From NCBI RefSeq assembly GCF_016592595.1, contig NZ_AP012977.1, positions 372,001 to 436,000 of the forward strand: 64,000 nt of DNA. Reading direction: 5' to 3'. The notes beneath the pieces were generated by a model, which did no database searches, was not told where the DNA came from, and saw only the letters and a program-made list of their open reading frames with translations. Numbering within the stretch: the stretch's first letter is position 1; the number at the start of each line of letters is the position of its first letter. Positions 1 through 64,000 of this stretch are shown here, in pieces. The DNA is from Abyssogena phaseoliformis symbiont OG214 (GTDB lineage: Bacteria > Pseudomonadota > Gammaproteobacteria > PS1 > Pseudothioglobaceae). A program made the translations under genes and the position numbers.

Positions 1-93
1 GTCGCTCGTTAATTCTTTGCCTAAATTTGGGTGTTTTTATGCCTTTAATCATTAACCTTAAAATAATAAAGGGTAATAAAAAATATCCTATAG

Positions 94-1939
<1,846 letters not shown>

Positions 1940-2044
1940 TTGTATATTTAAAATGAATAAAAATTTAGCGATTTTTTAAGTCAGAAAATAGTGAAACCGT
2001 TAAAAAGATATTGCGGATATTTTTTTGGTAAGGAGTAATCTGTT

Positions 2045-5000
2045 ATGTCAAGACATATTAAAGATATGTTATTTGACAATGGGGAATCAAAAAAGGCAAT
2101 ATGCACAAAATACATATTGTAAATTCTGATAAGCCAGTTACTTATTATTCTTTGTATAATATCTTAGCAGTTGACTGTCGCATTAATTCTATTATCGGCA
2201 CCTTCTTTTGAGAAAAAGAAGTATATACTTAGCCGTATTTGCCAGATCAAAAAAATCAATTTAGATAAATTCACTCAAAATACTTGTATTCTGCCCATTG
2301 AAAACAACACAAGGCAATCTTTGAATCGTTATTTATATTTACGTATAAGTACGTAAGTAACGATTCAAAGGGTAAGTAATAATAGTAAAGAAATTAAACA
2401 CATGGCAGGCTTGAAGTTTAAAAACTGGATAAGATAATAAAATTATTATGAGGCAATATTTACAATTATTTGAGTATTTAAAAGAATTTGCTAAATTACG
2501 TAATAAAGTAATAAAGAATATTGATTCACCTAAGCAATATGATTGTGTTTGGCTTGATACTATTCCTAATAATAGCATTATTTTTAATACCGTTAAAGCA
2601 GATAGCAAAGAAGATTTTTGGCTGAAACTTAAAAAACCAAAAGAGCTACAAGCGCCTATAAAACCACAAATACAAACACCCAAGGAGTTAATCAACTGGC
2701 TTGAAAATTTACATGATGAAGATATTGATATTGTTGTAAAAACAGAAATAGAACATAATGAAGTAACTCTATTTTTAGATGACTTGCTGCAATACCAAGA
2801 AAAACAGCAAGAATATCAGTAGCAAAAAGAAAAATATAACAAGTAATTAACCGAATACATAAAACTATTTAAACTTTATCAACATTTTTTTAAATTTTAC
2901 GAAGAATTAAAAAATAATAGTGAAACCCATGAATTGATTATTGCTGTTGGTTTGTTCAATTATCAACAAAATAACGATACTCAAAAATATTGTCGTCATC
3001 TTGTCACTCAAATTGCTAATATTGAATACAATAAAGCCACTATCACAGTTAAGACAAGTGGTGAAAATTTAGAAGTTGAAGATGAATTCATTCTAATAGA
3101 GCTTGACAACAATAGCATTCAGGAGGCTGAGAAATTTTTTGAACAAGCTGTTGTTGATGAACAGAATGATGATATAGCTTTGTTAGATATAAAAGTGCAA
3201 ACAAGGTTGTTAAAAATTTTGCAGATGGTGTCGATATGGAGCAATATTATGATCAAATATTTAAGCCCAAAATAACTAACTATAAAAGTATTTCTTATGC
3301 TCCAGCACTAATTCTAAGAAAGAAAAATACCAGTAAACTTAGTAAAGCATATGAACAAATTATAAAAACTTTAGAAAAGCAAGAACAGCCAAAAAAGATA
3401 AAACTTATTGATTACTTGCTTGGTCAAAATATACAAGATAATGAAAATTGAACTTCAAGCAAAATAACAACACCAGAAACTATTTATTTTCCATATCCTG
3501 CCAATCAAGAACAAGAAAAAGCACTTGACAAAATAAAATACCATAAGGCTCTTGTAGTGCAAGAGCTGCTTGGAACGGGAAAATCACATACCATTGCTAA
3601 TTTAATTTGTCATTTGCAAGCAACAGGCAATAAAGTATTGGTAACTGCTCAAACTAAACGCGCTTTAGAAGTATTAAAGAATAAATTGCCTAATGAATAC
3701 CAAAGTCTTGTGGTTAATTATTAGGGTAGTGACCAAGCCTCCAAAGATGATTTAAGTAGTAGTATTGAAGCGATTAAAAATAAATTAGAGAATTTTAATT
3801 ACATTGATAAAACAAACGAAATAGACTAAGTTAAAAGAAAAATTTCTAAAGATACTAACAAATATAAAGAGATTGTTAGGCAGGGTACTCAGGAAACTAA
3901 CAATCCTAAATATCAGGGTATGTTGGTTGATGTATTGGAGCAATTAAAAACTGATGAGCAACAATTTGAGTGGTATCAAGATAAATATAACGATTACGAT
4001 GATAGAAATTTAGAAAATCAATTTAATAAGCTCATTGAATTTAATCAAATTTATACATCGTTGGATTTTGACACTGTTTTAGATATAAAAAAACTACCAA
4101 TACCAGACCAAGTTAAACAATACTATCAATTAATAAAAAAGTATGGCGATTTGTCTTTGGAAGATCATGATATTCAAGAGCTAGAATGTTTAATTAATGA
4201 GTTGCCAGTATTAGAGGTGTTAAAAGAATTGGACAATATTACAATCACCCATCCTAATACAAACCTTAATATCCTAAAAAATCATGCGGAAACATTGTTG
4301 AGGTATTTAAATGATGGTAATCGATTAGAGGGTATTGGTTTTTCTGCTGGAAAGCTCTTTTTACCTAAAGAAATAAAAGAAAAACTCTATTTTGTTGAGG
4401 GGGTTAAAGTTAATGATAGCGACTGCGATACCATAGAAGAATTTGAACAAGTTATCAAAGATGTAAAACTGAAAAAAAATTTTGATAAATTAAAAAGAAT
4501 ATATAACGCTGATTTTGAGAATGAATATGAGAAAAAATTGTTGCTCTATCAAGAAATAATCTTATTATACAAATTAAAATCAGATAAGTATTTAGTGGAT
4601 GTACATGCAAAAATTGACTTTACAAGACAAGGGCGGTATCAGAATTATCAGAACACCTGTGACAAGATAGAGCAGAAAAACCAGTTTAAGGAAATTCGAC
4701 AACAATTAAGTGAAAAAATCCCTAGTACAATCGAAAAAATTCTTTCTGGCAGTGTAACTACTTTCACAGACTTGCAAGATGCATTTTACTTTAAGCACGC
4801 TCAAAATTATGTACAACGATTACCTAAAAGAGAGCGCAATAAGTGATTTAGAAAAAAGCATTAAATACAATAAAATTCAAGCGCAAAAATCAATTACCGA
4901 TATTGGTGCAAATAAAGTATGGAAATATACAGTCAGAAAAGTTAAAAATAGAACATTAAAAACTGAGTTAAATCTTTGGGCAAAAGTAGTCAGTAATATT

Positions 5001-6918
5001 GGTAAAATAGAAAGTAAACGCACACAGAAGTGGCGAAAAATTGCTAAACAACAAATGCAGAAGTGTAAAGATGTTATTCCCTGTTGGATTATGCCATTAC
5101 AACAGTTAGCAGATATCATTACCCCGCAACAAGAGATGTATGATCATATCATTGTGGATGAGGCTAGTCAATTAGGTATTGATGCCATGTTATTACTGTA
5201 TTTGACTAAGAAAATTATTATTGTCGGTGATGATCAACAGATTGCACCTGAATATATTAGCGTTAATGAAGAAGAGGTTCAAAATGCTATTAATAGATAT
5301 TTACAAGACATACCTCATAAAGAATATTATGGCACGACTGGTAGTTTTTTTGATCATGCAGGTGCTTATTTTGATAAAATCACTTTGCGTGAGCATTTTT
5401 GTTGTATACCTGAAATTATTGAATTTTCCAATTAATTATGCTACGCTCCTCATACTTCACTTTCCCCACTCAGGACTTATTCTGAAAAGTGCCTTGTTCC
5501 ACTAAAAAATACATTTTGTGATACAGGGTATGTAGAGGGGAGAGGGAGGGCAGTGGCATCGACAACAAGCCTGAAGCGGAAGCTATTATTAGTACAATCG
5601 TTGAAATTATTAAAGATGATAAATATCAAAATAAAACTATTGGAGTTATTGTTTTACAAGGCAATGCTCAACAAGATATTATTCATAATTTATTGCTAGA
5701 AAAAGTTAACAGCAGAGACTACCAAGAAAGAAAAATAATGGTTGGTGGTCCTGCTTCATTTCAAGGTGATGAGCGAGATACTGTCTTTCTGAGTTTAATA
5801 ACAGCCAATAATCATGATAGGAGGGCGCCGACAACAGATAAAGACAAAAGACGCTTTAATGTCTCCGTAAGTCGGGCTAAAGATCAATTATGGCTTTTCC
5901 ATTCGGTGTGATTAGAAGATTTAACCAATCATAATGATTTTCGTTATAAACTTTTAGACTATATTGTTAATTACAATACGACAGAATTTGAACAGCGTCA
6001 GTTAATTTCTGTGCCTAATCCAAAACCGATGTATGGTGAAGAACCTAAACTGCCTCAACCTTTTAGAAGCTGGTTTGAAGTGGAGGTTTTAATGATATTA
6101 TCAACAAAGGCCACAAAGTAGAACCCGCACATATAAGTAGCAATTTTATGAAGTTGATTTAGTTGTATTTTGTGCAGATGGCATAAAAATTGTTATTGAG
6201 TGTGATGGTGATTATTGGCATGGTGATGAGCAATATGAGAAAGATATGCAGCGTCAAGAAATATTAGAACGGGCGGGCTGGCAATTTTTTCGTATTCTTT
6301 ATTCATACTATATTAATGATAAACATCAAGCAACCGCTCAACTTTGGGATGTATTGTTCAACCATTCTATCCAAGTAGAAACAAGAGTAAAAAAACAAGA
6401 CAACATACAACTACAAGAGAAATCTACACAAGAAGAACAGATTAAAAATATAGAGTCTGAGCAGTTATCTATTTTCAAGCAAAGTGAGAATGAAGCAACA
6501 GAAACACTTTTTTTAATCTTTATCAATCAGGCAATTATATCGTTTCTAAAAGTGAAAAAGAAGATGCAGATTTTAGTTTAGCTATTGATGAAGAATATCA
6601 AAATGGTTTTAATGTAAAGACAAATAACAAACTACCTGGTTATTGTTAATCAAAAAAGATAAAATTATTGGCGTTACTTTTACTGAAAATGGTGAACAAA
6701 AGTTTAAAGCATATTTAACTGAAAGATTATCAACAAAAGATAATCTTTCTATACAAGGTTATAAAGTTATTTACAATAAAATTTTTACCAATGTGCAACA
6801 CAATTGGATGCCAATTTCAGTCTATGATGACATTAAAAGAGTTACTCCCAAAAGTTTTAATGCTGATGGTAAAAAACTTGATAATAAGTATTATGAAAAG
6901 GAATGGCAAAGTTTGTAA
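2045..6918 (+). pseudogene. Degraded large SF1 (Upf1/DNA2-like) helicase with C-terminal nuclease domain
   Basis: Nearly 5 kb of fragments in all three frames add up to one large protein. The start is probably the ATG at 2045 behind AAGGAG, with a stop 25 codons later. Pieces in order: an N-terminal region (2448-2822) rich in charged residues; a Walker A region near 3570 (ELLGTGKSHTIANL, normally GPPGTGKS); a long coiled region (3920-4846); the DEAS box and motif III (IIVDEASQLG ... VGDDQQIAPE, about 5150-5250); motif V (FQGDERDTVFLSLI, about 5760); motif VI (RRFNVSVSRAKDQLWLF, about 5850); then a DUF559/MTES_1575 or Vsr-like nuclease segment (VIECDGDYWHGDEQYEKD, about 6190-6250). At least six frameshifts and several in-frame stops (for example 3722, 3827, 5909) rule out function. 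Similar helicase-nuclease fusions occur in phage-defence loci. The tail at 6643-6918 may belong to the same gene or to a neighbour. Confidence 0.85.
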
Positions 6919-7054
6919 AAATTAAAAAAATGGGTAAAGCCATTGCCATTTATCAAACTAAAAACAGATCGATTACTGGTGAAAAATTAGATAAAAATAA
7001 CTTTTAAAGACTCTTTACAAGTTCAAAATTAACAAAGAATTAGGAATAAAATTA

Positions 7055-7528
7055 GTGTTAGCATATATCGGACTGGGTTCAAACCTTAACAACCCAAAAC
7101 AACAAATTAAAGATGCGCTAATTGTGCTGAATGACACACAGGATGTGAAAGTGGTAGCGTTGTCGAGTTTGTATCAATCGCCACCCATTGACGGCTCAAA
7201 GCAGCCTGATTATATCAATGCCATGTGTCAGGTTGATACGCATTTAACTGCATTAGAATTGCTGTATGTTTGTCAAGGTATTGAGACCAAACAGCATCGT
7301 GTGCGCGAGAAAAAATGGGGTGCAAGAACCATTGACTTAGACATTATTATTTATGGTGTGCAAGTGATTGTTTCTAAGCAACTGATTGTTCCACACCCGC
7401 AAATAATGAATAGGGCGTTTGTATTGGCGCCACTAGCAGAACTAGAGCCTAATTTGAAGGTGCCAGTTTTAGGACCTATTCAAGATTTGATTGCTAAACT
7501 GGACATCACTAAATTGGTTAAATTATGA
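7055..7528 (+). CDS. folK: 2-amino-4-hydroxy-6-hydroxymethyldihydropteridine pyrophosphokinase
   Basis: HPPK transfers pyrophosphate from ATP to the pterin alcohol in folate synthesis. The 157 aa protein has the family signature: IGLGSNL at the N terminus, the Y-SPP segment (LYQSPPIDGSKQPDYINA), and the signature WGARTIDLDIIIYG followed by VPHPQIMNRAFVLAPLAE. The start is GTG at 7055, giving MLAYIGLGSNL and preceded by TAGGAA. It overlaps panB by four bases (ATGA), a pairing of folate and pantothenate genes common in gammaproteobacteria. It is the first intact gene after the helicase wreck. Confidence 0.95.
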   Translation: MLAYIGLGSNLNNPKQQIKDALIVLNDTQDVKVVALSSLYQSPPIDGSKQPDYINAMCQVDTHLTALELLYVCQGIETKQHRVREKKWGARTIDLDIIIYGVQVIVSKQLIVPHPQIMNRAFVLAPLAELEPNLKVPVLGPIQDLIAKLDITKLVKL

Positions 7529-8307
7529 ACATTGAAGCGTTAAAGAGTTTTAAACAATCTGGCGATAAAATTGCTTGCTTAACTGCTTATGACGCTTCAT
7601 TTGCATCAGTTTTTGACACGTGCGGTATTGACATTATTTTAATAGGAGATTCGCTTGGTAACGTTATCCAAGGTGGTGAAAATACATTAGATGTAAGTAT
7701 GGATGATATGGTTTACCACACACAAGCAGTTACCAAAGGTGCGCAAAATGCATTAAGGATTGCAGACATGCCTTATCAAAGTTATACCAATGCTGAACAA
7801 ACTTTAACAAACGCCAAGCGTTTAATAATGGCGGGTGCGCAAATGGTAAAATTTGAAGGCGGGTGTGAGCATGAGGCGTCTTTTAAAATCTTGCAAGATA
7901 ATGGCATTCCCGTTTGTGGTCACTTAGGCTTGCAGCCACAATCGGTAATAGAAATGGACGATTATAAGGTGCAAGGCAGAGACAAGCAAAGCGCTGATAA
8001 AATTATTAAAGATGCTTTGGCTTTGGTATCTTGGGGTGTTAAAGCAATCGTGCTAGAATGCGTCCCTGCTAATCTGGCTAAACAAGTGTCACAATCTTTA
8101 AGTATTCCTACTATTGGTATTGGTGCTGGCGTGAATTGTGATGGGCAAGTATTGGTAAGCTATGATATGCTGGGCATTCATGTAGGACACGTGCCAAAAT
8201 TTGTTAAAAATTTCTTAATTGATAATGGTGATGTCAAGTCTGCTGTCGATGCTTTTATCAAAGCGGTAAAAGATAAGTCTTTTCCAGGTGAAGAGCATAG
8301 TTATTAA
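7525..8307 (+). CDS. panB: 3-methyl-2-oxobutanoate hydroxymethyltransferase
   Basis: Transfers a hydroxymethyl group from methylene-tetrahydrofolate to alpha-ketoisovalerate, giving ketopantoate, the first committed step of pantothenate synthesis. The 260 aa protein is normal length. Visible motifs: LTAYDASFA near the N terminus, LIGDSLGNVIQGG with the metal-binding Asp, MVKFEGG, GHLGLQPQSV, the catalytic region AIVLECVPANLA, and IGIGAGVNCDGQVLV. It overlaps folK by four bases upstream and panC by one base downstream, so all three are translationally coupled. Its substrate comes from the valine pathway encoded by ilvB-ilvH-ilvC further along the window. Confidence 0.96.
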   Translation: MNIEALKSFKQSGDKIACLTAYDASFASVFDTCGIDIILIGDSLGNVIQGGENTLDVSMDDMVYHTQAVTKGAQNALRIADMPYQSYTNAEQTLTNAKRLIMAGAQMVKFEGGCEHEASFKILQDNGIPVCGHLGLQPQSVIEMDDYKVQGRDKQSADKIIKDALALVSWGVKAIVLECVPANLAKQVSQSLSIPTIGIGAGVNCDGQVLVSYDMLGIHVGHVPKFVKNFLIDNGDVKSAVDAFIKAVKDKSFPGEEHSY

Positions 8308-9143
8308 TGCAGTTGTGTTATCAAAATACTCAAATAACCAAGCTGGTTAACGACTGGCACGCACAAGGCAAAACCGTTGCGTTTGTGCCTACAATGGGTG
8401 GATTGCACCAAGGACATTTGTCATTAATTGACATTGCTAAACAAAAAGCCGATAAAGTCATTGTTAGTATTTTTGTTAATCCAGCCCAATTTGGCAAAAA
8501 TGAAGATTTAGATAGTTATCCACGCACGCTTAATGCTGATTTAGTAGCATTAGAGGCAAATGTTGACGGTGTTTTTATTCCAGATGTTAAACAAGTTTAT
8601 CCCAATGGCATCAGCAAACATATTGATGTTGGTAAGATTGGGCAAATTTTATGTGGTAAAACACGCCCGCATTTTTTTAATGGGGTGGCACAGGTTGTTG
8701 AAATATTGTTTGGAATTATGCGTCCTGATGTTGCAGTTTTTGGTCAAAAAGACTATCAGCAACTGTTGGTCATTAGACAAATGGTCAAGAATTTATCACT
8801 GAATATATGCATAGAATCTGGTGAAATCATTAGAGAAAAAAGCGGCTTAGCAATGAGTACTCGCAACCAGTATTTATCTGAAAATGAGGTTAAAATTGCC
8901 ACTAATCTGTACAAAAATTTATTTTATCTTAAGTGTGAAATTTTAAAAAATAAAAAAATTGATGCGTTAAAGCAATTAGCAGAATTTAACTTAAAGAAAC
9001 ACTTTAAATTGGACTATCTTGAGGTGTTGGATGCGAATACCCTTAGAAAAATTACTGATAATACACATCAAATTATTATATTATCTGCAGTGTTGTTAGG
9101 CTCTGTGCGACTCATTGACAATTTAATTTTTAAAAAAGGATAA
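8307..9143 (+). CDS. panC: Pantothenate synthetase (pantoate-beta-alanine ligase)
   Basis: ATP-dependent condensation of pantoate with beta-alanine. The 278 aa protein carries PTMGGLHQGHLSLI (HIGH-like nucleotidyl-transfer motif), VSIFVNPAQFG, the FGQKDYQQLLVIRQMV segment near residue 150, and the KMSKS-like region AMSTRNQYLS. The start ATG shares its A with the panB stop codon. A small AT-rich stretch around 8940-8960 encodes a lysine-rich linker between the two domains. No panD is seen in the window, so beta-alanine must come from elsewhere. Confidence 0.96.
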   Translation: MQLCYQNTQITKLVNDWHAQGKTVAFVPTMGGLHQGHLSLIDIAKQKADKVIVSIFVNPAQFGKNEDLDSYPRTLNADLVALEANVDGVFIPDVKQVYPNGISKHIDVGKIGQILCGKTRPHFFNGVAQVVEILFGIMRPDVAVFGQKDYQQLLVIRQMVKNLSLNICIESGEIIREKSGLAMSTRNQYLSENEVKIATNLYKNLFYLKCEILKNKKIDALKQLAEFNLKKHFKLDYLEVLDANTLRKITDNTHQIIILSAVLLGSVRLIDNLIFKKG

Positions 9144-9145
9144 CC

Positions 9146-9724
9146 ATGTTTAGTATTACCGACGAAGCAAAAGTTTATGTGGCTGATTTATTTGCCCAAC
9201 AAGATGAAAAAGACCTTGGCTTAAAGGTGGATGTTGAAAAAGCCGGCACACCTGTCGCCGCCGTCACTTTTAATTTTTGCTTTCCTAAAGAGTTAAGTAA
9301 AACGTATCAAAAATTTGAATATGAAGGATTTTATGCTTATATTGATGAGTTAAATTTTGAGTACTTGAAAAACTCAGAAGTGGCATTAAAAGATGCAGGT
9401 ACTGGTAAGAAATTAACAATCACTGCGCCTAATGCTAAAGGTGAAGAGCCAAAAGAAGACGCTTCTCTTGAAGAAAAAATCAAATACGTTATTGCTGCTG
9501 ATATCAGTCCCGGACTTGCCTCTCATGGTGGTTTTGTTGAACTGGTTGAGATTACTAAGCAGATGGACGTTATTCTTAATTTTGGTGGCGGTTGTCAGGG
9601 CTGTTCATCGGTTAAATCCACTTTAGAACAGGGTGTTGAAGCACAGCTTAAAGCGCGCTTTCCAGAGATTAAATCAGTACGTGATGTAACAGACCACTCC
9701 AATACTGATAACGCTTATATGTAA
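9146..9724 (+). CDS. nfuA: Fe/S biogenesis protein NfuA
   Basis: Iron-sulfur cluster carrier delivering 4Fe-4S clusters to apoproteins. The 192 aa protein has the two-domain arrangement of NfuA: an N-terminal degenerate A-type (HesB-like) domain that has lost its cysteines, and a C-terminal Nfu domain with GGGCQGCSSVKSTLEQGVE, where the CxxC pair binds the cluster. Length matches E. coli NfuA (191 aa). The start ATG follows AAAAGGA, three bases after the panC stop. Confidence 0.95.
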   Translation: MFSITDEAKVYVADLFAQQDEKDLGLKVDVEKAGTPVAAVTFNFCFPKELSKTYQKFEYEGFYAYIDELNFEYLKNSEVALKDAGTGKKLTITAPNAKGEEPKEDASLEEKIKYVIAADISPGLASHGGFVELVEITKQMDVILNFGGGCQGCSSVKSTLEQGVEAQLKARFPEIKSVRDVTDHSNTDNAYM

Positions 9725-9765
9725 GTAACACTCTGCTGGGTTTGAGATAATATGGTGTAAACTTA

Positions 9766-10281
9766 GTGGTTATGATTATTACTATTGATGCCAGTGTTAA
9801 AGAGCGTAGAGACGCTAAAGTAGCGCACGAATTGTTCACTATTAATACAGTCATTGTCCATTTATTTCTTACTCTAGGTTTGATTAAATTGCTAAATACT
9901 GATATGAGCAGTGCGATTAGTTTGTCTATTTTAATTTCCTTCATAATCATCATCTATACTTATTTTCGGACTAAAAAAGCCCAAAGCAACGACCCGTATC
10001 TAGTTTATTTACACTGGCAGCTTTCGCTTAATCGTTACAAATTACTGATTGGTGCTTATATTTTTTATTTTTTAGTGACTTCGCTAACGTTGATTATTTC
10101 AAACGATGCGCCTGCAAGCATGGACGGTACAAGAATTATTGATTCAATTTTGAGTTTGTTAGGCGTGGTGCCATTATTTTTTTGTATTTTAGTATCTGTT
10201 GTGTTGGGCTCTGGCTCAATGTTTAATGCGGGTCGTGGTGAAGTTGATCAAAAACTGGCGCAAAAATACCCACAAAGTTAG
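9766..10281 (+). CDS. Membrane protein of unknown function
   Basis: A 171 aa protein I do not recognise as a named family. Four hydrophobic segments are likely: about residues 26-43 (VIVHLFLTLGLIKLL), 47-65 (AISLSILISFIIIIYTYF), 93-112 (IGAYIFYFLVTSLTLII) and 131-150 (LLGVVPLFFCILVSVVLG). The N terminus and the C-terminal tail (FNAGRGEVDQKLAQKYPQS) are charged. The start could be GTG 9766 or ATG 9772. Its stop codon overlaps the thiL start by one base, so it is cotranscribed with nfuA and thiL. The position suggests a conserved passenger membrane protein of this operon; no function is claimed. Confidence 0.75.
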   Translation: MVMIITIDASVKERRDAKVAHELFTINTVIVHLFLTLGLIKLLNTDMSSAISLSILISFIIIIYTYFRTKKAQSNDPYLVYLHWQLSLNRYKLLIGAYIFYFLVTSLTLIISNDAPASMDGTRIIDSILSLLGVVPLFFCILVSVVLGSGSMFNAGRGEVDQKLAQKYPQS

Positions 10282-11210
10282 TGAATGAGTTTTCTTTAAT
10301 TGAAACCTATTTTAATTGGGGTAGTTCAAATTTAGCCAATTTGGGTATCGGTGATGATTGTGCCGTTATTAACATAGATACTAATTACCAATTAGTAACC
10401 AGTGTTGATACTTTGATTGAAAGTGTGCATTTTCCTTCAAATACCAGTGCCAGTGATATTGCTTACAAATCCCTGGCAGTTAATTTAAGTGATTTGGCAG
10501 CAATGGGCGCACGCGCAAAATATTTCACACTTGCGTTAACATTGCCAAATATCAATAAAAAATGGCTTAGTCAGTTCTCTACCTCACTTAAATCTTTAGC
10601 AAATGAATTTGGTATTGTACTGGTTGGCGGTGATACCACAAAAGGCGCACTTAGCATCACCATCAATGTTACTGGTGTGGTTGAAAAGAACAAGGCTTTA
10701 TTGCGCTCATCTGCCAAAATGGGGGATTTGATTTTTGTGTCTAATACGATTGGCAATGCAGCTTATGCTTGGAAACAATTACAAAACAACCAAACACCTT
10801 CTGAGTACGTTATTAACCAATTTAATCGACCAAAACCACAACTATTTTTAGGGCAGCAACTATCAGACATTGCCAATGCCTGTATTGATATTTCTGATGG
10901 TTTGGAGCAAGATTTAACACATATTTTGACTCGTTCTAACGTAGGCGCAAGTATCAATCTTGATGATATTCCATTGATTAATGAAGTTAAAACTTATATT
11001 AAAAAGACCAATGACTGGTGTTTGGTGCTTGCAGGTGGTGATGATTATGAATTATGTTTTACTACGCCAGTTAAAAATATGGATTTATTAAAAGCATTAC
11101 AAAGTAAAAACGATATTAAAGTTACCCAAATTGGCATTATTAACGACTCTATGGTGTTAACTAAGATTGGATCTTTTGATAAGCAGTGTTGTTCTTATCA
11201 ACATTTCTAA
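10281..11210 (+). CDS. thiL: Thiamine-monophosphate kinase
   Basis: Phosphorylates thiamine monophosphate to thiamine diphosphate, the final step of cofactor synthesis. The 309 aa AIR-synthase-like protein begins MNEFSLIETYFNW (family-typical N terminus) and has the ATP and Mg binding residues in IGDDCAVI, the VTSVDTLIESVHFP strand, KSLAVNLSDLAAMGA, VGGDTTKG, a DISDGLEQD motif near residue 205, and LAGGDDYELCF near residue 253. The start is GTG at 10281, overlapping the preceding stop. ThiDP is needed by the acetolactate synthase encoded at 54881. Confidence 0.95.
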   Translation: MNEFSLIETYFNWGSSNLANLGIGDDCAVINIDTNYQLVTSVDTLIESVHFPSNTSASDIAYKSLAVNLSDLAAMGARAKYFTLALTLPNINKKWLSQFSTSLKSLANEFGIVLVGGDTTKGALSITINVTGVVEKNKALLRSSAKMGDLIFVSNTIGNAAYAWKQLQNNQTPSEYVINQFNRPKPQLFLGQQLSDIANACIDISDGLEQDLTHILTRSNVGASINLDDIPLINEVKTYIKKTNDWCLVLAGGDDYELCFTTPVKNMDLLKALQSKNDIKVTQIGIINDSMVLTKIGSFDKQCCSYQHF

Positions 11211-11247
11211 TTGACGAGCAGATATTTTCTGATCGTGCAATGTATGT

Positions 11248-11658
11248 TTAAACTTCTTTTTTCTCTGCAATGGTTTTGCAATCAATGCATTCGTCAGCAG
11301 TAGGACGCGCCTCTAGTCGTACTAAGGAAATTTCAGCACCACAGGTTTTACAAAAGCCATAATCACCTAGTTCAATAATGTGCAAAGTTTTGTCAATTTT
11401 GCCAATCAGTTTTCTTTCACGGTCGCGTGTTCTTAACTCTAAAGCAAATTCTTCTTCAAGGGTGGCTCTGTCGTTAATATCAGCAACTTGATTTGAATCT
11501 TCCTGGATATGATTAATAGTTGATTCAGCATCATCAACCAATTGTTCTCTCCATGAATTTAATTTATTTTTAAAATGCTCAAGCTGAGTATCATTCATAA
11601 ATTCCTCATTTTTTTTAGGCCGGTAATTAGGAATTTCTTGGTAGTTTGGTTGTGACAT
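11248..11658 (-). CDS. dksA: RNA polymerase-binding transcription factor DksA
   Basis: DksA binds the RNA polymerase secondary channel and works with ppGpp to reset promoters for ribosomal and amino acid genes. The 136 aa protein shows the coiled-coil arm (EHFKNKLNSWREQLVDDAE), the tip residues DRATLEEEFALELRTRDRE, and the zinc region CKTCGAEISLVRLEARPTADECIDC with all four cysteines. It is shorter than E. coli DksA (151 aa), mainly at the N terminus and tail. Convergent with thiL and divergent from the cbbY-like gene; the 90 bp AT-rich gap (11659-11748) should hold both promoters. Confidence 0.96.
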   Translation of the reverse strand: MSQPNYQEIPNYRPKKNEEFMNDTQLEHFKNKLNSWREQLVDDAESTINHIQEDSNQVADINDRATLEEEFALELRTRDRERKLIGKIDKTLHIIELGDYGFCKTCGAEISLVRLEARPTADECIDCKTIAEKKEV

Positions 11659-11748
11659 AATAACTAGATTAATTAAAAAAAGTATACTTATACCTAAACT
11701 GCTTTAAAATAGCAATTTATTTTTTACATTTCTCATTATAAATTTTTT

Positions 11749-12510
11749 ATGGCATTAGAAGCATTAATTTTTGACGTTGACGGAACTTTGGCAAATACTG
11801 AGCGTGATGGGCATTTGAAGGCCTTTAATTTAGCATTTAAAGAATTGGGCTTAGATTGGCATTGGTCAAACGAGGCTTATCACGAACTACTCAATGTGAC
11901 AGGAGGGCAACTGCGGATTAAATATTATTTAAAAAAATACAACCCAATATTTGAACATCAATATTTGGATGATTTTGTTGCCTCCATCCATCAGTTAAAA
12001 ACTAAAATTTATGTGAGTTTGATGGACGAAGGCGCAGTGCCTTTGCGAATAGGTGTTAAGCGTTTGTTTAATGAGGCAAGAAAAGCCAATCTTAGATTGG
12101 CAATTGCCACAACAACAACCCTTGCTAATGTTGATGCCTTGATTGCAAATACATTAGGAGCTGAAGCACTAGATTGGTTTGAAGTGGTTGGTGCTGGTAA
12201 TATTACGCCAAAGTTAAAGCCAGCCGGTGATATTTATACTTATGTATTAAAACAAATGAACTTAGACCCCACAAAATGCTTAGCTTTTGAAGATTCGCAT
12301 AATGGTATTATTTCAGCAACACAAGCTGGACTTAAAACCATTATTACAGTTAACGAATATACAGACAAGCATGAATTTGATGGTGCGCTGGTCGTGCTTG
12401 ACCATTTGGGTGATAAAGACAAACCTTTTAGCTTAATCAAAGGCAATACAACTAATGCAACTTGTGTTGATGTGGCATATTTACGAGAACTGCATGCAAC
12501 GTATTGTTGA
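11749..12510 (+). CDS. cbbY: HAD-family phosphatase, CbbY-like
   Basis: HAD hydrolase of the CbbY branch, which in autotrophs dephosphorylates xylulose-1,5-bisphosphate, a misfire product that inhibits Rubisco. The 253 aa protein has motif I DVDGTLANTE (nucleophile Asp), motif II IATTTT, motif III lysine in PKLKPAGDIY, and motif IV EDSHNGIISA. The cap domain lies at about residues 20-95. Rubisco itself is not in the window, so the link to carbon fixation is inference from family resemblance. It overlaps the 5' end of ilvA by 17 bases. Confidence 0.8.
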   Translation: MALEALIFDVDGTLANTERDGHLKAFNLAFKELGLDWHWSNEAYHELLNVTGGQLRIKYYLKKYNPIFEHQYLDDFVASIHQLKTKIYVSLMDEGAVPLRIGVKRLFNEARKANLRLAIATTTTLANVDALIANTLGAEALDWFEVVGAGNITPKLKPAGDIYTYVLKQMNLDPTKCLAFEDSHNGIISATQAGLKTIITVNEYTDKHEFDGALVVLDHLGDKDKPFSLIKGNTTNATCVDVAYLRELHATYC

Positions 12511-13987
12511 TTTAGCGAACGATACACGTGTTTATGAGGTGGTAAGTGTTACGCCATTGTCTTTTGCGCCTCAATTGTCTAAGCGCACTTGTAACAGGAT
12601 TTATCTTAAAAGAGAAGATAAACTGGCTATTCACACCTTCAAACTTCGAGGCGCGTATCAGAAAATTTCAAACCTGTCTGCCAAGCAAGCCTCTAAAGGT
12701 GTCGTAGCGTCAAGTGCAGGTAATCACGCACAGGGTGTTGCCCTGTCTGCTAAAAAATTAGGCATTAGTGCAATTATTGTTATGCCACTTTCAACGCCTA
12801 GAATTAAAGTTAATGCTGTTGAGCAATTAGGAGCAAAAGTTGTTTTATGTGGTGATGTGTATGATGATGCTTATCAATATGCCAAACAGTTAGAAAAAAG
12901 CCAAGATTTGGTCTTTATTCACGCCTTTGATGATGTTGAAGTCATGGCAGGGCAGGCAACCATTGCTAAGGAATTATTAGAGCAACTACCAAGCATGGAT
13001 AAGGTTTTTATTCCTGTTGGTGGTGGTGGTTTAATTGCTGGCATGGCGACTTATATCAAGCATTATGCACCCAATATTAAAGTAATTGGTGTTGAGCCAG
13101 AAGACTCGCCCACACTTTATCAAACATTGAAAAACAACAAGCGCGTGGTATTAAAAGATGTAGGGTGTTTTGCTGATGGCGTGGCAGTTAAACAAATCGG
13201 TAAGCAAACTTACCCCATTGCCAAGCAAGTGGTTGATGAGGTAATTTTGGTTAGTAACGATGAGATTTGCGTTGCTATTAAAGATATTTATGAAGATGTG
13301 CGTTCAATTGCTGAACCTGCAGGCGCATTAGCAACTGCCGGCGTGAAAAAATATATTGAAAATAACAATATAAAAAATGAAAACATTGTCTCAATCGTAT
13401 CAGGTGCAAATGTCAATTTTGACCGTTTACGTTATATTTCAGAACGTGCTGATTTAGGTGAGCATAATGAAGCCATTATTGCCGTTACTATTGATGAAAA
13501 ACCAGGAAGTTTTTTAACATTCTGTCAAATGTTAGACAATCACGCAATCACTGAGTTTAATTATCGTTTTGGATCTGACGCTCAAGCACGCATTTTTGTT
13601 GGTGTGGCTTTGAATGAAGGATTAATCGAAAAAAAAGCCTTACTGGACAAGCTATCAAAATCATTTGATGTGTTAGACATGAGCGATAATTCAATTGCAA
13701 AAACACACATTCGTTACATGGTAGGTGGTCGTGCAACTTGTGAAAATGAAGTGATTTATCGTTTTGAATTTCCTGAACGACCAGGCGCTTTGCTTAATTT
13801 CCTAAAAAAAATTGGTAGTCATTGGAATATTTCATTATTTCACTATCGCAATCATGGTGCTGATTTTAGTCGTGTATTAATTGGTTTACAAGCCAGTGAT
13901 GCATCTAAACTTGAGCAAAAATTTGATGAGTTAGGCTATTTTTATCAAAATGAAACCAATAATAAAGCCTATCAATATTTTTTATAA
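12494..13987 (+). CDS. ilvA: Threonine ammonia-lyase, biosynthetic
   Basis: PLP enzyme converting threonine to 2-oxobutanoate, the entry to isoleucine synthesis. The 497 aa protein has KREDKLAIHTFKLRGAY with the PLP lysine, SSAGNHAQGVA for phosphate binding, the PVGGGGLIAG loop, and two C-terminal ACT-like regulatory domains (EAIIAVTIDEKPGSFLTF and RFEFPERPGALLNFL) that confer isoleucine feedback. The ATG at 12494 (MQRIVDLAND) gives the family-typical N terminus; an ATG 39 bases upstream lies deeper in the cbbY-like gene. The rest of the pathway (ilvB, ilvH, ilvC) is at 54881-58139. Its last bases overlap the end of an opposing XRE pseudogene. Confidence 0.96.
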   Translation: MQRIVDLANDTRVYEVVSVTPLSFAPQLSKRTCNRIYLKREDKLAIHTFKLRGAYQKISNLSAKQASKGVVASSAGNHAQGVALSAKKLGISAIIVMPLSTPRIKVNAVEQLGAKVVLCGDVYDDAYQYAKQLEKSQDLVFIHAFDDVEVMAGQATIAKELLEQLPSMDKVFIPVGGGGLIAGMATYIKHYAPNIKVIGVEPEDSPTLYQTLKNNKRVVLKDVGCFADGVAVKQIGKQTYPIAKQVVDEVILVSNDEICVAIKDIYEDVRSIAEPAGALATAGVKKYIENNNIKNENIVSIVSGANVNFDRLRYISERADLGEHNEAIIAVTIDEKPGSFLTFCQMLDNHAITEFNYRFGSDAQARIFVGVALNEGLIEKKALLDKLSKSFDVLDMSDNSIAKTHIRYMVGGRATCENEVIYRFEFPERPGALLNFLKKIGSHWNISLFHYRNHGADFSRVLIGLQASDASKLEQKFDELGYFYQNETNNKAYQYFL

Positions 13988-14242
13988 TAACTCGTCAACA
14001 TCAGTAAGTAAATCAGTCACACCAATATTCAAACACTTGGCAATGTTAGCTAAATGCTCAATGTTAAAGCGCTTATCTCTGTAATTCGTTTCAGCCATAG
14101 CAATTGGGCTGGCAGATTGATAACCTAATTTGGTTGACAATGCTAATTGAGTTAAGCCTTTATCTTTTCTGTGGTTCTTAACATTTTTCTAATTTAATTT
14201 TTTTATAAATCTACTAGTAGAAGATTTTTTTGATTTAATCAT
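13982..14242 (-). pseudogene. XRE-family HTH regulator interrupted by an in-frame stop
   Basis: On the minus strand an ATG at 14242 opens a frame of 86 codons plus stop that is broken only by one TAG (14189-14191, codon 18). The peptide reads MIKSKKSSTSRFIKKLN, stop, then KNVKNHRKDKGLTQLALSTK and continues through YQSASPIAMAETNYRDKRFN and IEHLAKIAKCLNIGVTDLL. This is a typical Cro/C1 helix-turn-helix: LTQLALSTKLGY is the first helix pair and IAMAETNYR the recognition segment. No other lesion is visible. It could be translated from an internal start as a truncated repressor, but no good start or ribosome site is seen after the stop. It overlaps ilvA by six bases, tail to tail. Confidence 0.7.
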
Positions 14243-14367
14243 GCATTCAACAGAGTTCAAGATAGCATTTAAATTTAAGTGATTATAAAAATCTCTAATA
14301 AATTTTTAATTATTGTTTTTATGCTAGAAATAGTGAAAAAATTATTTAATTAAACAAGGTGAACAAA

Positions 14368-15132
14368 ATGAAAATAAGAATCTTTCTTGTGGTTCTATTT
14401 ATTTTGACAGGATATTCAACTATGGATAGTTAAATATCTTTAAAAACTCACTTCAACGTAGAACAAGCATTTTCCATTTTCCATTTTCAAGTCTGAAAAG
14501 CCAATAGCCAGCGTTATTCTTTTTAGGGGCGGTAATGGAAAAATCAACAATATTGATACAGATGGCAATTTTTTAGTTAGAACGAGAAGTTTATTTACCA
14601 AGCAAGGTTTTTTAGTTGCTGTGGTTGATACGCCATCTGACAAGCAATTGTCAAAAGGTATGTATGATGGGTTTAGAAGTAGTTCGGAACATGTACAAGA
14701 TATTGACAAAGTCATTCAATATCTTAAAAAGCAAGCCGATATTCCCATATGGTTAATTGGCATGAGTCGTGGCACAGAGTCTGATGCACATTTGGCAATT
14801 AATACCACTCAACAACTTAATGGTTTGGTTTTAACCTTAAGCATGTCAAAGCCGAATGATAAAGGAGTGTCCGTTCCAGAAATGGAGCTTATAAAAATTA
14901 TGATATCTGCTTTGATTGTGGCTCATAGAAACGATGGTTGTTATGTCACCTTGCCTGAAAGCGCCAAGGAAATTGCTAAATTATTAACTCATGTAAAAAG
15001 GTTGAAGTGAAAATGTTTAGTTGCAGTGCAAAGAAATCATTTAACCCTTGTCGAGCAAAAACCCATCATGGGTTCTTAGGGATAGAAAGTAAAGTTATTG
15101 ATTATATTGCTCAATTTATTAAAGAAAATTAG
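14368..15132 (+). pseudogene. Broken alpha/beta-hydrolase, probable former lipoprotein
   Basis: The start at 14368, behind AAGGTG, encodes a signal-like peptide MKIRIFLVVLFILTGYST in which the expected lipobox cysteine is replaced by Tyr, and a stop follows at once. In another frame, RGGNGKINNIDTDGNFL begins the hydrolase core, with the nucleophile elbow GMSRGT (about 14760). A further frame change near 15000 is needed to reach the C-terminal HHGFLG segment that would carry the catalytic His, ending IDYIAQFIKEN. At least one stop and two frameshifts are present. Substrate unknown. It is followed after 11 bases by another broken lipoprotein gene, so the two probably formed one operon. Confidence 0.75.
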
Positions 15133-15143
15133 AAGGGAGGTGT

Positions 15144-15678
15144 ATGAAAATTAAAACATTATTCATCTTAATAGTGGTATAGTTTTTAACTGCATGCGGT
15201 AATTCACTTAATTACAAGAAAGCAACACACCAATGGAAATCATATAAAGATGTGGTAAAATGGCTCAATGACGACTTTTATTTTGCTAAAAATAGCCAAT
15301 AGCCAATAGACTTAGAGTAGAAGGACCTTCTGGGCTTTTATTTAGATCGCCAGAAAAACTATACGACAATAGTTATGGCTATTGTTTTGATGCTGCTAAT
15401 TTTGCCATTAGAAATCTAAACAGAATAAATCTAAAATATAGCACAAGATGTGTGTTTATTGAAAATGTATCAGGCAGACCCAATCATTGGGTTGCTGCTT
15501 TTGATTATAATAATAAACTCTATATTATGGTGCTGGCGATAAATGGAATGCTATAAATGGCACACACGGGCCTTATAATCTACTAGATGATTATAGAAGT
15601 TTTTTGGCTTCTCTAAGCTTGTCTAAATTCAAAGTTGGCGAGGTTTATTTTCGCGAAATGTCTGGCAAAGAGAACTGA
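15144..15678 (+). pseudogene. Broken lipoprotein with transglutaminase/papain-like core
   Basis: Good ribosome site (GGGAGG) and ATG at 15144, then MKIKTLFILIVV, an in-frame TAG, and FLTACGNS, which is a lipobox. The stop therefore falls inside the signal peptide. Further in-frame stops lie near 15300-15320. A frame change then reveals YGYCFDAANFAIRNLN (candidate catalytic Cys) and GRPNHWVAAFDYNN (candidate His), followed after another shift by YGAGDKWNAINGTHG. The C/H order and spacing resemble transglutaminase-like cysteine peptidases, but the assignment is tentative. It ends at a TGA at 15676. Confidence 0.6.
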
Positions 15679-15744
15679 ATAAAAGCGTTCGGCAAACCAT
15701 CAAACAATGTACCAGTTAAATTAAGTAATAGATTGTAAAAAATT

Positions 15745-16077
15745 ATGAAACAAGTTGCGTGGATAATATTGGTATTATTAATGATTGGTTGTTCTAACCA
15801 AGATTTAACCGAACAAGGGTTTGTTTTGCAAAATAATGCTTCAGATGTAGTATCAGATACTTTGTTTGATAGAGATTTAAGCGAACTGACTTCGTATCAT
15901 GTTAGAAAAAATGGCGAAGTGGTGATTTTGTTTGCAAAGCAAGTCTCGTCAACACGTTACATTAAGGTGGTTAATTATCTGCGTTAATATCCTTATATTA
16001 ACGCAATTTATGCCGAACAGAGTGGTGTGGAAGTTTACCCCATTTGGGTTGTAAATGATTACCAATATTTCTTTTAG
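15745..16077 (+). pseudogene. Small lipoprotein truncated by a nonsense codon
   Basis: MKQVAWIILVLLMIGCSNQ is a clean lipoprotein signal with lipobox IGCS. The open frame stops after 80 codons at TAA 15985, but the same frame continues after it as YPYINAIYAEQSGVEVYPIW and VVNDYQYFF to TAG 16075. The tail looks like real protein, so the TAA is probably a recent nonsense change; a short 80 aa form could still be made. I do not recognise the family. The last 23 bases overlap the start of the rimI remnant, which suggests former translational coupling. Confidence 0.55.
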
Positions 16078-16473
16078 AAAGGCTAATGCTGATGATTTTA
16101 GCGTGCTTTATCAACTGGATCAATTGAGTGATAAAAATTATCATTGGAAGTCATCTTTATTTAATCGTCTAGATTTAATAAAAATTGCAATAATTGCTAA
16201 TCAAATTGTTGGCTTTGTGGTGTATCAAACGACTAATATGGTTGAAATATTTCGCATTACAACATACCATGATTTTAAAAACCAAAGTGTGGCAACTGCG
16301 TTAATTGAGGCTCTAAAACAATTAAATAAATCAGTTATTTAGAGCTTCTAGAGGGTAATTTTAAGGCTTTTCAGTTGTATCAAGAACTTGGATTTGAATA
16401 AATTTCCAAGCGAGAAAAATACTATTCAAATGGGGAAGATGCTAAAATAATGCAGTTTTCAACTGCAAACTAA
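16055..16473 (+). pseudogene. rimI: Broken RimI-like GNAT acetyltransferase
   Basis: RimI acetylates the N terminus of ribosomal protein S18. The first 95 codons encode a GNAT N-terminal half (ISFRKANADDFSVLYQLDQL, VGFVVYQTTNMVEIFRI, ATALIEALKQ). A frameshift at about 16330 is followed by LELLEGNFKAFQLYQELGFE, the classic RimI C-terminal segment with the N-x-A-x-x-x-Y motif. An in-frame TAA then comes before ISKREKYYSNGEDAKIM. One frameshift plus one nonsense codon; the short first half lacks most of the acetyl-CoA binding region, so loss of function is likely. Confidence 0.8.
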
Positions 16474-16476
16474 AGT

Positions 16477-17727
16477 ATGAGTTATCAACACATTCAAGTA
16501 CCCAAAAAGGGTGAAAAAATTAGCTTTGAAAAGGGTGTTATCAAAGTACCAAATTATCCAATTATTACTTATATTGAAGGGGATGGTATCGGTGCAGATG
16601 TGTCGCCAGTGATGAAAAAAGTGATTGATGCTATTGTTGCTAAAGCCTACAATGGTTCAAAAGCAATTCAATGGATGGATGTTTATGCAGGTGAGAGGGC
16701 AAATGATATTTATGGCGAATATTTACCACAAGAAACCTTGGATGCCATAGAAGAGTTTTCAGTGTCTATTAAAGGCCCATTAACCACGCCAGTAGGCGGC
16801 GGTATGCGTTCTTTGAATGTGGCTATTCGCCAAACGTTGGATTTGTTTATTTGCCAGCGTCCAGTTAAGTATTTTGAAGGCACGCCTTCGCCAGTCAAAG
16901 CGCCTGAAAAGATTGATATGGTTATTTTTAGAGAAAATTCTGAAGATATTTATGCAGGCATAGAATATCAGGAGGGTACTGCTGAGGTAAAAAAAATCAT
17001 TGATTTTTTACAAAATGAAATGGGCACGACAAAAATTCGTTTTCCCGACACTTCAGGAATTGGTATTAAGCCAGTATCAAAAGAAGGTACAAATCGTTTG
17101 GTACGTGCAGCCATTCAATATGCCATTGATAACGATAAAGATTCAGTAACCTTAGTACATAAAGGTAATATTATGAAATTCACCGAAGGTGGGTTTAGAG
17201 ATTGGGGCTATCAGTTGGCAAGTGATGAATTTGGTGCAACTATCGTTGATGATGGGCCGTGGAAATTATTTAAAAATCCAAATACAGGGACAATAATTAC
17301 GGTCAAAGATGTCATTGCAGATGCTTTTTTGCAACAAATTCTTTTGCGTCCCGAAGAGTATTCGGTTATTGCTACGCTTAACTTAAATGGTGATTATATT
17401 TCGGACGCATTGGCTGCCCAAGTGGGCGGTATTGGTATTGCGCCAGGTGCGAATCTTTCAGATACAACAGCCGTATTTGAAGCAACACACGGTACAGCGC
17501 CAAAGTATGCAGGACTTAATAAAGTTAATCCAGGTTCAATCATCCTTTCAGCAGAAATGATGCTTAGGCACATGGGTTGGCTTGAGGCGGCTGATATGAT
17601 TTTAGAGGCGATGTCTAATGTTATTCAAAATAAAACTGTCACCTATGATTTAGAAAGACTGATGGATGATGCGACATTATTGTCATGTTCTGAGTTTGGC
17701 GATGCAATCATTGATTCTATATTATAA
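16477..17727 (+). CDS. icd: Isocitrate dehydrogenase (NADP-dependent)
   Basis: TCA-cycle enzyme oxidising isocitrate to 2-oxoglutarate. The 416 aa protein matches the E. coli enzyme in length and closely in sequence: [11 protein letters not shown] at the N terminus, [17 protein letters not shown] with the substrate-binding serine and arginines, [50 protein letters not shown], and [16 protein letters not shown]. Lys and Tyr at the expected positions of these motifs indicate an NADP-type enzyme. It starts three bases after the rimI remnant. In autotrophs with an incomplete TCA cycle it serves glutamate synthesis; that role is inference. Confidence 0.97.
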
Positions 17728-17837
17728 AATTATTGTCTACTAATAGTGTTGCACTCTATTTCCTAGTTGTGTATTATTCGTTCAGGTAGATATTAATTTT
17801 TCTTACTTATACTACATAATTTTAATTAGGAGATAAA

Positions 17838-18365
17838 ATGAAAAACGTAATAAAACTAGTGGCAATTGCTACAGTCGTAGCTACATCATCTGCATCAGCA
17901 TTTTGGAACAACAACGGTTATGGCAATAATAACAATGGCTGGGGTACTGGTAATGGTGGTTCTAACTGGGGTCCGTTTGATAGTGGCTCTAACTTTGGTC
18001 CAATGAATGGTGGTTCTAACTGGGGTCCTTTCTCAGGTGGTAACAACATGGGTCCAATGAATGGTGGTTCTAACTGGGGTCCATTTAATGGTGCTCAGAA
18101 TTGGGGCCCAATGTCAAACAATAACAATATGAACAATGATTCAGATTGGGGTTTTCATTATAATAATAAAAACACCACTAAAAACACATCTAATGCTTCA
18201 GTAGATGGCAATGCCACTGGCGTAGTTTCTGCAAATGCTAAAGCGCAAGCTGATGCTTATGTTAAAGGCGCGGCTGATGGTTTTGCTAAAGGCCAAGCTG
18301 ATGCTTATGCTAAAGGTTATGCAGATGGAAAGTCTGCAGGAAATGCTGACAGTAGAAGTCAATAA
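17838..18365 (+). CDS. Secreted repetitive Gly/Asn/Trp-rich protein, sulfur-globule-like (copy 1)
   Basis: A 175 aa exported protein behind a strong TTAGGAG site. A signal peptide (about residues 1-21, ending SASA) is followed by an Asn/Gly-rich stretch. Six 9-residue units come next: SNWGPFDSG, SNFGPMNGG, SNWGPFSGG, NNMGPMNGG, SNWGPFNGA, QNWGPMSNN. A linker NNDSDWGFHYNNKN leads to about four Ala-rich octads (AQADAYVK, GAADGFAK, GQADAYAK, GYADGKSA). No cysteines in the mature part. Small secreted Gly/Asn/aromatic-rich proteins coat periplasmic sulfur globules in sulfur oxidisers, and this resembles them in composition; the octad tail is less familiar. Function is therefore inference. A terminator follows. 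Confidence 0.8.
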   Translation: MKNVIKLVAIATVVATSSASAFWNNNGYGNNNNGWGTGNGGSNWGPFDSGSNFGPMNGGSNWGPFSGGNNMGPMNGGSNWGPFNGAQNWGPMSNNNNMNNDSDWGFHYNNKNTTKNTSNASVDGNATGVVSANAKAQADAYVKGAADGFAKGQADAYAKGYADGKSAGNADSRSQ

Positions 18366-18386
18366 CATTTTAGACAGCGTTAAATT

Positions 18387-18413
18387 AAAGCCACCCTAAA
18401 GGTGGCTTTTTTT
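18387..18413 (+). terminator. Rho-independent terminator after copy 1
   Basis: Perfect nine-pair stem AAAGCCACC / GGTGGCTTT with loop CTAAA, followed by a run of T. It lies 22 bases after the stop of the first repetitive secreted protein, so copies 1 and 2 are separate transcripts. The rest of the 339 bp gap before copy 2 is AT-rich and holds the copy 2 promoter. Confidence 0.9.
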
Positions 18414-18594
18414 GTCTCTACTACACTTACCATATGGGTTAATGATTAAATATTAGCTAAATTTTGAATATTTTTTGTCTAAGGTTTATCTTTTTTTCAC
18501 ACTTGATTTAATTTTTATTTTAGTAAAATGTTTTTAATAGAAGGAGTTATGAGGAGTTTTTATGGCTTCATTATTAATTTATATTATAATATCA

Positions 18595-18622
18595 TTGACT
18601 TCTAATATATTTACCATATAAT
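18595..18622 (+). promoter_or_regulatory. Strong sigma70-type promoter of the copy 2 secreted protein
   Basis: TTGACT (18595-18600), 16-base spacer, TATAAT (18617-18622). One mismatch in total to the consensus boxes. It would start transcription near 18629 and give a leader of about 75 bases before the ATG at 18705. This is the best-matching promoter in the window and suggests high expression of the second secreted protein. Confidence 0.75.
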
Positions 18623-18704
18623 ACCCCCATCAAGACCACAAAGTCTGATACCTAAAACCCGCTTAACAATAAGAGCGTTAATACTTTTAAATTTGGAGAT
18701 TAAT

Positions 18705-19229
18705 ATGAAAAAAATAATTGCGATTGCTACTTTAGTAGCGGCTACATCAGCATCAGCTGGTTTCTTTAACAATGGTTCAAACAACAACGGTTATGGCTAT
18801 GGTAACGGTGCTAATAATTGGGGTCCTTTTGACGGCGGTTCTAACTTTGGCCCAATGAATGGCGGTTCTAACTGGGGTCCTTTTAATGGTGGCAACAACA
18901 TGGGTCCTTTCAACGGCGGTTCAAATATGGGTCCTTTCAACGGCGCTAACAACTGGGGTCCTTTTTCAAACAACAACGACATGAACAACGATTCTGACTG
19001 GGGCTTCCATTACAACAACAAGAACAAAACTAAGAACATTTCTAATGCAACTGTTGATGGTCAATATGCAGGTACTGCTGATGCTAATGCTAAAGGTGTC
19101 GCTGATGCTTATGCCAAAGGCCAGGCTGATGCATTCGCTAAAGCACAAGCTGACGCTTATGCTAAAGGTTATGCAGATGCTAAAGCTAATGCATCAGTTG
19201 ACAGTCGTGATCAAGTGATTGCTAAGTAA
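18705..19229 (+). CDS. Secreted repetitive Gly/Asn/Trp-rich protein, sulfur-globule-like (copy 2)
   Basis: Paralogue of the preceding gene (174 aa). Signal peptide MKKIIAIATLVAATSASA, then an Asn/Gly/Tyr stretch and six 9-residue units: NNWGPFDGG, SNFGPMNGG, SNWGPFNGG, NNMGPFNGG, SNMGPFNGA, NNWGPFSNN. The linker is NNDSDWGFHYNNKN, and the tail has four octads (GVADAYAK, GQADAFAK, AQADAYAK, GYADAKAN). The start is the ATG at 18705 after TTGGAG; an in-frame TTG at 18693 is less likely. Codon use here is richer in C-ending Asn codons (AAC) than copy 1, consistent with high expression. Own promoter and own terminator. Sulfur-globule or surface-matrix role is inference. Confidence 0.82.
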   Translation: MKKIIAIATLVAATSASAGFFNNGSNNNGYGYGNGANNWGPFDGGSNFGPMNGGSNWGPFNGGNNMGPFNGGSNMGPFNGANNWGPFSNNNDMNNDSDWGFHYNNKNKTKNISNATVDGQYAGTADANAKGVADAYAKGQADAFAKAQADAYAKGYADAKANASVDSRDQVIAK

Positions 19230-19282
19230 AGACTTGGCCAATTGACTGCTGGGTTAATCTAGTAGTTTAAGGTTAAATAAAG

Positions 19283-19306
19283 ACCACCCTTTGGGGTGGT
19301 TTTTTT
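19283..19306 (+). terminator. Rho-independent terminator after copy 2
   Basis: Stem ACCACCC / GGGTGGT with a four-base loop, then a run of seven T. It lies 53 bases after the copy 2 stop codon and closes that monocistronic unit. Confidence 0.88.
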
Positions 19307-19391
19307 GCGCTTGAATAAATTTTTGGTAGTGCTAATTAAAATATAGCTATATTTTTTAGATTTTATTTTTTTATGAGATCTTTACATAATT

Positions 19392-19671
19392 ATGAAAATA
19401 ATTAATACAAACATTGGTAATTGCGACAGTAGTCGTAGCAACTTCAGTATCAGCTAACTAAGGTTCTTTTTCAGGCGGTAACAATTAATGGCATGTCTAA
19501 TATGAACCCATTTTCAAATAGTAACGATATGAATAATGATTCTGATTGGGATTTTTATTACAACAATAAAAATTCTACTAAAAATATTTCTAATGCTTCA
19601 GAAAGACCAATGTTTATGCCAAAGGTTATGAGGATGAAAAATCTAATGCTATGCTAGGTTTTAGAGAGTAA
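19392..19671 (+). pseudogene. Decayed third copy of the repetitive secreted protein
   Basis: The ATG at 19392 runs into a stop, but the next frame reads LVIATVVVATSVSAN, the signal peptide of the family, followed by a stop and GSFSGGNN. Further on, NPFSNSNDMNNDSDWDFYYN then NKNSTKNISNAS matches the conserved linker. The 9-residue repeat block has collapsed to almost nothing, and only a scrap of the octad tail (AKGYEDEKSNA, after a frame change) remains. Deletions plus frameshifts; clearly dead. It shows that the tandem array once had more working members. Confidence 0.8.
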
Positions 19672-19731
19672 TATTATGTTTCTCCAGTTTCAATATCTGC
19701 GATAAAATAATTATTCATCATGATTAATTAA

Positions 19732-19753
19732 AGGGGCAATTGTGCCTTTTTTG
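19732..19753 (+). terminator. Terminator after the third copy
   Basis: Stem AAAGGGGCA / TGCCTTTTTT around loop ATTG, with two G-T pairs, followed by more T. It keeps the place that terminators hold after copies 1 and 2, supporting the idea that each copy was an independent transcription unit. Confidence 0.65.
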
Positions 19754-19828
19754 TTTAATTCAAAAAAGGCGTATAATGCGTTATAGTGTAGTTTTTGGCA
19801 TATCTAAAGATATGAGTATAAAAAAACA

Positions 19829-20209
19829 ATGATAAGAATATTTTTGAGTTTAGTTTTATTGGTTTCAACTGTTGTAAATGCCACTTCTTAGACGCATTGG
19901 AACGGTAGCAGTAACGGCTTAGTCAACTCTTGGACGCCGCTTAACCGTGTAAATGACTTTGTGAATGATTCTGATTCTGACTCTGATTGGGGTTTTTATT
20001 ATAAGAATAAGAATTCAAGTGATAATAAGGGTTATGCTAGAGCGAATGCATAATATGCAGGCGAGTTAAGAAAACGCATTATGAGGCGCATAAATGGCTA
20101 CACTAAGAACAATACAAATACTTATTACAAAGGTCAATTTGAAAATTATGGCAAAAGGGGTGCTTAGGTTTACACCCCTAGCAATAACTTTTTAGTGCCA
20201 CCATACTAA
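19829..20209 (+). pseudogene. Decayed fourth, divergent copy of the secreted protein
   Basis: From ATG 19829 one frame runs to TAA 20207 with only three in-frame stops (TAG, TAA, TAG) and no frameshift. The signal peptide is MIRIFLSLVLLVSTVVNA. The mature part has THWNGSSNGLVNSWTPLN, the family linker DSDSDWGFYYKNKN, then a Lys/Tyr/Asn tail GYTKNNTNTYYKGQFENYG and final VYTPSNNFLVPPY. It shares the signal and linker with copies 1 and 2 but lacks their 9-residue and octad repeats. A TATAAT box at 19772-19777 is a candidate promoter. A gene dead by point nonsense only implies recent inactivation. Confidence 0.72.
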
Positions 20210-20283
20210 TTTAAAAAAACTATAAAAATAACTGATTTTTAGATTGCTTTAACATGCATATATCATTATAATTTTACCTTCAT

Positions 20284-20359
20284 TCCTCGATAGCTCAGTT
20301 GGTAGAGCAATGGACTGTTAATCCATTTGTCGCTGGTTCGAGCCCAGCTCGAGGAGCCA
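20284..20359 (+). tRNA. tRNA-Asn (anticodon GTT)
   Basis: Full cloverleaf: acceptor TCCTCGA / TCGAGGA, D arm GCTCAGTTGGTAGAGC, anticodon arm TGGACTGTTAATCCA with GTT, T arm CTGGTTCGAGCCCAG, and encoded CCA at 20357-20359. Sequence close to E. coli tRNA-Asn. A decayed integrative element begins about 60 bases downstream, the usual arrangement for integration at a tRNA 3' end. Confidence 0.97.
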
Positions 20360-20422
20360 ATTGTACTCACTATGAACCGCCGAGCACGCCAAAGTGATTT
20401 TGTCTGGATAATATGACACTTT

Positions 20423-21647
20423 TTACAGTGTCACCAGATATTCTAATTTTGTCAATAAATATTGATAAAAACCCTCTTTTTTTGAAATATGAGCTTCTTG
20501 CAACATTTTTGTCATGAATTTAGTGATCATCTCTGGCGATACCTTGCTTAAATCCGGCAACTCTTTAGGTGTTCTAATTTTTGCAAACTCTATTTCTAAA
20601 ACATCAATTTGATCGTCTTTTTGATGAATTCTTAAAAAATATTTTTTATTATCTAGTAAATTTACAGACTCAATTGCACGCCAAAGATTTTCCACTTTTT
20701 GTTTTAGTTTTAAAATTTGATTATTAAAATTTTTACTTTCAAATGCGATGTCTTTATCCAAATTCTGAATTTTTAGTTTAGTTTTTTTGCAATCTCGCTA
20801 ATTGTTTTTTTTGTTAAAAATGCTTTTAGAAATATTTTTCATCATCCATTCGTCAAACTTATCAGCTGGAATTCTATCAAAATGCTTACTCCTTTTTCCA
20901 GATTTTTGAGAACTACAAATATAATACTTGTAGCGTTTTTTTCCTATACCAGTTGCAGTTTCAGTTTCAAGCAGGTATAATACCGTGCTTTTAGCCCATT
21001 TTTTACCCCTATTGGTTAAGCCAATTTCATTAAGCAATAATGCGATTGACTTAACCCTAATCAAGTCTTTGGTTTGATAATCAAAAAAATTTCGCACCAC
21101 TATTGACTCAATAACATTCGTCGTTTCTCATCGTTTGGATTGGGCACCAAATCATAACCAAATGGCGGACGACCACCGTTGCGATTACCTTTCATGGCGT
21201 TGTTAATAAAAGCGACCTTTTAGTGTCTTTACTAACCTGTCGAGAATAAAGCTCATCCATCATCTCAGATACAGAATCTAAAATAAAACCCTCGTCACTC
21301 TCAGGGTTGATATCAACTGTTACGTAAACTATCCTAGTGCCACATTTTTTAAGCCTTGCTTTGTTGTACAAGCGCCGCATCAAGTTTATTGCGCGCAAAC
21401 CTTGAAGTGGACCATGTGATAAAAAAATCAACATCACTTACCTCGCACATTGTAATAGCACGCTGAAAAGCGGGGTGTTTATCATTCTTTGCGGATACAC
21501 CCTCATCTAAAACTCATCAAGCACCACAATGCCTAGCTTGTCTGTCTTTGCGCGACAAGCATCTAACTGGCTTTGAATAGGTAGTTCACCTTCAGTCTGA
21601 CGAGCTGAAGAAACTCTGCAATAGATCACCGCTAATAATTTCATCAT
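20423..21647 (-). pseudogene. Broken large serine recombinase (resolvase/integrase)
   Basis: Reading from ATG 21647 on the minus strand: VIYCRVSSARQTEGELPIQSQ is the resolvase catalytic domain, with the nucleophilic serine in CRVSS. DVDFFITWSTSRFARNKLDA and DSVSEMMDELYSRQVSKDTK follow after frame changes. NGGRPPFGYDLVPNPNDEKR marks the start of the Recombinase domain, then come KARRY-like zinc-ribbon region remnants and a coiled coil (NQILKLKQKVENLWRAIE). At least three frameshifts and stops (near 21535, 21350, 21110, 20790). Large serine recombinases integrate phages and ICEs. It abuts tRNA-Asn, so it may be the original integrase of this island or a second nested element. Confidence 0.82.
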
Positions 21648-21667
21648 CTTAATTTTAAATTACTTAG

Positions 21668-22086
21668 TTGAAGTGCATCAATAATATTGCACTTTATGCA
21701 TTGCTATTCGAAGCGGTGCAAACCAAAATCAAGACTGTGTTTGAAACAACCGCAAAAACATTCAGCGGTGATGCACTTGACAACTTCTACACCACATTTG
21801 AATCTACCGCTAAGGTGCTCAGCGAGAACATTGGCGACACAGTTGTCAAGCTTGATATGAGTGCAATCACACCTGATGTTGGTGGTGGTAGCAAAGAGGT
21901 CAAAGCTTCAAGTGAAGATGCAATTGCAAAACTAGTGTTGTTTCTGGCACTAAAGGTAATGCGCTGCCATCAGGTGAAACGTACAAAACTAGTGACCAAT
22001 TAACATTTGGGATTATCAAACAATATGTGCGCAAAGGGTATTTTGTTTATAAATTGATTAACTCAACTAAGCAGGCGCAAGAATGA
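21668..22086 (+). pseudogene. Phage-type hypothetical protein, frameshifted
   Basis: Unrecognised. The first frame (to about 21940) reads LFEAVQTKIKTVFETTAKTF and DALDNFYTTFESTAKVLSEN. A frame change then continues as VSGTKGNALPSGETYKTSDQ and LTFGIIKQYVRKGYFVYKLI to TGA 22084. The lesion is near 21940. The amphipathic repeats on phenylalanine and threonine resemble phage accessory proteins, but nothing specific can be claimed. The true start is unclear (TTG 21668 is the first option). Confidence 0.4.
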
Positions 22087-22315
22087 GTATTCATATTGCC
22101 AATAGTTTGGGTTTTGATTTTTTAAAAAATCGCAGGGAGTGCGTTAAAACACTAATAAATTGAAGTTTGTTGTGAGCTTGTGCTTTGGCGAGTGGACGGT
22201 ATCTTTTACTGAAAAAGGCAAAAATTCGCAGGTGCTGGCAATTGGTTTTGGTAGCGCTAAAGAGGCAATGCTTTGGCAAAGTAAATTATTAAATGGAGGC
22301 ATAGAGCATGGGTAA
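22083..22315 (+). pseudogene. Small phage-type ORF remnant, two frames
   Basis: ATG 22083 (MSIHIANSLGFDFLKNRREC) overlaps the previous stop and ends at a TAA near 22160. A second frame continues FVVSLCFGEWTVSFTEKGKN then AKEAMLWQSKLLNGGIEHG to TAA 22313. The GGAGG before 22308 serves the next gene. Not recognised; only the tight spacing argues that it was a gene. Confidence 0.35.
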
Positions 22316-22662
22316 TCAAGTGGGTGGACAGCATTATCAAAAGTACAAGATTCAACCAATTATCTGGGCGCTTAATAATCATATTAACGCTGCTGAATTT
22401 AGCATGCTGCGTTATCTGCTACGTTATAAAGATAAAAAATGGGTTTGAGGATTTAAACAAGGCTATTCATTACATTCAGATACTTATAGAGCAGACTTTT
22501 GTGCCTAAAAACGAAGATGCTGTTAGTGCTATTAATGATTTTTGTATTGCTAATCAATTAATAGGTTAGCAGCACGCGGCACTAGTCGCACTGTTCGAGC
22601 GTGACTATACCGAGCTTAATAAAATCATTACAAGGATGAGAGGTGAATATGAGCAAGATTGA
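22308..22662 (+). pseudogene. DUF3310 (SaV-like) phage protein, frameshifted
   Basis: MGNQVGGQHYQKYKIQPIIW is the hallmark of DUF3310 proteins, small phage proteins often found near nucleotide-metabolism or replication genes. After RYKDKK a one-base frameshift in a run of A (about 22434-22440) leads to GFEDLNKAIHYIQILIE, the second half of the domain. A further in-frame TAG at 22567 precedes QHAALVALFERDYTELNKII. Good GGAGG ribosome site 5' of ATG 22308. Molecular role of the family is not established to my knowledge. Confidence 0.75.
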
Positions 22663-22813
22663 TCTTGTGGTTTTAATGTCCACCTCGCAATCCGCTTTGG
22701 TATTTTTTAAGCATTTGAATGTGCGTATTATCATGGCTCAGCATGTTATTAAATCGGTATTTATGACCTTTTTAATACAAGTAACTTGGCTTGTTAGTAC
22801 TGCTTGGGGTTAA
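22649..22813 (+). CDS. Short hydrophobic ORF within the island
   Basis: 54 codons from ATG 22649 (MSKIDLVVLMSTSQSALVFF) to TAA 22811, overlapping the end of the DUF3310 remnant, with GAGAGGTG upstream. Mostly hydrophobic in its second half (FMTFLIQVTWLVSTAW), possibly one membrane segment. Could be a phage gene or chance; low confidence. Confidence 0.25.
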   Translation: MSKIDLVVLMSTSQSALVFFKHLNVRIIMAQHVIKSVFMTFLIQVTWLVSTAWG

Positions 22814-22886
22814 AGCTGTTTGGGATGGTGATTGTATATCTGCTTTCAGGCATGCTTAGGGCGTATTTTAACTTTAGGATAAAAAT

Positions 22887-25442
22887 ATGAACGCCGAGCG
22901 TATTGATCAAATCAAAACTGCTAACAGTCTTAGTGATCTGGTTAAAGATTTTGGAGTCGTGCTTAAAAGCACGACGTGGAAAGTGCCCTTTTTGTGAGGG
23001 TGATATGTCGTTTAGCGTCAAGGACGACTACTTTAATTGTTTTAAATATTCTGAAAGTGGTGATGTGGTGCAGTTTGTTGGTTTAAGCCAAGGTTTAAAT
23101 TTTATTGAATCGATGAAGTTTTTGGGTGGTAAGGTTGGTATATCAACGGAGTCAAACATCACTAGAACTGCTGGGAACGAGCCCAAAGTGGCGGCAAAAA
23201 TGTATCTTAATGAAGTGCGCAAACTTGATGTGCCGGATGACTGGTATACGCAAGAGGCTTATGGACGTGGCAATGGTCATAGTGTCACGTGCGTTTTAAG
23301 TTTGGTAATACTTATTGGGAGCGCATTATTGATGCACACAAATTTAGCCATAAGGCGCATTTTCAGAAAGGCGCTACTTACAAAGGCATGGCGTGGTAGC
23401 CGCCAATGCAAACTATTCTTAAGGGTGATAGGGTTTATATAGCCGAGGGTATTTTTGATGCAATTGCATTAATCGCTGTACTCAAAGTAAAAGCGATTAA
23501 TGCGATGAGTACGGGTAATTTTTCCGCCAAGTTCATTGATCAATACCAAAATAAAGATATCATTTGGCACTTGATTATGGTAGTGTAGGTAAATACGCCT
23601 CGATTAAGTGGGCTAAATTACTAGCTGAAATGGGTCAGTGATTTGAGGTTTATTATCCATTTAATGAGGTTGACTGGAATGATTTGTACAAACAAGAAGT
23701 GCTTAATGACGAGCTGATGCGTGATGTTTATTTTCACGGACAAAAGCTTGTTGCTAATACGGTTTAAGAGCGTTATGCATGGGGTGTGGTTGAGGCTCGT
23801 GTTAAGCAAAGATGGCTGAGTACTTTTGAGGTTGTGGCGTTTAAGCATTGCTATTATAAGTGCATTATTGACGATAAGGCTATTGCTGGTGATGATGATT
23901 CGCTTAATCAAGCTAACCCATGGTGAATACTTTGAGGCGGTTAATCTAATCACTATTTTTATCAAGAGTGCTCGTATTTCTAGCGTTACTGCAGACTTGC
24001 TTTATACGCAAATTGACAGTGTTGATAAAACTCGCTCTTATTATTTCAATGTTGGTATGCAAGGCATTAAAAATAAAATCAAAATAGAATTTAGCGCTCA
24101 AAGGATTGGCTATGCTAATGCATTTCACAATGCTTTGCTAAGAAATCCAGGACAGTCAACATTCGATGAGGGAAGTAAAGAAATGAAACAAATATTAAAA
24201 AAAATGGCAAGATGTTCAAAACCAATAAGCACGACTATGTGCAAATTGGCAATCAGGCTGTTAAAACAGTTTTTAGCGGATGGCACATCCCTAGCCCCAA
24301 AGGTGAACGAATAAATTGGTTTGATGATCTCTATCTAGCGAGTGGTAATAATGCACTAACAGGCTTATCTTTTTGGCTTATGAGTTTGTTTGCACAACAA
24401 GTTAGAAGTTGTCATGGCACTATTCCTTTTTGGGAATATACCGGTGTTGCAGGGGCGGGAAAATCTACAATTATTGAGTTTTTGTGGCGATTAACTGGCC
24501 GTGATAACTATGAAGGTGAAGATCCAGAGAAAATGGGCTTTGTGGCATTGGCACGTACCATGATGCAAGCATCTAATATACCGGCGGTAATGCTTGAGGG
24601 CGATCGTGATGAAAATAATCATCGCAAGCGGTTCTCTATGGATCAAATCAAAACCTTATTCAGAGGGCAAAGCCCCTACGGCAGAGTTATTAAGAATAAT
24701 GGTATTGAAACTGACAACGACCCATTTTTAGGCACTATTGTGATTTCTAAAAATGCTGCTGTTGAAGGTGCACCACAAATTATCAGCCGGATCGTTAAAT
24801 GCACAGCAAGTAAGGTTCATTTTAATAACGAGACCTAGCCGCCGCTAATCGATTAAAAGCATACACCACCGAACAGTGTGTGCACTTTTTGCATGATGCT
24901 TTGGCTCACGAGGGTGAAATTATGCAAGTTTATCAAGATAAGTACATTACTTACCGTGATTATTTACTACGCAAAGAGACAATTAATGAAGTGCGTATTG
25001 CTGAGACCTATGCTCAAGTTATGGCGTTTGGAAAAGCTTTTCAATTAATCGTGCCACAACTGAGTGACGAGGTGTTAAAAAACTGGGGCAGTTTTATTGT
25101 TGAACGCGCAGTTAAGCGTCAGCGTGATTGTAGCTCAGACACTTTGGTTGCTCAGCAGTTTTGGGATTTTTACGAAAGCTACAACGAGGATGTTATTAAT
25201 TCTGACAGTATGGTCGAATTTGTCAGGTCTAATCTTAATCATTTTGACTCTAAAGAGAAGATTGCAATCAATCTCAACTACTTTACAGACTTTGCTAATA
25301 AGCACGGACAGTAAATAGATATTGTTGTGCTGTAACGAAATCTGCGTGACAGTAAGCGCCATAAGTTCATTGCAATAAAAAGGTAAATTCAAAAATTGCA
25401 AACAAGGTTTTACATTGCTGGGTTTTTGAAGGGGAGAAATAA
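22887..25442 (+). pseudogene. Broken phage primase-helicase (CHC2 zinc finger, TOPRIM, P-loop ATPase)
   Basis: One long replication gene in pieces. The start MNAERIDQIKTANSLSDLVK is DnaG-like. A frameshift near 22975 leads to the zinc-finger region GKCPFCEGDMSFSVKDDYFN with CFKYSESGDVVQF, where the last zinc cysteine is Tyr. The TOPRIM strand VYIAEGIFDAIALI is at about 23435. After several shifts, WEYTGVAGAGKSTIIEFLWR (about 24430-24490) is the Walker A of an SF3/D5-type ATPase, followed by MLEGDRDENNHRKRFSMDQ. TAG 24836 interrupts, then the frame continues to TAA 25312 and a shifted tail ends at 25440. At least five lesions. It would have synthesised primers and unwound DNA at the element's origin. 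Confidence 0.8.
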
Positions 25443-25521
25443 TGATATATAGAATAGTTTTAACAATTAAGCCAAACTCTAAAGGCATGTCTTTAGAGTC
25501 TGAAATACCTTGTTTTTCAAC

Positions 25522-26559
25522 TGATAACAACATTCAAAACCATTAACACAACGCTTGATGAGCTGGGGTACTTTGTCGAATAGCAAACGCTTAACAGCAA
25601 AGATTTCGGCGTGCCACAAAACAGAGAACGGGTGTTCATTGTTGGACATCTTAGAACTGATGGACAAGGTGCCAGACAAATATTTCCTTTCAGAGACGGC
25701 GACAACAAAACTGCTAGCCTATCAAGATAAGAAGATATATCATCCATAATCATCGCAAGACCGGCTGATGGAGCAAGACCAGGGGCGTATGTTGTTGAAG
25801 CTCAATTCTCGAAAATAAATCGTTTGGGAAATATCAACCCAAGTGGTAACGGTGCAAATGGAAACGTATTCAGTGCTAATGGACTATGTCCAATACTAAC
25901 AACAAACAAGGGTGAGGGGTTAAAGGTAATTCAGCTAAATCAAACTAATTTAAAAAGTAACAACGGTACACAGCCTTATTACCAGGATCGTGTATATGAG
26001 CCATTCGGGCTAGCGCCTGCCCTTAATAAATTTGTTGAGCTAAAAGTGGTGTGTTTTAATGCGGAGCGTGGCTTGCGTGATAAGAATTTTGATAAAAAGA
26101 ATGGTGGTTCTGGCATACTCAGCAGGTAGTGCTAATCACATGGTGCAGCTGATTGGTAGCTCTCAAGGTAATCGTGTTTATTGCCCGACAGGCTTGGCCA
26201 CAACTCAATCAGCACTGGGTGGCAGTGGCAGCGCTAAGACTGGTCTTTATGCTGTGCTAGCACTAACACCTGATAGATTAAATAAGCGTCAAAATGGCAG
26301 ACGCTTTAAAGAAAATGGCGAGCCAAATTTTACACTCACCGCGCAAGATAAGCACGGCGTGTTAATCAATAAGTGTATTCGTAAGTTGATGCCTGTCGAG
26401 TGTGAGTGCCTGTAGGGGTTTCCTGATGACTGGACCAAGTTTGGTACTGAGGGTGAACTCATTAGCGACTCGCAACGTTATAAATGTTGCGGTAATGCTG
26501 TTACTGTTAATGTTGTAGCTGCGATATTCTTACAACTGTTCAAAAAATACACTATTTGA
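25522..26559 (+). pseudogene. C-terminal two thirds of a C5-cytosine DNA methyltransferase, broken
   Basis: LNSKDFGVPQNRERVFIVG (about 25590-25640) is motif VIII of Dcm-type methyltransferases, and ECECL, stop, GFPDDWTKF with SQRYKCCGNAVTVNVVAA at 26385-26530 is motifs IX-X. Between them is a variable target-recognition region (GNINPSGNGANGNVFSANG). Motifs I, IV (PCQ) and VI are missing upstream, so the 5' part is deleted; the preceding 80 bases (25443-25521) encode an unrelated-looking 25-residue start. There are at least two frameshifts and stops (25579, 26127, 26413). The TAG at 26413 replaces the glutamine of the conserved LQGFP motif. Confidence 0.8.
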
Positions 26560-26690
26560 ACAGATTAACCTTTATATGTTTGTAAACATATAAATCTGAA
26601 TACTAGACATAATATCTAGCGGCACCCTTCCTAAACTAACACTTTATAAAGACAAATCAAGTATTAGTCCACCTGGTTTGTTGGGTGTTT

Positions 26691-26733
26691 TAAAAAACAG
26701 TGTATGGGCTGGGGGGTAGGTTATAAAGGTAAC
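26691..26733 (+). repeat. Left arm of a 43-46 bp inverted repeat
   Basis: Begins TAAAAAACAGTGTATGGGC, passes a run of six G and ends TAGGTTATAAAGGTAAC. It is the inverse of 26954-26999, differing by one substitution, one A and two G in the homopolymers. The inner end contains a small dyad (GTTAT-AAAG-GTAAC). It lies between the methyltransferase remnant and the tyrosine recombinase. Bases 26560-26690 hold nothing else recognisable. Confidence 0.93.
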
Positions 26734-26927
26734 TTTTGATTAATATTCGTCTATACCCCTTTGTTTAAAGTAGTATTAGAAATAAGAAAAAGGTAATAAA
26801 TAGGTAATAAGCAAGTAATATTATTACTTATAAATATTACGTTCAACTAAAAATAAATTATGTGATAAATTAATAACTTAGATTTTTCATTACTTTTAAT
26901 TACCTTTGTGGGGTAATGTTAAAACGC

Positions 26928-26936
26928 TGTTATAAT
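26928..26936 (+). promoter_or_regulatory. Extended -10 promoter inside the inverted repeat, toward the recombinase
   Basis: TGTTATAAT: TATAAT at 26931-26936 with TGn extension, 68 bases before the recombinase ATG and just inside the right arm of the inverted repeat (26954-26999). The spacer also holds repeated GGTAAT motifs (26792-26806) and a perfect odd palindrome AAGTAATA-T-TATTACTT at 26813-26829 that could bind a regulator. Confidence 0.5.
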
Positions 26937-26953
26937 AACGTCTGTAGGGCATT

Positions 26954-26999
26954 GTTACCTTTGTAACCTACCCCCCCCAGCCCATACACTGTTTTTTTA
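26954..26999 (-). repeat. Right arm of a 43-46 bp inverted repeat
   Basis: Inverse copy of 26691-26733, ending five bases before the recombinase start codon. Contains eight C where the left arm has six G. Its inner end is the dyad GTTAC-CTTT-GTAAC (26954-26967), the geometry of a tyrosine-recombinase core site. The spacer between the arms is 220 bases and very AT-rich. Confidence 0.93.
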
Positions 27000-27003
27000 T
27001 TTT

Positions 27004-28021
27004 ATGAGCATACGTGAACGCCAATTTGCAGAGGAATTTTTAAATTGGAAGCAATTTAACCAAGGAAGATCTGTAGCTACAATAGTGAAATATAAAGTGT
27101 ATTTAGATAGATTTTTTACTTTTTTAAAGACCAATAATAAAACAATATTTGATGTTGATATTGTGGTGTTTAGAAAGTTCACCGGACAATACTCGCATTC
27201 CGAAGGAATGTCACCTCGATCACGAAGGACTTTGGTTGCAGCTGTCCGGGGCTTCTTTGCTTTTCTTTATCAAAATGGCACTAAAAAACTCAGCTACCGA
27301 TTTAGAATACCCTAGCACCGGGCTACGTTTGCCAGTCGTAGCTACTTTATCAACAGCAGAAAAGCTATTAATGACACCGGATTTAAGCACATTCAAAGGC
27401 TTGAGAGATGCGGCTATTATTTCACTATTGATTGGCACTGGCACTGGCACTGGCACTGGTGCTCGTGTCAGTGGTATTGTTGCGCTGAACGAGGAAGATT
27501 TAATTTGGGTTAAGGATAATAACAATGACAGGCTAGTTGTTAAATTAAAAGAGAAGGGTGCCAAGGAGCGCTTGGTTCCAGTTCATATTAACGCGAGTAT
27601 GATGTTGCGTGCATATTTAGGTCATAGTGAGTTGCAAGCAATCGACAGAGTGTTAGATAATGGTGCTCGAGTACTGTTTCCATCAATCAAAAACTCATCA
27701 ATGCTAGCATGCGACTATCGTGGTGATGTTAGACGGATGACAGGCCAGGCGCTAGTTTTAATGTTGAAAAAGCACGGTAAAGATGCGGGGTTACCAGAGG
27801 ATCAGTTACACCCTCATGCGATGAGGTATTTGTTCGGCACGGAAATGATTGAAAGTGGCGTTGATGTTCTATCTTTGCAGTCATTAATGGGGCCTGCTGA
27901 CCCTAAAACTACTCAGATTTATGTTAAATTAGCCATGCGATCGTTGGCTGCAAGTGTTGATAAAGGGAATCTGTTGGCTAAAATACACACACCAGTCAGC
28001 AATCTTTCAGGCTTTGTTTGA
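27004..28021 (+). pseudogene. Tyrosine recombinase/integrase, frameshifted
   Basis: The N-terminal SAM-like domain (MSIRERQFAEEFLNWKQF ... SVATIVKYKVYLDRFFTFL) is followed after about 95 codons by a one-base frameshift in a run of six A near 27281-27286. The catalytic domain continues in the next frame: [16 protein letters not shown] (catalytic Arg), [14 protein letters not shown] (HxxR), and TTQIYVKL with the nucleophilic Tyr. The usual LGH before the Tyr is MGP, so one catalytic His is missing. The sequence before the catalytic Arg is expanded by a hexanucleotide repeat. XerC/D-like. One frameshift in a homopolymer could also be a sequencing error, but the surroundings are all decayed. Confidence 0.82.
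27434..27457 (+). repeat. Four tandem GGCACT hexamers in the recombinase catalytic region
   Basis: GGCACT repeated four times, encoding GTGTGTGT just before GARVSG. Related recombinases have a single GTG or GTGAR here, so three units (18 bases, 6 residues) look like an in-frame expansion directly before the catalytic arginine. Confidence 0.9.
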
Positions 28022-28457
28022 TTTTTTCTCTCAATCAGTTTACGGAACTTATATTACGGTAACCAGACTTAATTTTGATATGTTGTTATATAGGGTAATT
28101 TCAGGTGAGTGAGTATATACTAGATACTACTAATATAGACGAACAAAAACAAAACAATGGTGTTTCGCTTTCTATTCAAAATACGAAGTGAAAATAAAAA
28201 GAACGTTGCTATAATGCGGTTTATCTTTATTGATTTATTTTTAAATGCGAAATGAAACTTAACAAATACTCAAAAGTTTATGGTTAACAATAGGGCGGGG
28301 TTTGGCATAAAGATTTGTATGTGCCTGTGTGTGTATCTGGGTACCCAGATATCTGTAAAAAAATTACAATTTTGGATTTGCAAAAAAATGGAACAACATT
28401 TCCTTGGCTTGAGGTTGCTAAAAAATAGGGGTTCAGAATTTTATTGAAACAGTTAAG
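28022..28457. other. Non-coding tail of the island, no clear gene
   Basis: About 440 bases of AT-rich sequence without a convincing gene. Weak signals: a TATAAT at 28210-28215 with GTGAAA 16 bases upstream, and a short frame about 28300-28429 (HKDLYVPVCVSGYPDICKKI, LDLQKNGTTFPWLEVAKK) that may be the 5' part of the small ORF at 28458, separated by a stop and frame change. Confidence 0.4.
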
Positions 28458-28649
28458 GTGTTAAATAAATATACAGATGCCCAGATTAGACTGCCACCAA
28501 TAAAAAAAATTAATTATTTAAGAGTAAAAAAAATAATAAAAGCCCTTCTACAAGACGGAAAGTCCGCTGTTGGTATTTACCAAATCTTGAAGTGTGAAAA
28601 TATTGGCGTTTCTGAGTCTTTTGTTTTTAAGTGTGTTAGGGGGATATAA
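28458..28649 (+). CDS. Small basic protein, possible HTH, or 3' part of a broken gene
   Basis: GTG start at 28458 behind TTAAGG, 63 aa. Very basic (LPPIKKINYLRVKKIIKALL), ending GVSESFVFKCVRGI, which has the look of a helix-turn-helix recognition end. The coding frame extends upstream of the GTG (GVQNFIETVK), so this may be the remainder of a longer protein whose first part lies in another frame. Unrecognised. Confidence 0.4.
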   Translation: MLNKYTDAQIRLPPIKKINYLRVKKIIKALLQDGKSAVGIYQILKCENIGVSESFVFKCVRGI

Positions 28650-28694
28650 AAAACAATGGTTCGTAGTAAGAACAGCTCAGGGAGCTATTAATAT

Positions 28695-28729
28695 AAAAAA
28701 AATCCTATCTATATGGTAGGATTTTTTTT
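28695..28729. terminator. Strong bidirectional terminator at the island's right edge
   Basis: Perfect 13-pair stem (eight A plus TCCTA against TAGGA plus eight T) with loop TCTATATGG. Works on both strands: it ends rightward transcription from the island and the leftward aminotransferase gene that stops at 28744. Confidence 0.92.
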
Positions 28730-28743
28730 GAATACTAATATTT

Positions 28744-29919
28744 TTAGACCTTGCTGAGTTTTTCAATGGCTTGCTTTATGTTGTCCATACTTGCGGCAAA
28801 CGAAAAACGCACATAGTCTGGTGCACCAAAGGCTGAACCTGGGACTAATGCAATGTTTAACACTTCTAGACAGTAAGTAGAGAGTTCAATATCGTTTTTT
28901 AAACCAAGGCGACTAATTAATCCTTTAACTCTTGGGAAGGCATAAAAGGCGCCTTGTGATTTAGGACATTCAACGCCATCAATTGCATTTAATGCGTCAA
29001 CAATAAAGTCATGTCTTTTCTCAAAAGCGCGAACCATTGTGTTGATAATGCTTTGATCACCATTTAAAGCTTCTAAAGCAGCAGCTTGAGAAATTGAGCA
29101 AGGGCTGGAGGTGGACTGACCTTGGATTTTTTTCATGGCTTTAATAATTTTTTCTGGACCTGCACCATAGCCAATGCGCCAACCAGTCATCGCATAAGCT
29201 TTGGAGACGCCGTTAAGAATAATAGTGCGGTCTTTCAATGTTTTATCAGCCATAACAATATTAATAAAGTCATCATTACCCCAACGAATATGCTCGTAAA
29301 TGTCATCGGTAATGATTAATATTTTTGGGTGTTTTTTTAATATATTTGCCAGTGCTTGCAACTCGGCTTGAGAATAAACGGCACCTGTAGGGTTAGAGGG
29401 ACTGTTAATAACAAATAATTTAGTATTAATGGTAATATTTTCCTTTAGTTGCTCTGGTGTAATTTTAAAACTTTGTTCTAATCCTGTTTCAATAATGACT
29501 GGTGTTGCATCAGCTAAAAGAGCCATATCTGGATAACTTACCCAAAAAGGTGCGGGAATAATCACTTCATCGCCTTGATTGAGTACGGCTTGGCACAGAT
29601 TATAAAACACTTGTTTGCCACCTGATGAAACCATCACCTCAGCACTGGTGTAAGTTAAGTTGTTTTCTTGTTTAAATTTATCAATAATCGCTTGTTTTAA
29701 TATAGGCGTACCATCTACTGCTGTGTAGCGAGTTTGACCATTTTTAATTGCTTGTATGGCTGCTTTTTGAATATTTTCAGGTGTATCAAAGTCTGGCTCG
29801 CCTGAACCCATGGATACAATTTGAACACCTTGAGATTTTAATTCATTGGCTTTTGCAGTGACTGCAAGCGTGGCTGAAGGTTTAACTTTTTGAACTCTAT
29901 CGGAAAGATATGCTGACAT
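28744..29919 (-). CDS. Class I aminotransferase, probable aspartate aminotransferase
   Basis: PLP-dependent transaminase of the subgroup that includes the bacterial aspartate/prephenate aminotransferases. The 391 aa protein has the N-terminal segment SDRVQKVKPSATLAVTAKA, MGSGEPDFDTPENI, the cofactor-contacting GGKQVFYNL, INSPSNPTGAVYS with the conserved Asn, ITDDIYEHI, the PLP lysine in NGVSKAYAMTGWRIGYG, and the C-terminal arginine YVRFSFAAS. It would interconvert oxaloacetate and aspartate with glutamate; prephenate activity is possible in this subgroup. Divergent from uvrB across a short gap. Confidence 0.9.
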   Translation of the reverse strand: MSAYLSDRVQKVKPSATLAVTAKANELKSQGVQIVSMGSGEPDFDTPENIQKAAIQAIKNGQTRYTAVDGTPILKQAIIDKFKQENNLTYTSAEVMVSSGGKQVFYNLCQAVLNQGDEVIIPAPFWVSYPDMALLADATPVIIETGLEQSFKITPEQLKENITINTKLFVINSPSNPTGAVYSQAELQALANILKKHPKILIITDDIYEHIRWGNDDFINIVMADKTLKDRTIILNGVSKAYAMTGWRIGYGAGPEKIIKAMKKIQGQSTSSPCSISQAAALEALNGDQSIINTMVRAFEKRHDFIVDALNAIDGVECPKSQGAFYAFPRVKGLISRLGLKNDIELSTYCLEVLNIALVPGSAFGAPDYVRFSFAASMDNIKQAIEKLSKV

Positions 29920-29991
29920 GATTATTAATAAGAAAATAGATTAAAATTGAGTGTTTATGTTTATGTTTATGTTAATGAAAAAATCTTGCGT

Positions 29992-31986
29992 GTGGACAAT
30001 AGATTTCAACTGATATCGAAATTTTCCCCTAGTGGTGATCAGCCAGAAGCGATTAAAACTTTAGTTGATGGCGTGAATGCTGGTGCTAAGTTTCAAACCT
30101 TGCTTGGCGTAACTGGATCGGGTAAAACCTTTACACTGGCTAATGTTATTCAACAGACCGAGCGCTCCAGTTTGATTATGGCGCCCAATAAAACATTAGC
30201 AGCACAATTATATAGTGAGATGAAAGAGTTTTTTCCACACAATTCAGTGGAATATTTTGTTTCTTATTATGACTATTATCAGCCAGAAGCTTATGTACCT
30301 GCTTCTGATACTTATATTGAAAAAGATTCTTCTATTAATGAACAAATCGAGCAAATGCGTCTATCTGCTACCAAGGCACTATTAGAGCGTGATGATGTGA
30401 TTATTATTGCCAGTGTGTCTGCTATTTATGGCTTGGGAAATCCTGAAAGTTATATGGCCATGTTGCTACATTTGAGTATTGGGGAAATTATTAATCAGCG
30501 CGAGATACTTTCACGCTTGTCACAGATGCAATACTCGCGCAATGATATTACTTTGATGCGTGGCCATTTTCGAGTTAAGGGTGAAGTGATTGATATTTTC
30601 CCTGCTGATTCTGAAGAGCAAGCCATACGCATTGAAATGTTTGATGAAGAAATTGAACAACTTTATTGGTTTGACCCTTTAACAGGGGAAAAACTAAAAT
30701 CTTTACAAAAAATTACCATTTATCCACAAACGCACTACGTTACCCCAAAATCTAAAATTTTGAACATGTTGGATGATATTAAAGTGGAGCTAAAAGATCG
30801 TAGAAGTGAGTTACTATCTGTTAATAAATTGGTTGAAGAACAACGCTTAACACAACGCGTACACATGGATATTGAAATGATGCGCGAGTTAGGGTATTGC
30901 ACAGGTATTGAGAATTACTCACGCTATTTATCCAGTCAAAATCCTGGCGAGCCACCCTCAACATTGTTGGATTATTTGCCAGATAATGCATTGGTAATTT
31001 TAGATGAATCACATGTGACTGTTAGCCAAATTGGTGGCATGTATAAAGGTGATAGGGCGCGTAAAAAAACGCTTGTTGAGTTTGGTTTTCGCTTACCAAG
31101 TGCTTTGGATAATCGACCGCTTAGATTTTCAGAATTTGAAGACAGAGTCCATCAGTGTATTTTGGTATCTGCCACGCCTGCACAATATGAGTTGGAAGTT
31201 TCTAGTGTGATTGCTGAACAAGTAGTAAGACCAACAGGATTATTAGACCCTGAGATTGACATTCGTCCTGTGGATACGCAGGTGGATGATCTACTTAGTG
31301 AGATACGAATGCGTGTTAAAGTGAATGAGCGTGTATTGGTGACAACTTTGACTAAAAAAATGAGTGAGCGGTTAAGTGATTATCTAAACGACCATCATGT
31401 TAAAGTTCGTTACTTGCATTCTGATATTGATACGGTTGAAAGGGTGGAAATTATTCGTGATTTGCGCTTAGGCGTATTTGATGTGCTTGTTGGTATCAAC
31501 CTATTACGTGAAGGCTTGGATATTCCCGAAGTGTCTTTGGTGGCTATTTTAGATGCAGATAAAGAAGGGTTTTTACGCTCTGAACGCTCGCTGATTCAAA
31601 CCATGGGGCGAGCGGCTAGAAATATAAATGGGCACGTAATTTTATACGCTGCCCGCATAACCAAATCGATGCAAAAGGCGATGGATGAAACCAAAAGACG
31701 TCGGGTTAAGCAGCAGGACTATAATCTAAAGAACAACATCACACCCAAAGGTATTGCCAAACCTATTATCAATATCCTTGATACGGATTTAACCAGTAGC
31801 CAGAAAAAAGAGAATGGCGTTCAGAAAGTGTTTACTCAACTTTCACCAGTACAATTAGCAAAAGAAATTAAAGTGCTAGAAAAGCAAATGTATAGTTTTG
31901 CTAGCGATTTAGCGTTTGAACATGCGGCAGATATGCGTAATCAGATTAAACAACTCAAGGATACTCAATTTAAAAAAGCATTATGA
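29992..31986 (+). CDS. uvrB: Excinuclease ABC subunit B
   Basis: Damage-verification helicase of nucleotide excision repair. Visible: [11 protein letters not shown], Walker [17 protein letters not shown], the beta-hairpin [32 protein letters not shown]-type domain 2, [19 protein letters not shown] (Walker B), [22 protein letters not shown], the Arg motif [14 protein letters not shown], and a C-terminal UVR motif ([20 protein letters not shown]) that binds UvrC. The start is uncertain: GTG 29992 gives 664 aa and a family-like N terminus ([15 protein letters not shown]); TTG 29986 or TTG 29947 would add residues encoded by a TTTATG hexamer repeat. Overlaps queE by four bases. Confidence 0.95.
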
Positions 31987-32624
31987 TTAGCGCTCAATTA
32001 AACATTAATGAAATATTCTATTCCCTTCAAGGAGAAGCACGTGAAGTTGGCTTGCCTAGTGTGTTTATTCGTTTAACAGGCTGCCCACTTAGATGTACAT
32101 ATTGCGATACTGAATATGCATTTAAGGGTAATAATTTAATGGCAATTAATGTAATTTTTAGTAAAATAAAACAATACGACACCTCTTATGTTTGTGTGAC
32201 GGGTGGTGAGCCTCTAGCACAAAAAAACTGCTATTTATTACTGGATGAATTGGTTAAAAACAATTATCAAGTGTCTTTAGAGACCAGCGGTAGTATTAAC
32301 ATACAAGATGTTAATGTTTTAGTATCAATAGTTATGGATATTAAAACCCCAAGTTCTGGCGAATCCGAACAAAATAAATACGCGAATATTAAAAAATTAA
32401 CCACCAAAGACCAACTTAAATTTGTCATCGGGTCACGTGCTGATTTTGATTGGAGTGTAGCTATTTTAAGCCAGTACCCCACCACTGCAGGCGTATTATT
32501 CTCACCCGTATTTGGCGATATTACACCAACGCAATTGGCAGATTGGATTTTAGATCAACAACTGAATGTACGAATGCAACTACAATTGCATAAATTGCTT
32601 TGGGGTGATGAAAAAGGCAAATAA
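31983..32624 (+). CDS. queE: 7-carboxy-7-deazaguanine synthase
   Basis: Radical SAM enzyme that contracts carboxytetrahydropterin to carboxydeazaguanine on the way to queuosine in tRNA. The 213 aa protein starts with [20 protein letters not shown], carries the cluster motif [10 protein letters not shown] (CxxxCxxC), the GGEPL motif, and the SLETSGS strand. Cotranscribed with uvrB by a four-base overlap, an unusual partner. The last pathway step, represented here by queH at 61112, is broken in this genome. Confidence 0.94.
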
Positions 32625-33105
32625 TTATTGAATAATGTTTTTTCGTATCTGAGGTTTTGTTTCTTCAAGCTTTGGAATAGAAACACTTAAGATATTGCTG
32701 CTAAAGCTTGTATTAATATTATCAGTATCAACATCATGTGGTAGAGTGAATTTTTGGGAAAAACTGCCAGATGAAGTGCTTGAACTATGAGCGGTGTTTT
32801 GAATTTTTTTAACACGCCCTTTGATAAAAATACTGCCATTGTTGGTAGAAATATCAAGGTTTTCTTTGCTAAAGTCCACTAACTTTTATTTGAATAATGT
32901 AGCTGTTTGTTTGATTATAAAAATACTTTCTGCTTTGCGCACTGAAGTTGCTAGAGTTTTGTATTTGGTTCGTTTTATAATCAAATTGCCGGAACTGTTG
33001 TTCGAAATCGCGCCAAACATTATGATTAAAATCATTACCAAAGAGGTCGTTATTGGCATTAATTGCGCTGGAAATTAGTAATATGGGTAGTAGTAGTTTA
33101 TTCAT
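32625..33105 (-). pseudogene. Secreted small heat-shock (Hsp20) protein, frameshifted
   Basis: From ATG 33105 the N-terminal part is a signal peptide MNKLLLPILLISSAINA followed by NDLFGNDFNHNVWRDFEQQF. The frame stops at IQIKVSGL (32869), but a second frame picks up exactly there: DFSKENLDISTNNGSIFIKG, TLPHDVDTDNINTSFSSN, then ILSVSIPKLEE, the alpha-crystallin domain with the A-x-L-like LSVSIPK. One indel near 32870-32880 therefore splits one gene. Hsp20 proteins are normally cytoplasmic; a signal peptide implies a periplasmic chaperone. The lesion is not in a homopolymer, so it is likely real. Confidence 0.72.
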
Positions 33106-33170
33106 TATTTTTTAAGTAGTTGCTATTAAATGCATTGTACTAATTAATAGCCACATTTTCAAGACTTAAA

Positions 33171-34551
33171 TTAAGCCAATTTGTCATCAGCAACATGGTA
33201 TTTTAGATCTTCTAATACGTTAACTTCAACTAGACCTTTAGCGGCTTTTAAGTAATAATTTACATTCAGCACTTAGGTGTTTTTAAATGCAATACTTTTC
33301 CTGCTTTTTTATAGCGATCTGCCAACTTATTAATGGCTGAATGATCCATGGCTTGTGAGTTTTTAAAATCGATAAAGACATTTTCAGGGTTGTTTTTTAG
33401 CTAAATAATGTTTGGAAATTATGCGTATTGGCAAAAAATAAGGCGCCATTAACTTGATAAGTTTTGATGCTACTTATTTCATTCATCTGTTTTGTAACAT
33501 AAATTTGTTTAGCATGCTGCCAAGCAAAAACAATGGCTGACATCAGTACACCAACCAGTACAGCAATAGGAATTTGCTCAATATATTGAGAGAACAATAG
33601 GATAAAACTCAGCAAAAAAGCACCTGCTACAAAGCCTGATAAACGATCACGACCACCTGACTTGATATTAATAATGCTCTGACCCACCATTGCACAACCA
33701 CCCATGCCACCGAAAAATCCCGTGACTGTATTGGCAATACCTTGAGCAACACTTTCTTTATTAGGCTTGCCTGTTGTTTCAGTTAATTCATCAACCAAAT
33801 TTAAGGTAAGCAAACTTTCAATTAAACGAATGAGTGCCAAAATTACACTATAAGGTAAAATAATATACAAAGTCTCTAATGTCCACCGGTATGTTAGGAA
33901 TGGAAAAACTGGACAAACTGCCAGAGATAGATGCCATGTCACCCACTGTTTTGGTGTCAAGATTAAAAATAATCGCTATTGCAGAACCTGCAACAATAGC
34001 CACTAAAGTTGAAGGTAGGACGGTTGTTAGTTTTAGCAAATAATGAATAATTGCCATGATGAGTAGAATTAATCCACCCATAATAACCAGCGCATCATTA
34101 GAAATATAAGCGTCATCAGTCATCTTAAAATGACCAATTTGTGCAAGAAAAAACATCATTGTCAAACCATTGACAAAGCCTAAAAAAACAGAATATGGCA
34201 CTAAGCGAATGAATTTACCCAGTTTAAACAAACCAAATGCAATTTGTAAAAATCCCATTAATATCACAGTTGCAAACAAGTATTGCACACCGTGTTCTAC
34301 AACCAATGTAACCATCACCACAGCAAGAGCACCTGTTGCACTTGAAATCATTCCTGGGCGAGACTGCCTATAATATTGAAGTAATTACACCAACCATAAA
34401 GGCGGTGTACAAATCCACCAAAGGGTGAACGCGAGTAACCAGTGCAAAAGTCATTGCCTCTCTCTAGCACCAAGGCAAGTGCCATGGTTAGGCCTGATAA
34501 AAAATCATTTTTAACATTATTGGGGGCGTATTTATTAATCAATGAAAACAT
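33171..34551 (-). pseudogene. Broken SulP-family anion transporter with STAS domain
   Basis: SulP proteins carry sulfate, bicarbonate or other anions. From ATG 34551, NKYAPNNVKNDFLSGLTMAL is the family start. After a frame change SSATGALAVVMVTLVVEHGV and LVPYSVFLGFVNGLTMMFFL follow, then another shift leads to TGFFGGMGGCAMVGQSIINI and GGRDRLSGFVAGAFLLSFIL, the most conserved block. A final stop/shift at 33397 separates the STAS domain (NVFIDFKNSQAMDHSAINKL). At least three frameshifts. In an autotroph a SulP could supply bicarbonate; substrate is not determinable. No partner such as a carbonic anhydrase is adjacent. Confidence 0.85.
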
Positions 34552-34583
34552 GTGTTCCTTATTTTGAGTTTGGGTGAATAAAT

Positions 34584-35681
34584 CTATATTGAGGCTGGAA
34601 TAATAGGTGTGATTGATACAACATTTGAGTTTTGGGCTCGGTGGCGCATAACATGATCCATAATGGTTATTGCTAACATGGCTTCAGCAATAGGTGTTGC
34701 GCGAATACCTACGCAAGGGTCATGACGACCTTTGGTAACTACTTCAACAGGACTTCCTTCCTTGTCAATACTGTCAATTGGCAGGCGCAAACTTGAAGTT
34801 GGCTTTAGTGCAATAGACACTAAAATATCTTGACCTGAACTAATTCCACCCAAAACACCACCGGCATGATTTGACTTAAAACCTGCGGGGGTAATGGCAT
34901 CACGGTGCTCCGTTCCTTTTTTGGTGATTGATTCAAATCCAGCACCAATTTCAACACCTTTTACGGCATTAATACTCATCATGCCATGGGCAATATCTGC
35001 CTCTAATCGGTCAAAAATCGGCTCCCCTAGCCCGACAGGCATGTTATTTGCCGTAATGTTAATTCTAGCACCCACCGAATCGCCCGATTTTCGCAAAGCA
35101 CCCATATATTCTTCTAATGCCTCCACTTTGTTAGCATCAGGACAAAAAAATGGGTTGTTGCGCACTTCAAGCCAATCAAAATTTTCAGCCTTGATAGGGC
35201 CTAGTTGAGATAAGTAGCCTTTAATTTCAATACCGTATTCTTGTTTTAAATATTTTTTAGCAATACTGCCACAAGCAACGCGCATAGCAGTTTCTCTAGC
35301 GGAAGAGCGGCCACCGCCACGATAATCTCTAAAGCCGTATTTTTGATCATAGGTGTAATCAGCGTGACCAGGACGAAATGTGTCTTTAATATTGCTATAG
35401 TCTTTAGAGCGTTGGTCGGTATTTTGAATGATGAGTGCAATTGGTGTGCCTGTGGTTTTTCCTTCAAACGTACCAGATAATATTTTTACTAAATCTTCTT
35501 CACGGCGTTGGGTGGTATGGCGAGAAGTACCTGGTTTTCTAAGGTCTAAATCCCCTTGTAAATCAGCTTCAGTAAGTGCCAATCCTGGCGGGCAACCATC
35601 TACAATGCCAATTAATGCTTCGCCATGAGATTCACCTGCCGTGGTGATTGTGAATAATTTTCCAATCGTATTACCACTCAT
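34584..35681 (-). CDS. aroC: Chorismate synthase
   Basis: Final shikimate-pathway step, converting EPSP to chorismate with reduced FMN. The 365 aa protein has [20 protein letters not shown] at the N terminus, [53 protein letters not shown], and the C-terminal [17 protein letters not shown] signature. Starts immediately after the stop of the GFA-family gene (TAAATG), so the two are coupled. aroE is at 40746. Confidence 0.97.
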
Positions 35682-36074
35682 TTACCACTCCTTGTGTTGG
35701 GTAACATTATCGCAAATATTATCCCAGTTTGCTTTTGAGCCTGTGAAAATATGTTTTTCAATAGGCTCTATGATGTCATTTGTAATTGTGCCTAGTCTAA
35801 TTCTTGTATGGTCTGGATTATTTTTTAGCTTTGCCATAACGGGCGAGCCACAAGTTTTACAAAAGAATCGACTTTTGTTGGCATTTTCTTTAAATTCAGT
35901 TAGGGTGTTTTCACCACTTATAAACTCAAAGTTTTCATTTCTTACATTACCATTCGTTGCAAACGCTGTACCTTGAACTTTTCGACATTCAGAACAATGA
36001 CACATGACAATATCGGTAATTTTTTGATGTAGTTTGAATTGTACCGACCCACACAAGCATTGACCTTGATACAT
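35682..36074 (-). CDS. GFA/CENP-V family zinc protein
   Basis: A 130 aa protein of the family named after glutathione-dependent formaldehyde-activating enzyme. The zinc-binding cysteines are all visible: QCLCGSVQF, CHCSECRKVQGTAFATN, and RFFCKTCGSPVM. The C-terminal part (HTRIRLGTITNDIIEPIEKH) is typical. Enzymatic activity of most members is unproven, so only the family is assigned. Its stop codon directly precedes the aroC start; cotranscription is likely. Confidence 0.88.
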   Translation of the reverse strand: MYQGQCLCGSVQFKLHQKITDIVMCHCSECRKVQGTAFATNGNVRNENFEFISGENTLTEFKENANKSRFFCKTCGSPVMAKLKNNPDHTRIRLGTITNDIIEPIEKHIFTGSKANWDNICDNVTQHKEW

Positions 36075-36097
36075 AATAATCTCAGAAAAAATTCTAA

Positions 36098-36305
36098 TTA
36101 TACCTGGCTATTAGCCAGTTTGTTATACAGCCAAGCAATCAACAAAGCCAGCAATGGCTGCGTCAAAAAATGCCCAAACCATGCCAATGATAATGCCCAT
36201 AAAGTCCAGCCCATAACCAAGATAAATGCTCATTAAAAATTCAGCAACATTATGCAAATAATAATCAGTTAAATTTGCCACAATTGAAACCAATAACAAC
36301 CCAAT
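36098..36305 (-). pseudogene. Remnant of a small membrane protein
   Basis: Minus-strand frame from about 36300: LLLVSIVANLTDYYLHNVAE, FLMSIYLGYGLDFMGIIIGM, VWAFF, then TGA. The continuation FDAAIAGFVD and then AWLYNKLANSQV sits in the two other frames up to TAA 36098. The peptide looks like a two-helix membrane protein with a conserved WAFFDAAIAGF segment, similar in feel to small holin-like proteins, but I cannot name it. Two frameshifts. Confidence 0.45.
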
Positions 36306-36317
36306 AGAGCATTATAG

Positions 36318-36391
36318 TGCCCTCGACGCGATTTGAACGCATGACCTGCCGCTTAGGAGGCGGCTGCTCTATCCAGCTGAGCTACGAAGGC
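36318..36391 (-). tRNA. tRNA-Arg (anticodon CCT)
   Basis: Cloverleaf on the minus strand: acceptor GCCTTCG / CGAGGGC with discriminator A, D arm GCTCAGCTGGATAGAGC, anticodon stem GCCGC / GCGGC with loop CTCCTAA (CCT, reads AGG), T arm ATGCGTTCAAATCGCGT. The CCA end is not encoded (CTA follows), unlike tRNA-Asn and tRNA-Val in this window. Confidence 0.93.
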
Positions 36392-36519
36392 AATGTGATT
36401 ATTATCCACGATATGACTATCTATTGAAATCTTTGCATCATTTTTATCCATGCTTGTTAATCATGGATATTTCTTTAGACGGACTAATATTTTACAAATT
36501 TTCGTAAATTAAATCATAG

Positions 36520-36525
36520 TATAAT
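36520..36525 (+). promoter_or_regulatory. Candidate -10 box for pyrF
   Basis: TATAAT 38 bases before the pyrF ATG. No clear -35 at 16-18 bases. Consistent with pyrF beginning a new transcript that also includes tRNA-Val downstream. Confidence 0.4.
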
Positions 36526-36562
36526 TTAGGTATTTTTTTACGTCGTATTTTTACAAAATTAC

Positions 36563-37258
36563 ATGAAAGATATTAAGGTTAAAGATAGGCTTATTTTTGC
36601 CCTAGATGTGCCAGAAGTTGAACAAGCTAAGGACTTAGTCACCCAACTAGATGACAGTGTTAATTTTTATAAAATTGGTATGGAGCTATTAATGACAGGT
36701 CAATACTTTAACTTGCTTGATTGGCTATTAGAAAAAGACAAGAAAGTCTTTGTGGATTTGAAGTTTTTTGATGTACCAGAGACTGTCGGTAGAACCATTA
36801 AGCGTTTAAGTCAATATGGCGCTACTTTTGCTACTATTCACGGCAATCAAGCGCTTATGGAAAAAGCTGTTGAAAATAAAGGCGAACTTAAAATTTTAGC
36901 AGTAACCGCACTCACCAGTCTTGATAGAGGCGATTTAGATGATTTAGGCTTTGATTGTGATGTGCAAGAATTGGTTATTTCTCGTGCCAAGCGCGCTTTT
37001 GAAGCAGGTTGTGATGGTGTAGTATCTTCAGGACTTGAAGTGCCATTTTTATGTGAATACGTTGATAACAAATTAATCGCCGTTACCCCAGGCATTCGCC
37101 CCGTGGCTAATGATGACGATCAAAAACGCGTGGTTGATGTGGCAACTGCATTTAAGTCAGGGTCAGACTATATTGTTGTTGGTCGCCCAATTAAAAATGC
37201 CATCAGTCCATACCAAGCAGCACAAGATATTCAAACAATTATCAAAGGTTGTTTTTAA
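36563..37258 (+). CDS. pyrF: Orotidine 5'-phosphate decarboxylase
   Basis: Last step of UMP synthesis. The 231 aa TIM-barrel protein has LIFALDVPEVEQA, the active-site block VFVDLKFFDVPETV (Asp-Lys-Asp network; the usual His of KFHD is Phe), TIHGNQALMEKA, VVSSGLEVPF and the phosphate loop TPGIRPV with YIVVGRPIKNA near the C terminus. Followed 19 bases later by tRNA-Val. Confidence 0.96.
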   Translation: MKDIKVKDRLIFALDVPEVEQAKDLVTQLDDSVNFYKIGMELLMTGQYFNLLDWLLEKDKKVFVDLKFFDVPETVGRTIKRLSQYGATFATIHGNQALMEKAVENKGELKILAVTALTSLDRGDLDDLGFDCDVQELVISRAKRAFEAGCDGVVSSGLEVPFLCEYVDNKLIAVTPGIRPVANDDDQKRVVDVATAFKSGSDYIVVGRPIKNAISPYQAAQDIQTIIKGCF

Positions 37259-37277
37259 GTATAATAGCCACTTCTTT

Positions 37278-37354
37278 AGTCGCGTAGCTCAGTTGGTTAG
37301 AGTACTACCTTGACATGGTAGGGGTCGGTGATTCGAATTCACTCGCGACTACCA
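37278..37354 (+). tRNA. tRNA-Val (anticodon GAC)
   Basis: Acceptor AGTCGCG / CGCGACT, D arm GCTCAGTTGGTTAGAGT, anticodon stem CTACC / GGTAG with GAC in loop TTGACAT, T arm CGGTGATTCGAATTCACTC, encoded CCA. The acceptor stem differs from the E. coli tRNA but is fully paired. Confidence 0.95.
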
Positions 37355-37390
37355 CCAAAGCGCTTGTTTTTTAAACATAAATTTATTAAA

Positions 37391-38472
37391 ATGAAGGGCG
37401 TTGTTTTAAGAAAAAGCTCTCTATGCTTTAAAATTAGTTTTTGCATTGTTCTTATTGAGCCCCCTCTGTATTCACTAGTAGTGATTTGTATGATAGAGGT
37501 ATGCAGTATTATTATGGTGATGGTGTCGAATAAGATTACACTAAAGCGCTCAGTGCGTTTGAACATGCGCTAAAGCTGGATGATTTGGATGCAGAAACTG
37601 CATTATGCATATTAAAGGTGATGGTGTTAGTCAAAATGATACTAAGGGGATTGCTTATCTAAAAAAATCAGCCAAGAATAATCATGTTAAAGGGCAGTAT
37701 TATTTGGGTGGTATGTATTATCTAAGTGTGGGTGTTGAGCGTCATTTAAAAACTGCTTATGACTGGATTAAAAAGGCTGCTAATAATGGTTATGTGGATG
37801 CGCAGTACAATTTGTCATTAATGTATGCAAATGGTGATAGTGTTAAGAAAAACTTTCTTTTAGCTGACAAATGGCGTACCAAAGCAGCTAAAGCAGGCAA
37901 TAGTGAAGGGCAATATAGTCTTAGCAAAGTTTTTCTAGAAGAGGGGTATTATGATGAGGTTTATATTTGGCTAGCGCAATCTGCTGAACAAGGAAATACT
38001 GATGCGCAGTATCAATTGGGTTTTTTGCTTGAGTCTAGGAAAGGGGTAAAGAAAGATTATAACCAAGTATTTAAGTGGTATAAGGAATCTTTAGCGGGCG
38101 GTAATAACGCTGCTATTTATAAGTTAGCCAATATGTATGACAAGGGTTTAGGTGTGGCGGTTGATTATCAAAAGTCGCACGGTGCTTTATCAAAGTGCAA
38201 TTAAACAAGGGAATTTGGATGTATATTTGGACATTGCTAGACATTATGAGTAAGATCAAGCTGTTGATAAAAATTTAAACAAGGCTTATCAATTTGTGAT
38301 TACCGTGGTTAGAAAAGGTCACAAACCTTCTCAATACAAAGTCTCGCTTATGTATAAAGAAGGCGTTGGCACTAAAAAATCTTTACAAAAAGCTAAACAC
38401 TGGCTTAATAGACTAATTAAAAGTGGCGATAAGAAAGCAGAAATATTGCTTAAGAGATTACAAAAAAGGTAA
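37391..38472 (+). pseudogene. Broken secreted Sel1-repeat protein
   Basis: Sel1-like repeats (TPR relatives) form solenoids for protein contacts. A signal-like stretch KALYALKLVFALFLLSPLCIH sits in one frame, followed by stops. YDRGMQYYYGDGVE, stop, DYTKALSAFEHALKLDDLDA follows, and after a frame change a long open stretch from 37605 to 38204 with about five units (GQYYLGGMYYLSVGVERHLK, AQYNLSLMYANGDSVKKN, AQYQLGFLLESRKGVKKDY, AIYKLANMYDKGLGVAVDY). A last frame carries the C-terminal units (SQYKVSLMYKEGVGTKKSLQ, LLKRLQKR) to TAA 38470. At least three lesions; the 199 aa middle part lacks an export signal. Confidence 0.75.
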
Positions 38473-38874
38473 AAATCTACCTGTATTTTTTTTATAGTTT
38501 TTGTATTGCTTAAAACGCTTATTAAGTAACTTTTCTTCTAAATTTGATTTAAGTATTAAATCAATAATAAGAATTAGCATCACTAATTGAGAAATTGGGT
38601 GAGCATTACTAAGCATGAAGCCTGAAGATAATAATAACACACTGGTATACATGGGATGGCGAATGAATCGATAAATACCATGGGTTGTTAGTTTGTGTTG
38701 TTTTTTAAGGGCAGGAGCGATATTGAGATTATCTAGACGCATATTAATAAGTGCAAGCAATCCAATAATAAGCGACAAACTCAATAGCAATAAAGGCATA
38801 AGGCTCAAGCCACTAATTTGTGAGTTAATGATTAAATAGATAATACAGCCAAATTGAATAACAACATAAATCAT
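38458..38874 (-). CDS. ICMT/PEMT-like integral membrane methyltransferase
   Basis: A 138 aa membrane protein of the isoprenylcysteine carboxyl methyltransferase / phospholipid methyltransferase superfamily. Membrane segments at about residues 3-18, 24-44 and 78-108. The cofactor-binding signature is GIYRFIRHPMYTSVLLLSSG with the RHPMY motif, then EEKLLNKRFKQYKNYKK, the conserved E-E-x-x-L-x-x-x-F-x-x-Y. Real substrate unknown (in bacteria often lipids or small thiols). It overlaps the tail of the Sel1 remnant by 15 bases, convergent. Confidence 0.82.
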   Translation of the reverse strand: MIYVVIQFGCIIYLIINSQISGLSLMPLLLLSLSLIIGLLALINMRLDNLNIAPALKKQHKLTTHGIYRFIRHPMYTSVLLLSSGFMLSNAHPISQLVMLILIIDLILKSNLEEKLLNKRFKQYKNYKKNTGRFLPFL

Positions 38875-38925
38875 AGTAAGTGCTCGTGGTTATAATAAGC
38901 CCATTATCTCAAATTTTTTTGTTTA

Positions 38926-40119
38926 ATGAAAGTTGATATTGTAATTATTGGTGGTGGTCCAGCAGGTTTAAGTTTTGCTAGTGCCATGCTTGATTCTAAT
39001 GTTAAAGTGCTGTTGATTGAAAAATCAAGCCTTGATTCTATTGCCAATCCTCAAGCAGATGGCAGAGAAATTGCATTAACGCATTTATCATTAAAAATTT
39101 TAAAGAAGTTTGGTGTTTGGGATTTAATTAATCAGGCGGAAATTTCTCCTTTAAAAGAAGCGAAAGTGTTTGATGGCGACTCGCCTTCTTTGTTAAATTT
39201 TACAACCAAGAATACCTCAATAGATGCTTTGGGTTATTTAGTGTCTAATTATCAAATCAGAAAAGCACTTTACACAAAGGTTAAACAGGCAAAAAATATT
39301 GATATTATCACTGATATGAGCGTTGAAAATGTAGTTCAATTGGATGATTGTTCGCAAGCTATTTTATCTAATGGCGACAAGATTGAGGCTAAATTAGTCA
39401 TTGCTGCTGATAGTCGTTTTTCAGATATTCGTCGAAAAGTTGGCATTCCAACCTTAATGAAGGATTTTTCTAAAGTTATGATTGTTACTCAAATGAGTCA
39501 TAAAATATCGCATAACAATGTTGCTTTAGAGCGTTTTGATTATGGGCAAACATTGGCATTAATGCCAATGGCAGGCAATGTTTCGTCTATTGTGTTAACG
39601 GTTAAAACCAACCAATTTCAGGCAATACTTGAGATGAGTGAAGTTGATTTTAATCAAATGATGACACAATCATTTAAAGGTGAGTTGGGGCAGATGATGC
39701 AAGTGGGAGAACGGCATTCCTATCCCTTGGTTACAACGCATGCACAAACTTTTATCGCTAAGCGTTTTGCGCTGATTGGCGATGCCTCGGTAGGTATGCA
39801 TCCTGTGACTGCGCATGGGTTTAATTTAGGTTTAAGAGGGCAAGACATATTAGCAAAATTAGTTAATGAGGCCCTGGATAATGGCCAAGATATTGGCTCT
39901 GAATCTTTACTAAAGTTGTACGAGAAAAAGCATATTAATTTAACTAGATTGATGTTTTTTGGCACTAATGGTATTGTGGCATTATTTACTAATGATGCGC
40001 CAGTGATTAAACAAGTAAGGCGATTTGTGCTTAAGTTTGCCGAGCATTTTCCACCCATTAAGTACCTAATTTCTCATCACTTAACACAAGATAAAAAGCA
40101 TAAATTTTTACCCTTTTAA
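38926..40119 (+). CDS. ubiM: FAD-dependent ubiquinone hydroxylase, UbiM-like
   Basis: Flavin monooxygenase of the UbiH/UbiF/UbiI/UbiM family, hydroxylating the ubiquinone ring. The 397 aa protein has the N-terminal dinucleotide fold [20 protein letters not shown], the middle segment [17 protein letters not shown], and the second FAD motif [20 protein letters not shown]. The [11 protein letters not shown] form, rather than HPIAGQGFN, is what I associate with UbiM, which can hydroxylate more than one position. That choice is from memory of the motif, so UbiH/UbiF remains possible. Its stop overlaps the pdxH start by one base. Confidence 0.8.
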
Positions 40120-40757
40120 TGAAAGTTGATTTAACCAGTCTTAGGCATGAATTTACTCAAAGTGGCTTGAATCGAGTTGATTTGAGCGACAATCCTTTTG
40201 AGCAATTTAAATTGTGGTTTCAACAAGCCCAAGAAGCAGACGTGGTTGAGCCAAGTGCAATGAGTTTAGCAACAAGTAATGATAATGAAATAAGCATTAG
40301 AACTGTATTACTCAAATACTTTGACAGACATGGTTTTGTATTTTTCACAAACTACAATTCTAAAAAATCCAAACAACTTCAAACTAATCCAAATGCGGCT
40401 TTATTGTTTCCATGGCTAGCCTTAGAAAGACAAGTTAAGATTTCTGGCCATGTGGAAAAACTAAGTACGCTTGAATCTTTAAAGTATTTTTCCTCTAGAC
40501 CAAAAGCATCTCAATTAGGCGCCTGGGCATCACAACAGTCATCAAATTTATCTTCAAGACAGGTGTTGTTATCTCAATTTGAATCAATGAAGGCTAAATT
40601 TAGTAAAGGCGAGGTACCGTCGCCTGATTTTTGGGGCGGCTATCGTGTCATACCATTAAAGATTGAATTTTGGCAGGGTAGAGAAAATCGATTGCATGAT
40701 CGATTCATATACCAGCTAAATGAAGGCAAGTGGAAAATTGAACGCCTAGCGCCTTAA
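40119..40757 (+). CDS. pdxH: Pyridoxamine 5'-phosphate oxidase
   Basis: FMN enzyme making pyridoxal 5'-phosphate from the pyridoxine or pyridoxamine phosphate. The 212 aa protein has the FMN-binding [73 protein letters not shown], and the C-terminal signature [15 protein letters not shown]. Overlaps ubiM by one base; ends convergently inside the last 12 bases of aroE. Confidence 0.97.
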
Positions 40758-41549
40758 ATTACTTAAAACTTGTTTGGCATTAGGCTTTGCACCTGTCCAA
40801 AACTCAAAAGCCGTTGCCGCCTGTTCAACCAACATGCCTAAGCCGTCGCTAATCATTGAGCTGTGATTGGTTGTTGCCCAACCCATAAATGGCGTTTGTT
40901 TACCATACATTAAATCATAACAAATTGCATCATTGGCAACGCCAGAGGCGATATCAGGCATTTTTCCATCAAGTGATGCACTGGTGGCATTGATAATAAT
41001 ATCAACAGAGTTATGCTTAATTTTATCCAAACCAAAACCGCAAGTCTTGCCAAATTTAGCAAAGTCTTTAGCCAGTTTAATTGCTTTAGAGGGGGTTCGA
41101 TTAGCAATCATAATGCGATTGGGTCGCTGTTCTAAAAGAGGCAATAAGATGCCTTGTGTTGCACCACCTGCACCCAAAATTAGGATAATTTTATCTTTTA
41201 ATTCAATGCCAAGATTGTGAGTTAAATCATTGACCAGTCCAATACCGTCGGTATTTTCACCAATGATTTTATCTTGTTCTATTTTAATGGTATTAACTGC
41301 ACCTGCCGTTTGGGCGTTTAATGTGAATTCGCTTGCAAATTTAAACGCATCTAATTTAAAAGGCACGGTAATATTAAAACCATTTGCACCTTGATTGATG
41401 AATACTTGTGCTGAGGATGAAAAATCATCAATGGGTGCTAAGATTTTATCATAACTAATTTCAAGTCCAGTCTGTTGCGCAAACTGGGTGTGAATATTTG
41501 GCGACAAACTGTGTTTAACCGGATTGCCAAAAACAGCAAATTTATACAT
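40746..41549 (-). CDS. aroE: Shikimate dehydrogenase
   Basis: NADPH-dependent reduction of 3-dehydroshikimate. The 267 aa protein begins [20 protein letters not shown] (substrate-binding serines), [11 protein letters not shown] with the catalytic Lys, [13 protein letters not shown], the nucleotide-binding [31 protein letters not shown] and [15 protein letters not shown] 41549 gives the expected N terminus; a GTG directly before it (41552) is an alternative. Its start overlaps the end of rne. Confidence 0.96.
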
Positions 41550-41551
41550 CA

Positions 41552-43378
41552 CTAATCTTGTTTTTTATTAGTCTCAGTTTGTGTATTTTGTTTTTGTTGT
41601 TTAGCGGTATTATTTTGAGCTTTGTTTTGCTGTTTATTTTGATTGCTGTTTTTATTACGATTTTTATTACGATTCCTGTTGCGGTTTCTATTGTTAGGTT
41701 TTGTTCTACGTTTATTGGGTTGTTTTTTCTTCTTGCCAAACAAAGCATTTTTTATTTTCTCAAACAAGGAAATTTTCTTTTCAGGAACGCGCGTGCTGGG
41801 TCTATTCACATTAATAGCGGGAATTTCAGCTTGGTTTGAAAGACCATTCTCAGCCAGTACATGTTGTGGCTTTGAAATACCTTGGTAACTTTTATGCTGC
41901 GACTTCTTATCCCCTTTTTGCTTATTAATGGTGAAATTAGGAAACTGCATATATGGATTAGGCAATAAGGTAATTTTAATGCCATGTTTGTCTTCTAATT
42001 TTGTTACTTCTTGACGTTTTTCATTCAAAATATAAGTAATGACTTCTACACTTGATTGAATGGTTAAGCGTGCTGTTTGTTTAGCAGCATTACAACCGTC
42101 TTCAAGTTGTCTTAAAATGGTTAATGCTAATGTTGGAATGGTTGGCGTAGTACCACGACCATGACAAGTAGAACAAGGTTTTTCAACCGATTCAGAGACT
42201 GAATTCATCAAGCGCTGTCTTGACATTTCGAGCAAGCCAAATTGAGAAATGGTGCCGATTTGGATGCGCGCTCGATCTGTATTGGTGGCTTTTTCCATGG
42301 CTTTTTCGATTGACACTCTATGCTCTTCAGAAGTCATATCGATAAAATCAATCACGACCAACCCACCAATATCTCTTAATTGCAGTTGTAGGGCAATTTC
42401 TTTAGTTGCTTCCAAGTTGGTATTGTAAGCGGTTTCTTCAATGTCAGCGCCTTTAGTAGCGCGAGCAGAGTTGATATCAATGGCAGTAAGTGCTTCAGTT
42501 GGGTCAAAGACAATGGTGGCACCTGTTCGTAGCGACACTTCTCGGTTAAACACGCTTTTAACCTGAGTTTCAACGCCCATGTGGTTGAATAAAGAGTGCT
42601 CAGAAACATCAAAAAATTTGATACGGTCTAAGTAGTGTGGCAACACAAAACTGACAAATTCTTTGGCATTTTGAAAAGCCTCTAATTCATCAATAATAAC
42701 ACTGTCAGTATCAGAGCGAAGATGGTCGCGTAATGTGCGAATGATAATATCACTTTCTTGGTAAATTAAGAAAGGTGCACTGCGTGCTAAAGCCACTGTA
42801 TTAATTGATTTCCATAAGTCAGAAAGATAATCCACTTCCCATTGCAACTCTTCAAAGCTTTTGCCAGCACCTGCAGTGCGAATAATTAAGCCTGAATGGT
42901 CAGGTAAAATAATTTTGCCAATAATTTCTTTTAAAGATTGTTGGTCTGAAGCGACTATTTGCCTTGATATGCCATGACTTTTCGGATTGTTTGGCATTAA
43001 AACCATATAAGCACCAGCAAGGTTGATATAAGTGCTGAGTGCTGCGCCTTTATTACCACGTTCTTCTTTTTCAATTTGGACAATAATTTCTTGCCCTTCT
43101 TTTAAAACATCAGAAATGGTTAGCTTTTCACCTTTAGCATCATTATATAACATTTCTGCAACTTCTTTAAAAGGTAAAAAACCTTGTTTTTCTTTGCCGT
43201 AGTCAACAAACGCTGCTTCTAGTGATTGTTCTACTCGAGAGATTTTGCCACGGTAGATATTGCCTTTGGTTTTTTTATTAAGGCTGGTTTCTATATTAAG
43301 GCCAGTTAGTTTTTTGTTTTTGACAATACCTACTCTGATTTCTTCGGAATGAGTTGCATTGATTAAAATATGATTCAT
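41552..43378 (-). CDS. rne: Ribonuclease E, short form
   Basis: Endoribonuclease for mRNA decay and rRNA/tRNA processing. The 608 aa protein has the S1 domain (GNIYRGKISRVEQSLEAAFV), the 5' sensor region, the DNase I-like catalytic site (TEALTAIDINSARATKGADI ... GGLVVIDFIDM), and the zinc link CSTCHGRG. The scaffold part is only about 150 residues against over 500 in E. coli and ends in a simple Asn/Arg/Lys/Gln-rich tail (NRNRNRNRNKNRNKN), so a full degradosome scaffold is unlikely. Start ATG 43378. RNase G is the alternative, but the basic tail favours RNase E. Confidence 0.9.
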   Translation of the reverse strand: MNHILINATHSEEIRVGIVKNKKLTGLNIETSLNKKTKGNIYRGKISRVEQSLEAAFVDYGKEKQGFLPFKEVAEMLYNDAKGEKLTISDVLKEGQEIIVQIEKEERGNKGAALSTYINLAGAYMVLMPNNPKSHGISRQIVASDQQSLKEIIGKIILPDHSGLIIRTAGAGKSFEELQWEVDYLSDLWKSINTVALARSAPFLIYQESDIIIRTLRDHLRSDTDSVIIDELEAFQNAKEFVSFVLPHYLDRIKFFDVSEHSLFNHMGVETQVKSVFNREVSLRTGATIVFDPTEALTAIDINSARATKGADIEETAYNTNLEATKEIALQLQLRDIGGLVVIDFIDMTSEEHRVSIEKAMEKATNTDRARIQIGTISQFGLLEMSRQRLMNSVSESVEKPCSTCHGRGTTPTIPTLALTILRQLEDGCNAAKQTARLTIQSSVEVITYILNEKRQEVTKLEDKHGIKITLLPNPYMQFPNFTINKQKGDKKSQHKSYQGISKPQHVLAENGLSNQAEIPAINVNRPSTRVPEKKISLFEKIKNALFGKKKKQPNKRRTKPNNRNRNRNRNKNRNKNSNQNKQQNKAQNNTAKQQKQNTQTETNKKQD

Positions 43379-43712
43379 GGTTAAGTCCTAGTGTGAATGG
43401 ACTTTGTTGCGCACATAAAAGCTCAACACTGGAGTGCTGATTTGGTGTTAAAGTGTGATTTATTCTTATCATAAAATGATTAAAAACTTATTCCTTAAGG
43501 GCTCTAAACCCTTTTTTATTTAGCCACTTAAAAGCGGTTAAACAATTAATTTACTTTATATGGCAACAAAAAGCCCAAAATATTAATAGTATTTTTTGCG
43601 GTATTTATTTTTGGCACAAAAAACATTTGAAAAATATTTTTAGATGATGGAAATTTAAACATCAATTTTCCGAATTATATCACAAAAATAGTATGATATT
43701 TATCAAAGACCC
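43379..43712 (-). promoter_or_regulatory. Long upstream region of rne with candidate promoter and hairpin
   Basis: No gene in this 334-base gap. On the minus strand a TATAAT (43674-43679) would start a leader of nearly 290 bases. Within it is a hairpin AAGGG / CCCTT (43497-43513) with flanking T on the plus strand. E. coli rne has a long 5' leader through which RNase E represses its own mRNA, and a similar arrangement is plausible here. Inference only. Confidence 0.4.
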
Positions 43713-44432
43713 TTATTGATTAAGTGTGCGACCACCATCAACATTGATAATTTGCCCAGTAATGTAGGCAGAATTGGCTAAAAATAAAACAGTATCAGCA
43801 ATATCTTGCGCACTGCCTTGTTTTTTAAGTGCAATTTTTTTAAGCATGTTGTTTTTTTTGGCTTGGTCAAGTCCGGCTGTATTCTCTGGCCACAAAATTG
43901 ATCCAGGAGATACCCCACAAACACGAACATTAGGCGCTAATTCTTTAGCCAATGTTTTGGTCATCATGGCAATGGCCGCTTTAGAAATGCTATAAATTGC
44001 ATGATTTTTTAAAGGGCGCTCGCTGTGAATGTCCACAATATTGACAATGCAACCTTGATTTTGAGCTAATTTATCACTTAAAGTGCTGGATAAAAATAAA
44101 GGCGCCATCACATTGGTATTCATAATGGATTGATAGTCATTTTGATTTAATTTATTGACGGGTGTTGGGTAAAAAACTGATGCATTGTTAACCAAAAGAT
44201 TGAGCGACTTGATGGTATCGCAAAGTTTACTCACTTCTTGGCTGTTGGATAATGCAGCTTGCATAGTACTGGCAGAATTTTGGCGAATGTTGTTAAGCTT
44301 ATTTGCCAAGTTTTGAGCAGCTTGGGATGAATTTCTGTAATGAATAATCACATGATAATTATTCTTATGCAAGGTATGGCAAATTTGCGCGCCAATTCTG
44401 TGCGCCCCGCCTGTGACTAATGCTGTTTTCAT
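43713..44432 (-). CDS. Short-chain reductase, pteridine reductase-like
   Basis: A 239 aa SDR protein with TALVTGGAHRIGAQIC (Rossmann start in which the GGAHRIG form is typical of pteridine/dihydrofolate reductases such as FolM), IHYRNSSQ, LLVNNASVFYPTPV, the catalytic YSISKAA with Tyr and Lys, and ISPG-like VSPGSILWPEN. Likely reduces dihydrofolate, dihydromonapterin or a related pterin. An acyl-carrier reductase is less likely because of the N-terminal HRIG. Head to head with the MidA-like gene. Confidence 0.82.
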   Translation of the reverse strand: MKTALVTGGAHRIGAQICHTLHKNNYHVIIHYRNSSQAAQNLANKLNNIRQNSASTMQAALSNSQEVSKLCDTIKSLNLLVNNASVFYPTPVNKLNQNDYQSIMNTNVMAPLFLSSTLSDKLAQNQGCIVNIVDIHSERPLKNHAIYSISKAAIAMMTKTLAKELAPNVRVCGVSPGSILWPENTAGLDQAKKNNMLKKIALKKQGSAQDIADTVLFLANSAYITGQIINVDGGRTLNQ

Positions 44433-44446
44433 ATAAAATATGCCAA

Positions 44447-45541
44447 GTGAGTCTTGAACAAATTATTAAAAACACTATTATACAAAATGTTAACCCTATA
44501 GGTTTCGATGAATTTATGGATTTGGCGCTTTATCACCCTACATTGGGTTATTATCGATCAGGTTTGGAAAAATTTGGCGAAAAGGGCGATTTTATTACTG
44601 CGCCAGAAACTTCAGATTTGTTTGGGTTTTGCTTGGCCCGTCAATGTGTACAGGTGCTAAATGGCACTAATGATATTTTAGAGTTTGGTGCAGGTAGTGG
44701 CGTTCTTGCCACTCAGATACTTTTCGAGTTAGGAAGGTTAAATAGCTTGCCCAAGAAATATTATATTTTAGAGTTAAGTGGCGAGCTTAAATACAGGCAA
44801 GCACAAACCATTAACAAGGCACTACCAGAATTAATGGACAGGGTGATTTGGCTTGATGAGCTGCCAACAGATTTTTCTGGCGTGGTGATTGCCAATGAAG
44901 TTTTGGATGCCATGCCTGTAAAACGTCTTATTTACAAAAACAAGCAATTTTATGAATTGGGCGTTGATTATCATAGAAATAAATTTTTCTGGAAAATATT
45001 TGATTTACCTTATCAAAGTGATAAGACGCTGTTGCCTAATAATGTGGCTGAAGATTATAAAACTGAAGTCAATCTTCGTGCTACAGCGTGGATTGATTCC
45101 TTATATAAGGTTACTAATGAGGTACTAGTATTGTTGATTGATTATGGCATGGGTAGAGATGAGTATTTTCATCCACAAAGGTTAGACGGTACTTTAAGGT
45201 GCTATTGCCAACATAAGGCGAGTGAAAATCCGTTTGTAAATATAGGTGAGCAAGACATCACTACATCGGTTAATTTTTCTGACATTGCTGATCAAGCAAG
45301 TGTTAGTGGTTTTAAGGTTAGTGGTTATGCGACACAGGCGTTGTTTTTGATTTCATTGGGTATTGATGAGTATTTGCTTGAACAGCCAGATGCAGATAAA
45401 CGCATCAATTTGGCACAACAAGTTAAACAATTGGTTTTACCCAGTGCGATGGGCGAGAGTTTTAAGGTGTTGGCTTTAAGTAAAAAACTATCGGTAAAAT
45501 TAACAGGATTTGTTGAACAAGACCTGAGCGGTAAATTGTAA
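44447..45541 (+). CDS. SAM-dependent methyltransferase, MidA/NDUFAF7-like
   Basis: A 364 aa member of the family that in mitochondria methylates a complex I subunit arginine. Visible: FDEFMDLALYHPTLGYYRSG, FGEKGDFITAPETSDLFGF, the SAM site ILEFGAGSGVLATQIL, VVIANEVLDAMPVKRL, and the second-half block VLLIDYGMGRDEYFHPQRLD with GTLRCYCQHKASENPF. The bacterial target is unknown. Start GTG 44447 (MSLEQIIKNTI) avoids overlap with the divergent reductase; an ATG at 44420 is possible but would overlap its coding start by 13 bases. Confidence 0.85.
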   Translation: MSLEQIIKNTIIQNVNPIGFDEFMDLALYHPTLGYYRSGLEKFGEKGDFITAPETSDLFGFCLARQCVQVLNGTNDILEFGAGSGVLATQILFELGRLNSLPKKYYILELSGELKYRQAQTINKALPELMDRVIWLDELPTDFSGVVIANEVLDAMPVKRLIYKNKQFYELGVDYHRNKFFWKIFDLPYQSDKTLLPNNVAEDYKTEVNLRATAWIDSLYKVTNEVLVLLIDYGMGRDEYFHPQRLDGTLRCYCQHKASENPFVNIGEQDITTSVNFSDIADQASVSGFKVSGYATQALFLISLGIDEYLLEQPDADKRINLAQQVKQLVLPSAMGESFKVLALSKKLSVKLTGFVEQDLSGKL

Positions 45542-45556
45542 GAGGCTTTTATATAA

Positions 45557-45719
45557 GGGCACCTCTAAAAATCCAAAACACTCGTCAAAAACCAACCTTT
45601 CACTTTATAATGAATTTAAAAAAACCAGCCAAAACCCTTGATATGACTAATTTTTTAAAATCTATTTTAAAGAAAAAATCCATCTTTTTGACAAGCATTT
45701 TGGATTATTAGAGGTACCC
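45557..45719. mobile_element. 163 bp MITE with 35 bp terminal inverted repeats and ATAA target duplication
   Basis: Left end 45557-45591 begins GGGCACCTCTAAAAATCC; right end 45685-45719 is its inverse with 30 of 35 positions identical. ATAA flanks both ends (45553-45556 and 45720-45723), a 4-base target duplication. The interior of about 93 bases is AT-rich and non-coding. Ends beginning GGGCACCTCT and a short duplication resemble IS5-type elements, so this is a non-autonomous miniature derivative. No transposase occurs in the window. It lies directly before uppP and its right end supplies a GAGG that may act as the uppP ribosome site. Confidence 0.85.
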
Positions 45720-45725
45720 ATAAAT

Positions 45726-46526
45726 ATGGATATTTTTCAAACAATCGTTTTGGCATTAGTTCAAGGTTTAAGTGAATTTTTACCCATTTCTTCTTCAGCG
45801 CATTTAATTTTAATATCAAAATTAACCAATTGGACTGACCAAGGTTTGGCGTTTGATGTGGTGGTGCATATGGGCACTTTAAGTGCGGTGATATTTTATT
45901 ATCAAGCAATGATTAAAAGCTTATCTTTTGATCTTTATCATTCAATCATTAAACGCCAAACCATTGGACAATCAAAGTTAGCATGGGGCGTGTTATTAGG
46001 CACCATTCCAGTAGGACTGGCTGGTGTGATATTTAAAGATTCTATTGCAACTGATTTTCGTTCAGTGGAGATTATTGCTTATGCAACACTAGTATTTGGC
46101 GTACTTTTAGGCTTTGCCAGTTGGTTTAATCATAGGGATAAAAATCTAAAAAGTACAATTAGTTGGGTAGATATTGGTTTTGTCGGCATGATGCAAACCT
46201 TAGCATTAATTCCAGGAACTTCTAGGTCAGGAATAACAATCACAGCTTGTATGTTGGTGGGGTTGTCTAGGAAATTATCAATACAATTTTCATTTTTATT
46301 ATCCATTCCTGTGATTAGCCTGTCATTAATACTGATATTGATTGATTTGTACCATCAAGCGCAATTGGTGAATGTTAGTTTATTAGCCATGGGCTTTGTG
46401 GTTTCAGCAATTAGTGCCTATGTAACCATTGTTTTTTTTATTAAGTTAATAGACGTAGTTGGCATGATGCCATTTGTTATCTATAGATTAACTTTAGGCG
46501 TATTTTTATTTTTATTTATTTTATGA
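45726..46526 (+). CDS. uppP: Undecaprenyl-diphosphate phosphatase
   Basis: Integral membrane phosphatase recycling the lipid carrier of peptidoglycan synthesis. The 266 aa protein has the family motifs: LVQGLSEFLPISSSAHLIL with the catalytic Glu and Ser residues, VVVHMGTLSAVIFYY, and the second repeat MQTLALIPGTSRSGITITAC. Around eight membrane helices. Its ATG is six bases after the right end of a MITE; the only ribosome-binding candidate is GAGG 45711-45714 inside that element. Overlaps the PAP2 gene by four bases. Confidence 0.95.
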   Translation: MDIFQTIVLALVQGLSEFLPISSSAHLILISKLTNWTDQGLAFDVVVHMGTLSAVIFYYQAMIKSLSFDLYHSIIKRQTIGQSKLAWGVLLGTIPVGLAGVIFKDSIATDFRSVEIIAYATLVFGVLLGFASWFNHRDKNLKSTISWVDIGFVGMMQTLALIPGTSRSGITITACMLVGLSRKLSIQFSFLLSIPVISLSLILILIDLYHQAQLVNVSLLAMGFVVSAISAYVTIVFFIKLIDVVGMMPFVIYRLTLGVFLFLFIL

Positions 46527-47248
46527 AAGCATATCAATTTCAATCTAAACCTTTTTTTATCCTTAACTTTGTCTCCTTGTTGTTGTTATTTAGCTGGAGC
46601 AATGCTACCACTCGAGAATATTGGGATTATTTAGACCATCAGACGTTTATTGTACTTAATCAATCACTTGTAGAATTTCACTCAATATGGCGTGGCTTTT
46701 GGGCAATACTCAGTGTTCGGATTGCTGACCTTATTCCGCTATTTTTAATTGGCTTGTTTTTTTACTTTGATGATGTTTTATTTAAAAATAAACACAAAAT
46801 GATGGGGTTGATTGGCTTTGTTACTTTACTAATTTTGATGCTGCTGATGCGCGAGATGATGAATCTATATGTGGAGTATGCAAATTTAGGTAGAAAAAGC
46901 CCTACACTGGTTGTAGATTCAGCACTTCGTTTGTCTTCGATGTATCCTGGTTTAGGCTTAAAAGACATGTCTGCACACAGCTTTCCAGGAGACCATGCTG
47001 CGGTTTTGTTTACTTGGCTTGGGTATTGCTTATTTTTTGCTCGCAACCGATGGCGTTGGCTCGTTTTTATTATTGTTTTGGTTTTTTCCATGCCAAGGTT
47101 GATGGCAGGCGCTCATTGGTTTAGTGATGTTATGGTTGGTGGTGTTAGCATTGCCATGACTACTTTAGCATTTGGGCTGTATACGCCACTACTTAATTAT
47201 ATTAATAAAACACTTGAAAATATAGTCTCTAAATTTTTAACAAAATGA
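46523..47248 (+). CDS. PAP2-family membrane phosphatase (LpxT-like)
   Basis: A 241 aa membrane protein with about six helices and the acid phosphatase motifs: K-x6-RP-like region around residues 108-125 (RKSPTLVVDSALRL), SFPGDHAAVLF (PSGH-type, residues 152-162), and RLMAGAHWFSDVMVGG (S-R-x5-H-x3-D). The GD in place of SG in the second motif resembles lipid A or undecaprenyl phosphate phosphotransferases (LpxT/PgpB group). Overlaps uppP and pepN by four bases each, so the operon handles lipid phosphates. Exact substrate unproven. Confidence 0.8.
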   Translation: MKAYQFQSKPFFILNFVSLLLLFSWSNATTREYWDYLDHQTFIVLNQSLVEFHSIWRGFWAILSVRIADLIPLFLIGLFFYFDDVLFKNKHKMMGLIGFVTLLILMLLMREMMNLYVEYANLGRKSPTLVVDSALRLSSMYPGLGLKDMSAHSFPGDHAAVLFTWLGYCLFFARNRWRWLVFIIVLVFSMPRLMAGAHWFSDVMVGGVSIAMTTLAFGLYTPLLNYINKTLENIVSKFLTK

Positions 47249-49782
47249 ATAGACCACAACCTATTTATCGTAAAGATTACACACCTAGTGAGTATTTAAT
47301 TCACACCACAGAGCTTGAGTTTGATTTAACTGAAACACAAACCATCGTTACTTCTAAGATTAGTTTTTATAAAAACCCGAAGTCCAGTAAAAAAACTAAT
47401 GTCTTGTTTTTAGATGGTATTGATCTTGAATTGATTTCTATTTTGGTTGATAAGACCAAGCCTGATTATAAGTTGGTTGAACAAGGGCTTGAGATCAATA
47501 ACCTTGCTGATGAGTGTATTTTAGAGATTAAAAACCGCATTCACCCAGAAAAAAATACCAGTCTCAATGGTCTATATCAATCTAGTGGCAATTTTTGCAC
47601 GCAGTGCGAGGCACATGGCTTTAGGCAAATTACTTATTATTTAGACAGACCTGATGTGTTAAGTGTGTTTACCACGCACATTAAAGCTGATAAACAAAAA
47701 TATCCAGTATTGCTTAGTAATGGTAATTTAATTGAGCAGCCAAATGGAGGCACAACTTGGCATGATCCTACGCCAAAGCCTTGTTATTTATTTGCCTTAG
47801 TGGCAGGTAGTTTTGCACTCAAAGAGGATACTTACACCACATTATCAGGCAATGAAGTAGTATTAAAGATTTATGTTCAAGCACACAATATCCATAAAAC
47901 CCAATTTGCCATGGCGGCACTAAAGCGTTCATTTGCTTGGGAAGAGAAACGCTTTGGACTTGAATACGATTTAGACATTTATATGATTGTGGCCGTTGAT
48001 GATTTCAACATGGGTGCGATGGAAAATAAAGGGCTGAATATTTTTAATGCCACTTACGTATTAGCCAGCCCAGATACAGCAACGGATAAGGATTTTATTG
48101 ATATCGAAGCAGTGATTGGCCATGAGTATTTTCATAATTGGACAGGCAATAGGGTTACTTGCAGAGATTGGTTTCAACTTAGCTTAAAAGAAGGTTTAAC
48201 AGTTTTTAGAGACCAAGAATTTACCTCAGATTTACACGCACGTTCTATCAAGCGCATTGAAAATGTGAATGCTCTGCGCACCTTGCAATTTGCAGAAGAC
48301 ATGGGTCCCATGCAGCATCCAGTCAGGCCAGAACATTATATCGAGATGAATAATTTTTACACCCTAACTGTTTATGAAAAAGGCGCAGAAATTATTCGCA
48401 TGGTGCATACATTTCTAGGCGAGATAGGGTTTCAAAGAGGCATGCAATTATATTTTCAAAGGTTTGATGGTGATGCCGTTACTATTGATGATTTTATTCA
48501 AAGTATGAGTGATGCTAATAATTTTGATTTTAGTCAATTTATGCATTGGTATTCGCAACCTGGCACGCCTAAAGTTAGCATTACCTCTGAGTATAATCAA
48601 AATGACAAAACATTTAAAGTTTCCATTAGCCAGCATTCACAATGTGACTATTTTTTCCCGCTTAAATTTGCACTACTTGATGATACTGGCATTGAACTTG
48701 AAAGTGGCGTATTAACAGTTAAAGACAAGGAACAAGTATTTACCTTTAACAATATAGATGCAGAGCCAACACCCTCATGGCTGCGAGGTTTTAGTGCGCC
48801 CATTAAATTGACATCTGATTTAACTTTCAAACAAAAAATATTTTTAGTTGGGAATGATTCTGATGCTTTTAATCAGTGGGACAATGCGCAACAATTATGG
48901 TTGTCTTTAATCCTAACGCCTTCAAGCACTGGCCAAGATTTGTTTTTCGATGCCATTGAAAAAGTTCTAAAAAATACTCTCCTAGAAGGTGGCTGTGTAT
49001 CGCTTGTACAAGATAAATCCTTAATATGTGAAATTTTAACCTTGCCCTCTGAACGATTTTTGCATCAGCAACAAAAGGTTATTGATGTATTTGAGATTCA
49101 TGACAAGCGTGAACAAGTCATTAATAAGATTATTCAGCGGTTCAAGTCGTTGTTTAGTAAAATTTATTCAAACCTTAACACTTATCAAGCTTATGAGTTA
49201 ACGCCTGAGGCTGTGGGAAATAGAGCATTAAAAAATATGTGCTTATATTATCTATCAATCAGTGGTGAGTTTGAATTAGCCTTTGAGCAATTTAAATCAG
49301 CCAATTGTATGAGCGATAAAATGGCGAGTTTAAAGGCGTTAATGGTTGAGCGTAATCCGTATAAAAATATCGCACTTGATGAGTTTTATCATGAATTTAA
49401 AAACGATACACAAGTTATGGATAAATATTTCTCCATTCAATCGTCTGCACCAATAGCGAATGTTGACAGCATTAAAACCCTCATGCAACACAAACTATTT
49501 TCATTTAATACGCCAAACCGTTTGCGCAGTATCATAGGTGGTTTTTCACAAAACCACGCTAATTTTCACAATCAACAAGGCTATGAACTTTTAACTGATA
49601 TTATCATTAAGCTTAACCACTCAAACCCACAAATAGGCGCAAAATTCACCTCAGTTTATAATCATTGGCAACGATTTAGCCCAGAATTAAAATCCTTACA
49701 AAAACAACAATTAGAGGAAATCTTAGCCATTGATGATTTATCCAATGATATTTTTGAAATTATCCAAGCAGCACTAAAGTGA
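47245..49782 (+). CDS. pepN: Aminopeptidase N
   Basis: M1 family zinc aminopeptidase of peptide turnover. The 845 aa protein (E. coli 870) has the exopeptidase motif GAMENKGLNIF, the zinc site VIGHEYFHNWTGNRVTCRDW with Glu 19 residues on (LSLKEGLTVFRDQEF), and the transition-state Tyr in NFYTLTVYEKGAEIIRM. The C-terminal helical domain is complete. Coupled by four-base overlaps to the PAP2 gene before and pncC after it. Confidence 0.97.
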   Translation: MNRPQPIYRKDYTPSEYLIHTTELEFDLTETQTIVTSKISFYKNPKSSKKTNVLFLDGIDLELISILVDKTKPDYKLVEQGLEINNLADECILEIKNRIHPEKNTSLNGLYQSSGNFCTQCEAHGFRQITYYLDRPDVLSVFTTHIKADKQKYPVLLSNGNLIEQPNGGTTWHDPTPKPCYLFALVAGSFALKEDTYTTLSGNEVVLKIYVQAHNIHKTQFAMAALKRSFAWEEKRFGLEYDLDIYMIVAVDDFNMGAMENKGLNIFNATYVLASPDTATDKDFIDIEAVIGHEYFHNWTGNRVTCRDWFQLSLKEGLTVFRDQEFTSDLHARSIKRIENVNALRTLQFAEDMGPMQHPVRPEHYIEMNNFYTLTVYEKGAEIIRMVHTFLGEIGFQRGMQLYFQRFDGDAVTIDDFIQSMSDANNFDFSQFMHWYSQPGTPKVSITSEYNQNDKTFKVSISQHSQCDYFFPLKFALLDDTGIELESGVLTVKDKEQVFTFNNIDAEPTPSWLRGFSAPIKLTSDLTFKQKIFLVGNDSDAFNQWDNAQQLWLSLILTPSSTGQDLFFDAIEKVLKNTLLEGGCVSLVQDKSLICEILTLPSERFLHQQQKVIDVFEIHDKREQVINKIIQRFKSLFSKIYSNLNTYQAYELTPEAVGNRALKNMCLYYLSISGEFELAFEQFKSANCMSDKMASLKALMVERNPYKNIALDEFYHEFKNDTQVMDKYFSIQSSAPIANVDSIKTLMQHKLFSFNTPNRLRSIIGGFSQNHANFHNQQGYELLTDIIIKLNHSNPQIGAKFTSVYNHWQRFSPELKSLQKQQLEEILAIDDLSNDIFEIIQAALK

Positions 49783-50237
49783 ATACATTAATCACCCTGT
49801 TAAAACAAAAGTCACTCACCATTGCCGTGGCTGAATCTTGCACAGGTGGTAGTTTATCCGCATTACTCACCAGCCAAAGCGGCTCATCAGCCTATTTTGA
49901 CAGAGGATTTATCGCCTACACCAACCAAGCCAAAATCGATATGCTAGATGTTCAGCTCATAACCCTAGACAAATTTGGCGCAGTTAGCGAACAAGTCGCA
50001 TTAGAAATGGCACATGGTACAATTAAAAACTCATCCGCCCATATCAGTATAGCCATCACAGGCATTGCCGGCCCCACTGGCGGCACAAAAAACAAGCCTG
50101 TAGGCATGGTTTGTTTCGGTTTTTGTTTTCATAAAAAATGCACAGTCACCACACAACACTTTGGCGATATTGGCAGGTCAAATGTGGTGGAAAAAAGCGT
50201 TGAGTTTGTGGTTAATTTCTTACTAAAAAAGTTATAA
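49779..50237 (+). CDS. pncC: Nicotinamide-nucleotide amidase (CinA C-terminal domain)
   Basis: Deamidates nicotinamide mononucleotide to recycle NAD. The 152 aa protein is the stand-alone CinA C-terminal domain: IAVAESCTGGSLSALLTSQS with the catalytic Ser, GSSAYFDRGFIAYTNQAKID, GAVSEQVALEMA, and IAITGIAGPTGGTKNKPVG. GTG start at 49779 overlaps the pepN stop. Last gene of the uppP operon; the mcrBC remnant begins 10 bases later. Confidence 0.92.
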   Translation: MNTLITLLKQKSLTIAVAESCTGGSLSALLTSQSGSSAYFDRGFIAYTNQAKIDMLDVQLITLDKFGAVSEQVALEMAHGTIKNSSAHISIAITGIAGPTGGTKNKPVGMVCFGFCFHKKCTVTTQHFGDIGRSNVVEKSVEFVVNFLLKKL

Positions 50238-50247
50238 AATAATCGAA

Positions 50248-50496
50248 TGAATATAGAACAAAAATAATTAGAAAATTTAGAGCAAAAATTTAAAAAACAC
50301 GTTTAAAAATAAAATATTGCCATTATTGGGAGAATATTTTTACGATGATTTTGAAAGAATAAATCTCGTTTTGGGTAGCGATAATTTTTATATACAAACA
50401 ACGAAAACTTTAGGAAAATTTAATAAAGACATTTACCAAAAGCAAAACATAGAAGAATTAGATTCAGAAGTATTTATCAAAATTTATGGAGAATGA
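50248..50496 (+). pseudogene. mcrB: C-terminal remnant of McrB
   Basis: ATG 50248 is followed by stops, but a neighbouring frame reads KNKILPLLGEYFYDDFERIN then LVLGSDNFYIQTTKTLGKFN, the characteristic end of the McrB GTPase (lPLLqEYFygDw...I..VLG). The GTPase domain itself is gone. It overlaps the mcrC remnant by 11 bases, keeping the usual mcrB-mcrC order. Confidence 0.75.
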
Positions 50497-51729
50497 ATTT
50501 TATATTCGTGAGTTTGGTAAAATCGTCAAAGGCAGAGGGAATTCATAAATAAGCATTGATGAAATAATTTTAAGTCCAGTAAATTGGGATTTTTTAGCCA
50601 ATCATGCTAACTCTAATTTAAAAGATGATAGATTTATTGAAATTGTCAATCTAACCACACTTAAAGTTAAAAATTTTGTGGGTATGATTACCACTCCAAG
50701 TGGAATTCAAATTGAGATTTTACCAAAGATTGACAATGGTGATGATATTGGTAGATCGAGGCTAACTTTAGAGAAAATGCTAAAGGTGGTTAATAATTTG
50801 CCGTTTATTCAGACCATGGAAGCCAACTTAAAGTTAGAAGATAGGTCGCTGCCAGAAGTTTTGATTGGCTGGTTTTTAAGTTGTGTAGATAAGACTGCCA
50901 AACAAGGCATTCGTAAAGATTATTCAAGAATTGAAGCGCAAGAAAGGTTTTTAAAAGGGCAGTTACAGATCAGTAAGCAATTTAATGAGCCATCATACCA
51001 ACAGTATTTATTTCATATTGAGTATGATGTATTCACGACGAACCGTGCAGAAAATCGATTGATTTATTCAGCACTTGTGAGTATTCTAAAGTGGAGTGAA
51101 GATAATTACAATTAAAAACAAACCAAGCATTTTTTAGTACTTTTTGATGAGGCATCAGAACCAAGCAATTACAAACATGATTTTTCAAGATGGTCAAAAA
51201 GTCGAGAGATAGATTATTATCAAGATGCATTACCATGGCTTGAACTCATCTTAAATCAACAAAGTCCGTTTACTTTAAAGGGTAAAGATGTGGGAATTTC
51301 GTTTTTTCTGCCAATGGAGGTTTTGTTTGAAAAGTATGTTGCTAAAGTGTTAAGCAAAAAGTTGCCACAAGAATTTTATTTAAGAGAGCAAGTATCTAGT
51401 AAATACTTGTCTAAATAGTCCAAAAGCTTTCCAATTAAAGCCCGATATAGCGATTTACAGCCCCCCTAAAGGCTTGGTTCGTATTCTTATACTATAATAG
51501 AAATTAATTGACGACAATATGGCTTACAGTAGTGGCAACAAAGATAAGAAAAAAAGGCATTAGTTAAAGCGATGTTTACCAACTTTTTGTATATGGCAAA
51601 AAATATGGCGTTAAGAAAGTGGTATTGATTTACCCTAAGTGGGGTAAATTCAACACTTTTTTTAGTTATCAGTTAGATGATGGACTGACTCTAAAAGTTG
51701 ATTCTTTTGATATTGAGATGTTTTTTTGA
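50486..51729 (+). pseudogene. mcrC: McrC subunit of a 5-methylcytosine restriction system, nonsense-broken
   Basis: From ATG 50486 the frame reads MENEFYIREFGKIVKGRGNS, TAA, ISIDEIILSPVNWDFL, VGMITTPSGIQIEILPKID (McrC N-terminal beta domain), IEYDVFTTNRAENRLIYSAL, TAA 51113, HFLVLFDEASEPSNYKH, and FLPMEVLFEKYVAKVL to TAG 51416. After a one-base shift the nuclease part FQLKPDIAIYSP and later GIS, TAA, SDVYQLFVYGKKYGVKKVVL continues to TGA 51727. The PD-(D/E)xK motif is damaged (VLDTKWK is not intact). At least four stops and one shift. The stop after GIS replaces the Gln of the family motif ISQxDVYQ. Ends sharing bases with the dusA start. Confidence 0.85.
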
Positions 51730-52688
51730 TGCATAAACTCTCAGTAGCGCCAATGATGGATTGGACGGATAGGCATTGTCGATATTTTTATCGGTTAATG
51801 TCAAAAAATGTTCAACTTTGGACTGAAATGGTAACAGCTAAGGCAATTATTTATGGGGATAAAAATCGATTGCTTGATTTTGATGCGTGCGAACACCCAC
51901 TAGTGTTGCAATTGGGTGGCAGTGAGCCAAAAGAGATGGCACAAGCAGCAAAAATGGCTCAAGATTGGGGTTATGATGAGATTAATATTAATGTGGGCTG
52001 TCCTTCTGATAGAGTGCAATCAGGCAGTTTTGGGGCGTGTTTGATGCAAACGCCGCAGGTTGTGGCGCAATGCGTTGGTGCAATGAGGCAAGTGGTAGAT
52101 GTGCCAATTACGGTTAAGTCACGTATTGGTGTGGATGATATGGATAGCTACGGTGAATTGGTTAATTTTGTTGCAACAGTTGAAGGTGCGGGTTGTGATA
52201 ATTTTTTGATTCATGCAAGAAAGGCTTGGCTAAAAGGTTTGAGTCCTAAGGAAAATCGTAGCGTGCCAAGGCTTAATTACGGCTGGGTGTATCAGATTAA
52301 ACGAGATTTTCTTCATCTTGCCATTGGCATAAATGGTGGTATTATGGACATGGAAAGCTCATTACAGCATTTAGAATACGTGGATGGCGTTATGTTGGGT
52401 AGGGCAGTGTATCATCAACCTTACCTGTTAAGCGAAGTTGATGGTTTGATTTATCAGCAAAAATCATCAATATTGAGTCGTGAACAAGTATTATTAGCAT
52501 TCATTGAATATATGAAAGTTCAACATGCTAATTCTGTACCAATTAGATCCATGACACGGCATATTTTGGGTTTGTATCATGGACAAAGAAACGCTAAAAA
52601 ATTTAAGTGTTTGTTAAGTGGTAAAACAGTTGAGTTTGAGCACCTGTATGAATGGTTAGAGTATATGGATAAAAACAATGGCCAGTAG
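51729..52688 (+). CDS. dusA: tRNA-dihydrouridine synthase A
   Basis: FMN enzyme reducing uridines 20/20a of the tRNA D loop. The 319 aa protein starts HKLSVAPMMDWTDRHCRYFY, then LWTEMVTAKAIIYGD, LQLGGSEPKEMAQAAKMAQD, the Dus signature ININVGCPSDRVQSGSFGAC with the catalytic Cys, VKSRIGVDDMDSY, FLIHARKAWLKGLSPKENR, and INGGIMDMESS. The KAWLxGLSPKENR motif is specific for DusA. ATG 51729 is chosen over TTG 51726. Overlaps ftsA by 11 bases, an unusual partner. Confidence 0.95.
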   Translation: MHKLSVAPMMDWTDRHCRYFYRLMSKNVQLWTEMVTAKAIIYGDKNRLLDFDACEHPLVLQLGGSEPKEMAQAAKMAQDWGYDEININVGCPSDRVQSGSFGACLMQTPQVVAQCVGAMRQVVDVPITVKSRIGVDDMDSYGELVNFVATVEGAGCDNFLIHARKAWLKGLSPKENRSVPRLNYGWVYQIKRDFLHLAIGINGGIMDMESSLQHLEYVDGVMLGRAVYHQPYLLSEVDGLIYQQKSSILSREQVLLAFIEYMKVQHANSVPIRSMTRHILGLYHGQRNAKKFKCLLSGKTVEFEHLYEWLEYMDKNNGQ

Positions 52689-53898
52689 TGATAATTTCTT
52701 TGCAAGTGTTGATATAGGCACAAGCAAAATTGTGGTGTTAATTGCTGATGAGGAAGATGGTAAAATAGAGGTGTTTGGCCATGGCGTTGGTCCATCAGAT
52801 GGGGTAAAAAATGCGTTGATTGTTGATATTGATAAAGTGGCAAAAGCAATATCAAAGGTGGTGGAAACTGCTTATCTTAGTTGTAATACTAGAATCCATA
52901 ATGTATCTACCAATATTTGCGATTTGCACCTAAGTACGATTAATCAAGATAGGGAAATATCAGTTAGTGGTAAAAAAATCACCAAAGAGCATGTTATTGC
53001 GGCAATTAATTCGGCATCAGCCACACCTACGCCTGCTAATAAACAAATACTAAGTGCGAGTATTAATAGCTTTACCATTGACCAAGATACAACAGTAGTT
53101 GACCAGCCAATTGGACTTGAGGCGACTATTTTAGGTGCTCAAGTACATGTGAGTATTGTTTCAAACCAAGCCATGAGTAGTATTCATCAAGCGGTTGAAA
53201 AAAGTGGACTAGGGCTTAGGGAGGTTGTTTTGGATTCTATAGCCAGTAGTAGGGCTTGTATTACTCAGGATGAGAAAGACAATGGTGTTTGTTTGCTTGA
53301 TATGGGGGCGGGCGTGAGTAATATTTCTGTGTTTATGGGTGGCGGTATTACTTATAGTCATGTTTTTAAAATGGGCGGCAACCAAATTACCCAAAATATT
53401 GCCAATGCTTTTAGCGCCTCATTTGAAGAAGCGGAAAGACTTAAAATTGAACATGGTTATGCGCAATTAAAAATAGCACCAGCGGATCAATTAATTCAGT
53501 TTAAGCAGCTAGATTCTATTGAAAATCGCTATTTATCATTACACAATTTAGTTGAGGTTATAGAAAAATCTTATTTAGATATTTGCCGTATGGTTAAGCA
53601 AAATCTAAAATCTAAAAAGCTAGATAGGTCGCTTAAATCAGGATTTGTGTTAACAGGCGGCGTGTCCTTAATAGAGGGTTGTGAAGGGCTGTTTGTTCAT
53701 ACTTTTAGAATAAGAACTAAGCTGGCTAAAGTCGATGCGAATAAAATTACAGGTAAAGATATGATTGTTTCCAACCCTATTTATACGTGCGCATTAGGTT
53801 TATTGATGCATGCTGACAATGAAGTTCATTTAGAAGTGGTGCAAGTGCACCAGCAAACTAACTTTGTAAGTAAAATAAAATCACTATTGGAATTGTAA
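52678..53898 (+). CDS. ftsA: Cell division protein FtsA
   Basis: Actin-like protein that anchors FtsZ to the membrane. The 406 aa protein has the phosphate-1 loop [20 protein letters not shown], the 1C domain, [17 protein letters not shown] (phosphate 2), [20 protein letters not shown], and [17 protein letters not shown] (adenosine site). The C-terminal amphipathic helix ([12 protein letters not shown]) is present. Normally ftsQ lies upstream and ftsZ between ftsA and lpxC; here dusA is upstream and lpxC follows after only five bases. Retained without its usual partner in the locus. Confidence 0.95.
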
Positions 53899-53903
53899 AT
53901 ATT

Positions 53904-54815
53904 ATGATTAAGCAAAGAACCATCAAAAAAGAAGTAAAAGCTAGAGGTATTGGTATTCATAGTGGCAGTGTTGTAAATATGACTTTAATTCCTGCTAAAG
54001 AAGACCATGGTGTGGTGTTTAGGCGTATGGATGTGGGCGGTAAATTGGTGCGTGCACACAGTGCGTTTGTTAATGAAGTGGTGCTTTCTACAGGGCTTGA
54101 AAATCAAGGTGTTAAAGTGTCAACGGTTGAGCATTTGATGAGTGCATTTTCAGCCCTTGGGATTGATAATGTTTTGGTGGAGCTTGATTCGTTTGAAGTG
54201 CCAATTATGGATGGCTCATCTGCCCCTTTTATTTTTCTGGTTCAATCTGCTGGCATTGAAGAGCAAGATGCCCATAAAAAGTTTTTTGTCATTAAAGATA
54301 CCATACGGGTAGAAAATGGCGATTCATGGGCACAAGTGTCTAAATATGAGGGGTTTAAGGTGTCACTTGAAATTGATTTTGATCACAAAAAAGTTAAAGA
54401 AAGTGGGCAGAAATTAAGTATTAATTTTTCCAAACAGTCCTATTTGAAAGAAATCTCACGTGCCAGAACTTTTGGCTATATGAAAGATGTAGAAATGATG
54501 CAAAGGCAAAATTTGGCACTAGGCGCCAGCATGGACAATGCAATTGCCCTGAGTGATGATGATGTTTTAAATGAAGATGGCATGCGTTATCAAAATGAAT
54601 TTGTTAAGCATAAAATTTTGGATATTGTTGGTGATTTGTATTTATTAGGTGGCAATCTAATTGGGCATTATGAAGGATACAAGACAGGGCACCTGCTTAA
54701 CGATCAATTATTATCAGCCATTTTAGCAAAGTCAGACACATGGTCTATTGAAACCTTTAAAGAAGAGGGGTCACCCATTCAATTTTATTCCGAAGATTGG
54801 CAAAATTCCTTGTAA
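53904..54815 (+). CDS. lpxC: UDP-3-O-acyl-N-acetylglucosamine deacetylase
   Basis: Zinc deacetylase, first committed step of lipid A synthesis. The 303 aa protein has [37 protein letters not shown] (zinc His), the catalytic Glu in [35 protein letters not shown], and the zinc pair [15 protein letters not shown]. Directly after ftsA. Shows that the cell makes lipid A and is Gram-negative. Confidence 0.97.
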
Positions 54816-54844
54816 TAGTAGGTTTATATTGATATATTGTCAGG

Positions 54845-54850
54845 TATAAT
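54845..54850 (+). promoter_or_regulatory. Candidate -10 box for ilvB-ilvH-ilvC
   Basis: TATAAT 31 bases before the ilvB ATG in the 65-base gap after lpxC, with TTTATA at 54823-54828 as a weak -35 (16-base spacer). No attenuator-like leader peptide is visible. Confidence 0.4.
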
Positions 54851-54880
54851 TGATAGGTTTTTTACGCTCAACTGAAAATA

Positions 54881-56614
54881 ATGAAGTTAAATGGTGCTCA
54901 AATATTAGTTAACAGTCTTAAAAGTGAAGGGGTTAAACACATCTTTGGTTATCCTGGTGGTGCAGTTTTACACATTTATGATGCACTCAATGCGTGTATT
55001 GAGATTAAACATATTCTTGTTCGCCATGAGCAAGGTGCTGTACATGCAGCAGACGGCTATGCACGCACCAGTGGCAAGTGTGGTGTGGCGCTTGTTACCT
55101 CAGGACCGGGACTTACTAATGCAGTAACAGGTATTGCTACAGCCTACATGGATTCTATTCCCATGGTGGTCGTTTCGGGTCAAATTTCTTCTGCAGTTAT
55201 CGGCAATGATGCTTTTCAAGAGGTTGATGCAGTTGGTATTACTCGTTCGTGTGTTAAGCATAATTTCTTAGTAACAGACATTAATGATTTGGCAAATGTT
55301 GTTAAGAAAGCATTTTATATCGCGACTACAGGTCGTCCTGGTCCTGTTCTTATTGATATTACCAAAGACACAACGATTGCTGAGATTGAGTTTGACGGCT
55401 ATCCTAAATCAATTGATATGCGTTCGTATCAACCTGAGATAAAGATTGAAGCGGATCAAATCACCAAGGCAGTTGCGTTAATCGTTCAAGCAAAAAAACC
55501 TATTATTTATTCAGGTGGTGGCAGTGTGATTGGCAATGCTGATAAAACACTGCGTATTTTTACTCGTCATACAGGCTTTCCAATCACCCAAACTTTAATG
55601 GGATTGGGCGCTTATCCTGCAAGTGATAAGCAATCATTGGGCATGTTGGGCATGCATGGCACTTACGAGGCTAATATGGCAATGCACGATTCGGATTGTA
55701 TTATTGCTGTAGGTGCGCGTTTTGATGACCGTATTACTGGCAACTTAGACAAATTTTGCCCTTATGCAAAAATTATTCATATCGATATTGATCCGTCTTC
55801 TGTGGGCAAAACTGTGGGTGTTGATGTGTCGATTATCGGGCAAGTTAATGATGTTTTGAGTGCATTAATACAAGCACTGAAAAACAAGCAATTGGCTGAT
55901 ATTACTCAATGGTGGGCGCAAATTGAGACGTGGCGTGCTGTTGATTCATTGGCATATCAAACCAAAGCAGGTGTGATTAAGCCACAAAGCGTGATTGAAG
56001 CTTTGTATGAAGTAACCAAAGGCGAGGCGATTGTTACCAGTGATGTTGGACAACACCAAATGTGGGCAGCGCAATATTATCCATTTGATAAGCCACGCCG
56101 TTGGATTAACTCTGGCGGCTTAGGCACAATGGGTTTTGGACTACCTGCGGCGATGGGTGCCAAATTAGCAGCACCTGAGATGGATGTCGCTTGCGTAACA
56201 GGTGAGGGTAGTATCCAAATGATGTTACAAGAACTTTCCACTATGTTGCAATATAACACTCCAGTAAAAATTATCAATCTGAATAATGGTTATTTGGGCA
56301 TGGTGCGCCAATGGCAAGAGTTTTTTTATGACAAACGTTATTCAATGTCATATATGGATGCGTTGCCTAACTTTGTAAAGCTAGCAGAAAGCTATGGGCA
56401 TATAGGTATTAAGGTCGAAAAAGAGCTAGATTTAAAACCAGCATTGATTGAAGCATTCAAGCAAAAAGACAGAACGGTATTTTTAGATATTTTGATCGAC
56501 CCTACAGAAAATGTATTTCCAATGATTCCATCAGGTGCAGGACACCACGAAATGTTGTTAGCAGGTCGTGATAAGATGGCGTCAACTAATGACAAGGGCT
56601 TGAATTTAGTATGA
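54881..56614 (+). CDS. ilvB: Acetolactate synthase, large subunit
   Basis: ThDP- and FAD-dependent condensation of two pyruvates (valine, leucine) or pyruvate plus 2-oxobutanoate (isoleucine). The 577 aa protein has HIFGYPGGAVLHIYD, the catalytic Glu in RHEQGAVHAADGYAR, VTSGPGLTNAVTGIATAY, VGARFDDRITGNLDKFCP, SGGLGTMGFGLPAAMGAKL, and the ThDP motif VTGEGSIQMMLQELSTML ... NLNNGYLGMVRQWQ. Symbol may equally be ilvI or ilvG. Overlaps ilvH by four bases. Confidence 0.96.
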   Translation: MKLNGAQILVNSLKSEGVKHIFGYPGGAVLHIYDALNACIEIKHILVRHEQGAVHAADGYARTSGKCGVALVTSGPGLTNAVTGIATAYMDSIPMVVVSGQISSAVIGNDAFQEVDAVGITRSCVKHNFLVTDINDLANVVKKAFYIATTGRPGPVLIDITKDTTIAEIEFDGYPKSIDMRSYQPEIKIEADQITKAVALIVQAKKPIIYSGGGSVIGNADKTLRIFTRHTGFPITQTLMGLGAYPASDKQSLGMLGMHGTYEANMAMHDSDCIIAVGARFDDRITGNLDKFCPYAKIIHIDIDPSSVGKTVGVDVSIIGQVNDVLSALIQALKNKQLADITQWWAQIETWRAVDSLAYQTKAGVIKPQSVIEALYEVTKGEAIVTSDVGQHQMWAAQYYPFDKPRRWINSGGLGTMGFGLPAAMGAKLAAPEMDVACVTGEGSIQMMLQELSTMLQYNTPVKIINLNNGYLGMVRQWQEFFYDKRYSMSYMDALPNFVKLAESYGHIGIKVEKELDLKPALIEAFKQKDRTVFLDILIDPTENVFPMIPSGAGHHEMLLAGRDKMASTNDKGLNLV

Positions 56615-57093
56615 GACACATTATTTCAGTATTATTAGAAAATGAAGCAGGTGCACTTTCTAGAGTAGCAGGGTTGTTTTCTGCTCGCGGATTTAACATT
56701 GAGTCACTCACAGTTGCAGCAACTAACGATTCAACTCTATCACGCATGACCATTGTCAGCATTGGTGATGCTGGTATTATTGAACAAATTGTTAAGCAGC
56801 TTAATAAATTGATTGACGTGGTCAAGGTAACAGATTTGACCGCGACTGAGTATATTGAGCGTGAATTATTACTGGTTAAAGTGGATGTCAATCAACAAAC
56901 ACAAGCTGATATTGACAAACAAATTGATGTCTTTTCATGCAAAATAGTTGATGTATCAGAAGATACTTATACAATTGAGTTGGCAGGAAAAAGTCAAAAA
57001 ATTAATGATTTTTTAGCAAGTTTGGATGTTTCAAAAATTTTAGAGATTTCTAGAACGGGCGTGACTGGCGTTTGCATGAAAAGAATAAGTTAA
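56611..57093 (+). CDS. ilvH: Acetolactate synthase, regulatory small subunit
   Basis: Activates the large subunit and confers valine feedback. The 160 aa protein has the N-terminal ACT domain (RHIISVLLENEAGALSRVAG, FSARGFNIESLTVAATND) with the Gly and Asn of the valine site, and the C-terminal domain (RELLLVKVDVN ... FLASLDVSKILEISRTGVTG). Length matches IlvH/IlvN long form. Starts four bases before the ilvB stop. Confidence 0.96.
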   Translation: MRHIISVLLENEAGALSRVAGLFSARGFNIESLTVAATNDSTLSRMTIVSIGDAGIIEQIVKQLNKLIDVVKVTDLTATEYIERELLLVKVDVNQQTQADIDKQIDVFSCKIVDVSEDTYTIELAGKSQKINDFLASLDVSKILEISRTGVTGVCMKRIS

Positions 57094-57116
57094 CAAAAAG
57101 CGCATTAGGCGTTTAA

Positions 57117-58139
<1,023 letters not shown>

Positions 58140-58192
58140 TCATTCTTTAATCAATGCCTAATTTGATTGGGTATTTTAGCGAATAACATACA

Positions 58193-58939
58193 ATGGAAAG
58201 AAAAGCAAAAAGAGGTATTTACCTACTGCCCAATATTCTCACAACATTTGGGCTATTCTCTGGTTTTTTTGCTATTATTCTTGCTACTAAAGGTCAGTAT
58301 ACTGATGCTGCTATTGCGATATTTGTTGCTATGTTATGGGACGGGCTTGATGGTCGCGTAGCTCGCCTAACCAACACCCAAAGTGAATTTGGTGCACAGT
58401 ATGATTCTATGGCAGACATGATTTCATTTGGCGTAGCACCTGCGCTATTGATGTATTTTTGGCTGTTGTCTGATTTAGGAAAAATTGGCTGGCTGGCTGC
58501 TTTTGTTTATGTGGCGGCAGGTGCACTTCGTTTGGCACGTTTTAATACTCAAATTGGTATTGAGGATAAGCGTTATTTTCAAGGATTGCCTTCTCCTGCT
58601 GCTGCAGCATTAATTGCAGGCTTGGTTTGGACCTTCGATGTGATTGGCATGACTGATTATGATCAATATTTAATTTTAGTCAGTTGGATTATTTTGGTTG
58701 GTTCTGGCGTGTTAATGGTTAGTAATGTTCGTTATAACAGCTTTAAGGAGATTAATCTAAAAGGCAGATCTTCGTTTAAATTATTGTTATTTGCCACCTT
58801 AATTATTATTGTCATCACCTTAGAGCCTAGTGCTATTTTGTTTGTTTTCTTTTTTGTTTATGCATTGTCAGGGCTATTAACAACAATGATTGAAGTAAGA
58901 AAAAGGCGTCATTTAAAAAAACGTCCTAAAAAGGGTTGA
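58193..58939 (+). CDS. pssA: CDP-diacylglycerol-serine O-phosphatidyltransferase
   Basis: Membrane enzyme making phosphatidylserine, precursor of phosphatidylethanolamine. The 248 aa protein is the Bacillus/alphaproteobacterial-type PssA of the CDP-alcohol phosphatidyltransferase family: D-G-x2-A-R motif WDGLDGRVARLTNTQSEFGA followed by QYDSMADMISFGVAP (DGx2ARx8Gx3Dx3D), with six or more membrane helices and a basic tail KKRPKKG. Placed between ilvC and leuA, a neighbourhood seen in many proteobacteria. Confidence 0.93.
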   Translation: MERKAKRGIYLLPNILTTFGLFSGFFAIILATKGQYTDAAIAIFVAMLWDGLDGRVARLTNTQSEFGAQYDSMADMISFGVAPALLMYFWLLSDLGKIGWLAAFVYVAAGALRLARFNTQIGIEDKRYFQGLPSPAAAALIAGLVWTFDVIGMTDYDQYLILVSWIILVGSGVLMVSNVRYNSFKEINLKGRSSFKLLLFATLIIIVITLEPSAILFVFFFVYALSGLLTTMIEVRKRRHLKKRPKKG

Positions 58940-59116
58940 ATTTCCTCTATAATTCCTCTTAGGATGATTAATCAATTTAAATTTTATTCTCCTACTAGAA
59001 GGCATTTCTTTGTTTTCATTACGATTATTACCCTAGGGCAATCATTATTCTGTGCATGATTGAAAAATCTTGCTTCTCACAATTTGTAAACTTAAACAAA
59101 CCAATAGGAGACTTAA

Positions 59117-60649
59117 ATGTCTAACAAACTAATTATTTTTGATACAACCCTTCGTGATGGTGAACAATCACCTGGCGCATCCATGATTAAGGATGAAAAA
59201 GTACGCATTGCTAAAGTGCTGGAAAAAATGCAAGTAGACATCATTGAGGCAGGCTTTGCCATTGCATCAGTGGGAGATTTTGAAGCCGTACAAGCTGTAG
59301 CTAATGTGGTGCAAGATTCGGTTATTTGCTCATTGGCCAGAGCGCTTGATAAGGATATTGACCGCGCAGGAGAAGCATTAAAAGGTGCTAATGCATCGCG
59401 TATTCATACTTTTATTGCCACATCTGATATTCATATGAAGATGAAACTACAAATGATGCCTGATCAAGTAGTGGAGCAAGCAGTTCGCGCTGTTAAGCGA
59501 GCCAAGCGATACACGGACGATGTTGAGTTTTCGCCAGAAGATGCAGGTCGATCAGATGAGGATTTTTTGTGTCGTATTATCGAGGCGACAATTAAAGCAG
59601 GTGCAACAACCATTAATATTCCTGATACAGTGGGTTACAACATTCCACATCAATTTGGCTTAACCATTAAATCTTTGATTGAGCGTGTGCCAAATTCTGA
59701 TAAGGCTGTTTTTTCAGCGCATTGTCATAATGATTTGGGTTTGGCAGTGGCCAATTCCTTGTCTGCTGTACTAAATGGTGCAAGACAAGTTGAGTGCACC
59801 ATTAATGGCTTGGGTGAGCGTGCAGGCAATACATCACTAGAAGAATTGGTCATGGCAGTGCGAACTCGCCAAGATATTTTTGACTGTGATACCGATATTA
59901 ATACCACGCATATTTTGTCAGCCTCACGCTTGGTTTCAAGTGTGACAGGTTTTATTGTGCAACCTAATAAGGCAATTGTTGGTGCAAATGCTTTTGCTCA
60001 TGAGGCGGGTATCCATCAAGATGGCGTGCTTAAACACCGCGAGACTTATGAAATTATGCGTGCTGAAGATGTTGGCTGGAATGCCAATCAATTGGTATTG
60101 GGCAAACATTCAGGTCGCAATGCGTTTAAAGTAAGATTGGCTGAACTTGGTGCTGAATTTGATAATGAAGAAAGTCTTAATGATGCTTTTAGGCGCTTTA
60201 AAGAATTGGCAGATAAAAAACATGAAATTTTCGATGAAGATTTGCAAGCGCTAGTATCTGAAACGCAAACAGAGGCTTATGAGTCTATCAAACTGGTGTC
60301 TTTGAAAGTATGCACGGAAACGGGTGAAGAAAATACAGCAACTGTCGTGCTCTCAATTAATGATAAAGAGCAAACAGCAACGGCCAATACTTCAGGTGCA
60401 GTAGATGCTACTTTTAGTGCAATTGATTCATTGGCAGGTATTAAAATAAACCTGCAATTATATTCTGTTTCAAACGTCACCCAAGGTACAGACGCACTTG
60501 GTGAGGTGAACGTGCGCTTAGAGTATGATGGTCGTATTGTCAATGGACAAGGGGTTGATACTGATATCATCACCGCTAGCGCAAAGGCCTATATTCATGG
60601 TTTAAATAAAGTCTTGGCTGCCACTAATAAAGCACACTCTCAAATATGA
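59117..60649 (+). CDS. leuA: 2-isopropylmalate synthase
   Basis: First step of leucine synthesis, acetyl-CoA plus 2-oxoisovalerate. The 510 aa protein has [17 protein letters not shown], the [20 protein letters not shown] metal site, [48 protein letters not shown], and a C-terminal regulatory domain ([20 protein letters not shown]-like, about 450-500). Good AGGAG site before ATG 59117. The 177-base gap upstream has no clear gene. Overlaps the holD-like gene by four bases. Confidence 0.97.
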
Positions 60650-61065
60650 ATGCGTCACTAAGGTCTCATTATTTAGAGGTACTTGGTATACCTGAGTTTT
60701 TGTACATTCAAGCAGGGATTCAGGATTTAAACGTGCCAAAAATTGAAACACAATGTTTAGTGATTGAAACTAAAACTTCTCATTCATTCTGCCAAACGGG
60801 TAAAAATCAAGATTTTTTGTTCAAAATATTGGGCGCTATTGGGCTTGAAGAATCTGATATTAAATGTGTCAGTATCAATACTGATAATTTAAATCAAACA
60901 CTTGAACGATATAATGCAAAAACAGTATTATTAATGAGTGTAGACTTAAAGCCATCTTCATATAAGCATTTTTCTACCCATCATCCAAGTGAAGTTTTAA
61001 CAAACGAGCGATTCAAGCGTGAAATTTGGGAAGTGTTAAAAAAGGTTAAGCAATGTCTCAAGTAG
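60646..61065 (+). CDS. holD: DNA polymerase III psi subunit-like protein
   Basis: A 139 aa protein with the layout of HolD, the clamp-loader subunit that binds SSB through chi: N-terminal [19 protein letters not shown], a middle alpha/beta core ([38 protein letters not shown]), and a conserved end [20 protein letters not shown]. HolD is poorly conserved, and the order holD-rimI is common, but rimI here is elsewhere and broken. Assignment is by resemblance only. Start ATG overlaps the leuA stop. Confidence 0.5.
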
Positions 61066-61111
61066 ATTACAGCCTATTTGGGCTATAAACGCCCTAAATT
61101 AACCACGCCAA

Positions 61112-61624
61112 ATGGTTGAAACTAAACTTACTCATGCATTCTTGCTGTGTGCCCCTTGTGCTGTGGAAATTATGGAGGCTTTTTAGTAGCATCAAATATC
61201 GACACGACCATCTTTTTTTACAATCCAAATATTCATCCAACAGAAGAATACGAATTACGCAAAGAAGAAAACATCCGCTTTGCACAAAAACTCAACATGA
61301 TGCAGATTATGACCGTGATAATTGGTTTAATCGCACCAAAGGTCAAGAAGACGAGTCAGAACGTGGCGAGCGTTGTACCACCTGATTTGATATGCGTGCA
61401 ACACAGTTATTTAAGGGTATTTCCTATTGGGATTTTAATTGGCGCAAGCAGGGCGGGCCAAGTAGAATGTTAGAATTGTCTAAACGTGAAGCGTTCTATC
61501 AACAAAGAATATTGTGGTTGTGTCTATTCATTACGTGATACCAATCGTTGGCGCGTGTCACGCAATCGAGAAAAAGTGGAGCGGGGTGTTAGTTCTATCA
61601 ACAAGCAATGGATAGCCTTAAAAG
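61112..61624 (+). pseudogene. queH: Broken epoxyqueuosine reductase QueH with internal deletion
   Basis: QueH reduces epoxyqueuosine to queuosine in tRNA. Pieces in three frames: CCVP and CAVEIMEA near the start, SNIDTTIFFYNPNIHPTEEY then ELRKEENIRFAQKLN, DADYDRDNWFNRTKGQEDES then ERGERC, FDMRATQLFKGISYWDFNWR, PSRMLELSKREAFYQQ, and CGCVYSLRDTNRWRVSRNRE. Between ATQLF and KGISYW about 40 residues, including the usual TTTLGISRWK block, are deleted. At least four frameshifts and a stop at 61382. The gene is dead. Ends three bases before the argF stop, convergent. Confidence 0.85.
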
Positions 61625-61627
61625 CGA

Positions 61628-62527
61628 TTAATTTAATAAATATAACAGCAATGCTTTTTGCACGTGCAAACGATTTTCAGCTTCAAACCAAACCAAACTT
61701 TGATTACCATCAATCACATTGGCAGATACCTCTTCGCCGCGGTGTACAGGTAAGCAATGCATAAATACAGCACTAGGTTTGGCTTTTGACATTAAGGCTG
61801 TATTGACAGAAAAGTCTTTAAAAGCAATTTCACGCTTTGTTTGTTCAGCTTCTTGTCCCATACTTGCCCAGACATCAGTTACTACCAAATCAACTGCTTG
61901 GCAGGCTTTTTTTGCATCGGCGAATAAATGAACATGGCGGGCATATTTCTCAATAAAACTTTGATTTGGTTGGTAGTTTTGAGGCGTGGCAATGTTAAGT
62001 TTAAAGTTAAAACTTTTTGCTGCTTGCATATAAGTGTGGCACATGTTGTTGCCATCGCCAACCCAAGCCACGGTTTTATTGGCAATTGAGCCATTGTGCT
62101 CTTGGTAAGTCATTATGTCGGCCAGTAGTTGACAAGGGTGTGACTCATCAGACAGGGCGTTGATAATTGGTACGGAAGAATATTTGGCAAAGGTGTGAAT
62201 ATCCTTATGAGAAGAGACGCGCATCATAATGACATCAACCATTGAACTAATCACAATTGCACTGTCAATAATTGGTTCGCCACGACCTAATTGAATGTCT
62301 TTATCGGATAAAAATAGAGCGCGGCCACCTAGTTGGGTCATGCCTGCTTCAAAGGAAACGCGTGTGCGTGTGGAGGACTTGTCAAAAATCATAGCCAGTG
62401 TTTTGTGCTCTAATGTTTTGTTGATTTCGCCAGATTTATATTGCTTTTTGAGTACAATTGCTTGTTTAATGATTTGAGTTAAATCATGACTTGATAAGTC
62501 ATCCAGATTAATAAAGTGTTTTATCAT
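61628..62527 (-). CDS. argF: Ornithine carbamoyltransferase
   Basis: Makes citrulline from ornithine and carbamoyl phosphate. The 299 aa protein has IFDKSSTRTRVSFEAGMTQL (carbamoyl phosphate), ALSDESHPCQLLADIMTYQE, WVGDGNNMCHTYMQAAKSF, DVWASMGQE, and MHCLPVHRGEEVSANVIDG. ATG 62527 follows an AGGAGAT site and gives the standard start MIKHFINLDDL; a longer open frame upstream overlaps argD and is rejected. Second gene of an argD-argF unit (13-base gap). Confidence 0.97.
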   Translation of the reverse strand: MIKHFINLDDLSSHDLTQIIKQAIVLKKQYKSGEINKTLEHKTLAMIFDKSSTRTRVSFEAGMTQLGGRALFLSDKDIQLGRGEPIIDSAIVISSMVDVIMMRVSSHKDIHTFAKYSSVPIINALSDESHPCQLLADIMTYQEHNGSIANKTVAWVGDGNNMCHTYMQAAKSFNFKLNIATPQNYQPNQSFIEKYARHVHLFADAKKACQAVDLVVTDVWASMGQEAEQTKREIAFKDFSVNTALMSKAKPSAVFMHCLPVHRGEEVSANVIDGNQSLVWFEAENRLHVQKALLLYLLN

Positions 62528-62540
62528 AGGTATCTCCTGC

Positions 62541-63698
62541 TTATAAAGCATTGACCAAATCGCTAACTTTATTAATAAGAATATCAGCGTCAAATTTGTC
62601 AATAATCAAGGGTGGAAGTAAGCGTATTGATTGCCCAGTGATGTTAATCAAGAGTTGATTGTCTAATGCTTTTTGCAAAAGTGTAGAACAGTCTTGGTTT
62701 AGTTCAATGGCAATCATTAGACCTTTCGATCGAATTTCAAGTACTTTGTCTGAATCTTTAAGTTTGTTCTTAAAGCCTGATGTAATATATTCGCCCATCA
62801 TTAAAACATTATCTAAAATGTTGTCTTTTTCAATAACATCTAATACGGTTAATGCCGTTTTGCAAACCAATGGATTGCCGCCAAAAGTAGAGCCATGTGT
62901 GCCAGGCGTGAGTAATTTTGAAGCCTTGCCTTTTGCAAGACAAGCGCCGATTGGCACGCCATTACCAAGCCCTTTTGCTAAAGTGAGTAAATCTGGCGTT
63001 ATGTTATTATAAAAATGTGCAAATAGCTTGCCAGTACGACCTATGCCTGTTTGTACTTCGTCAAGAATTAACAGCCAATTGTTATTATTACAAATTTCTT
63101 GAACCTGGTTTAAATAAAACTCGTCTGGAATAACAATGCCACTCTCACCTTGGATGGGTTCAAGCATAACTGCAACAATTCTATTGTTATTTTCATGGGC
63201 TTTAATGGCGTTAATATCATTAAAGTCAATATGAATAAACTCGCTAACTAGTGGTGTAAAACCTGCTTGCACTTTAGGATTTCCAGTGGCTGATAGTGTT
63301 GCCATGGTACGTCCATGAAAGCTTTGATTAAATGTAAGTATGGTTGGATTGCTAATGTTTTGGGAATGACCATGTAAACGTGCAATTTTAATGGCTGCTT
63401 CATTGGCTTCAGCGCCAGAGTTGGCAAAAAAAGCGGTGTCCATATTAGACAATTGGCATAATTTTTCAGCTAAGTCTTCTTGATGTTGAATGTGATACCA
63501 ATTACTAGTATGTAGTAAATTAGCAGCTTGTGTTTGAATTGCTTTCGTAATATTTTGATGGCAATGACCAAGACCAACAACACCAACACCGCAAAGCGCA
63601 TCTAGGTATTGCCTACCTTTGTCATCTATCAGGTAGCAACCCCTGCCTTTAACAAAGGTAACTTCAAGTGGTGCATAGTTTGACATTAAATAGGACAT
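62541..63698 (-). CDS. argD: Acetylornithine aminotransferase
   Basis: PLP enzyme of arginine synthesis, also able to act as succinyldiaminopimelate aminotransferase in lysine synthesis. The 385 aa protein has FVKGRGCYLIDDKGRQYLDA, FANSGAEANEAAIKIAR, FNQSFHGRTMATLSATGNPK, LEPIQGESGIVIPDEFYL, LLILDEVQTGIGRTGKLFAH, and the PLP lysine in LTLAKGLGNGVPIGA. Start could be ATG 63698 (MSYLMSNYAPLEV) or the internal ATG at codon 5. Followed by argF. Confidence 0.97.
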   Translation of the reverse strand: MSYLMSNYAPLEVTFVKGRGCYLIDDKGRQYLDALCGVGVVGLGHCHQNITKAIQTQAANLLHTSNWYHIQHQEDLAEKLCQLSNMDTAFFANSGAEANEAAIKIARLHGHSQNISNPTILTFNQSFHGRTMATLSATGNPKVQAGFTPLVSEFIHIDFNDINAIKAHENNNRIVAVMLEPIQGESGIVIPDEFYLNQVQEICNNNNWLLILDEVQTGIGRTGKLFAHFYNNITPDLLTLAKGLGNGVPIGACLAKGKASKLLTPGTHGSTFGGNPLVCKTALTVLDVIEKDNILDNVLMMGEYITSGFKNKLKDSDKVLEIRSKGLMIAIELNQDCSTLLQKALDNQLLINITGQSIRLLPPLIIDKFDADILINKVSDLVNAL

Positions 63699-63719
63699 TG
63701 TGTTTATCTCTCAGAAGCA

Positions 63720-63742
63720 AAAAGCCCCATTTTGGGGCTTTT
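63720..63742 (-). terminator. Terminator between the small unknown gene and argD
   Basis: Perfect nine-pair stem AAAAGCCCC / GGGGCTTTT around loop ATTTT, followed by T on both strands. It lies 19 bases after the stop of the 63761 gene on the minus strand and separates it from argD. Confidence 0.9.
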
Positions 63743-63760
63743 ATTACCAATCAGAAGTTA

Positions 63761-63964
63761 TTATGACTGGTAGGTTAATGGTGGTGCCATTTCATCGTTG
63801 ATTTCATCTAATTCTTTTTTGTAGCCTTCATAAAAAGAACCTGCCGGTGGATTAATCCATTCTTCATAAGAAAAGCCATTGGCTTGTGTATGAACTTTGA
63901 ACGTATTTTGTAATGCAATTCTTTTTGCACTTAATTCATTAGAATGTTGATTTGTTGCGTTCAT
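63761..63964 (-). CDS. Small conserved-looking protein of unknown function
   Basis: 67 aa, soluble, no cysteines: basic N-terminal half (NELSAKRIALQNTFKVHTQA) and a C-terminal half with NGFSYEEWINPPAGSFYEGY and KKELDEINDEM. Strong TAGGAGATTAA ribosome site and its own terminator make it a real, well-expressed gene. I cannot assign a family; the Pro-Pro-Ala-Gly-Ser-Phe-Tyr segment looks like a binding motif. Its promoter lies outside the window. Confidence 0.65.
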   Translation of the reverse strand: MNATNQHSNELSAKRIALQNTFKVHTQANGFSYEEWINPPAGSFYEGYKKELDEINDEMAPPLTYQS

Positions 63965-64000
63965 TTAATCTCCTAAATATTTAAGTTTGTAAAACCGCCA

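Follow-up and report, generated by a model that had tools for sequence, protein, structure and literature searches.

According to the accessible part of PMC10386293, the sulfur globule proteins (Sgp) of A. vinosum contain prolines at regular intervals and are transcribed separately, each with a promoter and terminator. In strain EF1, periplasmic sulfur globules, 4 putative sgp genes, and 3 detected Sgp proteins are described in the accessible text of PMC6509183. Phages of SUP05-type hosts carry the sulfur auxiliary metabolic genes dsrC, dsrA, and soxYZ, as the accessible portions of PMC4164917 and PMC8190135 report. Here we analyzed a window of 64,000 nucleotides from the Abyssogena phaseoliformis symbiont OG214, in which the predicted tandem array of related secreted repeat-protein genes was confirmed, with refinements (Table 1). 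We designate these proteins the WGPF family.

Table 1. The repeat-protein array (site 1) and its flanks, in window positions.
Feature	Position	Strand	Basis or remark
Flank: isocitrate dehydrogenase-type gene (icd)	16477-17727	+	Upstream neighbor of site 1; product name presumed from sequence
Copy 1 (type B)	17838-18365	+	Intact ORF, 175 aa
Copy 1 terminator-like hairpin	18387-18409	+	Hairpin scan
Copy 2 cassette: promoter, copy 2, terminator	18576-19306	+	731 bp
Copy 2 promoter-like TTGACT-16-TATAAT	18595-18622	+	Promoter scan and genus conservation
Copy 2 (type A)	18705-19229	+	Intact ORF, 174 aa counted from ATG
Copy 2 terminator-like hairpin	19283-19300	+	T-run plain on + strand; scan listed - strand
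Copy 3 pseudogene, type A/B	19393-19672 (about)	+	Frameshifted, with stops
Terminator-like hairpin 3' of copy 3	19730-19751	+	Hairpin scan
Copy 4 pseudogene, type C paralogue	19829-20209	+	Single frame, three internal stops
Flank: tRNA-Asn (gtt)	20284-20359	+	Downstream of array

Repeat architecture, pseudogenes, and twin cassettes

Copies 1 and 2 share (i) a signal peptide; (ii) six nonads each, of the pattern [S/N/Q]N[W/F/M]GP[F/M]; (iii) the DSDWGF linker (NNDSDWGFHYNNKN); and (iv) about 4 octads with a partial fifth. The original prediction had given all four genes a shared signal peptide and linker, which are present in both intact ORFs. For copies 1 and 2 it had counted exactly 6 nonads, which both copies have, and 4 octads of the strict form [G/A]xADAxAK, a count that held for copy 2 but not for copy 1, in which 2 octads are degenerate (GVVSANAK and AQADAYVK). 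Tandem Repeats Finder detected DNA periods of 27/54 bp and 24/48 bp with scores of up to 194 (threshold 50). The nonad spacing of 9 gives regularly spaced prolines; proline occupied position 5 in 180 of 180 nonads, a count into which it was built by the N-x-G-P pattern used to collect them. An N-terminal export signal was evident by inspection in every member whose complete translation was read, the signal-peptide region is a helix (positions 4–14) in the AlphaFold model, and cysteine was absent from position 21 onward in 55 aligned proteins. AlphaFold gave no stable fold (mean pLDDT 41, and 45 in a second model), and models of this quality did not permit a fold search. The octad tail had been regarded as a separate module; we rejected the idea of a foreign module because octad-like units run through all the aligned type A/B and phage proteins: each of the 29 host proteins of type A/B has 3 or more, and each of the 8 distinct phage proteins has 1 or more. 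The family genes are under purifying selection: dN/dS was 0.07 and 0.11 for copy 1 against the copies of 2 relatives, 0.07–0.18 for copy 2 against the site-1 copies of 5 relatives, and 0.03–0.18 across 7 site-1 pairs.

Copy 3, said to have lost its repeats, is indeed a remnant lacking them, but it is also frameshifted and retains a remnant of the last octad (YAKGYEDEKS), which sits in a different frame from the signal peptide and from the linker, with stops; part of this copy was matched at contig positions 391484–391600. Copy 4 has exactly the 3 nonsense codons foreseen, all in one reading frame. Its tail (GYARA..YAGELRKR..YYKGQ) is that of a separate paralogue of about 200 aa, type C, which is intact at loci L068, L076, L079, L082, L088, and L094 and shortened at L055. 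Judged by this tail, copy 4 derives from a type-C gene that has died. The description of 2 living and 2 dying copies stands insofar as copies 1 and 2 are intact and copies 3 and 4 dead, but not in making copy 4 a decaying relative of genes 1 and 2.

Terminator-like hairpins follow copies 1–3 and none was found after copy 4, so that the claim of a terminator for each unit holds for 3 of the 4. The near-consensus promoter attributed to copy 2 matches the consensus at 11 of 12 positions, and 15 of the 21 regions upstream of type-A genes in the genus contain the same -35 and -10 elements. Among the other 6, four (site 1, 1.0-Mb genomes) retain only TATAAT, and two belong to hybrid genes carrying the copy-1 upstream region. 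The promoter scan itself, with 27 matches against 18.2 expected, proves nothing on its own, and copy 2 is judged a separate transcription unit (promoter and terminator) from these sequence signals only.

The copy 2 cassette recurs at a second site beside tsf/rpsB (G000:C1, about 1,531,400–1,532,040) with only 2 mismatches (99.7% identity), and the 2 copies are identical in protein. In related genomes, the identity of the twins was 99.3–100% where recA is present (5/5) and about 80–89% where it is absent (5/5), which suggests that RecA-dependent gene conversion keeps the twin cassettes alike. Identity by itself cannot separate conversion from recent fresh duplication in the recA-containing genomes, but duplication is improbable given the flanks: icd adjoins site 1 in all 10 two-site genomes and tsf adjoins site 2 in 9, the tenth having other site-2 flank remnants. 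Against duplication also stand hybrid site-1 genes with a type-B start and a type-A body in 2 genomes (G002 and G011), and the pairing of copies, which is by genome where recA is present and by site in the 1.0-Mb clade without it. With its two sites, the cassette provides a test made by nature of whether RecA preserves the likeness of gene copies while symbiont genomes shrink.

Family distribution and the putative globule coat

Of the 37 genomes from the SUP05/Thioglobus/Ruthia family, 30 carried WGPF genes, comprising 30 of 32 genomes with dsrA and 0 of 5 without (Fisher 4.8e-5, uncorrected for kinship); the dsrA-lacking genomes come from 2 genera only and therefore represent few independent events. 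The exceptions, both 86–87% complete, are a genus-g5 genome (G025) with dsrA and no family member and a genome (G015) whose dsrA is a fragment and whose match to the family is weak. Outside this bacterial family, a search of 113 dsrA-containing genomes of Gammaproteobacteria gave no match at 1e-5, so the WGPF family is not a general marker of sulfur storage. It was retained in all four 1.0-Mb genomes, 2 of which are Vesicomyosocius. Genome G030, which probably represents Ca. Thioglobus autotrophicus EF1, carries 4 A/B genes, all intact, together with one of type C. Homologues are thus not confined to organisms that store no sulfur, since the family tracks dsrA and occurs in G030.

Matches to Pfam and NCBIfam models were absent or sub-threshold and no model in either covers the family, which leaves the novelty of the architecture standing. 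The best match to FliH (NCBIfam NF004270; 24.3 bits, E 2e-5, against a cut-off of 180 bits) was rejected as a low-complexity resemblance; the octads are Ala/Gly-periodic like the N-terminal GxxxG-type repeats of FliH, and both are probably helical, although the match is weak.

We consider it probable that copies 1 and 2 encode Sec-exported, cysteine-free, Gly/Asn/aromatic-rich proteins coating the periplasmic sulfur globules of these bacteria, a role comparable to that of Sgp proteins in purple sulfur bacteria. Of the 2 locations originally proposed, sulfur globule or extracellular matrix, the former survived the distribution test and is partly supported, while the latter gained no positive support. 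After export through Sec, the proteins would bind to the globules, where the unfolded WGPF nonads, adhering weakly to one another, could build up a pliable layer around the sulfur. The core contact of the family may be the invariant TDFG-type linker, and the Ala/Gly octads would form a helix that mediates pairing between neighboring chains. The coat subunits encoded by genes A, B, and C may be partly redundant, so that the loss of one, as in copies 3 and 4, would be tolerated. Dark carbon fixation at vents and in oxygen-poor seas is driven by bacteria of the SUP05 group and their symbiotic relatives, whose sulfur reserves buffer this process; the WGPF family, as a defined but unmodeled coat family, would mark sulfur storage within the SUP05/Thioglobus/Ruthia group.

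Phage-borne miniature forms

Ten IMG/VR phage contigs carry intact versions of 108–137 aa with all 3 modules, keeping 1 or 2 octads, 2 to 4 nonads, and the linker; the modules so retained point to what a coat must contain. The 8 distinct proteins are all free of stops, are 43–71% identical to their best host matches over 63–158 residues, and have dN/dS values of 0.14–0.40 (28 pairs, with many synonymous sites near saturation). Four of the 10 contigs carry dsrC and one (L161) tusA, and a second host globule-like family was found on 16 phage loci. In L167, a head protein and a tail tube adjoin the gene; G404 carries T4-like replication genes, other contigs encode DNA ligase, PhoH, exonuclease, and protease, and G405, G406, and G408 were called viral from similarity to G404 only. 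One phage protein queried against GenBank phages (50,697 records) had no match, matches of WGPF proteins to PHROGs were absent or sub-threshold, and no prior report of phage-borne WGPF proteins was found in the literature searched.

Our tentative reading, held at slightly less than even confidence, is that SUP05-type phages carry miniature globule coats and the second globule-like family, beside dsrC, tusA, and genes for Fe-S assembly, and use them during infection to reshape the host sulfur store or open it up, which would make this the first storage-granule coat known as a phage auxiliary gene. We infer that phages may use the coat proteins to alter this store; if they bring their own, they may act on the stored fuel and not just on its oxidation. 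The phage forms could instead be cell-surface morons that, for example, block further infection rather than serve sulfur metabolism. An ORF of about 275–293 aa, porin-like by eye and matching neither Pfam nor PHROGs, adjoins the gene in 7 of the 8 distinct phage loci and would suit such a role, but the retention of all 3 host modules under purifying selection, together with the dsrC, tusA, and second-family genes counted above, makes it rather unlikely.

A surface location is also conceivable for the host proteins, as adhesives or a layer below the S-layer, or as components of an extracellular matrix, in place of globule proteins. Secreted adhesives, too, could have a signal peptide, low-complexity repeats rich in Gly, Asn, and aromatic residues, and no stable fold (mean pLDDT 41), and an S-layer is described in these bacteria in the accessible text of PMC6509183. 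We nevertheless regard a surface or matrix role as very unlikely, because the family distribution follows dsrA and because dsrC and tusA are found on contigs with the phage forms. Constraint is, moreover, strong in the 1.0-Mb genomes, which we take to be those of clam symbionts that live inside cells and would hardly require a matrix.

Comparison with described globule proteins and phage genes

Whether the WGPF proteins are true homologues of the Chromatiaceae-type globule proteins, and thus the same family, was assessed with Chromatiaceae-type look-alikes standing in for A. vinosum SgpA-D. The strong match between the A1 and A4 profiles (96.5%) was rejected as homology, being due to the signal peptide and adjoining low complexity. 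A bridge protein in G254 (E 4.1e-7 with the A1 profile) retrieves secreted proteins rich in Gly and Tyr from 9 of 369 genomes; dsrA is present in 7 of these 9, against 117 of 369 overall (Fisher 0.0055, uncorrected for kinship). With the signal peptide removed, the profiles match best at the linker, with a score of 17.8 that none of 60 column shuffles reached (maximum 16.3) but that is weak (E 0.052, probability 1%). Nonad-like units occurred in 0 of 11 aligned Chromatiaceae-type proteins and octad-like units in 1 of 11. These sequence likenesses suggest possible homology at the linker only, and membership in one family is doubtful.

Like A. vinosum SgpA/B/C/D and their Chromatiaceae-type relatives, as far as the accessible part of PMC10386293 describes them, the WGPF proteins are secreted, small, and repetitive, with prolines at regular intervals, several paralogues, and promoter and terminator signals of their own, and they are likewise tied to dsr-type sulfur oxidation. 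Where the Chromatiaceae-type proteins have Gly/Tyr runs, the WGPF family has WGPF nonads and ADAxAKGQ octads instead, and, unlike Sgp of Chromatiaceae, it is confined in the data searched to one bacterial family and its phages. The EF1 sgp genes of PMC6509183 are probably the same genes as the 4 intact A/B members of G030; the accessible main text of that paper does not give their motif, architecture, or phage link. The phage forms resemble the dsrC, dsrA, and soxYZ genes in the accessible portions of PMC4164917 and PMC8190135 in being host-like sulfur genes on SUP05-type phages, and several WGPF contigs carry dsrC. Whereas those genes encode an enzyme or carrier, the WGPF form, unnamed in the same portions, would be an exported structural protein resembling a storage coat.

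Gene kinds and modules of the cluster

The two intact genes of the cluster, copy 1 (type B) and copy 2 (type A), encode proteins with the same module order: first a signal peptide and an N/G-rich lead, then six nonads followed by the linker NNDSDWGFHYNNKN and, last, approximately four octads. Among the 180 nonads collected by an N-x-G-P pattern from 29 aligned host proteins, W occupied position 3 in 100 and F position 6 in 149; G led 115 of the 139 octads collected by an A-D-A-like pattern (anchor letters were fixed by the pattern in both collections). Copy 3, which the original prediction described as dying through repeat loss, is indeed broken, and its damage extends to frameshifts and stops. 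Copy 4 carries the expected three nonsense codons in a single frame and belongs to type C, a paralogue of ~200 aa with the tail GYARAD.KY.GEL..YYKGQ..GYG..G..GY.P, which is intact in six loci among those read and shortened in L055. Therefore, the cluster held at least two gene kinds and not four tandem copies of one.

A terminator had been proposed for each unit; hairpins were located 3' of copies 1, 2, and 3, three of the four genes. The near-consensus promoter of copy 2, TTGACT/TATAAT, is supported by its conservation: of 21 regions upstream of type-A genes in the genus, 15 contain it, four others have TATAAT alone, and two belong to hybrid genes with the copy-1 upstream region. AlphaFold gave no fold for the host protein (mean pLDDT 41.4), with a helix at residues 127–163 over the octads, and likewise none for the phage form (44.7), with helices at residues 99–122 and 127–135.

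Coordinates of the genes and cassettes described in the text
Feature	Location	Length
Copy 1, intact	window 17838-18365	175 aa
Copy 2, intact	window 18705-19229	174 aa
Copy-2 cassette, site 1	window 18576-19306	731 bp
Copy-2 cassette, site 2	L035:6313-7043	731 bp
Hybrid site-1 genes	L038:2882-3421, L055:2924-3463	
Second globule-like family	L084:1866-2297, L049:1265-1618, L162:263-550, G000:C1 ~734,300-735,060	
Third secreted family (PSNWL.xTDF)	L083:3426-3986, L057:2241-2753, L075:1725-2291, L044:3235-3645	130-190 aa
Phage form (example)	L162:3001-3414	
Porin-like ORF beside phage gene (among others)	L160:3441-4316, L163:1949-2824, L166:3361-4236	275-293 aa
NifU/IscU-like, Fe-S biosynthesis, glutaredoxin run	L203:14737-16017	

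The two-site cassette and recA

The copy-2 cassette (flank icd) recurs at a second site (flank tsf/rpsB) close to the opposite end of the 1,542,177-bp contig, and the match runs from just 5' of the promoter to the terminator. Both sites are present in ten genomes of the genus, with icd kept in all ten and tsf in nine, the tenth having other flank remnants. Site-to-site identity is 99.73% (731 bp, the window's genome), 99.67% (606 bp), 100% (742 bp), 99.85% (681 bp), and 99.28% (557 bp) in the five genomes with recA, and 86.99%, 88.82%, 79.67–85.84% in pieces, 83.95%, and 85.88% in the five without it. In the tree, cassette copies pair by genome where recA is present and by site in the four 1.0-Mb genomes.

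Two points complicate a simple reading of this pattern. All recA-negative genomes group together in the icd tree (support 0.947); thus, their recA loss may have been a single event. Separate recA losses are described in the consulted part of PMC3202245. One recA-negative genome, G003, retains a 36-residue recA remnant with stops. Because dS between its two copies (0.417) exceeds that between G003 and the window's genome at site 1 (0.357), conversion in G003 may have been over before recA was lost. The same part of PMC3202245 argues that long repeats are depleted ahead of recA loss, to which the two-site cassette is an exception. Two hybrid site-1 genes begin as type B and continue as type A, as would be expected if conversion stopped within the gene.

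Occurrence in hosts and phages

A search of 58 genomes revealed family matches in 36 at E up to 1: (i) 30 strong ones (best E ≤1e-45), all inside the window's own taxonomic family (37 genomes), and (ii) six weak ones, G015 inside that family and five outside. The seven genomes of the taxonomic family lacking a strong match (G012, G022, G029, and G033 of genus g2; G019 of g9; G015 and G025 (g5)) gave no match better than E 0.01 in a profile search. The gene dsrA is absent from g2 and G019; G025 has it, and in G015 it appears as a 35-residue fragment. With the dsrA pieces of G016 and G027 scored as present, carriers comprise 30 of 32 dsrA-positive genomes versus 0 of 5 dsrA-negative ones (Fisher 4.8e-5, which overstates the evidence because the negatives come from just two lineages, g2 and g9). 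Among 369 gammaproteobacterial genomes, 117 of them with dsrA, the family was found in four of the same taxonomic family and weakly in G254 (E 4.1e-7); outside the taxonomic family, it was found in 0 of 113 dsrA-positive genomes. Named records (65 loci) comprise Thioglobus, Ruthia, Vesicomyosocius, Ruthturnera, Thiodubiliella, Bathymodiolus symbionts, SUP05 scaffolds, and MAGs whose titles give just the class or a different family (one Piscirickettsiaceae).

In IMG/VR, the host profile reached ten loci (L160-L169) with intact miniature versions on phage contigs, and the phage profile reached the same ten contigs plus one partial, L200. Because three contigs from a single sample share an identical gene, the distinct full-length proteins number eight (108–137 aa). 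Each combines a signal peptide with 2–4 nonad-like units, NDTDFGFNFNTKNK, and either one octad or two. Viral genes include a major head protein and tail tube on L167; single-strand binding protein, SbcC/SbcD, primase, helicases, and a weak tail-fibre match on contig G404; and PhoH, DNA ligase, purM, exonuclease, and a ClpP-like protease on others. G405, G406, and G408 were judged viral from their similarity to G404. Over 28 pairs, dN/dS is 0.14–0.40, with many synonymous sites near saturation.

The dsrC gene exceeded the cut-off on four of the ten contigs, with two copies on each of three; TusA occurs on L161, and G404 encodes NifU/IscU-like, Fe-S biosynthesis, and glutaredoxin proteins. At locus L203, such a run adjoins dsrC in a phage contig. 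A porin-like ORF adjoins the phage gene in seven of eight distinct loci; the one searched had no Pfam or PHROGs match. Phage dsrC in SUP05 is already known from the sections consulted of PMC4164917 and PMC8190135, and literature searches on globule proteins in phages found no report in the text seen of PMC8190135 or PMC12426252. The family's motif letters did not occur in the literature searched. The phage protein would, by inference, act on globules. For the family's proteins, the mechanism proposed from sequence combines sticky repeats with a helical tail that would pair chains on the sulfur surface.

Relation to sulfur globule proteins

Gly/Tyr-rich secreted proteins reached via G254, which presumably resemble Chromatiaceae sulfur globule proteins (Sgp), occur in 9 of the 369 genomes, seven of these dsrA-positive; in two (L229, L234), WWGPFD comes directly behind the signal. 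Between these proteins and our family, the full profile match was rejected as homology, being the signal peptide region. Without the signal peptide, the best alignment fell on the linker, with a score of 17.84 (E 0.052, probability 1%); 0 of 60 column shuffles reached that score (maximum 16.28). On these alignments, the family is not filed as homologous to the Chromatiaceae-type proteins.

A second globule-like host family, secreted, Trp/Asn/Gly-rich, and carrying ..FGxNPYxFxxPRW..EE..DEFD.. (143 aa in EF1), occurs in 30 of 58 genomes (cut-off 0.01) and 16 viral loci and has no Pfam/NCBIfam model. Both families occur together on three same-sample sister contigs and on 3300048641_000199. A third secreted family lies near type-A genes, partly adjoining a DUF1302 outer-membrane-type gene.

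The Sgp traits used as membership criteria came from the accessible text of PMC10386293, and sgp genes of other symbionts are the subject, as far as their retrieved portions indicate, of PMC7580541 and PMC13137333. The genome matched to Ca. Thioglobus autotrophicus EF1 (G030; PMC4616170) carries four A/B genes, all intact, plus a single type-C gene. According to the excerpted text of PMC6509183, EF1 has periplasmic globules and four putative sgp genes, with three Sgp proteins tracked by proteomics; the equal numbers, four and four, are only suggestive. The SUP05 clade itself is marked out by sulfur globules in the part of PMC9123188 that was consulted.
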